DNA of 64,000 nucleotides. Source: Pseudomonadota bacterium. GTDB lineage: Bacteria; Pseudomonadota; Alphaproteobacteria; UBA2136; JAPKEQ01. Position 1 is the first letter of the stretch, and every line of letters begins with the position of its first letter. A program made the position numbers and the translations under genes. The notes beneath the pieces were generated by a model that worked only from the letters and a program-made list of their open reading frames with translations, did not search any database and was not told where the DNA came from. Below, one piece after another: positions 1 to 64,000 of the stretch. The stretch lies in the NCBI GenBank assembly GCA_036141575.1, contig JAYZXF010000001.1:1-64000 (forward strand), given 5' to 3'.

Positions 1-922
1 TTTGCAGAAGGAGCTGCTGCTCTTTGTTGCCGTCCAGCAAAATGCCACGTTTGCGAAGCTCTTCAGCTTCTTCACCATGGTCACCAAGGCGCTCACCAAG
101 CATGTCGTAATATGTGCTTGGAGGCGGAGGCATCATATCAACGCCGCCAGCACGCAGGCTGTCCACCACGCTGTAGATGTCATCGCAACCAAATGCAAAG
201 TGTTGCATGCCTTCAGTTTGCTGCATCTCTTGCAGGTAGCGGTCAATCTGACCAGCTTTTTCACCTGTGCCTTTGTCCTCGTTGATTGGAATCGCCATGC
301 GAGGGCAAGGTGCGCTCATAGCGCGGCTGTTCAGGCCTGTGTATTCGCCTTTGATGTCAAAGTAGCGAATTTCACGGAAGCCAAAGATGCTTTCGTAGAA
401 GTCAGCCCAGTGATTCATACGGCCTTTGAGCACATTGTTGGTAATGTGGTCCAAATACGTTAGACCAATACCTTTTGGGTTGCGGTCGGCTGTGATCCAG
501 TCGAAGTCAGCATAATGGTCGCTGGCGTCGTTTTTCCAGTTTGAAACCAAGTAAACAGCTGTGCCGCCAATGCCTTCAATGGCAGGGAGGTTCAATGTCT
601 TCTGACCTGTAAACTCTTTTGCACCACGCGAAATGGCAAGTGCCAAAGGGTCTTCATCAGTGTTCACACGGAAGCCCATAGCCGTCGCACAAGGACCGCA
701 TTTTGCGGCATGGTTCACGGCAGCGCTATTTGGTGTCATGTTAATGAAGAAGGTGATGTCACCCTGGCGGTACATATCAACATTGGCTGTTTTATGTGTC
801 GCGACTTTTGCGAACCCCATGCGTGCGAACATATCTGCCATAGCGGCAGGTTCAGGGCTGGAAAATTCAACGAAGTCAAAGCCAGAGAGACCAAACGGGT
901 TAGGAAATACGTTTTGAGTCAT
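1..922 (-). CDS. hpd: 4-hydroxyphenylpyruvate dioxygenase, C-terminus cut by window edge
   Basis: Converts 4-hydroxyphenylpyruvate to homogentisate in tyrosine catabolism; a cytoplasmic Fe(II) enzyme. The reverse strand encodes 307 residues from an ATG at 922 (MTQNVFPNPFGLSGFDFVEF), preceded by a strong AGGAGG. The two-domain vicinal-oxygen-chelate fold is recognisable. Two iron-ligand histidines can be read: H159 in YLDHITNNV and H241 in GMQHFAFGCDDI. The third ligand, a Glu near the C-terminus, lies outside the window along with roughly 50 residues, judging from the usual 350-360 aa length. No homogentisate pathway partner is visible on this side. Identification is secure; the 3' end is unknown. 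Confidence 0.93.
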   Translation of the reverse strand, partial: MTQNVFPNPFGLSGFDFVEFSSPEPAAMADMFARMGFAKVATHKTANVDMYRQGDITFFINMTPNSAAVNHAAKCGPCATAMGFRVNTDEDPLALAISRGAKEFTGQKTLNLPAIEGIGGTAVYLVSNWKNDASDHYADFDWITADRNPKGIGLTYLDHITNNVLKGRMNHWADFYESIFGFREIRYFDIKGEYTGLNSRAMSAPCPRMAIPINEDKGTGEKAGQIDRYLQEMQQTEGMQHFAFGCDDIYSVVDSLRAGGVDMMPPPPSTYYDMLGERLGDHGEEAEELRKRGILLDGNKEQQLLLQ

Positions 923-1010
923 GAGAGTGCTCCTCCTATTCGAACCTCTTCACAATGGGTTATTTAAAATTTCTTTTAGCTTTTCCCATCTCTCAAGTAG
1001 ATCTTACTAC

Positions 1011-1199
1011 TCATCGCTTGGCAAAAACTAAAATTAACTCTAAAGCGCGTTGCTTAACCTTATTGTGAATTCGGTTTGTTAGTTGGCAGTTTATCGCCAA
1101 ACGGTCATCAGATTTAATTGTCACCTGTACGTTATATGATTTTATGAGTTCTTGCAAATGGCTTGCTTCTTTTTGAGATTCTTCGCACAATAGGTGCAC
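1011..1199 (-). CDS. possible small ORF or gene remnant, 62 aa, unknown
   Basis: This reverse-strand ORF opens with GTG at 1199, directly after an in-frame stop, with no clear Shine-Dalgarno. The protein starts MHLLCEESQKEASHLQELIK and ends ELILVFAKR. It reads as mixed helix and strand with no low-complexity bias, so it could be a small protein or the C-terminal remnant of a larger one. It lies in the otherwise empty 308-bp gap between hpd and the next gene. I recognise no family. Absence of a ribosome site and the short length keep confidence low. Confidence 0.25.
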   Translation of the reverse strand: MHLLCEESQKEASHLQELIKSYNVQVTIKSDDRLAINCQLTNRIHNKVKQRALELILVFAKR

Positions 1200-1230
1200 G
1201 ATTTAATGGATAATAAGAAAGATAAATCAA

Positions 1231-1740
1231 ATGAAACTGAAAGCACTTTTGACTGTTGCTGTACTTGCATCTACGCCAGCTTTTGCTGATGAAGATGTGA
1301 TGGGTAAAGACATGGGGAACATGCGTAAAGAGCATAGAGATAACATGAAGGCCAATCATAAAGCATGGAAAGAAGACCACGCTGAAAGACGCAACGACTG
1401 GCGCGAAGACCACAAAGCTAAGCACGAAGAGTGGAAAAGTGGCATGAAAGACCAGCATGAAGCTCACAAGGCTAAAATGCAAGATATGCGCGATGACATG
1501 GAAGGTATGTCTAAAGAGCAGCGCATGAAGCACAAAGAAATGATGAAAGCTAAAAATGCAGCACACAAAGAGCACATGCAAAACAAACGTGATGCGCATA
1601 AAGAGCATATGCAAGGTAAGCGTGATGCACATAAAGAGCATATGAAAGACCGTAAAAGCAAGCACCAAGAAAAAGTAAAAGAAAAGCGTAAATCTTGGAG
1701 AGAGCGTTTTGGTTTTGGCGGTAAAAAAGGAAACGAGTAA
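1231..1740 (+). CDS. secreted Lys/His/Met-rich repeat protein, unknown function
   Basis: The 169-aa product begins with a Sec signal peptide (MKLKALLTVAVLASTPAFA, cleavage after residue 19). The mature part is almost entirely charged: about 15 His and 16 Met, very many Lys/Glu/Asp, and no Cys. Residues around 110-145 carry near-identical 11-residue units of the form DAHKEHMQGKR, repeated about three times. The heptad-free E/K/R pattern predicts one long, highly soluble helix. His and Met density suggests periplasmic metal binding or a metal-responsive chaperone, but that is inference. It is 5 bp ahead of the mazG-like gene, so they may be co-transcribed. Strongly cationic, low-complexity sequence makes homology calls unreliable. 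Confidence 0.75.
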   Translation: MKLKALLTVAVLASTPAFADEDVMGKDMGNMRKEHRDNMKANHKAWKEDHAERRNDWREDHKAKHEEWKSGMKDQHEAHKAKMQDMRDDMEGMSKEQRMKHKEMMKAKNAAHKEHMQNKRDAHKEHMQGKRDAHKEHMKDRKSKHQEKVKEKRKSWRERFGFGGKKGNE

Positions 1741-1745
1741 CCTTT

Positions 1746-2138
1746 ATGAAAATTGATAAAACCCTAGATACGCTTAAAAACACTGGACAAATCCAAGCGG
1801 AAGCCATTGAAAATGGTTTTCGCTGGGATGATATTCATGGTGTGTTTGAAAAGATCAAAGAAGAGCTAGCTGAAGTTGAAGAAGCTGTTCATTCTGGCGA
1901 TACAGAACATGCTGTGGAAGAGGCAGGTGATCTGCTGTTTAGTGTTGCGATTCTAGGGTATTATCTGAAAACATGCCCGTCTGAAATTATGCAATCTGCA
2001 AATCATAAATACGTGCGCCGTTACACAGGCATGGAGCAGGCCTGCAAAGAGGCTGGAGAAGATTTCTCTAAGCTGAGTTTAGACCGTCGCATGCATTACT
2101 GGAAGCTTGTTAAAGCTCAGGAAAAAGCCTCAAACTAA
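1746..2138 (+). CDS. MazG-type nucleotide pyrophosphohydrolase, single domain
   Basis: Predicted cytoplasmic enzyme that hydrolyses (d)NTPs to monophosphates plus pyrophosphate. The 130-aa protein has the all-alpha NTP-PPase metal site: EELAEVEEA at residues 39-47 and EEAGDLLF at 58-65, supplying acidic Mg2+ ligands. The surrounding WDDI and YVRRYTGME stretches match the C-terminal MazG domain of the two-domain E. coli protein (about 260 aa), so this is a half-length form. It begins 5 bp after the repeat-protein gene. Its last 9 bases overlap the 3' end of leuA, which is transcribed towards it. The exact substrate cannot be inferred. Confidence 0.85.
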   Translation: MKIDKTLDTLKNTGQIQAEAIENGFRWDDIHGVFEKIKEELAEVEEAVHSGDTEHAVEEAGDLLFSVAILGYYLKTCPSEIMQSANHKYVRRYTGMEQACKEAGEDFSKLSLDRRMHYWKLVKAQEKASN

Positions 2139-3275
2139 ATTTTCAATCATTGCGCTGATATCGCTGTCAGAGACACGGCCGTTTTCTGCTTCCGTCATGA
2201 AGAGGTCGTACAAGCGAGCCAGTTGCTCTGAATCTAAATTAAAGCCCATGCTTTCTGCTTTTTTACGCAATCCTTCACGACCAGACGTTACACCTAGAGT
2301 AAGGTGCTCATGTTGGCCGACACTCTCAGGTGTCATAATTTCATACGTCCCACGGTTTTTGCTCATACCATGTTGGTGGATACCACTCTCATGGGCAAAA
2401 GCATTTTGACCCACAATGGCTTTATTCTTTTGAACATGAAGCCCTGTTTTATCAGAAATGAAGTTTGAGGCTTCCATAAACTTTTCAGTTTTAATGTTAT
2501 TGGCAAACGGGAAGTTACGCGGACGGACGCGCATTGCCATAACAAGTTCTTCCATGGCTGCGTTACCAGCACGTTCGCCAAGGCCGTTAATAGTACACTC
2601 AAGCTGTCTTGCGCCAGCATTAAGGCCGCAAAGTGAGTTAGCAACAGCAAGGCCAAGATCATTATGGCAGTGCATAGAGAAAATCGCTTTATCTGCATTA
2701 GGAACACTCATGGCAACTTCAGTGAGGTTGGTGATTTCCTGTGGCGTGCTGTAGCCGACTGTATCTGGCAGATTAATTGTTGTTGCGCCTGCATCAATCA
2801 CAGCTTCAATCACGCGTTTGGTAAAGTCATGCTCTGTGCGGGTGAAGTCCTCAAGAGAGAACTGTACATCATCGGTGTATTTACGAGCATGTTTAACAGC
2901 AGCAACACCAGCGTCTAAAACGGCCTCTGGTGACATACGTAGCTTGTGCTCCATATGCAGAGGGCTTGTAGAAATAAAGGTGTGGATACGGCCGCGCCTT
3001 GCGCCCTTAAGAGCTTGGCCTGCGCTGTCGATATCTTTTTCATTTGAGCGAGCAAGGGAACACACAGTGCTATCGAGGCCTTTTTGGGCAAGTGTAGCAA
3101 TGGTGTTGAAATCAAGTTCTGAAGCGATAGCAAAACCCGCTTCAATCACATCTACACCCATGTCGTTTAGCAGTAAGCCAAACGCAACGCGGTCGGCATG
3201 AGAGACAGGGTTGATATTGGGAGATTGAAGGCCATCACGTAAGGTTGTATCAAAAATAATAACGTTTTGGCTCAT
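2130..3275 (-). CDS. leuA: 2-isopropylmalate synthase, short form without regulatory domain
   Basis: First committed step of leucine synthesis: acetyl-CoA plus 2-oxoisovalerate to 2-isopropylmalate. The 381-aa protein contains the HMGL-like TIM barrel: DTTLRDG at 9-15, metal-binding HCHNDLG at 202-208 and [10 protein letters not shown] at 230-239. A LeuA-typical segment follows ([18 protein letters not shown]). Full-length LeuA is about 510 aa; the C-terminal leucine-binding LeuA-dimer domain is absent, so feedback inhibition of the usual kind is not expected. The position after DG is Leu (DGLQSP), where IPMS usually has Glu. Homocitrate or citramalate synthase are alternatives, but the leuD-leuB neighbours favour LeuA. 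It sits 39 bp downstream of leuB. Confidence 0.88.
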
Positions 3276-3314
3276 TTCTATTTCTCCTATTCAATTGTCC
3301 CAGTGGCTTGGATT

Positions 3315-4442
3315 TTAGCTCGCGTTTTTCTGCATGGCGAGGATTTGATCTAGCGCCTGTAATATTTGGTTACCCATGTCTGATGTTGAGACTTCCACGC
3401 AGCCTTCTTCCATCACATCTGCCGTACGTACACCGCTTGCCAGTACAAACTGTACAGCACTTACGATGAGACGCGCTGTTGTAATGTCACCGAGGCTATG
3501 TTTCAGAAACATACTAAAGCTGAGGATTGCGGCAATTGGGTTAGCCATGTTTTTACCAGCAATATCTGGCGCACTGCCGTGCACTGGCTCAAACAGGCCT
3601 TTGGCAAAACCTGAATCATCTCTTGAACCGAGGCTTGCTGATGGCAGCATACCAATAGAACCTGTAAGAGAAGCTGAAAGGTCTGAAAGGATATCCCCAA
3701 ACATGTTTTCAGTCAGGATAATATCAAACTGTGTTGGTTCCATAACCAGTTGCATTGCTGCATTATCAACGTACATATGCGTGAGTTCTACATCTGGGTA
3801 GTCTTCTGCAACTTCTTCGACTACTTTGCGCCATAGCACCATGCTCTCAAGCACATTGGCTTTATCAACAGAACAGATGCGGCGGTTCCCTTTACGAGAT
3901 GTTTCAAAAGCAAATTTAGCGATGCGGCGAATTTCAGTTTCGTTGTAACGTAGTGTGTTAATGCCTTCGCGTTCGCCTTTTTTATCCGTTAGGCTGCGTG
4001 GCTCACCAAAGTACAGGCCACCAGTGAGTTCACGGATAATAAGCACATCTACACCACTTGCATAAGCTGCTTTAAGTGCTGAGGCTTCTTGCAAGCAATC
4101 AAATACAAATGCTGGGCGTAGGTTTGCAAATAGGTTGAGGTCTTGGCGGAGATCAAGAAGACCTTGCTCCGGACGCTTTTTAAAATCTACATCGCTCCAC
4201 TTTGGTCCACCAACAGCGCCAAGGAAAATAGCATCAGCTTTTCTGGCTTTAATCGCTGTTGATTGCGGGTAGGGAGAGTCTTCACCATCAATGGCGGCAC
4301 CACCAATAAGGCCATCGTCTGTTGTGAATGTGTAAGTGGTATTTTCATTGAGCCAGCCAATGACTTTTTTGACTTCAGCGTTAACCTCAGGGCCAATGCC
4401 ATCACCGTCTAAAAAGAGCAAAGAGTAATCTTGTTTTTCCAC
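3315..4442 (-). CDS. leuB: 3-isopropylmalate dehydrogenase
   Basis: NAD-dependent oxidative decarboxylation of 3-isopropylmalate to 2-oxoisocaproate; cytoplasmic homodimer. The 375-aa length is typical. Recognisable blocks are FLDGDGIGPEV near the N-terminus, LRQDLNLFANLRP (substrate arginines), RELTGGLYFGEPR, the Mg-binding TENMFGDILSDLSA and the NAD-site loop FEPVHGSAPDIAGKNMANP. The start is GTG at 4442, with AAGGT about ten bases upstream; no ATG gives a better fit to the family's N-terminus. It lies between leuD (54 bp upstream) and leuA (39 bp downstream) in one transcription unit. Confidence 0.96.
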   Translation of the reverse strand: MEKQDYSLLFLDGDGIGPEVNAEVKKVIGWLNENTTYTFTTDDGLIGGAAIDGEDSPYPQSTAIKARKADAIFLGAVGGPKWSDVDFKKRPEQGLLDLRQDLNLFANLRPAFVFDCLQEASALKAAYASGVDVLIIRELTGGLYFGEPRSLTDKKGEREGINTLRYNETEIRRIAKFAFETSRKGNRRICSVDKANVLESMVLWRKVVEEVAEDYPDVELTHMYVDNAAMQLVMEPTQFDIILTENMFGDILSDLSASLTGSIGMLPSASLGSRDDSGFAKGLFEPVHGSAPDIAGKNMANPIAAILSFSMFLKHSLGDITTARLIVSAVQFVLASGVRTADVMEEGCVEVSTSDMGNQILQALDQILAMQKNAS

Positions 4443-4496
4443 GTCTGTTCTACCTTATTTTATTGGTGGACGGGGATAGTCTATCGATTCTGCCCC

Positions 4497-5102
4497 TTAA
4501 AGCCAAGGCTTTTCGGTGTTCTGTTTTTCTTCATAAGCTGCAATAGCATCTGTGTGTTCTTCTGTCATCTTGATATCATCAAGGCCAAGAAGAAGACGCT
4601 CTTTACGCTCAGGTTCAATATCAAAGCTCCAACTCTCTGTTTCTGTAGAGAGTTTTTGCTCTTCAAGGTTGACCGTGAGGGTAGAGGCATTAGATGTTTT
4701 CTCTTGAATATTTTTCAAAGTCTCTTCAGGAAGCTGAATAAGAAGAAGTCCATTTTTACTGCTGTTGTTGAAGAAAATATCAGCAAAGCTTTCTGCAAGG
4801 ATACATTTGATGCCTTGGTCTAAAATCGCCCAAGGGGCATGCTCACGCGAGCTGCCGCATCCAAAGTTTTTACCTGAAAGAAGAATCTGTGCCCCTGTGT
4901 ATGGTGCCTGGTTTAGAATAAAATCAGGATCATTTGATCCGTCAGCAAGGTAGCGCATATCATTAAAAGCATGCTTGCCAAGGCCTGTGCGTTTGATTGT
5001 TTTGAGGAATTGCTTCGGGATAATAATATCGGTGTCGATATTATCGAGCATAAGGGCCGCTACTGGGCTTTTTACAGATTCAAAAGGCTTCATGGGGAGC
5101 AT
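4497..5102 (-). CDS. leuD: 3-isopropylmalate dehydratase small subunit
   Basis: Small swivelling subunit of isopropylmalate isomerase, which partners with the Fe-S subunit LeuC. The 201 residues include NIDTDIIIPKQFLK and the signature GKNFGCGSSREHAPWAI. leuC is not in this window, so the isomerase genes are split. The start may be ATG at 5102 (MLPMKPFESV) or ATG at 5093 (MKPFESV, the common family start); neither has a good Shine-Dalgarno. A strong intrinsic terminator ends within about ten bases of the start codon, which is odd (see findings). It is the first gene of leuD-leuB-leuA. Confidence 0.95.
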   Translation of the reverse strand: MLPMKPFESVKSPVAALMLDNIDTDIIIPKQFLKTIKRTGLGKHAFNDMRYLADGSNDPDFILNQAPYTGAQILLSGKNFGCGSSREHAPWAILDQGIKCILAESFADIFFNNSSKNGLLLIQLPEETLKNIQEKTSNASTLTVNLEEQKLSTETESWSFDIEPERKERLLLGLDDIKMTEEHTDAIAAYEEKQNTEKPWL

Positions 5103-5107
5103 TGTAA

Positions 5108-5141
5108 CAAAAAAGAGTGTCCGCAGGGAACACTCTTTTTT
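5108..5141 (-). terminator. intrinsic terminator hairpin just before leuD
   Basis: A perfect 10-bp stem (5111-5120 with 5130-5139) has a 9-base loop and is flanked by A and T runs on both sides. On the minus strand it follows the stop of the 129-aa gene by under ten bases and is followed by a T-run, so it should terminate that gene. leuD starts immediately after, so it could act as an attenuator or force leuD to use a promoter inside or beyond the hairpin. Confidence 0.8.
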
Positions 5142-5148
5142 AGATCGA

Positions 5149-5538
5149 TTACGGCATGATGATCTGTCTCATCGGTGTTTTTCCGTACTCCTGAGGTGCT
5201 TCCACGCGTTGCCCGAGTTTGATGTCGCCCAGTTTAAACATATGCTCAATGGCTTCTTGCTTAATTTGAGGGTCATACTCGGTAAGGGGAATGATTTCAG
5301 CAGTGTGATAGCCTACATAGTAATAGTAGACATAAGGGCTGGTGAGGCGACCAGAGCGCATGGGTCTATACATGCGTGTGGTGTATCTGTTCTGAGCAGC
5401 TGCCTCCATATGGAGGGCAAGATTGGCTTGGAACATATTCTCAATTTTGTAGAGCCCTAGATAGTGCTGTCCAAAGGGGTACGATGCATTGACAAGATTG
5501 AAAATCACCGCCCGTGTGTACATGTCGAATTCATCCAT
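5149..5538 (-). CDS. conserved-looking small protein of unknown function, 129 aa
   Basis: The product starts MDEFDMYTRAVIFNLVNASY and has a Tyr-rich middle (SPYVYYYYVGYHTAE). It has no signal peptide, no membrane segment and no Cys. AGGAGA lies seven bases before the ATG, so translation is well supported. The hydrophobic pattern looks like a compact alpha/beta cytosolic domain. I do not recognise a family. It is 73 bp downstream of the flippase stop going with transcription and ends directly at the terminator before leuD, so it may be the last gene of the glycan unit or stand alone. Confidence 0.7.
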   Translation of the reverse strand: MDEFDMYTRAVIFNLVNASYPFGQHYLGLYKIENMFQANLALHMEAAAQNRYTTRMYRPMRSGRLTSPYVYYYYVGYHTAEIIPLTEYDPQIKQEAIEHMFKLGDIKLGQRVEAPQEYGKTPMRQIIMP

Positions 5539-5611
5539 TGGATGTCTCCTGAAATGTGAAACGGACTAGAAGATAAATATGGCCTTACGGTAATCTGGAG
5601 AGGTCTTCTCG

Positions 5612-6880
5612 TCAAGCAGTCTTTGGTTTTGGACAATGCCTAAGCCTTGCAAAAAGGGCAATAATACTCAAAGCAGTACTAATAAGTGTGCTGAGTGCAG
5701 CACCCCAAGCCCCATATTCTGGAATTAAAACCACATTTAAAACAATGTTCATAATCGAAGCGAAAAAGATGGTTTTACCAATGGCGCGTGTTTGGCCAAG
5801 GTGCAAATAGAATGGTGAAATATAGTGAATAGTGCAATACAACGCTGCGCTAAGCGACATGATCGGGACTAGCGTAAAGGCCACCTGGTATGTTTCTGGT
5901 AGCCATGGCTTAAAAATAAGTGGGGCAAGGGAGCCGTAACCAATGGCAGCAAGGCTCATGAGTACACCCATAGTGAGGACTAGTTTAATTGGTTTTTTGT
6001 AAGAGCTGGTCGCATGTTCACTCAGATATTTCATGCACCAGGGTCTCCAAGCATGATTGAGTGAGATACCTACCAGTAGAAGCACGGATGCGATTTGATA
6101 CGACAGCGTATAAAAGCCAACATCTTTTACCCCTACAAAATGTTCAATAAGCATGCGGTCGGCAGTAATCATGAGGGTTGTGCCGAGCATGAATGGGATC
6201 ATTGGGAGTGAAAAGCCAAGTGTGTGCGTAAGGCGTGCTTTTAGCTGTGTTTTATCAAAGTTAAATGTGAGTTCTTTTTGCTTGAAGAGCCAGATAAGAG
6301 CTACGCCCGTTAGGACTGTTTGTACGGCTGTTTGGCAAATGAGGAATGTATCCCAGCTTGCTCCTTTGTATGTATAAAGGGTCCAAATGACTGTGCCGTA
6401 AATAAGGGCATTTTGCAGAATGCCCATGCAGCCGACAGTAAAGGCTTTGTTATGGAACTGCTGCACAGTTGTGTAAATGAACCAAAGCGCAAGAGATGTG
6501 CCGCAGAGAATCATCATGCTGAGGTGCGCGGTTTCTAAGTTTTGTGTCCAGGGTAAAAGTGGTTTAAATATCAGCATAGATGCAAATGTAAAGAGACCTG
6601 CAGCTGCCATGAGGCTCACCATGAGGCCGTGAGACATAGAACGCTCTTGTTGGCTATGTTTGTGAAACTCTTTGGCAATTAGATGTGTGAGGCCAAGCTG
6701 TAAAACCTGTGACAGGAGAGAAATAATCGCAAGGGCTAAGCCTAAGTATCCATATTCTTCAGGTGTAAAGAAACCTGTAATAATAGGAATACTCAAAAGC
6801 GGAATGGCTGCGCCAAGGCTGTTAAGAACGCCATAGGTTGCAAACTGATGAACAACTTTATGTTTAAGGATGCGTTTCAT
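5612..6880 (-). CDS. polysaccharide flippase, MOP superfamily (Wzx-like)
   Basis: Inner-membrane protein that probably flips lipid-linked oligosaccharide to the periplasm. The 422-aa sequence is hydrophobic throughout and fits 12-14 transmembrane helices. Its N-terminus (YGVLNSLGAAIPLLSIPIIT) and the YGYLGLALAI segment are typical of the oligosaccharide flippase branch. A second half restarts at LGFSLPMIPFMLG followed by ADRMLIEHFVG, the repeat expected of this fold. It lies 4 bp after the glycosyltransferase gene, so the two are translated from one message. The substrate is unknown; teichoic/exopolysaccharide flippases look the same at this level. Confidence 0.88.
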   Translation of the reverse strand: MKRILKHKVVHQFATYGVLNSLGAAIPLLSIPIITGFFTPEEYGYLGLALAIISLLSQVLQLGLTHLIAKEFHKHSQQERSMSHGLMVSLMAAAGLFTFASMLIFKPLLPWTQNLETAHLSMMILCGTSLALWFIYTTVQQFHNKAFTVGCMGILQNALIYGTVIWTLYTYKGASWDTFLICQTAVQTVLTGVALIWLFKQKELTFNFDKTQLKARLTHTLGFSLPMIPFMLGTTLMITADRMLIEHFVGVKDVGFYTLSYQIASVLLLVGISLNHAWRPWCMKYLSEHATSSYKKPIKLVLTMGVLMSLAAIGYGSLAPLIFKPWLPETYQVAFTLVPIMSLSAALYCTIHYISPFYLHLGQTRAIGKTIFFASIMNIVLNVVLIPEYGAWGAALSTLISTALSIIALFARLRHCPKPKTA

Positions 6881-6884
6881 GCGG

Positions 6885-7997
6885 TTAAATTTGAGCTTCC
6901 ATGTTTAAAATGTTTTTAGCCATTTTCTCAATTGTGAGATTGGCATCTGCGTAGCTTATCACACTCTCATACATGTTGGCTTTTGTTGGCTCGTTAAGTA
7001 GCTCACTTAGCTTTTCAAGCATGGCATCTTTACTGTGTGGTGTGACTTGCCAACCTGTAATGGCTTCTTCAACGTAAGCAATTTCAGGGTGGTGATGTGG
7101 GCCTGTAAGGCTCTCTTTGTAGCACAGAACTGGAAGGCCATAAGCAATGGACTCATTCACGCCTAGTCCAACGGCACCAAGGGTGATGAAGAGTTCTGCG
7201 TTATTGTAATATTCTGCAAGCTCATCAGCCCCGTAAATGGCACCTGTAATATGTACATTTTTGACATGTTCAGCAGCAAGCTGTACGGCGGGCATTTCGC
7301 TACCGTCACCAATAATATTGAGGTGCAGGTTTGGAATTTTAAGCTCTTTGAAAAGGTGGATGAGTTGAGGGACTTTTTTATCCTTTGTGAGTCTGCCAAC
7401 AAAAAGGAGGTTTCGAATACTTTTCTTTTCTGGCGCTTTACGTAGTTTTTGTGCTTCAGAAATGTCTGTGTTGTTTCCGGCTGAGAATACAGGTGTGTTT
7501 AGATTCAGTTTATCTAAGTAACCTTTGTCTTTTTCTGTGTAGCATAGATAGCCATCAACACTGTTGATAAGCCATGTTTTCAAGTGATAGGCAAGTTTAC
7601 CTCTCCAGCCTGATTTGTTAGCTACAGGAGCACCGTGCCCCCATAAAATGATTTTGGTTTTTCGCTTTTTATGCAGTCTGCAATATAGAGCTGCGAGCCA
7701 TGTGCTGGTCATGGTTGAGCCAGCTTCCATGATGAGAGTTTCTGGTGCATGTTCTCTTAAAACTTTAAAGAAGGGCGCATGGCAGATGTAAGGGTTTTTC
7801 TTCAGTGGGAAGAAAAAGGGCGTTAAAATTTGGAAAGGCGCAGAGCGCGTTGTATTAAGCCCTGATGTACCTTCTGGAAAATTAGAAGCGGAAATGACTT
7901 TCCATCCATGTTTTGCAAGTTCTTTAAAGAGGGCCACGCGGTAGTGGGCAACAGTGCGTTGTAGGATGAATGTCTTAGAGGGTGTGGGCGTGGTCAT
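6885..7997 (-). CDS. GT-B fold glycosyltransferase (family 4-like)
   Basis: Predicted cytoplasmic sugar transferase for surface glycan. The 370-aa protein has a Rossmann-like C-terminal half with NLLFVGRLTKDKKV, HLNIIGDGSEMP and the acceptor/donor region AELFITLGAVGLGVNESIAYGLPVLCYK. The last segment replaces the more usual PSxxEGFG with GLGVNESIAYGLP, so it is a somewhat divergent GT4. The N-terminal half (FILQRTVAHYRVALFKELAK) is typical of acceptor-binding domains of rhamnosyl/fucosyl-type transferases. It is first in a two-gene unit with the flippase and is divergent from the fatty-acid operon. Donor sugar cannot be read. Confidence 0.85.
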   Translation of the reverse strand: MTTPTPSKTFILQRTVAHYRVALFKELAKHGWKVISASNFPEGTSGLNTTRSAPFQILTPFFFPLKKNPYICHAPFFKVLREHAPETLIMEAGSTMTSTWLAALYCRLHKKRKTKIILWGHGAPVANKSGWRGKLAYHLKTWLINSVDGYLCYTEKDKGYLDKLNLNTPVFSAGNNTDISEAQKLRKAPEKKSIRNLLFVGRLTKDKKVPQLIHLFKELKIPNLHLNIIGDGSEMPAVQLAAEHVKNVHITGAIYGADELAEYYNNAELFITLGAVGLGVNESIAYGLPVLCYKESLTGPHHHPEIAYVEEAITGWQVTPHSKDAMLEKLSELLNEPTKANMYESVISYADANLTIEKMAKNILNMEAQI

Positions 7998-8089
7998 ACT
8001 TTGTCATTTTTTTATTTTTAACTTTAGTCAACATACAAGATGTCATGACGCAAATGCAACATGTCAGGCTTTGAAGCATGCATTTTTGT

Positions 8090-8101
8090 CCGACATGTCG
8101 G
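8090..8101. promoter_or_regulatory. 12-bp perfect palindrome, candidate operator before the fad operon
   Basis: CCGACATGTCGG is perfectly self-complementary and sits in the 189-bp divergent gap between the glycosyltransferase and the fatty-acid operon. A related ACATGTCAGG occurs at 8060-8069 and ATGTCATGAC near 8040. A poor -35-like TTGTCC (8086-8091) overlaps it. This is the position expected for a repressor of the downstream operon, but the regulator is not identified. Confidence 0.4.
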
Positions 8102-8186
8102 TTTAGGTGATACGTCTACGCTATTGTTTTATGATACATTTTAGAGGTGCCCTATAAAGAGGGGCAATGGTTGAAGGCGAATACGC

Positions 8187-10517
8187 ATGACAAAAAATAA
8201 AAAAACTCCTGACTTGCCTTGGCTTCAGGATGCGAGCCACTTTGAATTTGACGTTGATTACTGCGAAAAGGCAGTAGATCGTATTACGCGCTTAAAGCGC
8301 CGTTTGGGCATTAATATTTGTGTGCATACCACACAGGAAGATACCATGCAGAATGGTCAGATTTTCCTCTTTAACCACTTTGCTCGTTTTGAAACTTTGA
8401 TTCCACCATACATTCTTATGCAAGAAACAGGCGCACTCACAAGGAGTGTGGCAGATGTTTCTCTGTTTCAAGCAAGTGATCGGCTGCGTAATGCGATGTC
8501 TAAGGTTGGTGCAGTACCAAACCGTTTGGAAGGTCTTCTTCCATTTATGGCCGCAGAAATTTTACGTGGGCGTAAGGTTGTTCTTTTCCCAGAAGGGGGA
8601 ATGATTAAAGATCGTCGTGTGATTGATGATGAAGGTGAGTTTGGGATTTTCTCAGGCTTCCACCAAACACATAGGAAGCACCACCGTGGGGCTGCAGTGC
8701 TTGCCCTTATGCTAGAGATTTTTAAGCGTCGTATTATTGATGTATATGAAGCTGGTGACGAGCGTCGTGTGGAGCACTGGCGTAAATCTCTTGGCCTTGC
8801 GAGTGTCGCTGAGATGATGGAACAAGCACGCAAGCCAACCTTGATTGTGCCAAGCAATATTACATTCTATCCAATTCGCATTGACGACAATTTATTAAGT
8901 AGTGCTGCCGGGTGGCTTGCCCGCGGCATGCCTGACAGCGTTAAAGAAGAAATGGTGATTGAAGGAAACCTTCTTCTTAAAGATACCGATATGGATATTC
9001 GTATGGGGACACCTTTCCAACCATCAATGAGCTGGGGGCTGTGGAAAACATTCCTTTTACATCGTTACTTTGAACAAATTGAATCTCTTGATGAACTATT
9101 TGGTCTGAAGGACTCTGGTGGGCGCCTGTTTGAGCGTATTCTTGTTGGAGCTTTAGATAAAGAGACAAATCGTATTCGTGACCGTTACATGGAAGATATT
9201 TACGAGAATATCACTGTAAATGTGGCGCACCTAGCTTCTATTATCTTAAAGAACCTTTATGACCAAGGTGAGAACGGTTTTAGACGTTCAGATCTCGCAA
9301 AAATTATTTATCTTTCAGCGAAATGTTTGCAGCGTGCAGTAGGTGTACACCTGCACCGCTCTCTTGTATGGCCAGATAGGTACCGTCATCTTGCAGAAGG
9401 GGACGCTGAAGATTTGAAGATCTTCCTTGATACTGCAGAAAAGGCAGGGCTAGTTGAGCATAAAGATGATGATTACATCTTTACGGACAAGTTCTCAGAA
9501 GAGTTTAGAGATTCAAGTGTACGCTTAGAGCATCCTGTACAGTTGTATTACAATGAAGTGATGCCACTTGTAAAAGTGACAAAATCTGTAGAGAAGGCTA
9601 TGGCTGATTTTGTTGTTGGTGATGAACGTCAATGGTCAGCGCACCTTATGGATGATGAGGACCATGCTTTCCAGTGGAACCGTAGGCACTATAAGAAGTC
9701 TCGCTATCAAGAAATTAATGAACGAGAACGTGCAACGCGTAGTGGTGCGCCGTACTTACTTGTTCACCCGAAGCGTAAAAGCAAAACAGGTATTCTTCTG
9801 ATTCATGGTTTCTTATCATCTCCTGCTGAGCTGAAAGACTTTGGACGTGACCTTCATGATAAAGGCTTTGAAGTTCTCGGAATGAGAATTCCTGGGCATG
9901 GAACCTCTCCTTGGGACCTTATGAAGCGCAGCCGTGAAGAATGGATGAAAGCGGTTCGTCGTAACTATCGTATTTTAAAAGCCCATGTAGATCATATTGT
10001 GATTGTTGGGTTCTCAACAGGGGGACTACTAGCTCTTGAATTTGCCGCTGAGCAGCCTGAGGGCCTTGCAGGTGTCATTCCTGTCTGCGCGCCACTCGCT
10101 GTGCATGATAAAAATATGGCTATTGTGCCAATGGTGAATACGGTTAATGCGTTTGCAAGTTGGTTTACAGGTGGAGATGGTGTTGTGCCGTTTTATCCAA
10201 CCAATCCTGAAAATGAAGAGATTAACTATCGTAGTATGCCTGTGAAGGCCATTAATGAATTTAGAGGTTTGATGCATGACGCGCCTGAATTTGTACAGAA
10301 AGTGACAGTGCCTCTTCATGTGTTCCAAGCTAATGATGACCCTGTAACAAAGGCCGAAAGTGCTGAAAAATTAATTAAAATGTCTCCCTCAGAAAACAAA
10401 GAGCTGCACCCTATTATGGCGGATCGCCATACGATCCTCACTCATAATAATGATGGGGTATGGGGTAAGGTTGCTGATGTAATCTCAATGCTCTCAGAAC
10501 AAAAAGAAAAGGAGTGA
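8187..10517 (+). CDS. acyltransferase (PlsB/PlsC-like) fused to alpha/beta hydrolase
   Basis: 776 aa with two enzymes. Residues about 40-320 are a glycerolipid-type acyltransferase: the active-site motif reads NHFARFE (63-69), HX4E where the family normally has HX4D, and FPEGG follows near 134. Residues about 330-500 are a helical segment resembling PlsB C-terminal regions. Residues about 530-775 are a serine hydrolase like monoacylglycerol lipases: oxyanion HGFLSS near 538, nucleophile elbow GFSTGG (Ser near 610), acid in NDDP near 716 and His in DRHTIL near 746. The gene is first in the fad operon, 1 bp before fadD, so it probably releases or re-esterifies acyl chains. No membrane helix is evident. 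Confidence 0.85.
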   Translation: MTKNKKTPDLPWLQDASHFEFDVDYCEKAVDRITRLKRRLGINICVHTTQEDTMQNGQIFLFNHFARFETLIPPYILMQETGALTRSVADVSLFQASDRLRNAMSKVGAVPNRLEGLLPFMAAEILRGRKVVLFPEGGMIKDRRVIDDEGEFGIFSGFHQTHRKHHRGAAVLALMLEIFKRRIIDVYEAGDERRVEHWRKSLGLASVAEMMEQARKPTLIVPSNITFYPIRIDDNLLSSAAGWLARGMPDSVKEEMVIEGNLLLKDTDMDIRMGTPFQPSMSWGLWKTFLLHRYFEQIESLDELFGLKDSGGRLFERILVGALDKETNRIRDRYMEDIYENITVNVAHLASIILKNLYDQGENGFRRSDLAKIIYLSAKCLQRAVGVHLHRSLVWPDRYRHLAEGDAEDLKIFLDTAEKAGLVEHKDDDYIFTDKFSEEFRDSSVRLEHPVQLYYNEVMPLVKVTKSVEKAMADFVVGDERQWSAHLMDDEDHAFQWNRRHYKKSRYQEINERERATRSGAPYLLVHPKRKSKTGILLIHGFLSSPAELKDFGRDLHDKGFEVLGMRIPGHGTSPWDLMKRSREEWMKAVRRNYRILKAHVDHIVIVGFSTGGLLALEFAAEQPEGLAGVIPVCAPLAVHDKNMAIVPMVNTVNAFASWFTGGDGVVPFYPTNPENEEINYRSMPVKAINEFRGLMHDAPEFVQKVTVPLHVFQANDDPVTKAESAEKLIKMSPSENKELHPIMADRHTILTHNNDGVWGKVADVISMLSEQKEKE

Positions 10518-10518
10518 T

Positions 10519-12243
10519 ATGGCTAGAAAGAAACATGCGTGGGAAGCGTCATACCCTAAAGGTGTTGATTGGGAATTTGAACCTGTTTTGCAGCCTATTT
10601 ATGAGATGCTAAAGCACTCCTACGAAAAGTATCCTAAGCGTATTGCACTTGAGTTTCTTGGGAAAACAATGACCTATGAAGAGCTTTGGAAGGAAGTGTG
10701 CAATTTTGCAAGCGGTCTTCAGCGTCGAGGTATCAAGAAGGGTGATAAAGTTGGTATTTGTCTACCAAACTCCTTCCATTATGTGATTAGTTATTATGGC
10801 GTCTTGATGACAGGCGCAACCGTCGTAAATTTTAACCCGCTTTACACGGAAGCTGAAATTGCAACGCTTTCACGAGATAGTGGCGTGCGTATTATGATTA
10901 CGACGGACATTGAGCATGTGTATGAAAAAGTATTCTTTGCGCTCAATAACTCAGATATGTGCAGCATGATTGTGGCACCATTTACCGATAATCTGCCATT
11001 TATCAAAAAGACACTCTTTAATATTTTTAAGCCTGAGAAACTTGCAAAGCTCCCTGATGGAAATACGGTGCTGCCTTGGGATCGTGTATCATCTCTAGAC
11101 ACTGAGCCAGATCCTGTCCGTATTAACCCTGCTAAAGATATTGCACTTTATCAGTATACGGGTGGAACAACAGGGCTTCCTAAAGCTGCGATGCTAACGC
11201 ACTCAAACGTGGTGACGAATGCTGAGCAGTGTAATATTTGGCGTAAGGCTTCAGGAGAGGTGACAGACCATGATATTTTTCTGGGTGTGATTCCTTTCTT
11301 TCATGTATTTGCGATGACAGCGCTTATGAACCTTTCTATGCGTCGAAGTGGGACATTGCACATGTATCCAAAATTTGATTTGAAGCAGACCTTGCAAGGC
11401 ATTCATAAACATAAGCCAACTATTTTTGCGGGGGTTCCTGCACTATATAACGCCATTATTAACTATGAAAAAGTGAATAAGTACAACCTAACAAGTATGC
11501 AGTTTTGTATTTCTGGTGGCGCGGCGCTTCCTGCTGAAGTGTGCGATGAGTTTGTTGAGAAAACAGGTACAGCCATGGTGGAAGGTTACGGCCTCAGTGA
11601 AACGTCTCCTGTGGCATGTTGTAACCAGTCGAACGGAAAGAACAAAGCAAACTCTATTGGCTTACCTTTGCCGGGAACAGAGATTTCTATCCGTTCTTTA
11701 GAAGATCGAGGCAAAGAATGTAAGACTGGTGACGTTGGTGAAATTGCCATTCGTGGTCCGCAAGTGATGAAAGGCTATGCGGGGCGCATTAAAGAAACAA
11801 AAGAAGTTTTCTACCGTGATTGGCTCCTGACTGGTGATGTTGGTTACATTGATGAAGACGGTTACGTTTATATTACAGACCGCTTGAAAGAAATGATTAA
11901 CGTTTCTGGCTTTAAGGTTTACCCACGCCACATTGAAGAAGTTCTCTATAGTCATAGCGCTGTTATGGAAGCAGCGGTGATTGGTATTCCGCACGCTAAA
12001 AAGGGTGAAATGCCAAAAGCATTTGTGGCTTTGAAGAAGGGGCAAAGTGTAACAGCTGAAGAGTTGAAAAAATATGCTGAAGCACACCTGAACCCTTATG
12101 AAAAAATTGCTGAAGTTGAGTTTAGGGATGAACTACCAAAATCTATGATTGGTAAACTCCTTAAACGTGAACTTATACAGGAAGAAAAACAAAAAACTAA
12201 ACGAGAAAAACAAGCGAAGAAGAAAAGGATATCCCGCTCATGA
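10519..12243 (+). CDS. fadD: long-chain fatty acid-CoA ligase
   Basis: Activates free fatty acids to acyl-CoA via an acyl-adenylate, at the inner face of the membrane. The 574-aa ANL-superfamily protein has the P-loop-like YTGGTTGLPKAAM near residue 212, the GYGLSETSP motif, the hinge TGDVGYIDEDGYVYITDRLKE and a C-terminal catalytic Lys in MIGKLLKRE. AAAGGAG precedes the ATG. It is 1 bp after the acyltransferase-hydrolase and overlaps the thiolase gene by 4 bp, showing tight operon coupling. The C-terminus ends in a Lys/Arg-rich tail. Chain-length preference is inferred from context only. Confidence 0.95.
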   Translation: MARKKHAWEASYPKGVDWEFEPVLQPIYEMLKHSYEKYPKRIALEFLGKTMTYEELWKEVCNFASGLQRRGIKKGDKVGICLPNSFHYVISYYGVLMTGATVVNFNPLYTEAEIATLSRDSGVRIMITTDIEHVYEKVFFALNNSDMCSMIVAPFTDNLPFIKKTLFNIFKPEKLAKLPDGNTVLPWDRVSSLDTEPDPVRINPAKDIALYQYTGGTTGLPKAAMLTHSNVVTNAEQCNIWRKASGEVTDHDIFLGVIPFFHVFAMTALMNLSMRRSGTLHMYPKFDLKQTLQGIHKHKPTIFAGVPALYNAIINYEKVNKYNLTSMQFCISGGAALPAEVCDEFVEKTGTAMVEGYGLSETSPVACCNQSNGKNKANSIGLPLPGTEISIRSLEDRGKECKTGDVGEIAIRGPQVMKGYAGRIKETKEVFYRDWLLTGDVGYIDEDGYVYITDRLKEMINVSGFKVYPRHIEEVLYSHSAVMEAAVIGIPHAKKGEMPKAFVALKKGQSVTAEELKKYAEAHLNPYEKIAEVEFRDELPKSMIGKLLKRELIQEEKQKTKREKQAKKKRISRS

Positions 12244-13382
12244 CATCTGTTGTAATTGCTGAATACGTACGCTCACCATATACCCTAGCTTACAAAGGGG
12301 CGCTTAAGTCGGTGCGTGCTGATGATCTGGCTGCACAAACTGTGCAGGGTTTGATTAAAAAGAGCGGTGTAGACCCAAAAAAGATTGAAGATCTGATTCT
12401 TGGTTGTGCTTTTCCAGAAGCTGAGCAGGGCTTTAACCTTGCGCGGTTGGTCGTGCTGCATGCTGGCCTGCCTATTACAATTGGTGGCACAACAGTGAAC
12501 CGTTTTTGTGGTTCATCTATGCAGGCGATTCATATGGCAGCGGGTAACATTATGGCAGGTGCGGGCGATGCCTTCATTTGTGCCGGTGTTGAATCTATGA
12601 GTCGTGTGCCAATGACAGGCTTTAACCCTATGCCAAACCCCGAGCTTTATAAAAAGAACCCTGGCGCTTACATGGGTATGGGTGAAACTGCTGAAAACCT
12701 GGCTAAAAAGTACAAAATTAGCCGTGAACAGCAAGATGAGTTTGCAGTACTCAGCCCAGATAAAGCTGCGAAGGCGATGAAGAACAAAGCCTTTAAAGAT
12801 GAGATTGTTCCAATCAAGACAAAGTACGGCGTTGTTGATACAGACGGTTGCCCGCGCCCGGGAACTGATATGGAAGCCCTTGCTGGTCTTAAACCTGCGT
12901 TTGATGAAAAAGGCAGTGTAACGGCAGCAACATCGTCTCCACTTACTGATGGCGCGAGTGCTGTGCTTGTATGTAGCGCTGAATTTGCCAAGAAGAATAA
13001 GCTGAAGCCAATTGCTGAGATTAAATCTTTTGCGATTTCTGGCTGTGATCCAAAAATTATGGGAATTGGTCCTGTGGAATCAAGTAAGAAAGCGCTTAAG
13101 CGCGCTGGCCTTAAGATGGATGATATTGACATTATTGAGCTCAATGAAGCCTTTGCGGCTCAGTCACTTTCAGTGATTCATGACCTCAAGCTTAAAAAGC
13201 ATATGGATAAAATCAATATTGATGGCGGTGCTATTGCACTTGGTCACCCTCTAGGTTCTACAGGCGCACGTATTACAGGTAAGCTTGCAAGCCTTCTTCA
13301 GCGTGAAGGGAAAAAGTATGGACTAGCCACACAGTGTATTGGTGGCGGGCAAGGTATTGCAACGGTACTGGAGGCGCTATAA
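12240..13382 (+). CDS. fadA: acetyl-CoA acyltransferase (3-ketoacyl-CoA thiolase)
   Basis: Last step of each beta-oxidation round: thiolytic release of acetyl-CoA. The 380-aa protein carries the acylated cysteine in NRFCGSSMQA (near residue 90), NEAFAAQS, the His in GGAIALGHPLGSTGARI and the second Cys in CIGGGQG, so all catalytic positions are present. The ATG overlaps the fadD stop (ATGA). It is 2 bp ahead of the fadN-type gene. Acetoacetyl-CoA-specific thiolases look similar, but the operon context indicates degradation. Confidence 0.95.
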   Translation: MTSVVIAEYVRSPYTLAYKGALKSVRADDLAAQTVQGLIKKSGVDPKKIEDLILGCAFPEAEQGFNLARLVVLHAGLPITIGGTTVNRFCGSSMQAIHMAAGNIMAGAGDAFICAGVESMSRVPMTGFNPMPNPELYKKNPGAYMGMGETAENLAKKYKISREQQDEFAVLSPDKAAKAMKNKAFKDEIVPIKTKYGVVDTDGCPRPGTDMEALAGLKPAFDEKGSVTAATSSPLTDGASAVLVCSAEFAKKNKLKPIAEIKSFAISGCDPKIMGIGPVESSKKALKRAGLKMDDIDIIELNEAFAAQSLSVIHDLKLKKHMDKINIDGGAIALGHPLGSTGARITGKLASLLQREGKKYGLATQCIGGGQGIATVLEAL

Positions 13383-13384
13383 GC

Positions 13385-15718
13385 ATGGCTGAAATTAAAA
13401 AAATTGCTGTCATCGGTGCTGGCGTAATGGGGGCAGGGATTGCCGCCCAAGCTGCCAATGCTGGTGTAGAAGTTCTGCTTTTTGACATTGTGCCAAAAGG
13501 TGAGAAGAAAGACCGCAGTACAGTTGCTAAATCTGCAATTGCAAAGCTTCTAAAAACAAAACCTGCGCCGCTTATGCATAAGTCATTTGCTAAGCGCATT
13601 ACGCCTTGCAACTTGGAAGATGATCTTGCACTTCTTAAAGAGTGTGACTGGGTGATTGAAGCGATTATTGAGAACCTAGACATTAAGCGTAACTTATACG
13701 GAACAGTGTTCAAAAATGCGAAACGTACGGCGCTCATTAGTTCAAACACGTCAACGATCCCTTTGGCTGATTTGACAGCTGAGCTGACTGCTGCGCAGAA
13801 GAAGCGTTTTGCAATTACACACTTCTTTAATCCGCCGCGTTACATGAGGCTCCTTGAGATTGTTGAATCTGCTGAAACAGATAAAAAGCTCCTTAAAAAG
13901 GTGACAGGGTTTACAGATGTACATATGGGTAAAACCAACGTGCCAGCTAAAGATACGCCAGGGTTTATTGGTAACCGTATTGGTATTTTTTGGTTACATG
14001 CTGCAGTCATTAAAGCGATCGAGCATGGTATTGATGTGGAAAGTGCAGATGCTGTGCTTGGCCGTTCATTTGGTTTCCCAAGAACAGGTGTATTTGGACT
14101 GTTAGATTTGGTTGGCCTTGATTTGATGCCGCATATTCTCAGTAGTATGCAAGGCTCCCTTAAAAAGCAAGATCCTTTCAATGAACTTGGTGATGCGCCT
14201 GAGTTCCTCTCTGAAATGATTGCAGACGGCTATACGGGCCGCAAAGGTAAGGGTGGGTTTTACCGCCTCAATACTGAAGGTGGCAAGAAGCAAAAAGAAG
14301 CCCTGAACCTGCAAACAAGAGAGTACTCTAAAGCTGTTCGTCCTAAACCAGCTTGTCTGAAAATGTACAAGAAGGGCGGCCTGAAAGGCCTGATGGGGCA
14401 CGATAGTTTGGAAGCGCGCTATGCGTGGGATGTGATGAGCCATACGCTCGCTTACGCCGCAAGCTTGGTTCCTGAAATTGCAGATGACATTGCTGCGGTT
14501 GATGAAGCAATGCGCCTTGGATTTAACTGGAAATATGGTCCGTTTGAGCTTATGGATAAGATTGGCACAGACTGGATGCATGACATGCTTGTGATGGAAG
14601 GCCGTAAGGTACCTAAGCTGATTCAGCATGCTAGAGACCAAAAGTTCTACACGATTAAATCTGGACGACTTCATGCTCTTAACCCGAAAGGGAAGTATGA
14701 TGTGGTGAGGCGCGCAGATGGCGTACTTCTACTTCAAGATATTAAGCGTCAAAGAAGGCCAATTCTCTCAAACAAGAGTGCGTCACTTTGGGATATTGGT
14801 GATGGTGTGGTTTGCCTTGAGTATCACTCAAAAATGAACTCACTGAACCCGCTTAGCCTGTCTATGATTAACAAGTCAATTGACTATGTTGAGAAGAATA
14901 ACCTGAAGGGTATGGTGTTCCATAACGAAGGCTCTAACTTTAGTGTGGGTGCCAACATCGTAATGCTACTTGTAACAAGTAAGCTACGTTTATTCCCTCT
15001 CATTCGTTGGATTCTATCTCATGGTCAAAATACATTTAACCGTATGAAGTACGCAAACTTCCCTGTTGTGGGTGCGCCAAGTGGTATGGCCCTTGGTGGT
15101 GGTTGCGAAACACTCCTGCATTGTAACGCGCTTACTGCGCATGCAGAAACTTACATGGGGCTTGTTGAAGCTGGTGTCGGTATTGTGCCGGGCTGGGGTG
15201 GCTGTAAGGAAATGCTAGAGCGCCACGGAACTAAGAAAAAGGCTATGAATGGCCCTATGCCAGCAGCAATGGAATCCTTTATGGCGATTGCTACCGCACA
15301 AGTAGGAACCTCTGCTTTTGAATGCCAGAAGATGGAATTTCTGCGTGCGGAAGATAAAGTGGTTATGAATAAAGACCGTTTGCTTGCGGAAGGGAAAGCC
15401 AAAGTTCTTGAAATGGCTGAGGGGTATATTGCTCCAGAATCTCCTGTCTTTAAGCTTGCAGGTGAAAGCGGGCAAGTTGCAATGAGAATGGGTGTGAATG
15501 ACTTTGCCAAAAAAGGTATGGCAACACCACATGATGTAGTTGTTGCAGCTGAGCTTGCCAAGGTTCTAACTGGCGGTAAAAAAGATGTGCTAGATGAAGT
15601 GTCAGAGGCTGAAGTGCTCAAGCTTGAGCGAGATGCCATTGTAAACCTGTGCAAGACCAAAGGCACGCGTGATCGCATTCTACATATGCTGAAAAAAGGT
15701 AAGCCATTACGTAATTAA
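13385..15718 (+). CDS. 3-hydroxyacyl-CoA dehydrogenase / enoyl-CoA hydratase, FadN-type order
   Basis: Bifunctional beta-oxidation enzyme of 777 aa. The dehydrogenase comes first: the Rossmann motif VIGAGVMGAGIA is at residues 8-19, then SSNTSTIP, HFFNPP, DTPGFIGNRIG and a second 3HCDH domain around 330-430. The hydratase/isomerase fold follows from about 470, with the oxyanion-forming GMALGGGCE and the Glu in GLVEAGVGIVPGWGG. This domain order is opposite to E. coli FadB and matches Bacillus FadN. ATG 13385 is chosen because a longer in-frame opening would overlap fadA by 49 bases. The downstream fadE follows after 60 bp. Confidence 0.93.
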   Translation: MAEIKKIAVIGAGVMGAGIAAQAANAGVEVLLFDIVPKGEKKDRSTVAKSAIAKLLKTKPAPLMHKSFAKRITPCNLEDDLALLKECDWVIEAIIENLDIKRNLYGTVFKNAKRTALISSNTSTIPLADLTAELTAAQKKRFAITHFFNPPRYMRLLEIVESAETDKKLLKKVTGFTDVHMGKTNVPAKDTPGFIGNRIGIFWLHAAVIKAIEHGIDVESADAVLGRSFGFPRTGVFGLLDLVGLDLMPHILSSMQGSLKKQDPFNELGDAPEFLSEMIADGYTGRKGKGGFYRLNTEGGKKQKEALNLQTREYSKAVRPKPACLKMYKKGGLKGLMGHDSLEARYAWDVMSHTLAYAASLVPEIADDIAAVDEAMRLGFNWKYGPFELMDKIGTDWMHDMLVMEGRKVPKLIQHARDQKFYTIKSGRLHALNPKGKYDVVRRADGVLLLQDIKRQRRPILSNKSASLWDIGDGVVCLEYHSKMNSLNPLSLSMINKSIDYVEKNNLKGMVFHNEGSNFSVGANIVMLLVTSKLRLFPLIRWILSHGQNTFNRMKYANFPVVGAPSGMALGGGCETLLHCNALTAHAETYMGLVEAGVGIVPGWGGCKEMLERHGTKKKAMNGPMPAAMESFMAIATAQVGTSAFECQKMEFLRAEDKVVMNKDRLLAEGKAKVLEMAEGYIAPESPVFKLAGESGQVAMRMGVNDFAKKGMATPHDVVVAAELAKVLTGGKKDVLDEVSEAEVLKLERDAIVNLCKTKGTRDRILHMLKKGKPLRN

Positions 15719-15778
15719 AACACTGGTGCAGAACTTCATAAATAAGTAGATGCACATACATAAAAACGGAGATAAAAA

Positions 15779-18202
15779 ATGACAACAATGATCTGTTATA
15801 TTGGAGTTGCAATTCTTGCACTCTATGCACTCTTGTACCTAAGAAAAGGCTTTGCAGCCTGGGTATTTGGTTGTGCGATTCTATTTTATGGAATTCATAC
15901 GCTATACAGCCCAGAAGGGGTTTGGTTTACAGCGCTGCTCTCTGTGTATGTGACAGCAATTCTTATTTTTGGTATTACGCCACTGAGACGTATTCTTGTG
16001 AGTAGCTTTATCATGAATATTGCGGCAAAAGTTCTGCCAACAATTTCAGAAACTGAAGATACAGCTCTTAAAGCGGGTACAACATGGCTTGAGGGTGAGT
16101 TTTTCTCAGGTAAACCTGACTGGAAAAAGGTAAAAGACTTTAAACCGAAAAAGCTCACAAAAGCTGAAAAGGATTTCCTAAATAAGCAAGTGGATAAGCT
16201 TTGCGGTATGATTGATAACGACCAAGTGCATTGTGATCGCGAGCTCCCTGAAAAGGTTTGGGATTACATTAAGAAGGAAAAATTCCTTGGTATGATCATT
16301 CCTAAAAAGTACGGTGGTCTTGGCTTTAGTGCGATTGGTCACAGCGAAGTTGTGACAAAGATTTCAAGCCGCTCACTGCCAACAGCAGTGATGGTCATGG
16401 TACCCAATTCTCTAGGCCCTGCTGAACTTCTCCTGCATTACGGAACAAAAGAGCAGAAAGATTATTACTTACCGCGCCTTGCTGTTGGTGAAGAAATTCC
16501 ATGTTTTGCCCTAACAGAGCCACATGCAGGGAGTGATGCTGCCAATGGCCGTAGCTTTGGTACGGTTGTGAAGAAAAAGGTCAAAGGTAAAGAGGTTATT
16601 GGTATTAACCTAACCTTTGATAAGCGTTACATTACGCTTGCGCCAATTGCCACTGTGGTTGGTCTTGCTTTCCGTCTGTATGACCCTGAGCATATTCTTG
16701 GTGATGAGGAAGATATTGGTATTACATGTGCGCTTCTGCCACGCGATACAAAGGGTCTTAAAATCGGTAACCGTCATGATCCAATGGGCGTGCCATTCCC
16801 GAATGGTACCGTGCAAGGTAAAGACGTATTTGTTGAGCTAGACCGCATTATTGGTGGTAAAGCTTACGCAGGCCAGGGCTGGCGCATGCTTATGGAATGT
16901 TTGTCTGTGGGTCGTAGTATTTCTCTTCCATCACTCAGTGTGGGTGGAGCAGAGCTTACGGTGCGTGCTGCAACAGCATATTCTCAAGTTCGTGAACAGT
17001 TTGGTGTACCAATTGCTGCCTTTGAAGGAATTCAAGAGCGTTTGGTGCGTTGTGCTGCACTTGCCTATTCAATGGATGCAATGCGTGTTCTCACGTGTGG
17101 TGGTGTTGATGCGGGCGAGAAGCCATCGGTGATGTCTGGTATCTCTAAGAACTACCTAACGGAAGGTATGCGTACCTGCGTAAACGATGGTATGGATATC
17201 ATGGCTGGTAGCGCTATTTGCCAAGGTAAGGCCAATATCTTTGGTCGTGCTTATCAGGCAATTCCAATTGGAATTACTGTAGAGGGTGCGAACATCCTGA
17301 CTCGTTCTATGATTGTCTTTGGGCAGGGGGCTATTCGTTGTCATCCATACCTGCAGGCTGAAACAGAATCTATCCAGAATATGGATCTGAAAGCCTTTGA
17401 TAAAGCGATCTTTGGTCACTTGAACCACTTTATGAGTAATACGGTTAAAGCTTTCGTGCTTGGCCTGACTGGTGGATATGGTGTTCCTGTATCGGGTGAT
17501 GCACTTGAAAAACGCTACTATAGAAAACTGACAAGACTGAGCCTTTCATTTGCTTCATTGTCAGATTATACACTTCTAACACTTGGTGGTAAGTTCAAGT
17601 TTAAGGAAAGTTTATCTGGTCGTTTTGCAGACGCACTTGGCCATATGAGCCTTGCAATGTCTGCGCTTCACCGCTACCACGGTGAAAAGGATAAGGCGGC
17701 ATACGCACCTGTTGTAGAACTTGCTCTGAAAACTCATATTTTTGAAATTGAGCAGGCGCTTAAAGAGGCGCATCGTAACCTGCCAAGTAACTTCCTTCGC
17801 TTTAAAATGGGGATTGCCATTGCACCGCTTGGATGGCGTGAGAAACGTCCAACGGATAAAGACATGCATGCTGTCATGAAAGTGCTGACTGATGCGAAGG
17901 ATAAAGTACGTATGGGACTGTCTGAAGCTGTTTATACGCCTAAGAAAACAGACCCTGGCCTCGGTGAGCTAGAGGATGCTCTTGCAAAGGTGAAGAAGGC
18001 TGTTGCTGCGCGTAAAAAGCTGAATAAGGCGCGTCGTACGCATGGCGTTGAAAAAGCACCTCTGGGTGTGATGGCTGAAGCAGCGAAGAAAGCTGGTGCA
18101 CTCACTGCAGCTGAAGCGAAACTCATTAAGGATGCTGATAAGGCAATGGATCATGTGGTGCAGGTTGCATCTTATGACCCTGAAGCTTACAAAGCACGAT
18201 AA
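15779..18202 (+). CDS. fadE: acyl-CoA dehydrogenase, E. coli FadE type, membrane-anchored
   Basis: FAD enzyme making trans-2-enoyl-CoA in the first oxidation step. The 807-aa length matches E. coli FadE (about 814) rather than the 380-600 aa soluble forms. The N-terminus has two or three hydrophobic helices (MTTMICYIGVAILALYALL and VYVTAILIFGITP). Core motifs include CFALTEPHAGSDAA, the GVPIAAFEGIQERL helix, and EGANILTRSMIVFGQGAIR. The long C-terminal region corresponds to the DUF1974 extension. It ends the operon and is followed by a clear terminator. Pairing a Gram-negative FadE with a FadN-type partner is a mosaic arrangement. Confidence 0.94.
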   Translation: MTTMICYIGVAILALYALLYLRKGFAAWVFGCAILFYGIHTLYSPEGVWFTALLSVYVTAILIFGITPLRRILVSSFIMNIAAKVLPTISETEDTALKAGTTWLEGEFFSGKPDWKKVKDFKPKKLTKAEKDFLNKQVDKLCGMIDNDQVHCDRELPEKVWDYIKKEKFLGMIIPKKYGGLGFSAIGHSEVVTKISSRSLPTAVMVMVPNSLGPAELLLHYGTKEQKDYYLPRLAVGEEIPCFALTEPHAGSDAANGRSFGTVVKKKVKGKEVIGINLTFDKRYITLAPIATVVGLAFRLYDPEHILGDEEDIGITCALLPRDTKGLKIGNRHDPMGVPFPNGTVQGKDVFVELDRIIGGKAYAGQGWRMLMECLSVGRSISLPSLSVGGAELTVRAATAYSQVREQFGVPIAAFEGIQERLVRCAALAYSMDAMRVLTCGGVDAGEKPSVMSGISKNYLTEGMRTCVNDGMDIMAGSAICQGKANIFGRAYQAIPIGITVEGANILTRSMIVFGQGAIRCHPYLQAETESIQNMDLKAFDKAIFGHLNHFMSNTVKAFVLGLTGGYGVPVSGDALEKRYYRKLTRLSLSFASLSDYTLLTLGGKFKFKESLSGRFADALGHMSLAMSALHRYHGEKDKAAYAPVVELALKTHIFEIEQALKEAHRNLPSNFLRFKMGIAIAPLGWREKRPTDKDMHAVMKVLTDAKDKVRMGLSEAVYTPKKTDPGLGELEDALAKVKKAVAARKKLNKARRTHGVEKAPLGVMAEAAKKAGALTAAEAKLIKDADKAMDHVVQVASYDPEAYKAR

Positions 18203-18215
18203 TCTAATGAAGTTA

Positions 18216-18246
18216 GAAAGAGGGGCGCATGGGCGCCTCTTTTTTG
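18216..18246 (+). terminator. intrinsic terminator of the fad operon
   Basis: A GC-rich stem, AGAGGGGCGC paired with GCGCCTCTT around the loop ATGG, is followed by a run of six T. It starts 14 bases after the fadE stop and is oriented for plus-strand termination. Confidence 0.88.
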
Positions 18247-18395
18247 TTCTGTTCTTGCAACTGTGGCTTTTTCTATAAGAGTTAGGAAGTGTTTGTCTTG
18301 CGTCAGAAAAGTATCTAAGCGCTTTAATGTTTGGCATCATAAAACTATAGCCCTTAAAGGGGCTGGATGACTGTTATGGATGAAGGGGACCTAAA

Positions 18396-21300
18396 ATGAT
18401 TCATAAAATTTTGAAGAGCATCTTTGTAGCTACGCTATTAACGATATGTGCCATTTCAGCTGAAGCTGCGGAGAAAGCTATTGGTAGTGTGAGTGCTATT
18501 TCTGGTGAGGCTTATGCTATTAATGAGGACGGCTCACGTGTCGATCTTGCTCTTAAATCACCTATTTTCCAAAATCAAACAGTCGTGACAGGTCAAGATG
18601 GTAAGGTCCAAATCATCTTTATCGATAACAGTATTTTTACAATTAGTGCCAACACAGAACTCCTTATTGATGAATATGTTTACAACGCTGATACGCAGCA
18701 AGGTAAATCAATCATGAATGCCACAAAGGGTGTATTTAAGTTTGTAACAGGTAAGATTGCCAAGAATAACCGCGAAGAAGTGAAGGTGAAGACACCGTTT
18801 GCAACAATTGGTGTGCGTGGTTCTGGTGGTATTATTGCGGTTGACCCAATTGCAGGGACACGTGTAGGTCTAACACAATGTTGTCTTGATGTTCAAACGC
18901 CAGGTGGCTCTATCCCTGTGGCGCTTGACCAGATGGGTACATTTATTGAAGTGCAGGACCCAGATCAGCCAGCGCCTCAGCCAAAACCTGTGGATGCTGC
19001 GTTCTCTCGTATTATTCAAGAAAACTTTAACGCAGGCTTTGGTCAGGATGATGGCTCTGAAAATCCATTACAAGTTAGTGAAAAACAGGAACGTAAAGCA
19101 GAGCGCCGTGAGGTTCGTAGAGAACAGCGATCTCAGCAAAAACCGCGCCTTGTAGAAGGTGAAGTTAAGCCTTTAGAGCCAGTGGCTGAAAATGATGACA
19201 AGCCTCTAGAGCCTATTGCAGAAACAGACCTGCAAGAGCCTGTTTTGGAACCTATTGTTTCAGATCCTTTGGTGAATGACCCTATTTTAACAACTTCAAT
19301 TGAAGAAACTCAAATTAGTTTGGTAGATGTTAACCAAGACCAGGCAGATGATGATGCGACTGGTGGTAACTTGTCTACTAACACAACGCATATGGGTAAG
19401 TTTGTACGTAGATCTGGTGCAGGCCATATTGTTGAAGGGTCAATTTCTGGTCAGTTCCTAGCTGATGGTTCATTTGCTGCAAGAATTACAGACCAGGGGC
19501 GCACATTCTCAGCTCTTCTTCCAATTAGTGATAATGGCTTTGGTAGTGAGTCTTCAGTTGTGATTGATGGTACAGAATTTAATATACGTTACTTTAAGCA
19601 CCCGAATGAAGAGTTCTTTGTTGTAAACCTCGAGGATGTTCATGGTACAGACAATATTGCAGTATTTGCAGGTGAGCCTTATAGTGGAGCGCTTCCAACA
19701 AATGGTATTGAAACATATGGATTTGTACCTAACTTCTCAAACTCAAATGTGAATGAGCAGGACAGGTTTGATGGCGTACTCTACAACGATTATATTAGCC
19801 GCAACTTTATTGGTGGTAACTTGAGCACAAGCCTTGATGGTAACGGTAATGTTGTGATTGATGGATTTGGTGCCGTATTTGGTGATATTGGTTCACATGG
19901 TCAAGCGGGTACATTTGCAGGCTATGAAGCGATGAATAATGAAGTGTTTACAGGAACAACCATGTCGGCTGGTTCTGATGCTTACTTTGGTTCAGGTCCT
20001 GCTCCTTCTGGTATTTTGTTAGAGACAAGTTCGGCAGGTGCTGGAGAAAGTATTGATAGCTTTGCGCGCCGTCCTGATGATGTAGACTTTACAACAAAAG
20101 CCAATGCTGACCGCAACCAAACAAGAACATACCGTGGATTTATTGGTGGCTTTATGAGTGTAGATGCGGACGGTAATGGCTCTCCTGAGTACCGCCGTCT
20201 GACAAACTCAGTTGTAAATGGCCGTGTTGATCGTGGTATTGAAGTGAATGTAAATACAGCAACAGATGCAACAAATAATGTGAGTGCCAAAATTGAAGGC
20301 TTCCTTGATGATGGCCAAGAAGATGTTAATACAAATGGAACAACACAAGAAATTGTGAGAGCTGATTTTGACTTTGGTACAGCAGCTCATTTGACAGCGT
20401 ATGCAGCAGAGCAACAAACTTCAGGTGTGAACTCTGGTGTTGTTGTTGTGGGTGACTCTCAAGCTGATGTTGTTACAGTTTACGGAAACAGTGCCTCTAC
20501 TGGTAGTGGCATGGTGGGCGGTATTGCAGGCGATGGATTTGGTAATGCTGTCGCTGTAAGTGGTGACTGGATGCTAGTAGGTGCGCCAGATGATACATCT
20601 GGTGGTACAGATGGATTTGTTCAATTTTATAAGCGTGATGCACAAGGTGTTTGGACAGCGCATGGTAGTATGGTGTCTTCTCCTGATTCAGAAGCTGGTG
20701 GAGAGTTTGGTTATGATGTTGCCATTCATGGTGACTTGGCCTTTGTAGGTGCTAAGCGCGAAGATGATGCTCTTGCTGATAATGGTGCGGTTTATGTTTA
20801 TGAACTGAACGGCAACACTTGGGCTCCTACTGGTCAAAAAATTATTGGTAATGCAGCTAGTGACTTCTTTGGACGTGACGTTGATGTAAGCGGTAACTAT
20901 ATGGCTGTTGGTTCAGCCCAAGCTGCAACATTTAATGTTTACTTTAGGCACCCAACAACAGGTGTATGGCAAGACAGACAGGCTGTACCTAACATTTCAA
21001 ACATGGCAGGTATAACGTCTGTTGCGATTAGTGAAAATGGAGACTTTGCAGCTGTAGGTAGCAGTAGTGCTGGTGGCTCAAATGGTGTGGTGCAGATTTT
21101 CCGTTGGAGTGGGAGTATGTATCAGCCTTATAGAGTGATTAATGGTAACTCTACATCTGGACTTGGTGAATCTATTGCTATTAAGCATGATAAAATCGTT
21201 ATTGGTTCACCAGCAGAATCTAGAGGTTACTTGATTGATATGAACGCGCTTGGTGCAGGAGCAGCTGTTAATATTGGTGCTGCTGGTGCAGTCACAATTG

Positions 21301-22109
21301 ATGGGGGGGCTGGTAACGGTCTTGGTGAAACTGTCGCCTTTAACGGTGATCGCGTTGTACTTGGTAATAGTACTTATAATGTAGGCGGTAATGGTGGTGC
21401 CTTTAGAATCTTTACCCTAAGTGGTGATCAGAGCGAGGTAATTGCATCAAGTAATCTATTTACGGGTGCTGCAGATGCAACGAATGATCTTGGTTCTGAT
21501 CTGGCGGTTGCTGATATGGTGATTTCTCATAACAACCAAGGTGTACTTGTGAGTGATTTTGTAGCAGATCCTGCGCACCGTTGTACGGATTGTAATTATG
21601 CGCACTGGGGAATCTGGGCAGGTGCTCTAGAAAATGATGGCCTTGTTAGTGCTGGCGATCTTGCAAGAGCAGAGGCTGTTTACTACGTAGCTGGTGAACA
21701 AATGATGCAGGGTGCAGACCTTGATGCTTATGTAAGCACGACTCCTGGTGTTGTAAGCTTTAATGGTATGACAGCAGGTGCAATTGATACACATGGTACG
21801 CTCACGCACCATATCGGTAGTTTTGGTGCAGATGTGGACTTTGATAACCGTAACCTAAGTGTGACTGACTTTACACTTGGAGACTATAGCCTTTCAGGTG
21901 GTGCTGCAACTTGGTCAGCTGGGCAAGGTGCATTTACTGGTGCTCTTTCTATCGATAATATTGGAGCAGGTGGAGCAGAGACATTGAGTGGTGATATTAA
22001 TGGTGCTTTCTTTGGGCCTGCTGCGGATGATATTGGCGGTAACTATAGCCTAGAAAATTCAGGACAGGATATTAAGGCTTCAGGTATTTACCTCGGTACT
22101 CAAAACTAA
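18396..22109 (+). CDS. secreted FecR-domain / beta-propeller / TbpB-like barrel protein
   Basis: 1237 aa, signal peptide to about residue 24 (AISAEAAE). Residues about 35-150 are a FecR domain (VVTGQDGKVQIIFIDNS, KVKTPFATIGVRGSGG). A Pro/Glu-rich linker spans about 190-310. Residues 330-690 are Gly/Asp/Asn-rich beta sequence of unknown type. Seven FG-GAP-like repeats start near 712, 770, 823, 873, 921, 974 and 1030 (for example FGNAVAVSGDWMLVGAP, LGESIAIKHDKIVIGSP), enough for a complete seven-blade propeller. From about 1059 a domain like the TbpB/lipocalin-style barrel ends with INGAFFGPAADDIGGNYSL. It stands alone between two terminators. Surface display and ligand binding are inferred. 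Confidence 0.85.
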   Translation: MIHKILKSIFVATLLTICAISAEAAEKAIGSVSAISGEAYAINEDGSRVDLALKSPIFQNQTVVTGQDGKVQIIFIDNSIFTISANTELLIDEYVYNADTQQGKSIMNATKGVFKFVTGKIAKNNREEVKVKTPFATIGVRGSGGIIAVDPIAGTRVGLTQCCLDVQTPGGSIPVALDQMGTFIEVQDPDQPAPQPKPVDAAFSRIIQENFNAGFGQDDGSENPLQVSEKQERKAERREVRREQRSQQKPRLVEGEVKPLEPVAENDDKPLEPIAETDLQEPVLEPIVSDPLVNDPILTTSIEETQISLVDVNQDQADDDATGGNLSTNTTHMGKFVRRSGAGHIVEGSISGQFLADGSFAARITDQGRTFSALLPISDNGFGSESSVVIDGTEFNIRYFKHPNEEFFVVNLEDVHGTDNIAVFAGEPYSGALPTNGIETYGFVPNFSNSNVNEQDRFDGVLYNDYISRNFIGGNLSTSLDGNGNVVIDGFGAVFGDIGSHGQAGTFAGYEAMNNEVFTGTTMSAGSDAYFGSGPAPSGILLETSSAGAGESIDSFARRPDDVDFTTKANADRNQTRTYRGFIGGFMSVDADGNGSPEYRRLTNSVVNGRVDRGIEVNVNTATDATNNVSAKIEGFLDDGQEDVNTNGTTQEIVRADFDFGTAAHLTAYAAEQQTSGVNSGVVVVGDSQADVVTVYGNSASTGSGMVGGIAGDGFGNAVAVSGDWMLVGAPDDTSGGTDGFVQFYKRDAQGVWTAHGSMVSSPDSEAGGEFGYDVAIHGDLAFVGAKREDDALADNGAVYVYELNGNTWAPTGQKIIGNAASDFFGRDVDVSGNYMAVGSAQAATFNVYFRHPTTGVWQDRQAVPNISNMAGITSVAISENGDFAAVGSSSAGGSNGVVQIFRWSGSMYQPYRVINGNSTSGLGESIAIKHDKIVIGSPAESRGYLIDMNALGAGAAVNIGAAGAVTIDGGAGNGLGETVAFNGDRVVLGNSTYNVGGNGGAFRIFTLSGDQSEVIASSNLFTGAADATNDLGSDLAVADMVISHNNQGVLVSDFVADPAHRCTDCNYAHWGIWAGALENDGLVSAGDLARAEAVYYVAGEQMMQGADLDAYVSTTPGVVSFNGMTAGAIDTHGTLTHHIGSFGADVDFDNRNLSVTDFTLGDYSLSGGAATWSAGQGAFTGALSIDNIGAGGAETLSGDINGAFFGPAADDIGGNYSLENSGQDIKASGIYLGTQN

Positions 22110-22122
22110 ATAAATATGAAAC

Positions 22123-22151
22123 TAAAAAGGCGGCAGGTGCCGCCTTTTTTA
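22123..22151. terminator. bidirectional intrinsic terminator
   Basis: The stem AAAAAGGCGGCA pairs with TGCCGCCTTTTTT, giving an A-run on one side and a T-run on the other. It closes the FecR-propeller gene on the plus strand and overlaps by a few bases the stop of the convergent DUF2419 gene, so it can serve both. Confidence 0.9.
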
Positions 22152-23192
22152 ATAGAAGATTGTACGAACGCGGTGATGTGGTTCTGGGCGGTAGGCCGTC
22201 TTTTGGCTGAGATTCCAGAGCCACCAGTCTAGGGCTAGGGCTGTACAATGTACCCCGCGAGCTGCTGCAGCTGATTTGATTGCCTCTACAGCTTGGATGG
22301 TTGCTGCGCGGATTTCAATTTCTTCGGGGCTTGAGATATCAAACTCTTCAAGGTTTGCGATCTTTTCAGAAAGGCTGTCACTGTAAACCAACGCACCCAT
22401 TGCTCTTAGAACCTGTGGCAGGCGGTAATCGGCAAAAATTGTGAGATGATCTATATCACGGAACTCACCAAAGCTTTCACCTCTGAATGCGCCCCATAGG
22501 TCTGCAGCTAGAATCTGTGCACGTTTAAGGAATACAACGTCGCGGCCATTATACTGTGCGACATCTTTAAGTGTAGAAAATTGAGTTGCAACTGTATTGG
22601 CAAGCTTTACAGCACTGCCTTTGGCGTCTTCAATAATGTACGCGAACTTGCCAAGGTATAGGTCTTGTAGAGTTTGACCGACCTCTTGCAGAACATGTAC
22701 GCGTTCATCAAGCAGAGGAATAGGCCCTACACCGCCTAGAATCGATTTCAGTTTATTTCTATCGATCGTGGCAAGGAAAGAGGCATCTGTAAGTGGAACG
22801 CCACGTTCTTGGGCTTCTTTGAGTGCACAGGCAAGGGCCCAGTAGCCGCTGACTGTTTCGCCGTTATACTGAACTTCCCATGCTGGCTCTTCTTTATCTG
22901 CCCAGAATGAGAAGTTAAGAGCTGTGAGAATGAACAGCCATTGTGCTGTTGTCTCTGTTCCATCAAAGAAGTGACGCTCATAATCTTTACGGCTCCATGT
23001 TGGGCGACGTAGGATCAGGTTGTCTGAAAGAGACAGTGAAATTTTTGCAATGCTATCAGGGCAGATGCTGACGTCACGTGCGCTATGCATCACCGCTTCT
23101 GTAGACGTAATAATGTTTTGCTGAAGAGGTTCAACAGAGGAAATAGGCATCTGTGGTGCAGTGGATGCAAGAACAGAAAGTGACATACCCAT
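22149..23192 (-). CDS. queuosine salvage protein, DUF2419 (Qng1-like N-glycosylase)
   Basis: Family known to release queuine from queuosine 5'-phosphate, so queuine can be re-inserted in tRNA. The 347-aa product shows several conserved blocks: FSFWADKEEPAW, GYWALACALKEA, GPIPLLDERVHVLQEVG, VVFLKRAQILAADLWGAFRG, DIDHLTIFADYRLPQVLRAMG and a C-terminal DWWLWN plus HHRVRTIFY. Length agrees with the family (about 330-350). The family is best known in eukaryotes and is scattered in bacteria, so the gene may have been acquired. The gene starts at the very end of the upstream DUF547 gene (1-base overlap), suggesting co-transcription. Related nucleoside specificity cannot be excluded. Confidence 0.88.
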   Translation of the reverse strand: MGMSLSVLASTAPQMPISSVEPLQQNIITSTEAVMHSARDVSICPDSIAKISLSLSDNLILRRPTWSRKDYERHFFDGTETTAQWLFILTALNFSFWADKEEPAWEVQYNGETVSGYWALACALKEAQERGVPLTDASFLATIDRNKLKSILGGVGPIPLLDERVHVLQEVGQTLQDLYLGKFAYIIEDAKGSAVKLANTVATQFSTLKDVAQYNGRDVVFLKRAQILAADLWGAFRGESFGEFRDIDHLTIFADYRLPQVLRAMGALVYSDSLSEKIANLEEFDISSPEEIEIRAATIQAVEAIKSAAAARGVHCTALALDWWLWNLSQKTAYRPEPHHRVRTIFY

Positions 23193-23932
23193 TAGCTCCC
23201 TTTGTTGAGGTTCCAGTTATACTTAATGTAACTCTCGATATATAGGTTCTTTAAACCTGTGTATTGCGTTACGAACTTCTCTATAGAGGAAAAATCGTCT
23301 CTATACCACTTAAAAATTTGAGAAAGTTTCACAATTGATTCGCCTGAGCGTGATTCGACTTGAATACCTTTGGTTGGATTTGTGAGGAAATCTTTTGTTC
23401 TCGCGTCTAGTGTTGTGTAAATCTTTTCAGGGCTGTAAGCCTCTGGCATAAGGTCTGGGCATGATAGAGAGGCACAGTTCAGCGCAAAGTGAATGCGCGG
23501 CTCATTAAGAGATCTTAGAATAGAGTGCTCAATGTCATTCAGCGTGTAAGACTTTGGCCCCACTTGCCACTTAAAGTTATCCCAAGGGTTACCAAATAGA
23601 CCACCAAGGTTACGGATCGATTGTGATTCATCTTTTTGAATGATCAGATCAATTGTAAGGAGGTTGTAGGTGTTAATCCAAAAAGCGAGAGTTTCCTCAA
23701 CACTCTTAAGGGCGAGAGGGTCTGCTTTTTTGATTTGGATCATCGCTTTTTTATGGCGCTCATCACGGCCCCAGCTATCGTAATCTACAAGAGTGAGAGA
23801 AATACCTTCTTTGCTGCCACCTTTTACGTAGTCTTGAAGAAGTTCATCATAAAACTTGAAAGTATCCTGAACAGCAGCGTGCAGGTGACTTGAAAAGAAT
23901 AGCGCAAAACTAAGAGCAATAAAGCGAATCAT
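23192..23932 (-). CDS. DUF547 secreted protein
   Basis: 246 aa with a signal peptide (MIRFIALSFALFFSSHLHA, cleavage near 19). The DUF547 core is clear: ETLAFWINTYNLLTI, RNLGGLFGNPWDNFKW, YTLNDIEHSILR, PRIHFALNCASLSCPDL and PEKIYTTLD. The conserved Cys pair and His in HFALNCASLSC suggest a catalytic or ligand site, but no activity is established for the family that I can state. Predicted periplasmic. It shares one base with the downstream DUF2419 gene and is 33 bp after the oxidoreductase gene, so four minus-strand genes may form one unit. Confidence 0.88.
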   Translation of the reverse strand: MIRFIALSFALFFSSHLHAAVQDTFKFYDELLQDYVKGGSKEGISLTLVDYDSWGRDERHKKAMIQIKKADPLALKSVEETLAFWINTYNLLTIDLIIQKDESQSIRNLGGLFGNPWDNFKWQVGPKSYTLNDIEHSILRSLNEPRIHFALNCASLSCPDLMPEAYSPEKIYTTLDARTKDFLTNPTKGIQVESRSGESIVKLSQIFKWYRDDFSSIEKFVTQYTGLKNLYIESYIKYNWNLNKGS

Positions 23933-23965
23933 ATTTAGCCTTGATATTGTTGTCTCTTTTATGAG

Positions 23966-25327
23966 TTAACCGAACAAGCGGTACATAACACGACTTATAA
24001 CGCGAACGCTGCCTTTTTTCAAGAGTGGACTTGAGTGCTTTGAAATGAGTTTACCGTATAATTCACCTCGTGTTGGGTAGGCCCATGTAACACCTGAAAG
24101 GGTGCCAAACTTCTTATCATGATGAATCATATAACAAAATAGCGGGAGGAACTCTCCTGCATGTGAGCCTACAATGGTTGCGCCAAGGATGCGCGATTTT
24201 TTATTAATAATGACTTTGCAAAATCCTGTTGTATCTCCTTCAGTAATGGCACGATCCATTTCTGAGAAGTTTACGCGAATAACCTGAGCGTCAGGATGTT
24301 TGGCTTTGGCTTCTTCTTCTGTGAGGCCAACTTGTGCCAATTCTGGCGATGTATAAGTTACCCACGGCATGGCTTTTAAGTTTTCTTTTGCTGTAAAGGC
24401 GCCAAAGAGAACACGCTTAATAAAGAGTGAGGCGTCATAAGCAGCCATATGGGTAAATGGATGCTTGCCGGTAATGTCGCCTAGTGCGTAGATGTGCTTC
24501 ACTGAGGTTTGGTTACTACCGTTCACGTCAATGCCGCGGGCAGTATAGGCAACGCCAGCTTTATCTAAGCTCATGCTATGGACGTTTGGGGCTCTACCCG
24601 TTGCAAGGAGAAGATGGGAGCCTTTAATGTCACCATCAGATGTGCTGACTGTAACTGTCGTTTTGCTACCTGAAACTTCTTTAACTTGAGTGCCTGTATG
24701 AATATTGACGCCTTTTTGTGTAAGGGCGTCGCGTACAATGGCTCTGGCATCTGCGTCGTCGCGAGGCAGAATATCTGGCGCGCCTTCAATAAGTGTAACT
24801 TGTGTACCAAGGCCTTGAAAGGCATCTGCCATTTCACAGCCAATAGGGCCTCCACCAATAATAATGAGGTGCTTAGGCTGTTCTTTAATCTTAAATAGGC
24901 TTTCGTTGGTCAGGTAAGGGACATCGCCAAGGCCATCAATCGGTGGAATTGCAGCTGTTGAGCCTGCTGCAATCACATAGCGCTTAGCTGTATAAATAGT
25001 ACCACCAGCTTCAATGCTATGACGATCAATAAAATGAGCTTCTTCTTGGATGACTGTAACTCCAAGGCCTTCAAAGCGCTCTACGCTGTCATGCGGAGCA
25101 ATGGTTTCAATGCTATGGTTCACTTGATCCATAGCCTCTTTAAATGAGAGGCCTTTTGCTGATGCAGAAAGAAGCGCCTTACTTGGCACGCAACCACTGT
25201 TGAGGCAGTCTCCACCCATTTCACCTTTTTCAAAGAGCACCACGCTGTAACCAAGTTGAGCGGCAACAGAAGCTGTTACGAGTCCTGCTGCGCCTCCACC
25301 AATAATAGCGATATCAAATTTATGCAT
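23966..25327 (-). CDS. class I pyridine nucleotide-disulfide oxidoreductase (Lpd/MerA-like)
   Basis: 453-aa flavoprotein with FAD-binding IGGGAAGLVTA at 9-19, the redox disulfide C41/C46 in GGDCLNSGCVPSK, the NAD(P)-site LIIIGGGPIGCEMA and the second FAD motif HIYALGDITG. In lipoamide dehydrogenase the C-terminus supplies HxHPTxxE; here the segment reads WAYPTRGE, so the acid-base His is missing while the Glu remains. It therefore probably does not act as a true Lpd. The start overlaps the TVP38-type membrane gene by 8 bases, a pairing also known as fused proteins in other bacteria. Substrate unknown; membrane-linked thiol redox is an inference. Confidence 0.88.
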   Translation of the reverse strand: MHKFDIAIIGGGAAGLVTASVAAQLGYSVVLFEKGEMGGDCLNSGCVPSKALLSASAKGLSFKEAMDQVNHSIETIAPHDSVERFEGLGVTVIQEEAHFIDRHSIEAGGTIYTAKRYVIAAGSTAAIPPIDGLGDVPYLTNESLFKIKEQPKHLIIIGGGPIGCEMADAFQGLGTQVTLIEGAPDILPRDDADARAIVRDALTQKGVNIHTGTQVKEVSGSKTTVTVSTSDGDIKGSHLLLATGRAPNVHSMSLDKAGVAYTARGIDVNGSNQTSVKHIYALGDITGKHPFTHMAAYDASLFIKRVLFGAFTAKENLKAMPWVTYTSPELAQVGLTEEEAKAKHPDAQVIRVNFSEMDRAITEGDTTGFCKVIINKKSRILGATIVGSHAGEFLPLFCYMIHHDKKFGTLSGVTWAYPTRGELYGKLISKHSSPLLKKGSVRVISRVMYRLFG

Positions 25328-25997
25328 GTGTCTTCTTTCTCTTTTTAAGGATTGCTGGAACCAGAGCTAGTGCACCTAGGAATGCAAAAGCAAGGAGCAT
25401 TTGGGTGGAGAGGACGTCTTTAGGTTCGCTTAGGTTGCTGAGTGTTGAGCCAAAGTAGCAGTAAGCAGTGGTTCCAGGAATGATACCAACAAACGTACTG
25501 ATGGCGAATGTTCTGAGTGGAATATTAAATAGGCTTGGCAGAATGTTGACTGCAAAGAATGGGAAGATAGGCACAAGGCGCAGGAAGAGTAGATACTCAA
25601 ATGCATTATCTTCCATGTTGGCTTTAAACTTAGGTGCATATTTTTCTACCTTAGCTTGGAGTGGTGCACCAAGTGTGGTTCTGGCTGCCATAAATAGAAT
25701 AACCGCACCAATGGTTGCACCCACCACAACAGAGAGGCTTGCCGTTACGGTGCCCATAAAAAATCCTCCTGCAAGGGTGAGGAGTGCGCCTGTTGGGAGG
25801 GCAAAAGCTGTACTTATAATATAAGCGAGTATAAAGAGCGAAATGAAGAGAGCTGTGCGCTCATCATAAAATGCCATGATCTGGCCTTTGTACTCTCCGA
25901 GGGCTTCAAAACTCAGGTACTCTGGTGCATAGATAGAGCCCATAGCAAAGACGCTTAGCATAAATAGGCCTAGGATGATTTTAAAATAACGTTTCAT
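25320..25997 (-). CDS. TVP38/TMEM64 (SNARE-associated/DedA-like) membrane protein
   Basis: Integral membrane protein of the VTT/DedA superfamily, members of which are linked to lipid scrambling or transport. From ATG 25997 (MKRYFKIILGLFMLSVFA) the product is 225 aa. Family segments are FALPTGALLTLAGGFFMG, GATIGAVILFMAAR, LLFLRLVPIFPFFAVN and GIIPGTTAYCYFGS. A longer opening to 26126 would add 43 mostly non-family residues, so the internal ATG is preferred. It overlaps the downstream oxidoreductase by 8 bases, suggesting translational coupling and a shared role at the membrane. Confidence 0.9.
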   Translation of the reverse strand: MKRYFKIILGLFMLSVFAMGSIYAPEYLSFEALGEYKGQIMAFYDERTALFISLFILAYIISTAFALPTGALLTLAGGFFMGTVTASLSVVVGATIGAVILFMAARTTLGAPLQAKVEKYAPKFKANMEDNAFEYLLFLRLVPIFPFFAVNILPSLFNIPLRTFAISTFVGIIPGTTAYCYFGSTLSNLSEPKDVLSTQMLLAFAFLGALALVPAILKKRKKTHA

Positions 25998-26091
25998 ACT
26001 CTTGAATACTTTTCTGTTGGTTCTTATGTCTTTTAATACGGAGTACAATGCTATTTTGTTACAAAAAAAGTGCGCTTGCGAGAAAAAAGAG

Positions 26092-26121
26092 TTGACAAGA
26101 TAGGGGTAAATTCCGTAAAAG
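26092..26121 (+). promoter_or_regulatory. candidate promoter for rpmH
   Basis: A consensus -35 TTGACA is at 26092-26097. The best -10 candidate with 18-bp spacing is TAAAAG (26116-26121), which is weak. The site lies about 70 bp upstream of the rpmH start in a 195-bp divergent gap. The -35 is convincing, the -10 is not. Confidence 0.45.
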
Positions 26122-26192
26122 GGCAACTGATTTTGAAATTCCCGTGTGAAACGGGGTAAAAACTAAGACAAGTTTAAACAAGGAGAACAACC

Positions 26193-26327
26193 ATGAAACG
26201 TACGTATCAGCCAAGCCGTATCAAACGCGCTCGCCGTCATGGTTTCCGTGCACGTAAAGCAACTGTTGGGGGTCGTCGTATCCTTAACGCACGTCGTGCT
26301 CGCGGCCGTAAAGCTCTTTCAGCTTAA
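26193..26327 (+). CDS. rpmH: 50S ribosomal protein L34
   Basis: A 44-residue, Arg/Lys-rich protein ([20 protein letters not shown] start, ending [10 protein letters not shown]), exactly the family length. AAGGAG (26180-26185) precedes the ATG by seven bases. It is a structural protein of the large subunit and begins the widely conserved rpmH-rnpA-yidD-yidC order, found here immediately downstream. Confidence 0.98.
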
Positions 26328-26349
26328 TTTATTAAGCTAGATTATTCCG

Positions 26350-26373
26350 AAAGCGGCCACGTGCCGCTTTTGT
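26350..26373 (+). terminator. hairpin between rpmH and rnpA, possible attenuator
   Basis: AAAGCGGC pairs with GCCGCTTT around a five-base loop, followed by TTGTTGTT. It sits 22 bases after rpmH and 20 before rnpA. A leaky terminator here would let rpmH be made in excess over rnpA, as is known in other bacteria. Confidence 0.6.
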
Positions 26374-26392
26374 TGTTCCCTTTAGGTGATAT

Positions 26393-26752
26393 ATGAAAAC
26401 AAACTGTAACCATCCATTTTCTAAAATGAAGAAGCGCAAAGAATTTGTGCGCCTTGCTGCTGTAGGTGAGAAAGTAGTTACGAAAAGCTTTGTGATGCAA
26501 TACGCAGAGCGTGAGGATACAGAAGTCCGTGTAGGGTATACCGCTAGTAAAAAGGTTGGTGGCGCTGTTCAGCGCAATAAAGCGAAGCGTCGTATGCGTG
26601 CCCTTGTTGGGGAGCATATCCGTTTGAATGCCGAGTCAGGCCTCTCTAAGGGATATGACATCGTGTTTATTGCACGCTACTCAATGGTCGATAGAGATTT
26701 TTCAAAAATTCAAAAAGATTTCCAAGGCGCCATTCAGGTGCTAAAGGCATAG
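26393..26752 (+). CDS. rnpA: ribonuclease P protein component
   Basis: Protein subunit of RNase P, which trims 5' leaders of tRNA precursors. The 119-aa product contains [31 protein letters not shown] and RRMRALV, i.e. the RNR motif that contacts the RNA subunit, then [12 protein letters not shown]. Length is typical. The second Met ([10 protein letters not shown] at residue 12) is a possible alternative start. It ends one base before yidD, and lies between rpmH and yidD as usual. Confidence 0.96.
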
Positions 26753-26753
26753 T

Positions 26754-27026
26754 GTGAAATATTTATTTCTCGCATTTATTTGGTTGTACCAGATGATCGG
26801 TGCGCCCATGTTTCATCAGTTTGGAGGCCGTTGTAGGTTCCATCCGTCTTGCTCTCATTATGGTAAAGAAGCAATAAATCGTCATGGAGCGATAAAAGGG
26901 GGTTGGCTAACGGTGAAAAGGTTTATAAGATGTGGTCCATTCTCTGATGGGGGGTACGACCCTGTGCCGGAAGAATATAACTGCTTTTGTAGTAAGAAGA
27001 ATTCGCAAAAGACATCAAAAAGATAG
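26754..27026 (+). CDS. yidD: membrane protein insertion efficiency factor YidD
   Basis: Small protein that assists YidC/Sec membrane insertion. 90 aa with the family core [36 protein letters not shown] and GGYDPVP. The start is GTG at 26754, one base after the rnpA stop. It is 8 bp ahead of yidC. The C-terminal tail ([14 protein letters not shown]) is Cys/Lys-rich and not conserved in the family as I know it. Confidence 0.95.
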
Positions 27027-27034
27027 GATAGATA

Positions 27035-28738
27035 ATGAGCTTTTTTCTGCCACCAGAAAATAAAGAAGGTAACGACAAAAGAAACCTGATGGTTGCTGTC
27101 ATCATGAGTATCATGGTGCTTCTTGCATATGAATGGTATGTGCGCTGGACAGGCGTTGACCATGGTATGGTAAAAGGTGAGCAAACTGAAATGGCAATGG
27201 CTCAAGAGCCTGCTATGAATGAGGCAGGTCTTCCATCTGCACCTAAGATGATGCAGCAAAAGCCAATGGGCTTGGTTGCGAATGAATCTTCTGAAAATGT
27301 ACAAACAACACGCCGTGTTCCAATTCGCTCAAATGTGATGGAAGGATCTATTGCGCTGACGGGTGGTCGCGTAGATATGTTGTCTTTCCAAAACTTTGCA
27401 ACTGAGCCAATGGGCGATGAGATTGTAAGTCTATTTAGTAACAATAAAGGTAAGAGCCACTTCTTTGATGCGGGCTGGGTCTCTGAAAGTGTTCAAGCAC
27501 CGGATGGGAACGCGAAATGGGTAGCGTCTGGTGAAGGTCTTTCTCCTGAAACACCACTCACGCTTACTTGGAGTAACAACACTGGTCAGGTTTTCCACCG
27601 TACATACACAATGGACGCTTCTCGTTACGTTCTTACAATTCAAGATAAAGTGGTGAACGAAGGTCCGAACGCTGTGGCACTCTCTCACTATGCACAAATT
27701 CATAAAACAGGTGTACTTGGTGGTTCGGGTGGTCTGAAATATAACCCAGATCGTAGTACGTTCTTTAACCACATGGGCCCAGTATCTGTGATTGATGGTA
27801 TTCGCGCTGAGCCAGAGTATGACGATGTACTTGAGCAAAACACAACAACTGATGGTGACAGTGGCTGGATTGGTATGACAAGCCGTTACTTTATGGCTGC
27901 TCTTATCCCTGACCAAGGCCGAGAGCATGCGTTTACATTTAAGCACACAAAGCGTGGAGAAGATTTCTTTACAGCGCTGGTACAAAGTGAGCCAAAACTT
28001 CTTGCAAGTGGTGCAACGCTTGAGAGCGCGACACGTCTGTATGTTGGTCCGCGTCAAATTTCTGAACTCAAGAAAGAAGACGTTGGCCTTGACGGTGCTG
28101 TGAACTATGGTTGGTTTGATTTTATTGCACGCCCGCTTTATTCAATGATTATTTGGTTCCAATCTCATGTTGGTAACATGGGTGCGGCGATTATCCTTTC
28201 TACAATTGTTCTGAAGATCCTGCTTCTGCCACTTGCAAACAAAAGCTACCGCTCTATGGCGAAAATGAAGCTCATTCAGCCTGAAATGGAGAAGATGAAA
28301 GAGCGTTATGGTGATAACCGTGAGCAAATGGCAATGGCCATGATGGAAATGTACAAAAAGCATAAGGTAAACCCTATGTCTGGCTGTTGGCCAATGCTGG
28401 TGCAGATTCCAATCTTCTTTGCTTTCTATAAAGTAATTTTGATCTCGTTTGAGTTCCGCCATGCAGTATTCATTAACGGTTGGATTACAGACCTCTCTGC
28501 GCAAGACCCTCTATTTATCCTGCCAATTCTGATGGGTCTAAGTATGTACTTTCAGCAAAAGCTAAGCCCAAGCATGGGTGACCCAACACAGCAAGCTGTG
28601 ATGCGTATGCTACCAGTACTGTTTACGGTGATGTTCCTGTTCTTCCCTGCTGCACTTGTACTGTATTGGCTAACGAACAACGTGCTTTCAATTCTGCAGC
28701 AGTACATCCTGATGAAGCAAGTTGAGAAAGCAAGCTAA
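27035..28738 (+). CDS. yidC: membrane protein insertase YidC
   Basis: Inner-membrane insertase/chaperone, working alone or with SecYEG. 567 aa, the Gram-negative long form: TM1 near residues 18-35 (NLMVAVIMSIMVLLAYEW), a large periplasmic beta domain at about 60-345, and the conserved core from YSMIIWFQSHVGNMGAA with RSMAKMKLIQPEMEKMKERY and MSGCWPMLVQIPIFFAFYKV. Five TM segments fit. The final residues (MKQVEKAS) lack a long basic tail. engB and argB, which often follow in alphaproteobacteria, are replaced here by a long inverted repeat. Confidence 0.97.
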   Translation: MSFFLPPENKEGNDKRNLMVAVIMSIMVLLAYEWYVRWTGVDHGMVKGEQTEMAMAQEPAMNEAGLPSAPKMMQQKPMGLVANESSENVQTTRRVPIRSNVMEGSIALTGGRVDMLSFQNFATEPMGDEIVSLFSNNKGKSHFFDAGWVSESVQAPDGNAKWVASGEGLSPETPLTLTWSNNTGQVFHRTYTMDASRYVLTIQDKVVNEGPNAVALSHYAQIHKTGVLGGSGGLKYNPDRSTFFNHMGPVSVIDGIRAEPEYDDVLEQNTTTDGDSGWIGMTSRYFMAALIPDQGREHAFTFKHTKRGEDFFTALVQSEPKLLASGATLESATRLYVGPRQISELKKEDVGLDGAVNYGWFDFIARPLYSMIIWFQSHVGNMGAAIILSTIVLKILLLPLANKSYRSMAKMKLIQPEMEKMKERYGDNREQMAMAMMEMYKKHKVNPMSGCWPMLVQIPIFFAFYKVILISFEFRHAVFINGWITDLSAQDPLFILPILMGLSMYFQQKLSPSMGDPTQQAVMRMLPVLFTVMFLFFPAALVLYWLTNNVLSILQQYILMKQVEKAS

Positions 28739-28860
28739 ATTCTACTTAGGACTTGCTGCAAATCATTTTCAAATGTGGTGCGCGCTCTTATGTATATAAA
28801 AATACACTGCGAGCTGTGCGCCTTTTTGAAAAGTGATTTTCGCGAAGCCTAAGCGAATTT
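28737..28860. repeat. 124-bp imperfect inverted repeat filling the yidC-HAD gap
   Basis: The two arms run inwards from AAATTC (28737-28742) / GAATTT (28855-28860) and CTTAGG (28745-28750) / CCTAAG (28848-28853). They continue with AAATCATTTTCAAA against TTTGAAAAGTGATTT, then GTGCGCGCTC against GAGCTGTGCGC. The centre has TGTAT and ATACA flanking an A-rich loop. The repeat starts at the yidC stop codon and ends at the next possible start codon. Nothing else lies in this gap. It could form a long RNA hairpin or be a MITE-like insertion. No second copy was seen in the window. Confidence 0.75.
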
Positions 28861-29538
28861 ATGAGAAAGCAAAGTATGTCTAAAGTGTTAAAAAAAGAGT
28901 TCCGCCATATCGAAAACTGGGTTTTCGATATGGATGGGACGCTGTACTCTCCTGAAAGCGGTATGGAGGATGCGCTTTGGGAGGCTTGGTTTGGCTTTTT
29001 GGAGAAAGAGCGCGGGTATTCTCCTGAGCAAGCTCAGAAGAGGTCTGAAGAGTTTTCAAAGGCATATGACGGCAATTCTTTTTATGGGTGGATGATTGAA
29101 GAGAATCTATCTTATGAGAAAATTATTAGTGTTTTTGATGCTGTAGATCATGATCTTGTTGAGCGTTGTGAGCGCACAAAAGCTGGCGTAGAGGCTTTGC
29201 CTGGTCGTAAATTCATTTTTACAAATTCTCACTTTAACCGTATTGATGTGGTTCTTGAGCGCTTGGGTCTGCTCGGTCATTTTGATGGGCTGTTTTATGT
29301 GCGTAAAATTGATGATGCTGTGAAGCCAAACCCTTTGGTTTATGATCGTTTTTGTGCGATTCATGGCGTAGACCCTAAAGCGAGTATTTTTCATGAAGAC
29401 CGTATCGAGAACTTAAAGCCTGCTTATGACATGGGGATGCGCACAGTTCTCTTGCATACGGTACCGGATGGACAGCCTGAATATGTGGATTACACATCAC
29501 GCTCTATCGCAGACTGGCTCTCAAGTGTTTGGGAATAA
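28861..29538 (+). CDS. HAD-family hydrolase, pyrimidine 5'-nucleotidase-like
   Basis: 225-aa phosphatase with HAD motif I WVFDMDGTLYSP (nucleophile Asp first), motif II FIFTNSH, Lys of motif III in AVKPNPLVY and motif IV FHEDRIENL. The opening HIENWVFDMDGTLY matches the nucleotidase often found near yidC-engB-argB in alphaproteobacteria. The start is either ATG 28861 or ATG 28876 (MSKVLKKEF); neither has a strong Shine-Dalgarno, and the first directly abuts the inverted repeat. Substrate is inferred from family; other phosphoglycolate-like substrates are possible. Confidence 0.87.
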   Translation: MRKQSMSKVLKKEFRHIENWVFDMDGTLYSPESGMEDALWEAWFGFLEKERGYSPEQAQKRSEEFSKAYDGNSFYGWMIEENLSYEKIISVFDAVDHDLVERCERTKAGVEALPGRKFIFTNSHFNRIDVVLERLGLLGHFDGLFYVRKIDDAVKPNPLVYDRFCAIHGVDPKASIFHEDRIENLKPAYDMGMRTVLLHTVPDGQPEYVDYTSRSIADWLSSVWE

Positions 29539-29755
29539 CTCTGCCTATGCTTCTTGCTTATCAGGGCTCTTTTTTCCATTTTAACAAAGCTGAAGTAATG
29601 AGTTTTACTCAACGCTTTTAAAAAAGTAAAAAATTGTCCCTGAACGTCTTGTGGCCTTAAGCTAAGAATCCTGTGCCAGAGGTTAAAAATGCATTGTATT
29701 TTTACCTATGTTAGCGTATGCTGACCTGCACTTGAAAAAGGATAAAAATACACAC
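29539..29755. other. 217-bp intergenic stretch, no gene seen
   Basis: AT-rich DNA between the HAD gene and the TetR-family gene. I see no tRNA-like fold, no strong terminator and no convincing sigma70 promoter. A weak possible site is AGGGCTC followed by TTTTTT near 29564-29577. An in-frame ATG at 29708 could extend the TetR protein upstream into this gap. Confidence 0.5.
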
Positions 29756-30346
29756 ATGAGTTTGACAAATCTGAGTCCGGGTAAGCTTAAAATCTTGCAA
29801 GCTGTTGCAACCCTTCTAGAAAACCCTTCTGAAAAAGTAACAATCAGCAAAATTGCTGATGTGGTTGGTGTTACTGATGCAGCTATTTACCGACATTATT
29901 CTTCAAAAGAAGATATCTTTAACGCGCTTTATTTGTACATGGAATCTAACTTCCTAAGTCCGCTAACAACGGTGCAAGAAAGTGAAAGCGCAACAGATGA
30001 GCGTATGTCTGTTGTGTTTGATAAATTCCTCGATTTCTTTTACGGTCACCCTGGTCTTGCACGACTCTTTTTAGGACACGGATCTTCAGGTTTCCCTGGC
30101 GCACCTGAGAAATTAAAACTTTTACATGCAAAAGTGCGTGCACAGCTGGCGCAAATTCTGCGTTACGGTCAAGCCAAAGGTGAAACGGCTAAGCTTGAGC
30201 CAGAGCAGGCGGTAGAACTCTTCTTTGGTTTGATTGCCAGTGCAGCACTTGCACAAGTTTACGGCTTTGCACAGGTTGATCAAGCACAGCGTTGGCAAGC
30301 TTTTGCGCAAGCGGTTTTTAATGTTCAACAACAGAGTGCTGCGTAA
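29756..30346 (+). CDS. TetR-family regulator, SlmA-like
   Basis: 196 aa from ATG 29756 (MSLTNLSPGKLKILQAVATL). The N-terminal helix-turn-helix reads VTISKIADVVGVTDAAIYRHYSSKEDIF, close to the SlmA subgroup (E. coli SlmA: GVSEAALYRHFPSK). The C-terminal ligand/dimer region includes FDKFLDFFYGHPGLARLFLGHG, again like the FaErNPGLTRiLtG stretch of SlmA. SlmA blocks FtsZ assembly over the nucleoid; whether this relative does so or is an ordinary repressor is not decidable here. An earlier start at 29708 adds 16 residues. It is directly joined (TAA-ATG) to the TlpA-like gene. Confidence 0.8.
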   Translation: MSLTNLSPGKLKILQAVATLLENPSEKVTISKIADVVGVTDAAIYRHYSSKEDIFNALYLYMESNFLSPLTTVQESESATDERMSVVFDKFLDFFYGHPGLARLFLGHGSSGFPGAPEKLKLLHAKVRAQLAQILRYGQAKGETAKLEPEQAVELFFGLIASAALAQVYGFAQVDQAQRWQAFAQAVFNVQQQSAA

Positions 30347-30880
30347 ATGAAGACATTTGTTTTTACATGTGCGGCGGCATTGCTTGCTGTCGGTTGTTCA
30401 TCTGAGGATGAGATATCAAGTAAGTTGCGCGATCATCCTGCAAACGCTCTTGTTGGGGAAGCCTTCCCTGAGTTTGATGTCGCAGAGCTTCCGTCGATGC
30501 AAAGTGCAGACGTTACTTTTGATAAGCCAACGGTTGTGAATGTGTGGGCTACATGGTGCCCGCCTTGTGTGAAAGAGCTTCCATCGCTAAGCGCTCTTGG
30601 TAAGCGTGATGACTTTGATGTGATTACCATTTCTACAGATAAACAGCCTGAGTTGGTGCAAAGCTTCTTGAAAAATAATGCGCTAGAAGAGCTTGATGTC
30701 AGACTTGACCCAATGGGTCGTAGAACGCGTGAGCACCTGAAAGCACAAGGACTTCCTGTAAGTTATCTTGTGGGTGCAGACGGTAAAATTTACCGCGTAG
30801 ACGCTGGTGAGCGTGATTGGAACCATCCTAAAACAATTGAGCTTTTGAAGAAAACGCTACCAGAGGGAGGGAACTCATGA
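30347..30880 (+). CDS. TlpA/ResA-like thioredoxin lipoprotein
   Basis: 177 aa with a lipoprotein signal: lipobox LAVGC, Cys17 lipidated. The thioredoxin domain has the redox motif WCPPC (C71, C74) in VVNVWATWCPPCVKELPSL and cis-Pro context GLPVSYLVGADG. It is therefore a membrane-tethered periplasmic thiol-disulfide reductase, of the sort serving cytochrome c maturation or protection of reduced thiols. The start directly follows the TetR stop, and its end overlaps the next gene by 4 bp (ATGA). No cytochrome genes are nearby to fix its partner. Confidence 0.9.
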   Translation: MKTFVFTCAAALLAVGCSSEDEISSKLRDHPANALVGEAFPEFDVAELPSMQSADVTFDKPTVVNVWATWCPPCVKELPSLSALGKRDDFDVITISTDKQPELVQSFLKNNALEELDVRLDPMGRRTREHLKAQGLPVSYLVGADGKIYRVDAGERDWNHPKTIELLKKTLPEGGNS

Positions 30881-31182
30881 CGCTACATGATGCTTTAAAT
30901 GCAGCGCTTTATGCAGCGCTCATTATTATCATCTTCAAGGTTCTTGTGATTATGTTTAAATCTGGCCATGACATGTTTTACGTTCCTCCAGAGGCTGTGC
31001 CTTTTGAGGATGATGAAGACGAAGAAGAGTTTGATACTTTGCAAGTTTCAGAAGGCAAAATGCTTTGCCCTGTGTGTAAGGTAACAGTAATTCAAGTTCC
31101 TGCTGTTGGGGAACAAGCTATTTGTGGTGGCTGCAAACAAAGAGCCATCGAAGAATTTACAGAAAAGGAAAATAACTCATGA
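30877..31182 (+). CDS. small membrane protein with C-terminal zinc ribbon, unknown
   Basis: 101 aa. One hydrophobic helix spans about residues 8-27 ([19 protein letters not shown]), followed by a very acidic linker ([11 protein letters not shown]) and a ribbon with CPVC (C64, C67) and CGGC (C83, C86) that would bind Zn or Fe. No family recognised. It overlaps the TlpA-like gene by 4 bp upstream and glyQ by 4 bp downstream, so translation is coupled on both sides. A role in the same membrane redox step as the TlpA-like lipoprotein is possible but only inferred. Confidence 0.75.
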
Positions 31183-32087
31183 CAGGCAAGACGCTAAGTT
31201 TTCAGGATATGATTTTGACGCTTGATACCTATTGGGCGGACAAAGGATGTGTGCTTCAACCTCCATATGACATGAACGTGGGGGCAGGGACTTTTCACCC
31301 TGCAACGGTACTTCGTGCTCTAGGTCCTGAGCCTTGGAATGCAGCTTACGTTCAGCCGTCACGCCGTCCAACAGATGGCCGTTATGGTGAAAACCCAAAC
31401 CGTCTTCAGCACTACTACCAGTACCAAGTTGCGATGAAGCCAGCTCCAAAGAACATTCGCCAGTTGTACCTAGGCTCTCTTGAGAAGCTTGGTATTACAT
31501 CGCAGGATCATGATATCCGCTTTGTAGAGGATAACTGGGAATCTCCAACACTTGGTGCATGGGGCCTTGGTTGGGAAGTTTGGTGTGACGGAATGGAGGT
31601 GTCACAGTTTACATATTTCCAACAAGTGGGTGGTTTTGAAGTGAAGCCTGTTTTGGGTGAGATTACTTACGGTATTGAGCGCCTTGCGATGTACATCCAA
31701 GATGTTGAAAGCGTATATGACCTGAAATTTAACGATCAGGGCGTAACCTACGGTGATATCTATCACGATAACGAAGTACAGTTTAGTGACTACAACTTTA
31801 ACCATGCTGATACAGATATGCTGTTCCAGCACTTTAAGGACATGGAAGTTGAGTGCAGTAAGCTTGTGGAGCAGAACCTTCCACTTCCTGCTTACGATCA
31901 TGCGATTGGGGCTTCTCATATCTTCAACGTTCTTGATGCACGTGGCGTAATTAGCGCGACAGAGCGCGCCGGCTATATTCTACGTGTACGTAACATGTCT
32001 AAGGCCTGTGCAGAAGGGTATTTGAAGCGTCGTGAAGAGCTTGGGTTCCCACTGCTTAAAAACAATTCTCAAAGTAAGGTAGCGTAA
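31179..32087 (+). CDS. glyQ: glycyl-tRNA synthetase alpha subunit
   Basis: Catalytic alpha subunit of the bacterial alpha2-beta2 GlyRS; charges tRNA-Gly. 302 aa, typical length. Recognisable segments are [36 protein letters not shown]-like [36 protein letters not shown] and [20 protein letters not shown], which form the class II active site. The ATG overlaps the zinc-ribbon gene stop by 4 bp, and glyS starts 2 bp after its stop. Confidence 0.98.
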
Positions 32088-32089
32088 TT

Positions 32090-34180
32090 ATGGCGAATGT
32101 ACTGATTGAACTTCTTGTTGAAGATATGCCATCTCGCGTACAAACAGGCGCGAAAGAGCAGTTTGCAAAATCGCTAGGCGCTTTCTTTGATGGTCTAGGA
32201 CTAAAAGATGTGCGTATTGAGTCTTACGTAACGTGCGCACGCCTTGCAGTTATGGCTTACAACGTGCCAGAGCGTACAGCCGCTTCAGAAGATGAGCGCC
32301 GTGGCCCGCGTGCCGAAGCTGCTTTTGATGCGGATGGTAACCCAACAAAAGCGCTTGAAGGTTTTTTGCGTGGATGCGGAGAAGGTGTGAGCGCTGCTGA
32401 CGTTGAAAAGCGTGAAACTGAAAAGGGCACATTTGTGTTCTATACAGTGAAAAAGCCAGCTCAATCTGTAAAAGAGTTACTGACATCTGAAATTGGTAAC
32501 ATTATTGATGGATTCTCATGGCCGAAATCTATGCGTTGGAGCGATGCACCAAAGGCGTTTATTCGTCCAGTTGAAGGCATTGTGGCCCTTTGGGAAGATT
32601 CTGTGATGGATATGGAATGGAACGGCATTAAGTCCGGCCGTAAAACACGTGGACACATGTTCCTTGCGCCTGAAACACTGACGCTGAACCATGCTGAGGA
32701 CTATGTGTCTTCTATTCATAATGCACATGTAATTCTTGAACAGGAAGACCGTTTGAATGAAATTAAAAGCCAAGTGAGTGCGATTAGCTCTGATGGTGCA
32801 AAGATTGAGAAGGGGCTACTGAGTGAGGTGGCAGGCCTTGTTGAAGCGCCAACAGCTGTACTTGGTGAGTTTGATGAGCTGTACTTGGATCTCCCAAATG
32901 AACTTCTTGAAATTACAATGGCTGAACACCAGCGTTACTTCCCGATTTATGATAAATCAGGCGGTAAGCTTCTGCCAAAATTTGTCGGTGTTTCTAACGT
33001 TCCAGACCGTACTGGTAACGTAAAAACAGGTTACGAAAAAGTTCTGACAGCTCGCTTTAATGATGCCAAATTTTACTGGGATATGGATGTGAAAACGCCT
33101 CTACGTGAGCAAAGCTCTAAGCTAGAAGCGATGACATTCCATAAAGACCTAGGCCAGTTGAGCGAAAAGGTTGCTCGCATGCAGAAGATCGCGGGGCTAC
33201 TTGGTGGTCGCCTTGTGGGTGTAGATAGTGCCCTCCTTGAACGTGCTATTAGCCTTGCTAAATGTGATCTTGTGACAGGGACAGTATTTGAATTCCCTGA
33301 GCTTCAAGGTTTAGTGGGGGCTGAAATTGCAGAACGTCAAGGTGAAAATGCATCAGTGGTTGAAGCCCTTGCAAGCCAGTACGCTTACGATGACTTTGCT
33401 TCTGTTGGTGCCGTGGCGCAAGGGCTTATCCTTGCTGACCGCTTAGATACACTTGTTGGATTTTACGCGGTAGGCCTTAAGCCAACAGGCTCAGGTGACC
33501 CGTTTGCACTGCGCCGTGCGGCACTTAGCATTATTCGCGTGCTGCGTGAGCACCAACTGCGTCTACCACTGAAGAGTATTTTTGAGCAAGTGTATGACCT
33601 GCATAATGCCCCTAAGGTCTCTAAAGAAGAGACAGTGAAAGAGCTACTTGCTTTCTTCATGAACCGTCTTCAGGTGCTGTTGAAATCAGAAGATATTTCT
33701 GCAGATTGTGTAGACGCTGTATTTGGCCTGAACATTGATGATGTTGTGGATGTTGCTGAACGTGCAACTGCGCTGCAAAGCTTCCTGAAAGGGGAAGATG
33801 GCGCGGCTTTACATGGTGCTTACAAGCGTGCAGCCAATATTCTTAGTAATAGTAGCTTTAATCAATGGGTGTTGGCTTCTAATAATGAAAAGTATATTTA
33901 CCAGCATGTAAAACAGGAACTGTTTAAAGAAACAGCTGAGTATGACTTGTTTAATCAAATTGAGCTCATTTATACGAATGTTGAAAAGCAGTTAAAAGAT
34001 GAAAGTTACAAAGATGCAATGAAATCTCTCAGCAATCTGCGTGAACCTTTGGACAAGTTCTTTATCAACGTTATGGTGATGGTGGATGATGAAGCTGTGA
34101 AGCAAAACCGCCTGCTTCTGCTTTCATCTATGACATCTCTGCTAGGGCGTGTGGCTGACTTTAAGCGCGTTGCAGGATAA
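32090..34180 (+). CDS. glyS: glycyl-tRNA synthetase beta subunit
   Basis: Beta subunit of GlyRS, involved in tRNA recognition. The 696-aa protein opens ANVLIELLVEDMPSRVQ, near the usual LLxExxTEELPxR with M in place of L, and includes FSWPKSMRWSDAP, FIRPVEGIVALWED, EITMAEHQRYFPIYD and the HD-like FHKDLGQLSEKVARM. The C-terminal anticodon-binding region (about 580-690) ends FFINVMVMVDDEAVKQNRL. It is immediately downstream of glyQ and followed by a 160-bp gap with a terminator. Confidence 0.98.
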   Translation: MANVLIELLVEDMPSRVQTGAKEQFAKSLGAFFDGLGLKDVRIESYVTCARLAVMAYNVPERTAASEDERRGPRAEAAFDADGNPTKALEGFLRGCGEGVSAADVEKRETEKGTFVFYTVKKPAQSVKELLTSEIGNIIDGFSWPKSMRWSDAPKAFIRPVEGIVALWEDSVMDMEWNGIKSGRKTRGHMFLAPETLTLNHAEDYVSSIHNAHVILEQEDRLNEIKSQVSAISSDGAKIEKGLLSEVAGLVEAPTAVLGEFDELYLDLPNELLEITMAEHQRYFPIYDKSGGKLLPKFVGVSNVPDRTGNVKTGYEKVLTARFNDAKFYWDMDVKTPLREQSSKLEAMTFHKDLGQLSEKVARMQKIAGLLGGRLVGVDSALLERAISLAKCDLVTGTVFEFPELQGLVGAEIAERQGENASVVEALASQYAYDDFASVGAVAQGLILADRLDTLVGFYAVGLKPTGSGDPFALRRAALSIIRVLREHQLRLPLKSIFEQVYDLHNAPKVSKEETVKELLAFFMNRLQVLLKSEDISADCVDAVFGLNIDDVVDVAERATALQSFLKGEDGAALHGAYKRAANILSNSSFNQWVLASNNEKYIYQHVKQELFKETAEYDLFNQIELIYTNVEKQLKDESYKDAMKSLSNLREPLDKFFINVMVMVDDEAVKQNRLLLLSSMTSLLGRVADFKRVAG

Positions 34181-34310
34181 AAATGATCTATTTGCATAAC
34201 CTTTAATATTTTAATTTATGCTTAAGTAAGCTTTATTACTCAGCGCATGATTAAAATTTCAAATCTTATTGCAAAGCGTACCTTAGATTCATTTTTTAAC
34301 CTTTGATCAA

Positions 34311-34338
34311 AAAAAAAGCCCCGCAGTGCGGGGCTTTT
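34311..34338. terminator. bidirectional intrinsic terminator after glyS
   Basis: The strong stem GCCCCGC / GCGGGGC with a three-base loop is flanked by an A-run on the left and a T-run on the right. It closes glyS and, on the minus strand, the 82-aa gene that ends five bases away. The preceding AT-rich 130 bp hold no gene. Confidence 0.92.
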
Positions 34339-34342
34339 CGAG

Positions 34343-34591
34343 TTATACTGGAGACATGTTTCCGTTGGACCATTCAAAGACATGGTGGCCATTATCCTGC
34401 AGTTTTTTGATGGCAGCATCCATGGTCTCCTGCTCAAGGAGGATTGTATAGTCGCTGCCAAGAGGAATAATCTGATAGTCGATATCTAGCGCATCTAGAA
34501 TATCTTCGGCCTCTTGCTGAGAGATCGAATTTTCATAGACTTCGATAGCCAGTTTTATGTCTGTAACTGGCTTTGATAAAATGTTGATCAT
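34343..34591 (-). CDS. small protein of unknown function, 82 aa
   Basis: Starts MINILSKPVTDIKLAIEVYE and ends HHVFEWSNGNMSPV. It has no signal peptide or membrane segment. The sequence alternates short strands and helices (QQEAEDILDALDIDYQII, YTILLEQETMDAAIKKLQDN), resembling a small alpha/beta sandwich. Acidic overall. A reasonable AGGTGA lies just before the ATG (in TTTCAACAGGTGACTT). It is downstream of ygfZ on the same strand after an 81-bp gap and ends at a strong terminator. Family not recognised. Confidence 0.65.
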   Translation of the reverse strand: MINILSKPVTDIKLAIEVYENSISQQEAEDILDALDIDYQIIPLGSDYTILLEQETMDAAIKKLQDNGHHVFEWSNGNMSPV

Positions 34592-34672
34592 AAGTCACCT
34601 GTTGAAAAAGGAAATAAAGAGACGTTATCTCTGTATAAGTAGCATGTAGAAAATATATTCTGCAATGAGAAA

Positions 34673-35509
34673 TTAAGAGTCAGATTTTTTCTTTGGGCGC
34701 GCCCATTTAGGGGTGAAGGCTTCAATCGCATGTGTGCTGGTAAAGAGAGCTGAGCCTGTTTTAACTTCTTGTTCTTTGATGAGGGCAATACCTTCTTGTC
34801 CGAGCGTTGTAAAAACTTCCCCTGAAATACGGTCAGATTCATTTACAATATCAGCATTGCTTTTAATGAGCTGACTAGAGCGCACGTAGAAAAGCTTCCT
34901 TTTCGGTTCTGTACGGTGCTTGGTGCGAGCCGTAATTTCTTGCCCAACGTAGCAGCCTTTTTCAAAGTCGATGCCATTCAAGTGTTCAAGGCGCATTTCA
35001 TTGGCAAGCGTGCCTTCAGTTCCATCAAATGGAAACTCTGGGATGCACTTATGGATGCGCTGCTTTGTGTATTCTTTTTCATCTTTATAGCCTGACGTGT
35101 CTTTACTTTCTTGAATGTAAAGTCGTGTGCCCATCTTTGGTAAGCGAGGGTCTTGCAGGCCATCTTCTCCCTCTAGATCAGAGAGAATAGTGAAGTCTTC
35201 TGTCATATCATGGAATTCTACATCTTCAGAAACTTTGTAGCCATGTAGAGATGTAGCAAGCTTCATGAGAATAGAGGCGTTTACATCCAGCATGAGGCCC
35301 TCTTTTGTTTTAAAGAAAAAGAAGTCGGCAATGATGCGTCCTTTAGGAGTGAGGTGGGCGCCATAGCGGAGTTCACCCTCTTTTAAGCCTTCAATGTTTT
35401 GTGTGATAAGGCCTTGGAGGAATGTTTCTGCATCAGAGCCACGCAAGCACAGAATACCTCTAGAAAAGAGGTAAATGTATTCGCTGTCTGGTCTGCTCTG
35501 TTTATCCAT
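34673..35509 (-). CDS. ygfZ: folate-binding protein YgfZ (Fe-S cluster maintenance)
   Basis: Tetrahydrofolate-dependent factor needed for activity of some Fe-S enzymes such as MiaB. 278 aa of the GcvT-like fold. Signature KGCYVGQE is at about residues 184-191, preceded by NEMRLEHLNGIDFE; an N-terminal FLQGLITQNI and YGAHLTPKGRIIADFF are also family-like. The C-terminus ends Lys-rich (WARPKKKSDS). It is divergent from the LPS operon with 66 bp between start codons, so the promoters must lie close together. Confidence 0.92.
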   Translation of the reverse strand: MDKQSRPDSEYIYLFSRGILCLRGSDAETFLQGLITQNIEGLKEGELRYGAHLTPKGRIIADFFFFKTKEGLMLDVNASILMKLATSLHGYKVSEDVEFHDMTEDFTILSDLEGEDGLQDPRLPKMGTRLYIQESKDTSGYKDEKEYTKQRIHKCIPEFPFDGTEGTLANEMRLEHLNGIDFEKGCYVGQEITARTKHRTEPKRKLFYVRSSQLIKSNADIVNESDRISGEVFTTLGQEGIALIKEQEVKTGSALFTSTHAIEAFTPKWARPKKKSDS

Positions 35510-35575
35510 GATTTATCCCTTATTTTATGTTAGAACTGTGGGCATGTCTAGAGAGCATGAAAGTTAAGGCAAAAG

Positions 35576-36538
35576 ATGCGTATTTTATTTGTGACACTTA
35601 GTAATATTGGTGATGTAGTTATGTCTACTGCCATTCTTACAAGACTTCTTGAACAGCACCCTGACGCAACGTTTGATATTGTGTGCGGTAAGCCTTCTGT
35701 GGGCTTGTTTGATGATTTCCCAAATAAAGGGGATGTGATTCCGCTGATTAAAATGAAGCATCATTTGCACTATGGTGCGCTGGCTTGGAAGCTGAGAAAA
35801 CGTAAATATGATTTGGTTATTGATCTAAGAGGTTCTCTCATTAGCGTTATGGTTCGTACAAAGAAACGTATGGTCTTTCGTCGTAGCTCTGGGCATAGCG
35901 TTGACCAATTTGCCGCGATGATTCCAGCTTCTTCAAAACCAGAACCAAAACTGTGGATCAGTGATACAGCAGAAATGCCTTTTGAAGCAGAAGAAGGTAA
36001 GTTTTATATAACGCTTGCGCCAACAGCAAACTGGATGGGTAAGCAGTGGCCTCAAAAATATTGGGCTGAATTTGTACAAAAAGTAATCTCGGACAAATCT
36101 TATAAAAATACAAAGTTTGTTGTTCTTGGTGCTCCCCATGAGCGTGAAAGCATTGAAGATTTTATTGCATCGATTCCAGAAGATAACCTGATTGATCTTG
36201 TAGGTAAAACACCGCTAAAAGGTGCGATTGCAGCCATTGCAGGTTCTGACATGTTTGTTGGTAACGATAGCGGGCTTGGCCATATTGCTGCAGCTTTTAA
36301 TGTACCTGTTGTCAGCTTATTTGGTCCAACAGACGATACAGTGTATGCACCTTATGGTGAACATGTAGAAGTTCTTATTGCGCCAGAAAGCGCTTCAGAA
36401 ACACTAAATTTAGAACCTAAAGCATTGCCAAGAATCATGACTGATATTCAGCCAGAGATGGTGTATGATGCTTTACGAGCTTTACAAGATCGTTTAAAAG
36501 TAACGCAGGCAAAAAAGAAGGAAAAAACTTATGCATAG
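35576..36538 (+). CDS. GT9 heptosyltransferase-like glycosyltransferase
   Basis: Probable LPS core sugar transferase at the inner face of the membrane. 320 aa with N-terminal RILFVTLSNIGDVVMSTAIL (the ADP-heptosyltransferase IGDxxxtTPlL pattern), DLVIDLRGSL, and a C-terminal VGNDSGLGHIAAAFNVPVVSLFGPTDDTVYAPYG donor-binding block (normally GPTxPxxxgP). It is first of a tightly packed glycan operon; its stop overlaps the ligase gene by 8 bases. Could act on heptose or another sugar. Confidence 0.9.
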   Translation: MRILFVTLSNIGDVVMSTAILTRLLEQHPDATFDIVCGKPSVGLFDDFPNKGDVIPLIKMKHHLHYGALAWKLRKRKYDLVIDLRGSLISVMVRTKKRMVFRRSSGHSVDQFAAMIPASSKPEPKLWISDTAEMPFEAEEGKFYITLAPTANWMGKQWPQKYWAEFVQKVISDKSYKNTKFVVLGAPHERESIEDFIASIPEDNLIDLVGKTPLKGAIAAIAGSDMFVGNDSGLGHIAAAFNVPVVSLFGPTDDTVYAPYGEHVEVLIAPESASETLNLEPKALPRIMTDIQPEMVYDALRALQDRLKVTQAKKKEKTYA

Positions 36539-37772
36539 AGATGAAGTGAACACTTTGTGGCGTATTTCTGCCATTTGTATGGGGGCAGCTATGCCTGCAA
36601 TGCTACTTGGTAAAGCCATTACATCTATCCTTCTGATTTTAGCCCTTATTTTTGGCATGATGGCTACAAAAGATACGAGTATTCGTAGCAGTGTTTCAAT
36701 GTTTATGTCATCAACACTTGCGAAAGTTATTTTTGCTCTACTTGGTGCCTTTACTCTCTCTTCTTTATTCTCAATTGATCCTAACTACTCGCTTGAGCAT
36801 ACGGGGCAAATGGCAATGGTTGCAGTAGGGGCCTTCTTCCTGTTTGTTGTGCTACGTGAAATGCCATCTCGTTATACAAGCATGGTGATGCGTACACTTG
36901 TGATGAGCACACTTGTTGTGATGATTCTCTGTATTCTAGATGCGACGCTTCAGGATGAACGCCTGTCTTCAGCGCTTCATGGTAAAGATTTCTGGCGCCC
37001 ACACCGTTTGAACTTTATGAGCCCAATTCTGGCGATCCTATTACCGTTTATGTGGGCTTGGATGCTTAAAATGTACCGTGAAAGTGAAGTGATGGCACGT
37101 TACCTTGCTATCCCACTTGTTCTACTTGGCGGTATTGCTGTCTTTCTAACAGGTGGCCGTGCAGGGTGGCTTGCATTTGGCCTTGCTGGTGTTGTGTTCC
37201 TTGGGTTTGCATCTCGTTACCATGGTATTGTTCTACACAAGCGCCACTGGGGACTTGGTATTCTAACAGCAGGTATTGGCCTGATTGGATACGGTTACAG
37301 TCGTGGCTATCACATTCTTATGGAGCGTATTCAGTTTTGGAATGAGCCATTTGGTGTGGGTTCTGGCCGTGATCAAATCTGGAGTTTTGCCATTGAACAT
37401 ATGGATAAAAACCCTGTGACAGGTATTGGTGTAAATGCATTTAGAAAGCTTCCTGTACCAGCAGAGGGAATTGCCTCAAATGCACATCCACATAACTTTA
37501 TTATTCAGCTTTTCCTAGAAACGGGTGCGCTTGGCCTTATTGCAGGTCTTGTACTTTGGGGGCTTGTGTTTAAGCAATTCTGGCATGGTGCTAAGGCAGA
37601 CCTTTACGCCCTTGCTGGATTGAGTTCATTCATGGCGTTTTCACTTGCAGCTCTGTTTAGTGCGTCTATCTTTAACGCAACATGGTTGGTATTTGCAATT
37701 GTGCCTGCACTGATTGCCTACCGCATGGGATGGAGAACATCGCGTACACTGACAAAGAAGAAAAAAGCATAA
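36531..37772 (+). CDS. O-antigen ligase family membrane protein (WaaL-like)
   Basis: Transfers undecaprenol-linked glycan to lipid A-core (WaaL) or polymerises it (Wzy); these cannot be separated by sequence alone. 413 aa with about 10-12 TM helices. Family marks are FLTGGRAGWLAFGLA (conserved Arg-Gly) and the periplasmic-loop/terminal block GIGVNAFRK with SNAHPHNFIIQLFLETGALGLI, which contains the essential-type His. Overlap of 8 bases with the GT9 gene and direct TAA-ATG junction with the next one show an operon. Confidence 0.88.
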   Translation: MHRDEVNTLWRISAICMGAAMPAMLLGKAITSILLILALIFGMMATKDTSIRSSVSMFMSSTLAKVIFALLGAFTLSSLFSIDPNYSLEHTGQMAMVAVGAFFLFVVLREMPSRYTSMVMRTLVMSTLVVMILCILDATLQDERLSSALHGKDFWRPHRLNFMSPILAILLPFMWAWMLKMYRESEVMARYLAIPLVLLGGIAVFLTGGRAGWLAFGLAGVVFLGFASRYHGIVLHKRHWGLGILTAGIGLIGYGYSRGYHILMERIQFWNEPFGVGSGRDQIWSFAIEHMDKNPVTGIGVNAFRKLPVPAEGIASNAHPHNFIIQLFLETGALGLIAGLVLWGLVFKQFWHGAKADLYALAGLSSFMAFSLAALFSASIFNATWLVFAIVPALIAYRMGWRTSRTLTKKKKA

Positions 37773-38549
37773 ATGAGCGTTTTTATTTCTGGGCTTATTG
37801 TTGCCCATAATGAAGAGCAAAAGATTGAGGACGCTTTAAAGTCTCTCGATTTTTGTGATGAGATTATTGTGGTGCTTGATAACTGTACAGATGGTACAGA
37901 AGGCATTTGTAAAAAGTTCACGAAGCATATCCTAAAAGGTTCTTGGCCAATTGAAGGTGAGCGTCGTGCTATTGGTATTGATGCTTGTGCGGGTAAATGG
38001 ATTGTTGAGCTGGATGCGGATGAGCGTGTGAGTGACCCTCTTAAACGCGAGCTTCAGCATACGCTTAAAGATGCACCTGATGGATACTTCCAAACACCTA
38101 TTGATAACTATGTTGGTGGCCGTTTGGTTAAGCATGGTTGGGCCGGCTCTTTTGGAACGACACGTACTAAAAAGGTATTTAGTAAAGGCTCTAAAGTTTG
38201 GGGTATGGATCGTGTGCATCCTAAGCTTGAACTTAAAGGGCAAGAGATGGAACTCTTTAACCCAATCGTGCACCTTGTAGACGATGATATCGATGACATG
38301 ATTGATCGTTTGCAGCGTTACAGTACAGCGATGGCAAAGGACATGAGGGATCGTCATGAGCCTGCGCCACACCCGCTTAAAACATTCAGAAAAATGCTGA
38401 CGCGTTTCTATAAAAGCTACCTGGGTCGTAAGGGCTATAAAGAAGGTCGTATGGGATTCTTCCTTGCTGTTGTTACGGCAATGATGCCACTTATGATTCA
38501 TGTTAAACGAGCGTATGAATATACAGATGACGCCGGCAAAAAATCATAA
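37773..38549 (+). CDS. GT2 glycosyltransferase, KdtX/WaaE-like
   Basis: 258-aa GT-A transferase. The N-terminus ISGLIVAHNEEQKIEDALKS, acidic LDNCTDGT and metal-binding ELDADERV match the WaaE/KdtX branch of LPS core glucosyltransferases; RRVHPKLEL-like DRVHPKLEL and a C-terminal LTRFYKSYLGRKGYKEGRMGFFLAV amphipathic segment are also typical. ATG follows the ligase stop with no gap. Its 3' end is overlapped by the next glycosyltransferase gene. Confidence 0.9.
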   Translation: MSVFISGLIVAHNEEQKIEDALKSLDFCDEIIVVLDNCTDGTEGICKKFTKHILKGSWPIEGERRAIGIDACAGKWIVELDADERVSDPLKRELQHTLKDAPDGYFQTPIDNYVGGRLVKHGWAGSFGTTRTKKVFSKGSKVWGMDRVHPKLELKGQEMELFNPIVHLVDDDIDDMIDRLQRYSTAMAKDMRDRHEPAPHPLKTFRKMLTRFYKSYLGRKGYKEGRMGFFLAVVTAMMPLMIHVKRAYEYTDDAGKKS

Positions 38550-39591
38550 AAAATCCTGCTTGCAGATTATTGGCGCGAAAGGCTCTGGTGGAGCTGAGGC
38601 CTTCTATGTGCGTTTTGTTAATGCACTTTCTAAGCATATGGATGTGCACTGTGTTGTGCGTGAAAAAAGTTGGGTTTCAAAACAGCTGAATGCGTCAAAT
38701 TTGATTCTGCACGAACTTCCTTTTGGAACGATCTTTGATTTTAAAACTAGAAGTAAAATCAACTCATTATCAGATGAATTTAAACCTGATTTTTCACAGG
38801 TGTGGATGAATCGTGCAGGTCAAAAGCTTCCAAAAATGAGCGCACCTGTCGCTGGTCGTATGGGTGGTTATTATAATCTTAAATATTACAGAAACTGTGA
38901 CCATTTGATTGGGAACACAGAAGATATTTGTGCTTACATGAAGACAGAAGGTTGGCCTGAAGAGAAGATACATTATCTTTCTAACTTCCCTGTGATGCCA
39001 GAAGAGGGCTGGCAGAAAAAACGTGATGAAGTTCGTGCTTCTCTAAATTTGAAAACAGGTGACAAGGTCATTTTTTGCGCAGGCCGTTTGCATGAAGTCA
39101 AAGCATTTGATGTGGCCATTCGTGCACTTTCAAAACTTCCTGAAAATACGCATATGATTTTGGTTGGCTCTGGTGGCCTACAAGATAATCTTAAAAGGTT
39201 GGCTTCTGAACTTAATGTTGATGGTCGTATTCACTTTATGGGCTGGCAAGATAACATTACACCATTTGTGGCTGCGAGCGACATCTGGCTTGCGCCGTCT
39301 CGTTATGAACCTCTCGGCAATATTGTACTGGAAGCTTGGGCGCACGAAAAACCTGTGGTAGCGGCGCGCTCTAAAGGGCCTGAGAGCTTGATTCAACATG
39401 AGAAAACAGGATTGTTATTTGATATTGATGATGTGGATGGTTGTGTCTCTCAATTACAAACAATGTTGGGTAATGATAAGGCTGCAAAGGGCATGGTTAA
39501 AGAGGGGAGTGCTTTCCTGAAAGAGAACTTTGGGGAAGATGTGATTATGAAGAAGTACTTGGAGTTTTACGAGCGTATATGTGCGGAATAG
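38527..39591 (+). CDS. GT4 glycosyltransferase
   Basis: GT-B enzyme for surface glycan. The donor-binding half has VIFCAGRLHEVKAFDVAI, MILVGSGGLQDNL and APSRYEPLGNIVLEAWAHEKPVVAA with the GT4 E-x7-E motif. The start is uncertain: ATG 38527 (MTPAKNHKKS) is used because it minimises overlap with the GT2 gene, but ATG 38515 or 38500 are in frame; none has a good Shine-Dalgarno. 354 aa from the chosen start. It overlaps asnB by 13 bases. Confidence 0.87.
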   Translation: MTPAKNHKKSCLQIIGAKGSGGAEAFYVRFVNALSKHMDVHCVVREKSWVSKQLNASNLILHELPFGTIFDFKTRSKINSLSDEFKPDFSQVWMNRAGQKLPKMSAPVAGRMGGYYNLKYYRNCDHLIGNTEDICAYMKTEGWPEEKIHYLSNFPVMPEEGWQKKRDEVRASLNLKTGDKVIFCAGRLHEVKAFDVAIRALSKLPENTHMILVGSGGLQDNLKRLASELNVDGRIHFMGWQDNITPFVAASDIWLAPSRYEPLGNIVLEAWAHEKPVVAARSKGPESLIQHEKTGLLFDIDDVDGCVSQLQTMLGNDKAAKGMVKEGSAFLKENFGEDVIMKKYLEFYERICAE

Positions 39592-41351
39592 CAGGATATC
39601 TTTTTAAAAGCGGTGCACGCCTTTCTGAAAGCCACTTAGAGGGCCTGACACAAGGCGCTGTACAAACGATGCATCACCGTGGGCCAGATGGTCATGGGGT
39701 ACATACAGAAGAGGGGGCGCTGCTTATTCATACACGCCTTTCTATTTTGGATGTAGAACATGGTGACCAGCCTTTATGGAGTCAATGCGGTCGCTATGTG
39801 CTGATTGGTAACGGTGAGATTTATAATTATAAAGACTTGCAAAAAGAGCTTTCCCAAAAAGACATTGCTTGTAAGACAGGATCAGACTGTGAACCTGTTG
39901 TACACCTATTTGCAGAGCTTGGCGCAGAAGTTTTCCATAAGCTGCGCGGTATGTACGCCCTCGCTATCTACGATACTCAAGAGAAAACTTTGACCCTTGC
40001 ACGCGACGCCTTTGGTATTAAGCCACTTTATATTGCTGAAACAGGTCTTGGTGTAGGTTTCGCTTCAGAGCCGAATGTATTTCTGGCTTCAGGGTGGGTG
40101 AAGCGTCAGCTGAATGATGAGAAGCTTTCAGAAGCGCTCGTTCAAAATTGGACAGGTGGTAAAGAGACTCTCTTTAAAGGCATTCAGCGCTTAAGCCCTG
40201 GTGAAGTGTTGACACTAAAAGACGGCAAAGTGATTGAGTCTTCAATTATTCCTGCGCTGAGCACTGCGCCTTATGATGCAACGATGGACGAAGCCTTAGA
40301 CGCGTTTGATAATATTTTCATGGAGAGTGTGGAAAAGCATATGCAGTCAGATGTACCGTTTGGTGTGTATCTTTCTGGTGGCGTAGATTCTTCTGCTGTG
40401 ACAACAGCCATGGCTGAACATGAAAAGCAGGTAAATAGTTTTTCTGTTGGTTTTGATAGTAACGACGTGCCTGATGAAACAGGCCTTGCAGAAGAGGTGG
40501 CAGATGCCCTCGGTGCCAACCATCAAAACATCAGCTTTTCAGAAGAAGATTTTTGGAAGTATCTGCCAGTTATGGTGCAACATATGGATGACTGGTGCTC
40601 TGATTACGCCATTCTTCCAGTCCTTAAGCTTTCTGAATTTGCCTCGCAGCATGTGACTGTGGTGCTAAGCGGTGAAGGCGGAGATGAGTTCTTTGCTGGA
40701 TACAGCCGCTATAGAAAGCCTTTCTGGAAGGGACTGTTCAAAAAACAGAAGAATGATAGCCAGCGTTTTCCTGCGCTCTTTAAAAATGAAATTCAGCTTC
40801 AAAAATCTGATGCACCAATGGAGCTAGACTCTCTGCAAAAGAAACAATGGCAAGATATTACAGGCTGGCTTCCACATGATCTTCTCCTCAAGCTTGACCG
40901 TTCTTTAATGGCTTATGGCCTTGAAGGTCGTGTGCCTTTTGTAGATAAGCAGGTCTCTAACTTTGGCTTTTCACTCGCACGCCATTTAAAGATGAAAGGG
41001 AAAGTCGGTAAACTTCTTGTGAAAACATGGCTTTCACACGTCGTGGCGGGTAAATTCTCTAAAGGGGGATATCTCACGTTTAAAGAGTCTCTCTTTGGTA
41101 AAAAGCGTGGCTTCAGTGTACCGATTGCACATTGGCTTTCTAACCGTACAGAGAATCTTTCACAATATTTTAAATCAAGTGAATGGCTTGAGAACTACAT
41201 CGAACGCAGTGAGCTTGAAAAATGGTTGAGTGCTGGCAAGCTTAGCCAAAAGCAGGCGCTTGTGGTGTTTCGTTTGCTTTCTCTGTGTTTGTGGTATGAT
41301 GTGCATATTGCAAACAAAGGCTATCCAGAAATGTTAAAGAAAGAGGGCTAA
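39579..41351 (+). CDS. asnB: asparagine synthase (glutamine-hydrolysing) family, in glycan operon
   Basis: 590 aa. Class II glutaminase domain with the nucleophile Cys2 (MCGIAGYLF), HRGPDGHGV and SIVGNGEIYN-like LIGNGEIYNY, followed by the ATP-pyrophosphatase domain with SGGVDSSAV near residue 264 and LSGEGGDEFFAGY. All key residues for asparagine synthesis are visible. Placement as the last gene of an LPS operon, overlapping the GT4 gene, also fits a sugar amidotransferase such as WbpS, which amidates uronic acids in O-antigen. The sequence alone does not decide. xseB starts 3 bp later. Confidence 0.92.
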   Translation: MCGIAGYLFKSGARLSESHLEGLTQGAVQTMHHRGPDGHGVHTEEGALLIHTRLSILDVEHGDQPLWSQCGRYVLIGNGEIYNYKDLQKELSQKDIACKTGSDCEPVVHLFAELGAEVFHKLRGMYALAIYDTQEKTLTLARDAFGIKPLYIAETGLGVGFASEPNVFLASGWVKRQLNDEKLSEALVQNWTGGKETLFKGIQRLSPGEVLTLKDGKVIESSIIPALSTAPYDATMDEALDAFDNIFMESVEKHMQSDVPFGVYLSGGVDSSAVTTAMAEHEKQVNSFSVGFDSNDVPDETGLAEEVADALGANHQNISFSEEDFWKYLPVMVQHMDDWCSDYAILPVLKLSEFASQHVTVVLSGEGGDEFFAGYSRYRKPFWKGLFKKQKNDSQRFPALFKNEIQLQKSDAPMELDSLQKKQWQDITGWLPHDLLLKLDRSLMAYGLEGRVPFVDKQVSNFGFSLARHLKMKGKVGKLLVKTWLSHVVAGKFSKGGYLTFKESLFGKKRGFSVPIAHWLSNRTENLSQYFKSSEWLENYIERSELEKWLSAGKLSQKQALVVFRLLSLCLWYDVHIANKGYPEMLKKEG

Positions 41352-41354
41352 GAT

Positions 41355-41591
41355 ATGAGCGCTGAGAAAAAAGATATGAGCTTTGAAGATGGCATGAAAA
41401 ACCTTGAAGGTATTCTTCAGAAGCTAGAAGCAGGTGATCTTCCTCTTGAAGAGGCAATGAAGTCATTTGAAGAAGGCATGAAGCTACATAACCACTGCAA
41501 AAAGCTTTTGGATGAAGCTGAGCTGAAGATTGAAAAGATTGTTGAAAAGGGCGGTGTGCTCACAACAGAAAAAACGGAGCTTAACGGTTAA
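41355..41591 (+). CDS. xseB: exodeoxyribonuclease VII small subunit
   Basis: 78-aa partner of XseA, for single-strand DNA degradation in repair. The family helix-turn-helix pattern is clear: SFEDGMKNLEGILQKLEAGDLPLEEAMKSFEEG. It is 3 bp after asnB and its stop shares one base with the ispA start (TAATG). xseB-ispA linkage is standard in proteobacteria. Confidence 0.96.
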   Translation: MSAEKKDMSFEDGMKNLEGILQKLEAGDLPLEEAMKSFEEGMKLHNHCKKLLDEAELKIEKIVEKGGVLTTEKTELNG

Positions 41592-42520
41592 TGACTGTTG
41601 AATTGATTACAGAACAGGATTTGAAAGTCCTTGAGGAGTACGTGACGGAAACATCTATTGATGTGGAAGGTGTACTAGATAAGGTGATTCCTGCGCCATC
41701 GGAAGATGAAGAAAGCCGTTTGTTTGAAGCCATGCGCTATAGCGTATTTTCTGGCGGTAAGCGTTTGCGTCCTGTTTTGGTCATGGCAACAAATGATATT
41801 TTTGGTGGCGATCGTGACCATGCGATTCGTGTGGCAGCAGCTATTGAGTCTCTGCACACTTACTCATTGGTTCATGATGATCTGCCTTGCATGGATGACG
41901 ATGATCTACGTCGCGGCAAACCAACAAACCATAAGCAATTTGATGAAATGACAGCAGTGCTTGCCGGCGATGCTTTGCAAACACTCGCGTTTGATATTAT
42001 GTCAGATGAGAAGACGCACCCGCAGGGGCGTATTCGCTCAAGCCTTGTCAATACACTTGCAAAAGCTTCTGGTGCGCAAGGTATGGTGGGTGGCCAAATG
42101 ATTGATATGCTGGCTGAAGACATGGAAGAGCTTGACCAGGGCGCGCTTGCACGCTTACAGCGTAAGAAGACGGGCGCTCTATTTAGTGCGTGTTGTGAGT
42201 GTGGTTTGATTTTGAACGAAGATCGTGCCAAGGCTTCTGACCGCATGCACCTCACGAACTATGCCCGTAACATTGGTCTTGCATTCCAAATGGTTGATGA
42301 CATTTTAGATGAAATTGGCAGCGAAGATAAAGTTGGCAAGAAAGTCCGTAAAGATGTTGAACGCGGCAAAGCAACGTTTGCAAGCCTTCTGGGTGTAGAA
42401 GGGGCGCAAAACCAAGCGCGTATGTTGTGTGAGCAGGCGATTCAGAACCTGACGCATTACGGCCCTAAAGCAGACATTCTTCGTATTCTTGCGCAGTTTG
42501 TTGTGGCGCGCGGCCACTAA
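41591..42520 (+). CDS. ispA: polyprenyl (geranyl/farnesyl) diphosphate synthase
   Basis: Condenses IPP with allylic diphosphates to make FPP for quinones and undecaprenol. 309 aa with first aspartate-rich motif DDLPCMDDDD (DDX4D, bacterial FPPS type) followed by RRGKPT, GGKRLRPVL upstream, and second motif MVDDILDE. The ATG overlaps the xseB stop. The N-terminus is a little longer than in E. coli IspA (299 aa). dxs, which often follows ispA in alphaproteobacteria, is not between ispA and tlyA here. Confidence 0.95.
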   Translation: MTVELITEQDLKVLEEYVTETSIDVEGVLDKVIPAPSEDEESRLFEAMRYSVFSGGKRLRPVLVMATNDIFGGDRDHAIRVAAAIESLHTYSLVHDDLPCMDDDDLRRGKPTNHKQFDEMTAVLAGDALQTLAFDIMSDEKTHPQGRIRSSLVNTLAKASGAQGMVGGQMIDMLAEDMEELDQGALARLQRKKTGALFSACCECGLILNEDRAKASDRMHLTNYARNIGLAFQMVDDILDEIGSEDKVGKKVRKDVERGKATFASLLGVEGAQNQARMLCEQAIQNLTHYGPKADILRILAQFVVARGH

Positions 42521-42543
42521 GTGGCCACTAAGGAGAGAAAATT

Positions 42544-43263
42544 ATGCGTTTAGATGTATACCTTTATGAAAATGGTTATGCACGTAGCCGAGCTCGTGCA
42601 CAGGAAATGGTGAAAAGCGGCCTTGTGAAGCTGAATGGTAAGGTTGCCAAAAAGCCTTCTATTAACACGGACCCTTATGAAGTGACTGTAGAAGAGGATC
42701 ACCCTTATGTGTCTCGTGCGGCGCTAAAGCTTAAAAAGGCGCTGGATACGTGGAATATTTCTGTAGAAGGTAAGGTTGCCATTGATATCGGTGCATCTAC
42801 AGGCGGGTTTACTCAGGTGCTATGTGAAGCTGGCGCTGAGAAGGTGTATGCTGTAGACGTAGGAACAGATCAGCTTGCTTCAGAAGTAAAAGCTCTTCCA
42901 CAGGTTGTAGATATGTCTAGAACAGACGGTCGGGACCTTATGCCTGGTCAGTTTGACCCTAAGCCAACTGTTTTAGTTTCTGATTTAAGCTTTATTTCAT
43001 GCACAAAAGTTCTGCCTTTTGTCTTTGAAGAAATTACGACGGTTAAAGAGATTGTTTGCCTTGTGAAGCCTCAGTTTGAGCTTTCTCCACAAGCGATTAA
43101 TAAAAGTGGCCTTGTTAAGGATGAATCTCTTTATGAAGAAGCCATCCAGAGTGTGAAAAGCATGTTTGAAGATGAAGGCTACACAGTTAAAGATCTCATG
43201 GACAGCCCAGTACGCGGCGGTGATGGCAATAAAGAGTTTCTGCTCCATGCGGAGAAAGCTTAA
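42544..43263 (+). CDS. tlyA: TlyA-family rRNA 2'-O-ribose methyltransferase
   Basis: SAM-dependent methylation of 16S/23S rRNA; some members are also called haemolysin. 239 aa: S4 RNA-binding domain at 1-60 (RLDVYLYENGYARSRARAQEM), then a FtsJ/Rossmann domain with VSRAALKLKKALD, the SAM loop DIGASTGGFTQVL and VSDLSFIS, KPQFEL, and GGDGNKEFLL near the end. AGGAGA precedes the ATG. Its stop overlaps the ELM1-like start by 1 base. Confidence 0.94.
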   Translation: MRLDVYLYENGYARSRARAQEMVKSGLVKLNGKVAKKPSINTDPYEVTVEEDHPYVSRAALKLKKALDTWNISVEGKVAIDIGASTGGFTQVLCEAGAEKVYAVDVGTDQLASEVKALPQVVDMSRTDGRDLMPGQFDPKPTVLVSDLSFISCTKVLPFVFEEITTVKEIVCLVKPQFELSPQAINKSGLVKDESLYEEAIQSVKSMFEDEGYTVKDLMDSPVRGGDGNKEFLLHAEKA

Positions 43264-44234
43264 TGGAATTTGATGTTGATGCTTATTTGAAGGGTATCAA
43301 TGTTTGGGTTCTGTCTGATGGCAAGCCTGGTCATGAAAATCAAAGTTTAGGTGTATGTGAGGCTTTGGGTATTACCCCGCAAGTGATTCGTCTTGAAAAG
43401 CGTCCTTTTGGCAAACTTCTACAGTGGCTTTATCCGTCTTGGTATTTTAAAAAGCTCCCAGTTGGCCCATACCCAGATATGATTGTAAGTACTGGCTATC
43501 ATGTTTCTACAGCTGCAAAATGGGTCAAAATGAAGCGTCAAGATACAATGCTTGTGCATATGATGAAGCCTAAAGGCGGGCAGGGTGGCTTTATGGTGCT
43601 GGCAATTCCTGAGCATGACCGTCCAAAAGCTGCGCGTAATGTGGTTTCAACAATGGGCGCACCGCATCGTATTTCTACAGAAAAGCTAACTTCTGAAAAG
43701 GAAAAATGGCAGAAAACGCTGAACCCTGAAGGGAAAATGCTTATTTCAGTCATTATTGGTGGAAATAGCAAGAAATTTACCTTTAACAAGAGTAGTGTTG
43801 AAAAGCTGAAAGCTCAACTTTCAGAGCGTTTTGGTGAAGACGTGCGCTACTTGGTAACAACATCTCGTCGTACAGGTTACACTGAAAATGAGCTGCTAAA
43901 GGCGCACTTTGAGAAACTCGATAGTTACTTTTATGATGGAGAAGGCGAAAACCCTTATTTCGGTATGCTGGCTCTTGCAGATAACATTGTAGTGACAGCC
44001 GAGAGTGTGAGTATGTTGAGTGAATCTTGCGCGACGTCAGCTCCTGTTTATGCGTTTGACTTGGAGCAGGCGCAAAGTATTCCTAAGTTAAAGCGCTTTT
44101 ATGATGGATTTTTGACGTCTGGTCGTGTGGTTGATTTGGCTGAAAAGCATAAAGAAACCAGCTTTATGCCGCATAGTGATGCTATCTCTGTCGCATCATT
44201 TATTAAAAGTAAGCTGATTCAACGTCATATTTAA
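43263..44234 (+). CDS. ELM1/DUF1022-family protein
   Basis: 323 aa of the family that includes plant mitochondrial fission factor ELM1, found widely in alphaproteobacteria. Visible blocks: VWVLSDGKPGHENQSLGVCEAL, PDMIVSTGYHVSTAAKWVK, ISVIIGGNSKKF, YLVTTSRRTG, NPYFGMLALADNIVVTAESVSMLSE and APVYAFDLE. The fold resembles GT-B glycosyltransferases, and location near glycan and TlyA genes fits an envelope role. The bacterial function is not established. Overlaps tlyA by 1 base. Confidence 0.85.
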   Translation: MEFDVDAYLKGINVWVLSDGKPGHENQSLGVCEALGITPQVIRLEKRPFGKLLQWLYPSWYFKKLPVGPYPDMIVSTGYHVSTAAKWVKMKRQDTMLVHMMKPKGGQGGFMVLAIPEHDRPKAARNVVSTMGAPHRISTEKLTSEKEKWQKTLNPEGKMLISVIIGGNSKKFTFNKSSVEKLKAQLSERFGEDVRYLVTTSRRTGYTENELLKAHFEKLDSYFYDGEGENPYFGMLALADNIVVTAESVSMLSESCATSAPVYAFDLEQAQSIPKLKRFYDGFLTSGRVVDLAEKHKETSFMPHSDAISVASFIKSKLIQRHI

Positions 44235-44280
44235 GCTTTAAAAGCTTGATATCCCCATATGTCGTTCTTATATCTTCCGC

Positions 44281-45537
44281 ATGTCAGATATACATGCGAC
44301 GACAAATATTCCTAAAATTGGCCTTGAGCTAGAAGGCTGCGTAACCCATTGCGGTGAATTTCAAACACGACAACATATCTCTGCTGGGCTGGTTAACTAT
44401 ATCAGCCAAAAAGATCGTCAAGATGAGTTTGATTTTGAACTGTATGATCCGGAGGCTGGTACATATAACCGTTTTGAGGTTAAGTCAGAACCTTCTGCGG
44501 ATGTCATTGATACTGTGATGAGCTTGAGTGAGCGCGTTGAAGATTTGCAGCATATGACAACAACCTTTTATAGGGCTCAATATGCCAGCCGTATGCAAGA
44601 TAACCCTGTCGATGGAAAAATTAAGTTAAATGATGTGAACCAAAGGATGATGTTCTCTGGGCTCCCGCCTGATGGACAATTGGAATCAGATGCTGAAAGT
44701 TATAGTTCTGGTTTGCATTTGCATGCTGAAATGGAAGAAGCTGCCAGAAAAGATATCGCGCGCAAATTATTGCCTTATGTGCCTATGCTTGCAGGTTTAA
44801 CAATGTCTAGCCCATTTGGAGATGCGCAGGCACAAGATTATTCTATGCGTATGGTTGAACGTTCTAAGTGGACAAAAGATAAGCACGGCCTAGAAGAAAC
44901 GCCTGCTTTTAGAACAAATACCGTTAAAAATTCTTATGGGTTAGAGGTTCCTCGACCTGAAACCTTAGAGCTGATGATCTGTGATAGCACATCTGACCCA
45001 CGTGCAGTGGCAGCAACGGCTGCAATTTATCAGGCATTGGTGATGAAGGCACAGCAAGGCGATATGGAAGAGACGCCTCGTATGTGGCAAGGGGATGTTG
45101 CTCGTTCTATTCAACAGCTCGGTAAAAACGGGTATGAGAAGCCTCTGAGGTGGAAAGGCCAAGAGACTGAATTTTCTGAAATGGTTGATGACGTATTACT
45201 AGAAATTCAGCCTCAGCTTGAAATGTGTGGCACAACTGAAGTTGCTGAGTATGCCCGCCATATTGCAAAAGGGCATACATGTGCACATCAGCAAAAAGAA
45301 GCATGGCGAGAGTTTATGGAAACGAAAATGCCTCCATTTGATGAAAAATATCGTCCAGATTTAGATGGGGAATATAAAGCTTCTGCTTATAGGAAGACCT
45401 ATAACTATTACCTCAGCCAAGCTGAAAACCATGTAGAAAAGGATATCGCATATCGATCACTTCGTATGCATAGAGAAGCACGCGCCATGTTTGCGGAACA
45501 TTGTCCTGACGCGTGCTCTGAATATGAGAGAGATTAG
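44281..45537 (+). CDS. divergent GCS2-like carboxylate-amine ligase
   Basis: 418 aa. Segments agree with the glutamate-cysteine ligase family 2 (YbdK) fold: IGLELEGCV at 13-21 (family GxExE), GLHLHAEM near 144-151 (HxH), LTMSSPFGDAQ near 178, and LELMICDSTSDPRAVAATAA near 229, matching EIRVCD. This suggests ATP-dependent ligation of an amine to a carboxylate, likely cytosolic, with unknown substrate. Residues 25-130 and the last 120 are unlike YbdK (about 370 aa). No Shine-Dalgarno is obvious before ATG 44281. It is 46 bp after the ELM1-like gene and convergent with fabI, sharing 4 bases. Confidence 0.6.
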   Translation: MSDIHATTNIPKIGLELEGCVTHCGEFQTRQHISAGLVNYISQKDRQDEFDFELYDPEAGTYNRFEVKSEPSADVIDTVMSLSERVEDLQHMTTTFYRAQYASRMQDNPVDGKIKLNDVNQRMMFSGLPPDGQLESDAESYSSGLHLHAEMEEAARKDIARKLLPYVPMLAGLTMSSPFGDAQAQDYSMRMVERSKWTKDKHGLEETPAFRTNTVKNSYGLEVPRPETLELMICDSTSDPRAVAATAAIYQALVMKAQQGDMEETPRMWQGDVARSIQQLGKNGYEKPLRWKGQETEFSEMVDDVLLEIQPQLEMCGTTEVAEYARHIAKGHTCAHQQKEAWREFMETKMPPFDEKYRPDLDGEYKASAYRKTYNYYLSQAENHVEKDIAYRSLRMHREARAMFAEHCPDACSEYERD

Positions 45538-46313
45538 CTGGCTTTAGGTTGGTAACCCATAATGTTCACGCCGCTATCTACGTATAGAGTTTCCCCTGTT
45601 ACACCGCTTGATAGGTCACTAATCAAGTAAACGCCGTTTTTACCAACATCTTCTTGGTCTACGTTACGGCGGAGTGGAGCCATCTCTTCATAAGCACCCA
45701 TAATGCCTTTGAGGCCGCCAACACCGCTTGATGCCAGTGTTTTGATTGGGCCAGCGCTCAGTGCGTTAACACGAATACCGTTTTGGCCAAGGTCTGCTGC
45801 TAGGTAACGTACGCTTGCTTCAAGAGCAGCTTTAGCCACACCCATAACGTTGTAGTTGGCAATAACCTTTTCAGCACCGTAGTAAGAGAGTGTAAGCACG
45901 CTGCCGCCATCTTTAAGAAGTGGTTCAGCAGCCTTTGTTACAGCAACGAGGCTGTAGCATGAAATATCCATTGTGTTTTTGAAGTTCTCACGAGATGTAT
46001 CTGTGTAACGGCCTTGAAGTTCGTTCTTATCACTAAAGGCAATGGCATGAACCACAAAGTCTAGTTTGCCCCATTCTTTTTCAAGGTCTGCAAATGTACG
46101 TGCAATATCAGCGTCTGAAGTAACATCACAAGGAAGAACAACGCTGCTACCAACTGAGTCTGCCAGTGGCTTTACACGACGCTCAAGAGCTTCACCTGCA
46201 AATGTGAAAGCAAGTTCTGCGCCTTGTTCGTGAGCTTGCTTAGCAATACCCCAAGCAAGTGATCTTTCGTTGGCTACGCCCATAATGAGGCCGCGTTTTC
46301 CTTTAAGTAGCAT
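45534..46313 (-). CDS. fabI: enoyl-ACP reductase
   Basis: NADH-dependent last reduction of fatty-acid elongation; target of triclosan. 259 aa SDR-like fold: GKRGLIMGVANERSLAWGIA at 4-23, DVTSDADI, VVHAIAFSDKNEL, and the catalytic pair YYGAEKVIANYNVMGVAKAALE (Tyr and Lys, spacing YX6K), with SAGPIKTLASSGV. A GGAGAAA lies before the ATG (reverse of TTTCTCC at about 46315). It is divergent from clpB. Confidence 0.97.
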   Translation of the reverse strand: MLLKGKRGLIMGVANERSLAWGIAKQAHEQGAELAFTFAGEALERRVKPLADSVGSSVVLPCDVTSDADIARTFADLEKEWGKLDFVVHAIAFSDKNELQGRYTDTSRENFKNTMDISCYSLVAVTKAAEPLLKDGGSVLTLSYYGAEKVIANYNVMGVAKAALEASVRYLAADLGQNGIRVNALSAGPIKTLASSGVGGLKGIMGAYEEMAPLRRNVDQEDVGKNGVYLISDLSSGVTGETLYVDSGVNIMGYQPKAS

Positions 46314-46378
46314 AGTTTTCTCCTTATGTTGTGCAGGCTTTTTACCATAATATATATGATAAATCCATAAAACTCATT

Positions 46379-46405
46379 TTAGCACTCTTGACATTAGAGT
46401 GCTAA
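46379..46405. promoter_or_regulatory. CIRCE element (HrcA operator) before clpB
   Basis: Perfect TTAGCACTC-N9-GAGTGCTAA, positions 46379-46387 and 46397-46405. This is the consensus HrcA operator of heat-shock genes. The clpB -35 box lies inside the N9 spacer, so HrcA binding would block RNA polymerase. No hrcA gene is present in the window. Confidence 0.97.
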
Positions 46406-46416
46406 ATTCCCATAAT
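46388..46416 (+). promoter_or_regulatory. sigma70-type promoter of clpB
   Basis: TTGACA (46388-46393), 17-base spacer, CATAAT (46411-46416). Transcription should start near 46423, about 40 bases before the translation start. This excludes the upstream in-frame ATG at 46399 as the clpB start codon. Confidence 0.9.
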
Positions 46417-46464
46417 CTACATGTAGGGCAGATATACCTATATAAAATGATAAGAGGGAAAATG

Positions 46465-49065
46465 ATGAATATTGATCGCTTAACAGAAAAAGTTGTGCGC
46501 CTTGTTGGGGATGCGCAAACACTTGCGCTGCAAAAGAATCACCAGCGTATTACCACTGTGCATGCCTTAATGGCCTTTTTAGCAGATGAAGAAGGCTATG
46601 CGAAGCGCTTAATTGAAAAGGCAGGTGTTTCTGCTGATGAGCTGGTTGTAGCAGCAAGTAAAGCCCTTGGTGGCTATGCGGAGGTTGAGGGGGCTCAACT
46701 GATGATGGATAGTGACCTTGCTAAAGTGATGGCAAAGGCTGAACTAGAAAGTGAAAAATGGCAAGATGCCTTTGTTGCTGCGGATATTCTTCTTCTTACA
46801 ATGGTAAAAGAAAAATGTGATGCGCAGGCTGTGATGAAAAAGGCAGGTCTGAAGGTTTCTAACCTTGAAGAAGCAATTAAGCATGAACGTGGAGGGAAGG
46901 CAGCAGAAAGTAAGCATGCGGAAGATGCACAAAATGCCTTGTCTAAGTATACCCGTGATTTGACTGAGCGTGTTCGTGAAGGGAAGCAGGACCCAATTAT
47001 TGGCCGTGAGGACGAGGTTCGCCGTGTGATTCAGGTGCTATCTCGTCGTACCAAAAACAACCCAGTGCTGATTGGTGAGGCTGGTGTCGGTAAAACTGCC
47101 ATTGCAGAAGGCTTAGCTCAACGCATTGTGCACTCAGATGTGCCAGAGAACTTAAAAGGTAAGCGCGTACTCTCGCTTGATCTTGGCGCTCTTGTGGCTG
47201 GTGCAAAATTCCGTGGTGAATTTGAAGAACGCTTAAAAGCGCTTCTGAAAGATGTAGAAGACGCAGGTGGTGACATTGTTCTCTTTATTGATGAGCTACA
47301 TACGCTTGTTGGCGCTGGTGCTGGTGGAGAAGGGGCAATGGATGCCTCCAACCTCTTAAAGCCTGCTCTTGCTCGTGGTGAGCTCCACTGTGTTGGTGCA
47401 ACAACTTTAGATGAATACCGTAAATACATTGAGAAAGATCCTGCGCTAGCGCGTCGTTTTCAGAGCGTGTTGGTTGAAGAGCCAACAGCTGATGAGACCA
47501 TTTCTATTTTGCGTGGGATTAAAGAAAAGTATGAAGTTCACCACGGTGTACGTATTGCTGATGGTGCGCTCGTGAGTGCGGCAAAGCTTTCTGACCGTTA
47601 TATTTCAGGGCGCTTTCTGCCAGATAAAGCAATCGACCTTATGGATGAGGCGGCAGCACAGATTCGTATGGAGATTGACTCTAAGCCTAAGGCTTTGGAT
47701 GAAGTAGACCGTAGACTTACAATGCTTAAGGTTGAGCAAACTGCGCTTGAGAAAGAGAAGGATGAGGCTTCTAAGAAGCGTTTGAAAGCTCTGAAAGAGG
47801 AAATGGATGAGCTACAGGCTGAATCTGATGTACTCTCAAAGCAGTGGCAAGAGGCGAAACGCCTTATTGAAGGGTCTAAGCGTATTAAGGAAGAGTTGGA
47901 TGAAGCCCGTAGTGCCTTTGAAGTTGCGATGCGTGAGAATAACTTGGAGAAAGTTGCTGAACTTCAGTACGGGCGTATTCCAGAGCTTGAAAAGCAACTC
48001 ACTCAAGTGACAGAGGCTGAGGCTGAAGGCCGTCAAAGTGGTTTGATTCGTGAGGAAGTGACCTCTGATGATATTGCCAAAGTAGTGAGCGCATGGACAG
48101 GAGTTCCCGTTGATAAGCTTCTTGAAGGTCAAAAAGAGCGCCTTCTACAAATGGAAGAGTTGCTTGGTGGGCGAGTGATTGGGCAAACTGCAGCTGTAAG
48201 CGCTGTAAGTGAAGCGGTACGCCGTGCGAGAGCAGGGCTACAAGATCCGAACCGTCCTGTTGGATCATTTTTATTCTTAGGCCCGACAGGTGTGGGTAAG
48301 ACAGAGCTTTGCAAGGCGCTTGCTGAATACTTATTTGATGATGACAGTGCTATGGTGCGTATTGATATGAGCGAATACATGGAGAAACATGCTGTGAGCC
48401 GCCTGATTGGAGCGCCTCCAGGGTATGTGGGCTATGATCAGGGTGGTGCGCTTACAGAAGCTGTGCGCCGCAGGCCATATAGCGTTATCCTGTTTGATGA
48501 GGTTGAAAAGGCGCATCCTGATGTCTTCAATGTTCTGCTACAGGTACTGGACGATGGCCGTTTAACAGATGGTCAAGGCCGTACAGTTGATTTTAGGAAT
48601 ACGGTGATTATTCTGACGTCTAACCTTGGGGCTGAGCATTTGGTGGCTCTTAAGGATGGTCAAAATGCTGAAGAGGCAAGAGATGATGTGATGAATGTTG
48701 TTCGCAGCGCCTTTAAGCCAGAGTTCCTCAACCGTTTGGATGACATGATTCTCTTTAATAGACTCGATAAAGGCGTGATGTCTGGGATTGTTGAGGTGCA
48801 ACTGAAACACCTTAAAGGTATGCTTGCTGAACGTGAAATAACGCTTGAGCTTGATGATAAGGCAAAGGCTTTTCTTGCAGAAGAGGGGTATGACCCTGCT
48901 TATGGGGCAAGGCCGCTAAAGCGTGTCATTCAGAAAGAGTTGCAGAATAAGCTGGCTGAATTGATTCTAAAAGGTGAAATCATGGAGGGGCAAGCTGTGC
49001 TGGTTTCAGCTGATAAGAATACTCTTAAACTCTCTGTGCAGCAGCCGGTACAACAAGCTGTATAA
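46465..49065 (+). CDS. clpB: ATP-dependent disaggregase ClpB
   Basis: Hexameric AAA+ chaperone that reactivates aggregated protein with DnaK. 866 aa from ATG 46465 ([18 protein letters not shown]), seven bases after GAGG; ATG 46462 is adjacent. N-domain at 1-145; NBD1 Walker [10 protein letters not shown], Walker B FIDELH; middle coiled-coil about 390-520 ([20 protein letters not shown]); NBD2 Walker [21 protein letters not shown] and [10 protein letters not shown]. The middle domain separates ClpB from ClpA/C. Controlled by a CIRCE element. A terminator follows. Confidence 0.98.
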
Positions 49066-49083
49066 ATAAATCAAAATGTTATG

Positions 49084-49115
49084 GGCCCTGTCTGCTACAG
49101 GGCCTGTTTTTATTT
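49084..49115 (+). terminator. intrinsic terminator after clpB
   Basis: GGCCCTGT (49084-49091) pairs with ACAGGGCC (49097-49104) around a five-base loop, followed by TGTTTTTATTT. It lies 18 bases after the clpB stop. Confidence 0.88.
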
Positions 49116-49163
49116 GTGCTTCTCTTCATAATTTTAGGTAGGGAAATGTACGGGAGGACATAC

Positions 49164-49979
49164 ATGCTAGATTCAACACATATACCGGCATCAATTGATG
49201 ATATTAATGAGATGGCTTATGAGGGCGCATCAATCCGTGAAATTATGGATGAACTTAAGGTGTACCCAGAAGAAGAGCAGCCTGTTCTTATTGTGATTGG
49301 TGGTCGCTCTGGCAGTGGTAAAAGTACCGTTGCCAAAAAAATGGCCAGTGACATGGGGGCTGTCAACCTGTCCAGTGATGCCCGCCGTAAGGCTCTATTT
49401 GAGTGTGATGTTCATGAACGCTTAGATCCTAAATACTATTTACCTCCTAAAAGGGATGAAGACGGCAATATCCCAGAAGGGGCGATTGATTATACAGTAG
49501 AGCATAGAGAAAATATGGAAGATGAAGTGTCTCAGGTTCTTTATGCAGGTAAGAGCGTGGTTGTTGACGCAACCTCAACAAGTTATATGATCCGTAAAGA
49601 GTTTGAAGAGCTCGCAGAAAGCTGTGGTGCAAAATTTGTTGGTGTGTTCTTAGATGTACCTCGTGATGTGGCAGCTGATCGTGTGCATGAACGCATGCAA
49701 GGTGGCCCTGATGCGAGTGATATGACGCCGCATGTTTTTGATCAGATTGAAAACAGAAATGATGATATCCTTGAGGATAAGAACCGTATTGCACGTGAAA
49801 AGGGGTATCCTGAAAAGGAAGACCTTGTACTCCCTTGTGATAATGAGCGTGCTTGGGTCACGATTGATGGCCGTGGTCGTCCGCAAGATGTTTATGCACA
49901 GGCTCTGGCTAAAGCTGAACAAGAGCTAGGTATGGAGCTGGTGGAAACACCTGAGCTTGATGATCGTGCCCGTGCTTAA
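49164..49979 (+). CDS. P-loop kinase-like ATPase (AAA_33 / zeta-toxin-like)
   Basis: 271 aa from ATG 49164 (MLDSTHIPASIDDINEMAYE), chosen because GGGAGGA is seven bases upstream. Walker A is IGGRSGSGKSTVAKK; SSDARRKALF and VVVDATSTSYMIRKEFEEL, then LDVPRDVAADRVHERM, match the kinase family that includes AAA_33, gluconate kinase and zeta toxin. It probably phosphorylates a small metabolite. No antitoxin gene is next to it, so a toxin role is unlikely. It precedes an alpha/beta hydrolase by 16 bp. Confidence 0.82.
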   Translation: MLDSTHIPASIDDINEMAYEGASIREIMDELKVYPEEEQPVLIVIGGRSGSGKSTVAKKMASDMGAVNLSSDARRKALFECDVHERLDPKYYLPPKRDEDGNIPEGAIDYTVEHRENMEDEVSQVLYAGKSVVVDATSTSYMIRKEFEELAESCGAKFVGVFLDVPRDVAADRVHERMQGGPDASDMTPHVFDQIENRNDDILEDKNRIAREKGYPEKEDLVLPCDNERAWVTIDGRGRPQDVYAQALAKAEQELGMELVETPELDDRARA

Positions 49980-49995
49980 GTAAAGGGCTATAACA

Positions 49996-50811
49996 ATGTC
50001 TGTTTTATATAGTGGCTTGTTGATTCTGGCAGGGGCCTACCTGCTTGCAGCAAGCTACACATACTTTAACCAAGATTGGATTATCTTTGCGCGTGGGTAT
50101 GATACGCCTGTACGTGAGGTTTCAGATATGCCGGGTGCTGAGCCTTTTAAGGTGAAAGTTGAAGATTCTATTACTTTAGATGGTGCCTATATAAAAGGGA
50201 GTAACTCTCAAAGTGCTCTCATTCTCGTATTTTCAGGAAACTCTCAAGATGCGCTCGTTGTTGCGGGTAATGTTCACCGCTTGCTACCAAGTCATGATGT
50301 GGTGGGTGTAAACTATAGGGGATATGCCAATAGTGAAGGCCTTCCAAGTGAGAAGGCGGTTCTCGCTGATGCTCTTGTGACCTTTGATCAAGTGAAGGAA
50401 GCATTCCCTCATAAAGAGATTGTCATTTATGGCCAAAGCCTAGGGAGTAGCGTGGCGTCTTATGTTGTCGCTCATAGAGAGGCTGCTGGCGCGATGTTGA
50501 TTACGCCGTTTGATAGTATGGCTGCACTCGGGCAGGCCAAATATCCATGGTTACCAGTACATTTACTTGTAAAGCATAGTTTTAAATCTATCGACTTTAT
50601 AAAGAAGGTGACAGAGCCTGTTTCTATTCTTATTGCAGAGCAGGATATTGTGGTGCCCAAGGCGCATTCTGATAGGTTGATGAAAGCGCTTGTGGTTGAA
50701 CCCCTAACAGTCACTGTGCCCGGTGGGCACAGTGACGTCTTTCTTCAAGAAGGATTTAAGGGGTATTTAGAGTCCTCTATAAGGCACTTTACTGAGAAGC
50801 GAGTTGAATAG
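49996..50811 (+). CDS. membrane-anchored alpha/beta hydrolase (ABHD12/13-like)
   Basis: 271 aa. One N-terminal hydrophobic helix (SVLYSGLLILAGAYLLAASY) anchors the protein. The hydrolase fold follows: oxyanion-side VFSGNSQDA, GVNYRGYANSEG, nucleophile elbow YGQSLGSSVA (Ser near 154), acid in AEQDIVVP and His in PGGHSDVF. Likely acts on lipid or peptide esters near the inner membrane. It is 16 bp after the kinase gene, and its 3' end overlaps the convergent M23 peptidase by 23 bases. Confidence 0.86.
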   Translation: MSVLYSGLLILAGAYLLAASYTYFNQDWIIFARGYDTPVREVSDMPGAEPFKVKVEDSITLDGAYIKGSNSQSALILVFSGNSQDALVVAGNVHRLLPSHDVVGVNYRGYANSEGLPSEKAVLADALVTFDQVKEAFPHKEIVIYGQSLGSSVASYVVAHREAAGAMLITPFDSMAALGQAKYPWLPVHLLVKHSFKSIDFIKKVTEPVSILIAEQDIVVPKAHSDRLMKALVVEPLTVTVPGGHSDVFLQEGFKGYLESSIRHFTEKRVE

Positions 50812-52006
50812 TCTTCTTCTCTTCTTTATCCCATAGGGCAACCATTTCAGAAACGGTGCCTTTAAAGCTTGCCATTTTCTTCCTTGGAAGCTTGCTCTTA
50901 GGTAGGACAACTTTTAGCGGGTTTACTTGTTTGCCATTCTTATGCACTTCATAGTGAAGGTGAGGGCCTGTTGAGCGACCAGTGTTCCCAAGGTAAGCAA
51001 TCGTCTGTCCTTGTTTTACGCGTTTGCCGGCTCTAATGCCTCGGGCAAAGCCTTTCAGGTGAGCGTAAGCTGTCTTATAGCCATTGCCATGGTTAATGCG
51101 AACATAGTTACCAAAGCTACCATACCAGTTCGCGCGTTCTACCACACCATCACCACTGGCCTTAATAGGTGTACCTACAGGGCCACCAAAGTCTGTACCT
51201 CTGTGCGCGCGCGTATAGCCAAGCACAGGGTGCTTACGCTTAAGGTTATAGTGCGATGTTACGCGTACGACATCTAAAGGTGTTCTAAGGAGGGATTTAC
51301 GAAGTCCTTCACCTTTACTATTAAAGTAGTCGTACTTCTTACCTGTATGGAAGCGAAAGGCATCAAGTGGTTTACCGCGGGCTGTCATCGCCGCTGCGAG
51401 GATTGGTCCGTTGTCACGAATTTTACCGTCCGCGTCTATCTTCTGCATATAAGTAATCTTAAAGGTATCGCCTTTACGAATCTCACGTGTGAAGTCTACA
51501 TCCCAAGAGAACAGGTTTACAAAAGCAGGGATGAGCGCATCAGGCAATCCTGCATCTACAGCACTCTGATAGAGAGAGCTCTCAATCTTACCAATGGCAA
51601 TAGACTTACTTTCGAAGAGCTCAATCTTCTCTTTGGCAATCTTTACACCGTCATCTGTCATGTTTACAGAGACACTATGATGGTCTGGTGTCTCAAAAGA
51701 TATATTCCTTATTATAGGGGTGTCTTCTGGAAGGGTGTAAGAGACTTTAAACTCTTGGCCGCTTTTTAGCTTGCTGAGACGGTACTCTTTATTAAGGGCA
51801 TGCATCGCACCATAAAGAGTACTTCCTTTAAGAGGTGTTTTTTCCTGCAAAGCTTCCGCAAGGGTGTCACCAGATCCTAAATGAAAGTTCTGTTCGATGA
51901 TAATTTCGGGTAAATCGGCACTCGCCCATGCCGCATTTTGCAGAAGGAAAAGACCAAAAATAGATGTTTTGTACAAAGTTCTCATTTTTTTATCATTGCG
52001 CTTCAT
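50789..52006 (-). CDS. M23 (LytM) murein endopeptidase, MepM-like
   Basis: Zn-dependent cleavage of peptidoglycan cross-links in the periplasm. About 405 aa from ATG 52006, with a signal segment (FGLFLLQNAAWASA). An N-terminal region with LysM/OapA-like strands precedes the LytM domain: HRGTDFGGPVGTPIKA (HxxxD), GVVERANWYGSFGNYV, YAHLKGFA and the HLHYEV Zn motif near residues 350-356. ATG 51985 (MRTLYKTSIF) or TTG 52021 are other starts; no strong Shine-Dalgarno helps. It is divergent from the 16S promoter by about 130 bp. Confidence 0.9.
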   Translation of the reverse strand: MKRNDKKMRTLYKTSIFGLFLLQNAAWASADLPEIIIEQNFHLGSGDTLAEALQEKTPLKGSTLYGAMHALNKEYRLSKLKSGQEFKVSYTLPEDTPIIRNISFETPDHHSVSVNMTDDGVKIAKEKIELFESKSIAIGKIESSLYQSAVDAGLPDALIPAFVNLFSWDVDFTREIRKGDTFKITYMQKIDADGKIRDNGPILAAAMTARGKPLDAFRFHTGKKYDYFNSKGEGLRKSLLRTPLDVVRVTSHYNLKRKHPVLGYTRAHRGTDFGGPVGTPIKASGDGVVERANWYGSFGNYVRINHGNGYKTAYAHLKGFARGIRAGKRVKQGQTIAYLGNTGRSTGPHLHYEVHKNGKQVNPLKVVLPKSKLPRKKMASFKGTVSEMVALWDKEEKKTIQLASQ

Positions 52007-52133
52007 TTTTTTGTCTGTCAAACCAAACTACAGAACCTATTGGTTTTGCTAGGTTATCTCTGTATTCAAAAGGACACAGTTTTTTAAAAAACAAAAAAAA
52101 ACGAAAAAAGTGCATTTTTTTGAAAATTGGGTG

Positions 52134-52162
52134 TTGACATGTGAGGGGGGTATGGCTATATT
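52134..52162 (+). promoter_or_regulatory. sigma70-type promoter of the 16S rRNA gene
   Basis: TTGACA (52134-52139), exactly 17 bp, TATATT (52157-52162). An A/T-rich tract from 52081 to 52130, with runs of A and T, precedes it like an UP element. A start near 52169 leaves a leader of about 260 bases before mature 16S. Confidence 0.88.
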
Positions 52163-52168
52163 CCACAT

Positions 52169-52426
52169 CGCTGACGGGGCAAACGGAAACGAAAGCCAAC
52201 AACAGCAAAGCTAATTGAAAATTGAATATGACAAGAACAATTTGTGAGGCCTGGACGGTATCTCTTAACAATTACGTTATGGATCGACTGGGCACAGCAA
52301 ATTGATATACCCGTTAGATGTAAAAATCTAACTTTTGAGTAAATCATTGACGGTGCCAGATCACGCATTACTATATGCGAAGATCGTTCAGTCGGTCGGC
52401 TCATATATCTAGCAAGCGCTAGACAT
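52169..52426 (+). other. 16S rRNA leader with boxA-like site and processing stem
   Basis: The leader contains: a 5' stem arm at 52222-52248, complementary to the trailer at 53931-53957; a boxA-like CTCTTAACAA at 52262-52271 (canonical TGCTCTTTAACAA); a perfect 7-bp hairpin at 52313-52332 (GTTAGAT / ATCTAAC); and a hairpin at 52408-52423 (TCTAGC / GCTAGA) just before the mature 5' end. No ORF is credible here. Confidence 0.7.
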
Positions 52427-53912
<1,486 letters not shown>

Positions 53913-53930
53913 AAGGATTACTGACTGGGT

Positions 53931-53957
53931 CTCACAAATTTGTTCTTGTCTATTCAA
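53931..53957 (+). other. 3' arm of the 16S processing stem
   Basis: These 27 bases pair with 52222-52248 almost completely: CTCACAAA pairs with TTTGTGAG, TTGTTCTTGTC with GACAAGAACAA, and TATTCAA with TTGAATA, with two single-base bulges. G-U-tolerant pairing extends a further dozen bases inward. This is the arrangement RNase III cuts when releasing 16S. Confidence 0.82.
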
Positions 53958-53983
53958 AAGCCACCCTTTGGGTGGCTTTTTCA
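53956..53983 (+). terminator. intrinsic terminator directly after the 16S gene
   Basis: AAAAGCCACCC pairs with GGGTGGCTTTT with a TTT loop, then TTCATTT. It begins about 45 bases after the 16S 3' end, so the transcript should end here and not reach any 23S gene. Confidence 0.9.
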
Positions 53984-54008
53984 TTTGTATCTCTGTATGC
54001 TTGTTGTC

Positions 54009-55025
54009 ATGAATAAGCTAAATATCAGAAAAGAAAGCCTCCCACTCCATACTCCATTTGGAATTTCTCGCTCTCGTGTGAGTGCGGTAGAGGTGATTGT
54101 TGTTGAAATTGAAGATGAATCAGGCCTGAAAGGCTGGGGAGAGTGTCGACCTTATGCAAGATATGATGAAACCCCTGAATCTGTTACAAAGCAAATAGAG
54201 AACGTTTCTGGCAGCATTGAGGCAGGAGTGAGCCGTCGAGAGCTTATGAATCTTCTTCCTGCAGGCGCGGCACGCTTTGCTGTTGATAGTGCTCTCTGGG
54301 ATTTAGAAGCCAAACAGAAGAAAACATCTGTTTGGGATATTTTTTTAAATGAGGGTGGCACTGCACCTGCTTTACCAACTATGCAAACAGTTGGGCTCGA
54401 TACACCTAAAACAATGGCTAAAGAGAGCCTTAAAATCCCTAAAGGACAAGTGATTAAGATTAAACTGGGCGGTGACAGTATTGATAGTGAGCGCATTCAG
54501 GCCATTCATACAGTTCGCCCAGATGCAAAGCTTGTTGTGGATGCAAATGAAGGGTTTAATATTGAAACCTTTAAAGATTTTCTTTCGAAGCTTCCTGAAG
54601 GTAGTGTTCATATGATTGAGCAGCCTTTACCGTCTAAACAAGACTCTGACCTTAAGGGTCTGGATACAAAAGGTGTGCTTCTCTGTGGGGATGAAAGTAT
54701 TCATACAGCTGAGGATATTATTGCGAAACAGGATATCTATGACGTCATGAATATTAAACTAGATAAATCTGGTGGCCTAACGCATGGTATGGACATGCTT
54801 CAAACTATTCAGGATATTAATAAGACCAGAAAACAACCGCTTCAAACCATGGTTGGCTGCATGGTAAGTAGCTCGCTTTCTATTCAGCCTGCATTCTTAC
54901 TGTCTCAATTTGTCGAGTATATTGATTTAGATGGCCCTTGGTGGCTTAAAGAAGATAGAGCAGGGGGCGTATCGTATGCTAATGGATATATGAATTCAGG
55001 AAGCCTTTGGGGCGAACCTCTTTAA
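54009..55025 (+). CDS. dipeptide epimerase, enolase superfamily
   Basis: Probably epimerises L-Ala-D/L-Glu or a related dipeptide in murein peptide recycling. 338 aa from ATG 54009 (MNKLNIRKESLPLHTPFGIS); ATG 53997 adds four residues, and longer openings run into the rRNA terminator. Enolase-superfamily active-site pieces: KIKLGG (KxK), metal ligands in LVVDANEGF, MIEQPL and LCGDESI, and the second-side Lys in NIKLDKSGG. MVGCMVSSSL is typical of dipeptide epimerases. No strong Shine-Dalgarno. Confidence 0.88.
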   Translation: MNKLNIRKESLPLHTPFGISRSRVSAVEVIVVEIEDESGLKGWGECRPYARYDETPESVTKQIENVSGSIEAGVSRRELMNLLPAGAARFAVDSALWDLEAKQKKTSVWDIFLNEGGTAPALPTMQTVGLDTPKTMAKESLKIPKGQVIKIKLGGDSIDSERIQAIHTVRPDAKLVVDANEGFNIETFKDFLSKLPEGSVHMIEQPLPSKQDSDLKGLDTKGVLLCGDESIHTAEDIIAKQDIYDVMNIKLDKSGGLTHGMDMLQTIQDINKTRKQPLQTMVGCMVSSSLSIQPAFLLSQFVEYIDLDGPWWLKEDRAGGVSYANGYMNSGSLWGEPL

Positions 55026-55027
55026 AT

Positions 55028-55057
55028 AAAGAAGCCCTCTTTAGTGAGGGCTTCTTT
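55028..55057. terminator. bidirectional terminator between convergent genes
   Basis: The 12-bp stem AAAGAAGCCCTC / GAGGGCTTCTTT closes the epimerase gene and, read from the other strand, the 220-aa gene ending at 55069. T-runs are short on both sides, so efficiency may be moderate. Confidence 0.75.
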
Positions 55058-55068
55058 AGAGACTTTAT

Positions 55069-55731
55069 TTAATCATTAATTTGTTTACAGCACTTGGCTT
55101 CTGACACAGGGTTACCACAGCTCACATCGCGCCACGCTGATACATCTGTATGTGCGCCCGTGCGGTTTGATGATCCTGTATAAGCTTTTACATTCGCATT
55201 AGAGTAACGACACCACTCTTTGTGAGTAAATACTTTTTTTGTGAACCCATAATCATAGCCTCTTTCTCTGCATCTTTGGGTTACAGATGCAGAGTCTGCG
55301 TGTATCATGTATCGTTCTCCACCTTGGCTAGGTAGTTCTAGACCTTTTTTACCATTTTTATTGCTCCATCCTACATTTTTACACTGAATTCTATTGTCTG
55401 GACGACATCCATTATTATCAGCGTTATCGTGGTTGGGGGCATAAATTTTATTGAGGTTTGCACATCTCTTAACACGGTTAACATCTGTAGACATTTCATT
55501 TACGGTACTTTGTAGGCTATTTACAGTGCTTGTTACACTGTTTAACTGTCCCGTAATGGTTGATATTTCACCGTCTACATGATTTCTAAAAGATTCCATT
55601 TGATTTTTAATGGATGTCATTTGCCTAGACAGGCCTTCGCCTGTTCTTGCTGTTTGTGTATTAGCAGCATGATTAAGCATAAGTGCTGCTGAAAGTGCTG
55701 CACACCCTAAAATTTTAAGCCAACTATTCAT
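55069..55731 (-). CDS. secreted coiled-coil protein with Cys-rich C-terminus, unknown
   Basis: 220 aa. N-terminal signal (MNSWLKILGCAALSAALML). Residues about 33-85 form a heptad-rich coiled coil (ISTITGQLNSVTSTVNSLQS). From about 88 a compact domain with eight Cys (RCANLN, GCRPDN, QCKNVG, RCRERG, WCRYSN, SCGNPV, KCCKQ) suggests disulfide bonding in the periplasm or outside. The GCAAL stretch could be a lipobox. I know no family match. It stands alone between a terminator and a 130-bp gap; AT-richer than its neighbours. Confidence 0.72.
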   Translation of the reverse strand: MNSWLKILGCAALSAALMLNHAANTQTARTGEGLSRQMTSIKNQMESFRNHVDGEISTITGQLNSVTSTVNSLQSTVNEMSTDVNRVKRCANLNKIYAPNHDNADNNGCRPDNRIQCKNVGWSNKNGKKGLELPSQGGERYMIHADSASVTQRCRERGYDYGFTKKVFTHKEWCRYSNANVKAYTGSSNRTGAHTDVSAWRDVSCGNPVSEAKCCKQIND

Positions 55732-55861
55732 AGCATTCCCCTTTTTTTACCAATACCTTATGATAACAGACATTAATGTTTTTCCTGAATAATATGAAAA
55801 AAGAATAGTTTAAGAGGAATGAAGTGTGTCAGAATATCCATGAATGTGGAGGGGTTATGTT

Positions 55862-56395
55862 GTGAAAGATATTTTAGAGTTTTGGTATTCAGAGCGAGTG
55901 AAGCCGCTCCATTTTGTAAAAAATAAAGCGTTTGATGATGAAATTACAGAGAAGTTCCTTTCTGTGTATGAACAAGGTGTAGCAGGCGAGCTAGAGAGTT
56001 GGAAAGAGTCGGCGGAGGGAGCGCTTGCTCTGGTGATTCTGTTTGATCAATTCCCACGTAATATGTTTAGGGATACACCAAAAGCTTTTGATACAGATAC
56101 ACATGCTTTGAATATTGCTTTAGAGGTGATTCAGAAAGGCTGGGATAAAACTATGCTGAATGAGCATAAGACGTATCTCTACATGCCATTTATGCATAGT
56201 GAAGACTTGGATATGCAAAATCAAGGCATTCAGCTCTTTAGAGAGGCTGGCCTTGAGTTAAATTTAAAATTTGCTATAGCTCATAAGGATATTGTTGAAA
56301 AGTTTGGCCGCTTCCCACATAGAAATGACATTCTAGGCCGCCAAAGTACACCTGAAGAAGTTGAGTTTTTAAAACAGCCTGGGTCATCCTTTTAA
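55862..56395 (+). CDS. DUF924 family protein
   Basis: 177 aa from GTG 55862, preceded by GGAGG at spacing eight; the start MKDILEFWYSERVKPLHF then matches the family opening ILxFWF. Other conserved blocks are ALALVILFDQFPRNMFRDTPKAFDTDTHAL, YLYMPFMHSEDL and KFGRFPHRNDILGR. An upstream in-frame ATG at 55844 has a poorer ribosome site. The function is unknown; the fold is predicted helical. No partner gene is evident. Confidence 0.9.
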   Translation: MKDILEFWYSERVKPLHFVKNKAFDDEITEKFLSVYEQGVAGELESWKESAEGALALVILFDQFPRNMFRDTPKAFDTDTHALNIALEVIQKGWDKTMLNEHKTYLYMPFMHSEDLDMQNQGIQLFREAGLELNLKFAIAHKDIVEKFGRFPHRNDILGRQSTPEEVEFLKQPGSSF

Positions 56396-56501
56396 GTGTC
56401 ATCTATTTTTTAAATTCTGTGATAAAGCTGTAAACATAACCCTCATATCGTGAGATGTATTGTTATTTTTGTCGCTTGTGAAATTGCTCATAAGTTCTCA
56501 G

Positions 56502-56534
56502 TTGACTTCAATATAGGAAAAGGTCACACTAAAT
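56502..56534 (+). promoter_or_regulatory. possible MerR-type promoter of the czc operon
   Basis: TTGACT (56502-56507) is followed at over-long spacing by CTAAAT (56529-56534), and the spacer holds an imperfect inverted repeat TGACTT / AAGGTCA (56503-56526). Over-long spacing with a dyad is characteristic of MerR-family activators such as ZntR or CadR. No regulator gene is present next to it, so this is tentative. Confidence 0.35.
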
Positions 56535-56568
56535 ATATAAATTGAAGTAAGGTTGTACCTGAATACAT

Positions 56569-56889
56569 ATGAATAAATGTTTTGCCATACTTATCGCGAC
56601 ACTCTTTGTTTTACAAGGAGCTTTTGCTATGGCGGAAGAGGTTGCTGAGTTTGCAGGTGAACACTCACATGTTGAAAAGACCGTGAGTGATGCGCACCAG
56701 CATGAAGATGGCGGTGACTGTGAGGCGGTTGCACATGGTTGCCATCATTGTCATGTACACCTTGTTTCTGCTCTTGGTCAGTTCAAGTTTGATCCTAAAA
56801 TTGATAAATCTCTAGATAAGCTCATATATGCAGATCGTGCAGGCGGTGTTGCACGTCTTTTAGATACTCCTCCTCCTAAAATTGCTTAA
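56569..56889 (+). CDS. small periplasmic His-rich protein, CzcI/CopL-like
   Basis: 106 aa with a signal peptide (FAILIATLFVLQGAFAMA). The mature part has many His and two Cys near GDCEAVAHGCHHCHVHL, a good soft-metal site. Position directly before czcCBA matches CzcI in Cupriavidus-type czcICBA operons, where a small periplasmic protein modulates the system. The similarity is one of size, placement and His/Cys pattern, so the assignment is provisional. 69 bp before the TolC-like gene. Confidence 0.7.
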   Translation: MNKCFAILIATLFVLQGAFAMAEEVAEFAGEHSHVEKTVSDAHQHEDGGDCEAVAHGCHHCHVHLVSALGQFKFDPKIDKSLDKLIYADRAGGVARLLDTPPPKIA

Positions 56890-56958
56890 CACCACATATT
56901 AGAGGTCGTTTTTTGAAGGCTTCTACCTATGCATTGTTAAGTTATTTAAGGGAAAATT

Positions 56959-58228
56959 ATGTTTAAAAATTTATATATGCTGGGCTTATGCCTATCGTTA
57001 GGTATAGCTACAGCACAGGCAGAGGATATAAAATCTATTACTCTGTCACAGGCGTTTAAGCTTGCAGAACAAAATGCGCCAGAGCTCCTTTCTGCAAAAG
57101 CTAAACTTCAAATTATAATGGGTGAGGCGGAAGAGGTCTCAGCATTTCAAAACCCTGAGTTTGATTTTGAAATTGAAAACTTTGGGGGCACAGGTGCCCT
57201 AAGCGGCACAAGTGGTGCGGAGTACACCTTTGCTATTTCTCAAGGTATTGAGATTGGTGGTAAAAGAGGAGCCAAAAAACGCTCTGCTCATGCCAACTTT
57301 AAAGCTGCTCAGGAAGAGTATGAGGCTTCAAAGCTTGCTCTAGAACAGAGGGTGACTGTCGCTTATATGCAGGCGGTTTCTTCTGAGAGAGAGCTTGCTT
57401 TATCAAAGGAGCAAGAAAGCCTTGCAGAGGCGGTTTTGAAAGATGTAACTAAGCGTGTAAAAGCAGCACGTGTACCTGAAATTCAAAAAAAGAAAGCAGA
57501 AGTTGCCTTTGCTACAGCGCAGCTGAAGCGTCAGGAAGCTGAGCGTGAAGCAAGTATTAAACGTGGAGAGCTTTCTCGTTATTGGCAGTCAAAGTTTTTA
57601 GAAGGTTCTTTGGATAAAGATGCGTTTTATGATGTTCCTTCACCTGAGGCTTTTCCACTTTATGAGGGTCAGCTAGAAAACTCTCCATGGTTAAGTGGGT
57701 ATCGTCATTTAGAAAAAGCCAGCACTGAGATGCTACGTTTTGAGAAGGCTCAAAATATTCCAAATCCAACATTTAAGCTTGGTATGAAGGATATTCGTGA
57801 AACTGGCGATCAGGCTTTTGTCGCAGGGATTTCTTTCTCTGTACCAATTTTTAATAGAAACAAGGGACGTATTAGACAGGCGAAAGGGGAGGTTGAGCGT
57901 ACAAAGCAAAATCTCGCAGAAACACGCTTAAATCTAAACCAAGATCTTTGGCAAAACTGGCAGCTTTGGCAACAAGGTGTACAAGAAGTGAAGCGTTTAA
58001 AAATGCGTATTATTCCTTCAGCAGAGGATGCTTTTAAGCTTGCCAGAGAAGGTTATGAAAAAGGTCGTTTCCCTTATCTAGAAGTGCTAGATGCACAGCG
58101 CACGCTTTTTGATGCACGAGCGCAGTATCATATCTCACTCTTGAGAACGCATATGGCTCGTGCACGTGTGCTTGCCCTTACTGGTGGCCTTTCAGAGACA
58201 AATATTTCAGAGTTTAAGGAAAATTCAA

Positions 58229-58245
<17 letters not shown>
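56959..58245 (+). CDS. czcC: TolC-family outer membrane factor, CzcC-like
   Basis: Outer-membrane channel of a tripartite metal efflux pump. 428 aa with a signal peptide (MLGLCLSLGIATAQA). Two repeats of the OEP fold are visible: NPEFDFEIENFGG and YTFAISQGIEIGGKRGAKK in the first half, then NPTFKLGMKDIRETGDQAFVAGI with SVPIFNRNKG in the second, followed by a long helix and YLEVLDAQRTLFDARAQY. It overlaps czcB by 17 bases. Confidence 0.9.
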
Positions 58246-62364
<4,119 letters not shown>

Positions 62365-62376
62365 ATTAAGAGGCTA

Positions 62377-62703
62377 ATGTTACGAAATGTACATGTGCCC
62401 ATGGAGAATAAAAAAGCCCCCGCATTTGCAGGGGCTTTTTCTCGCTCATGGCAGGGGGTGCTTAAAGATAAGTTGAACATCACCTTTCATGAAGATGAAA
62501 AACAAGCTCTAATAGATAAATACCTTGAGCAGGATCTTTCCTTTAATGAGGAAACTGTTGAGTTTGAGCCTTTTGAAATGAGTAGGGATGGAGCAATATG
62601 TTCTGTTCGTATTTACCCTCAGAAAGTTAGTGGGAAATTGGTACTTGGGATCGGGCAGAATATGATCCCTACGGTATATGCTTCTCATAAGCATGAGCAA
62701 TGA
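62377..62703 (+). CDS. small protein of unknown function, possible terminator inside its 5' end
   Basis: 108 aa if ATG 62377 is used; AAGAGG lies three bases upstream. Codons 12-21 (KKAPAFAGAF) are encoded by a terminator-like hairpin, so translation may really start after it, for example at GTG 62458 (81 aa). The rest (ITFHEDEKQALIDKYLEQ, FEPFEMSRDGAICSVRIYPQ, LVLGIGQNMIPTVYAS) looks like a genuine compact alpha/beta protein. No family recognised. May be the final gene of the metal-efflux operon. Confidence 0.5.
   Translation: MLRNVHVPMENKKAPAFAGAFSRSWQGVLKDKLNITFHEDEKQALIDKYLEQDLSFNEETVEFEPFEMSRDGAICSVRIYPQKVSGKLVLGIGQNMIPTVYASHKHEQ
62409..62443 (+). terminator. intrinsic terminator of the czc operon, inside a downstream ORF
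   Basis: AAAAAGCCCC (62411-62420) pairs with GGGGCTTTTT (62431-62440) around CGCATTTGCA, with a final T-run. It lies 47 bases after czcA and within the first codons of the 108-aa ORF. Confidence 0.8.
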
Positions 62704-62766
62704 ATTCATACATTAAAAACGGCGCATCAGTGTCATAACTTGTTAAAGAAAGGAAAAGCTAAAGCT

Positions 62767-62803
62767 AAATGCCGTATCTAAGATTAAGGTACGGCATTTT
62801 TTC
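62767..62803 (+). terminator. intrinsic terminator downstream of the 108-aa ORF
   Basis: AAATGCCGTA (62767-62776) pairs with TACGGCATTT (62790-62799), 13-base loop, then a T-run to 62802. It lies about 65 bases after the stop codon at 62703. Confidence 0.85.
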
Positions 62804-63260
62804 TGTTTACAGCAAAAGTGCAGTGATGCTGATAATTCTCCCAATTCCCTGATCTGCTGACCTCATATGGAGACTAGAGTATATTAAAAATACCCGTATT
62901 TGCGGGAATGGGACGGCAAAAACAAAAAAACACCCATAAGGGTGTTGAATCTGTTTGAAAATGGTGGTGTGAATAATGAGCCTATAAAAGGCAGCTGTAA
63001 GATAAAAATCCCTGTTACTTATTATTAAACAGGCAAAGTATATAAATTTACAGGGATATTGCTTTATTTTTGATAAATAAAGATAGTTATGGCTTGATCT
63101 CAGGGGGCTTTAGCACGATTTTCCATTAACTCATAACAGGGAATAAACTTTATTATGTATTTAAGCTTGATAACGTAAATCATTTCTTTTTTCAGCAAAC
63201 TCTTGTTTTTATATAAGAGTTCTCTTATAACAGGCCAAACAGTACACAAAGGATGATGCC
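62804..63260. other. 457-bp AT-rich intergenic region with hairpins and a minus-strand terminator
   Basis: No ORF of note on either strand. A 7-bp hairpin with loop TTAT (62929-62946) is followed by a T-run when read on the minus strand, so it looks like a minus-strand terminator, yet no minus-strand gene lies upstream of it. Further dyads are 63008-63057 (ATCCCTGT / ACAGGGAT) and 63062-63082 (CTTTATTT / AAATAAAG). A small RNA is possible. Confidence 0.45.
63212..63229. promoter_or_regulatory. 18-bp perfect palindrome upstream of the adhesin-like gene
   Basis: TATAAGAG-TT-CTCTTATA is a perfect dyad 31 bases before the TTG start and 19 before the Shine-Dalgarno. It lies where an operator or an mRNA leader hairpin would act. 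No regulator is identified. Confidence 0.5.
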
Positions 63261-64000
63261 TTGAATTTCAAGTGTATAGCTAAATACGTCTTATTGGGCG
63301 CCATGATTGGCCTATTTAACCCTGCCGAATCTTATGCACAATGTACCCGTACAAGTATTCCTGTTCATCCAGGAAACCCGTTCCCGAGCGCCGCTCAATT
63401 TGATTGTACAGATGATATACAAGGTGGCGTCAATTTTCCTTCTGGCTATACAGGCGGAGGCCTTACACCTCTTATGCCAGTCAATGCTCTGATTCCAGAT
63501 TCTCGTCTCAATGTTTTTAACTTAACAGAAAATATTAATCCTTCAGCTGGCAGAGTTGGTGTACGTGCTATTAACTTTACGTCTTTCCGTAATGATACGC
63601 GTGCCTTAGATGTTGCTCTGACACCGTCTTTATTCGGTGCTGGCAATACTATTGCTACACATGGTAATGGTGCGCATGGTATTGAGGTCGGTTCATGGGG
63701 GTCATACTTTTTAAACCTTGCCTATGAGCGCCAGAGTAGTGGCGGGGGAAATGCAAGCGGTCACGTCGTGCATACTTATACTAATGGTGGGCGTACATTT
63801 GATATTTCAACGAGCGGTACAGGTGCGCATGGTATCTATTCATACAGTGGTGGCGGGCATGGTCCTGGTGGTGATGATGACGCTTTTGGCGGCGGTGCAA
63901 GTGGTAGCCCTGGTGGTCGTGGTGGACAAATTTGGGTAGATAGCCGCTCTAATATTTATACATACGGCGCTCATTCACATGGTATTTACTCAGCAAGCCG
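63261..64000 (+). CDS. secreted Gly-rich repeat protein, autotransporter/adhesin type, 3' end cut
   Basis: At least 246 residues, open to the window edge. The start is TTG 63261: AAGGA is eight bases upstream and it supplies a full signal peptide (CIAKYVLLGAMIGLF, cleavage near SYAQ). An in-frame ATG at 63303 would truncate the signal. After about 120 residues of Asn/Thr/Pro-rich beta sequence, Gly-rich GxHGI units appear (GAHGIEVGSWG, GAHGIYSYSGGGHG, SHGIYSAS), like passenger repeats of large autotransporters that end in an outer-membrane barrel. The barrel itself, if present, is outside the window. Surface or secreted location is inferred. Confidence 0.75.
   Translation, partial: MNFKCIAKYVLLGAMIGLFNPAESYAQCTRTSIPVHPGNPFPSAAQFDCTDDIQGGVNFPSGYTGGGLTPLMPVNALIPDSRLNVFNLTENINPSAGRVGVRAINFTSFRNDTRALDVALTPSLFGAGNTIATHGNGAHGIEVGSWGSYFLNLAYERQSSGGGNASGHVVHTYTNGGRTFDISTSGTGAHGIYSYSGGGHGPGGDDDAFGGGASGSPGGRGGQIWVDSRSNIYTYGAHSHGIYSAS

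Follow-up and report, generated by a model that had tools for sequence, protein, structure and literature searches.

The gene at 18396..22109 on the forward strand of the window (the whole stretch of DNA that we analysed, 64,000 nucleotides of contig JAYZXF010000001.1, assembly GCA_036141575.1; Alphaproteobacteria, UBA2136) encodes a member of a conserved alphaproteobacterial protein family in which a FecR domain is joined to a TbpB-type barrel, and whose genes often stand beside those for Slam and for a CHASE2 adenylate cyclase. What is unusual about this member is that, in a single genus, a propeller has been inserted between FecR and the barrel and the gene has been relocated. On balance, we favour the reading that the protein is a cargo of the Slam/type 11 secretion system (T11SS) and the outside part of a FecR–CHASE2–cAMP module, in which the propeller would serve as an extra binding head.

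The open reading frame is single and intact, starts with ATG, has no internal stops and specifies 1237 residues, arranged as FecR, linker, beta-rich middle, FG-GAP propeller and TbpB-like C-terminus. A first-pass annotation had already proposed the order of FecR, seven repeats and a TbpB-like end, and this order was recovered by Pfam (FecR, 3.6e-10, residues 62-143; FG-GAP_2, 1e-19, over the cut-off, with three repeats passing singly) and by a C-terminal profile (1.1e-8). Upstream of the gene lies a fatty-acid-oxidation operon, whose FadE-type acyl-CoA dehydrogenase gene (15779..18202, forward strand) is outside the system and marks the new location, common to a congener; downstream lie queuosine-salvage and DUF547 genes. 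An intrinsic terminator at 18216..18245 of the forward strand, with a 13-bp stem and a T run, closes the preceding acyl-CoA dehydrogenase operon, which argues that the window gene is probably transcribed alone, as a unit of its own. Inspection of the flanking genes found no TonB receptor or sigma gene adjacent to it, in agreement with the same annotation.

A congener, represented by the metagenome-assembled genome (MAG) ANT-120 (G001, L032), carries an orthologue that is 63% identical and matches the window gene in architecture, locus and neighbours. Because the same protein is found at the same locus in this congener, misassembly of the window gene is excluded. Comparison of the two genes indicated purifying selection overall (dN 0.31, dS 1.34), with identity differing by part: 85% in FecR, 71% in the C-lobe, 38% in the linker and 26-70% in the blades. 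The propeller and linker are thus the fastest-evolving parts of the protein and FecR the best conserved.

The N-terminus reads, by inspection, as a Sec-type signal peptide of typical look (residues 1-25, 18396..18470, forward strand), with the sequence MIHKILKSIFVATLLTICAISAEA before AEK, KILKSIFVATLLTICAISAEA before AE, and a likely cleavage between AEA and AE. A pattern search of the window protein found no lipobox. Directly after the signal peptide comes the FecR domain with a conserved extension (residues 26-200, 18471..18995, forward strand), which carries the TPFATIGVRGSGG and TQCCL motifs and is preceded by neither an N-terminal anti-sigma region nor a transmembrane helix. A profile of the FecR region searched against the PDB matched 5ix9, a Marinomonas adhesin chain (3.6e-6), and the region also matched positions 3-77 of the 145 in the LapA retention module NF033682 at 4e-8, below the cut-off. 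It is followed by a charged, Pro-rich linker (residues 201-325, 18996..19370, forward strand) that is highly variable across the order. Iron sensing through a sigma factor, which the first-pass annotation had associated with FecR, is not supported: a putative signal peptide stands in place of the anti-sigma and transmembrane region, and across the order FecR has a CHASE2 cyclase as its genomic partner. The window protein likewise differs from the FecI–FecR–FecA system in having no adjacent ECF sigma factor or TonB receptor.

The beta-rich middle (residues 326-680, 19371..20435, forward strand) can be aligned to homologues that have no propeller. It appears as the first part of a domain that the propeller interrupts, and it sits where the 'handle' of TbpB would be; a profile of this region gave zero matches against the PDB and Pfam, and no handle domain was recognised in it. 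The C-terminal region (21543..22106, forward strand) opens with the CxxC (21582..21593, forward strand) of a CxxCxxxxWGxWA motif that is invariant across six aligned homologues and also present in the congener and in a genome of another family of the class (G196), and it ends with GAFFGPAADDIGGNYSL...SGIYLG. On the window protein alone, the Pfam family TbpB_B_D scored 0.014, under the cut-off. We built a profile from the C-terminal 188 residues of the six homologues; against the PDB it returned TbpB chains first (best E 1.1e-8) and NHBA/GNA2132 next (5.6e-5), and each of the six members individually matched TbpB_B_D (best 3.4e-6). Because of these profile and family matches, a relation of the C-terminus to TbpB, as claimed by the earlier annotation, is supported at the level of sequence. 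An AF2 model of residues 330-1237, made with a two-row alignment of the window protein and its orthologue, was of low quality beyond the propeller (mean pLDDT 41.5) and was therefore left out of the judgement of the barrel and the middle region.

Between these two regions lies the inserted FG-GAP-type beta-propeller (residues ~681-1045, 20436..21530, forward strand), seen in Pfam, in the repeats, in AF2 models and by Foldseek. Seven repeat motifs, predicted by the first-pass annotation near residues 712-1030, start at ~713, 769, 823, 872, 921, 973 and 1030, with a spacing of 48-57. Blades 1, 2 and 6 are strong and 3-5 weak, and the seventh consists of an inner strand only; we infer that a strand pair at ~682-697 would complete it, closing the ring by overlapping ends. 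The AF2 model of residues 668-1062 (pLDDT 68.5, pTM 0.76) had integrin alpha-4 and many propellers of the classical seven-bladed kind among its top Foldseek matches, and FG-GAP proteins were among the matches when viral models were searched. From residue ~1025 onwards, in the last blade (last ~38 residues), pLDDT fell below 50. The modelling thus bore out the propeller of the earlier annotation as one of the seven-bladed type, with ring closure likely, and left the barrel unconfirmed. No integrin-type calcium loops (DxDxDG) were seen by eye in residues 681-1045, a propeller profile gave nothing significant against PDB sequences, and no relatives of the propeller were found in viral contigs.

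The propeller is an addition to an existing protein. In five other genomes of the order (G003-G006 and G008), the same protein occurs without it, at a length of 908-1027 residues, with FecR first and the CxxC/TbpB region last, and alignment with this propeller-free version places an insertion of ~340 residues in a variable loop that precedes the conserved GVLVSDFVAD...CxxC stretch. Among the genomes compared, the insertion is limited to the window genome and its congener. In the five propeller-free genomes, the cargo gene has a Slam-type gene (SlipAM/TPR_Slam) as its immediate neighbour on one side and a gene for CHASE2 plus cyclase on the other, all on one strand. A GAF gene stands upstream of Slam in all five, in the window's genome and in G196, which has the same four genes (GAF, Slam, cargo and cyclase).

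The window's genome keeps GAF, Slam and cyclase together on another contig (C11), with no cargo between Slam and cyclase, whose genes overlap by 7 nt (ATGGTAA). The first-pass annotation had suggested looking for a Slam partner in the genome, and this gene is the one Slam over the cut-off (SlipAM); the genome likewise has one CHASE2 cyclase, and the window gene is its only TbpB-type (TbpB_B_D) match. The congener shows the same split layout, with exactly one Slam–CHASE2 pair away from the cargo gene. Neither the window locus nor that of the congener has a Slam gene beside the cargo, and in this genus no CHASE2 gene stands beside the FecR gene, CHASE2 being elsewhere in the genome. We pair this Slam and cyclase with the cargo because of shared descent and because they are the sole candidates. 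The most economical account has the cargo gene leaving the operon and gaining the propeller in this genus, in either order. The cyclase retains FSDI, DKYMGD, RFDYTVMGD and NLASRLE motifs, which we take to be class III cyclase catalytic motifs and which are consistent with an active adenylate cyclase. Two proteins might read cAMP: L100, which consists of a cyclic-nucleotide-binding domain alone and has the usual Arg, and L096, a Crp/Fnr protein that lacks the cAMP-binding Arg. No canonical CRP with that Arg was seen.

Co-occurrence extends this linkage. Within the order, CHASE2 is present in 7/7 genomes with the cargo and in 0/11 without it, a comparison confounded by phylogeny, since the 11 negatives all come from a single family. 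Across the class, 20 of 289 genomes match the C-terminal profile, and 13 of these 20 have FecR and the TbpB end in one gene (in two of the 13, G042 and G144, only the C-terminal profile search showed the TbpB end). All 13 encode CHASE2, as against 136/289 genomes overall (hypergeometric 4e-5, uncorrected for phylogeny or genome size). In a non-random sample of 20 CHASE2 loci, a Slam-like gene was adjacent in 7 and a FecR gene lay within ~6 kb in 12. Several FecR proteins near CHASE2 have no recognised TbpB end, and some of the Slam-like partners are recognised by Pfam as TPR proteins only; the class-wide module is therefore looser than that in the order. Slam–FecR–CHASE2 neighbourhoods recur across unrelated families. 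Many class members have cargo without an adjacent Slam, and orphan copies beside unrelated genes are common; adjacency to Slam is usual for T11SS cargo, yet dispensable. The combination of domains, which the first-pass annotation had called unusual, is so in its propeller insertion in one genus and its relocation, and not in the joining of FecR to a TbpB-type barrel, which recurs in Alphaproteobacteria.

Domain content, insertion, operon linkage in relatives, gene relocation and co-occurrence are observations; on these grounds we propose the following scheme for export, topology, contact with CHASE2 and ligand binding. Sec would export the cargo, and outer-membrane Slam would recognise its C-terminal TbpB-like barrel as the export signal. 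Family precedent exists for this step: the cargo of T11SS carry a TbpB-type barrel at the C-terminus, and Slam uses it for export (PMC12282271, PMC8406197). The N-terminal FecR would remain periplasmic as the partner of an inner-membrane CHASE2-domain adenylate cyclase, and the cargo would relay outside binding to the periplasmic CHASE2 domain, and hence to cAMP. In the ancestral layout, Slam, cargo and cyclase would have formed one operon. In the genus of the window, an FG-GAP propeller of the seven-bladed type, inserted just before the barrel, may provide a new, ligand-binding head; the cargo gene has moved to the fatty-acid locus, and Slam and cyclase have stayed paired elsewhere, presumably acting with the cargo in trans. 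The description 'surface ligand-binding protein', given by the first-pass annotation, fits the window gene product.

Slam–TbpB cargo and FecR–CHASE2 clusters are each already in the literature. The window protein resembles T11SS cargo such as TbpB, the haemophilin HrpC and NHBA/GNA2132 in its putative signal peptide, variable N-terminal part and C-terminal TbpB-type barrel, and its relatives share with them a Slam gene adjacent to the cargo; it differs in its N-terminal FecR and FG-GAP propeller, and the genomic partner in its relatives is a cyclase rather than a TonB receptor. Two surveys of T11SS cargo contain zero mentions of FecR, CHASE2 or adenylate cyclase. Clusters that encode a FecR protein with a CHASE2 sensor enzyme are described in Campylobacterota, as a CHASE2 adenylate cyclase with a FecR outer-membrane protein and a TPR protein (PMC9239204), and in Burkholderia, as a LysM–FecR protein with a CHASE2 histidine kinase (PMC5192318). 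The passages of PMC9239204 and PMC5192318 on these clusters describe no TbpB-type barrel or Slam export, and the FecR gene of the window's genus, unlike theirs, is unlinked from the cyclase. In Sinorhizobium meliloti, the CHASE2 cyclases CyaD1, CyaD2 and CyaK answer an outside protein via the outer-membrane barrel NsrA (PMC13001267, PMC7529298), a likeness that extends to a FecR protein, SMc02177, encoded near cyaD1; the difference is that SMc02177 is dispensable for perception of the plant signal (PMC5498481). This dispensability counts against the reading that we favour, as do the separation of the cargo gene from Slam and cyclase in the window's genus, the confounded comparison within the order, the poor model of the barrel, the want of a recognised handle in the middle region, the absence of a canonical CRP from what was seen, and the many class members whose cargo has no Slam beside it. 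Split-domain RTX adhesins (PMC12077191) resemble the window protein in that a binding domain is inserted inside another domain rather than appended at the end, and differ in their type I secretion, host domain and inserted folds. Taken together, the T11SS precedent, the FecR–CHASE2 clusters and the S. meliloti cyclases suggest the cargo as an outward receptor whose FecR would speak to CHASE2. A search of the open-licence literature gave no paper that links CHASE2 or FecR to DUF560/Slam in this sense, and none joining FG-GAP with TbpB or placing a propeller in a TbpB-type cargo.

The same protein could be read without signalling, as a surface binding protein of the T11SS type, or an adhesin, for a nutrient, polymer or surface, which would have lost its part in signalling once the gene had left the operon and gained the propeller, and in which FecR would do no more than anchor or fold the protein. 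The separation of the gene from the cyclase in this genus favours this reading, as does the pairing of a fast-evolving propeller and linker with a well-conserved FecR; however, FecR at 85% identity is the most constrained part, and both genus members retain exactly one Slam–CHASE2 pair, as expected if the trio still cooperates. We regard it as a serious but unlikely alternative. An assembly artefact or chance fusion, to which one might turn for such an unusual domain mix, has practically no chance of being correct: the reading is refuted by the congener, an independent MAG with the same architecture and neighbours, and by the purifying selection on the gene.

It is improbable that the protein acquires iron or haem in the manner of TbpB and passes it to a TonB-dependent receptor. 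Its C-terminus is TbpB/NHBA-like and TbpB-type cargo is often encoded near TonB receptor genes (PMC8406197), but such a receptor is absent beside the window gene and none was noticed beside the gene in relatives, the protein has no lipobox, and the recurrent genomic partner is a cyclase. About as improbable is a LapA-like retained adhesin, whose FecR-like domain would fold in the periplasm and plug an outer-membrane channel with the rest at the surface. The partial match to NF033682 and the match to the Marinomonas adhesin point that way; yet only about half of the retention model is covered, no LapG-type cleavage site (TAAG/AAAG-type) was seen by eye, and features of type I secretion are absent. 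Plugging of this kind, moreover, is not known for a Slam channel.

The reading that we favour remains that of a Slam cargo in a FecR–CHASE2–cAMP module. Its fullest form, a single trans-envelope receptor in which the propeller rides on a Slam-displayed TbpB-type cargo while periplasmic FecR controls the CHASE2 cyclase, is a tentative proposal that we hold with some doubt; if true, it would define a class of trans-envelope receptor and make Slam a part of signalling, beyond a secretion device alone. For most CHASE2 sensor enzymes, neither the ligand nor the route of input is known. Should FecR/TbpB-type proteins prove to be Slam cargo, an outer-membrane secretion family of wide distribution would become a candidate input route to cAMP, an idea that can be tested on concrete gene pairs. 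The window protein would then illustrate how such a receptor is re-equipped by the insertion of a ready-made binding domain, which suggests a receptor customised for outside signals or surfaces.

In the window's genome (G000), genes for a GAF-domain protein, the T11SS outer-membrane protein Slam and a CHASE2 adenylate cyclase are grouped at L047 (G000:C11, 7100-11261), where the cargo gene is absent and the Slam and cyclase genes overlap by 7 nt. A CHASE2 cyclase gene also adjoins the Slam gene in genome G103 (L102, G103:C207, 1099-4889), the open frames overlapping, and no FecR gene was detected on this short contig. A stand-alone cyclic-nucleotide-binding domain protein of 196 aa in G000 (L100, G000:C17, 1249-1839) is a candidate cAMP reader; it carries the phosphate-binding motif GE...RNAT and lacks a DNA-binding domain.

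Both genus genomes encode a second, small FecR protein of about 200 aa, its gene placed after a membrane-protein gene (L040, G000:C17, 8525-9154; L041, G001:C100, 4504-5094). The window itself contains a complete 16S rRNA gene (52427-53910), and neither 23S nor 5S rRNA was found within its 64,000 nt; the rRNA genes may therefore be unlinked.

The cargo C-terminus has five matches in the single genome G296 (L077, L078, L081 and L093), several adjoined by lipid-metabolism genes; the window copy likewise lies beside a fatty-acid operon. In another family of the order, several FG-GAP proteins of ~530 aa are encoded side by side (L022, G002:C2:623764-628474; L024, G015:C73), and these are a possible source of the window protein's propeller.
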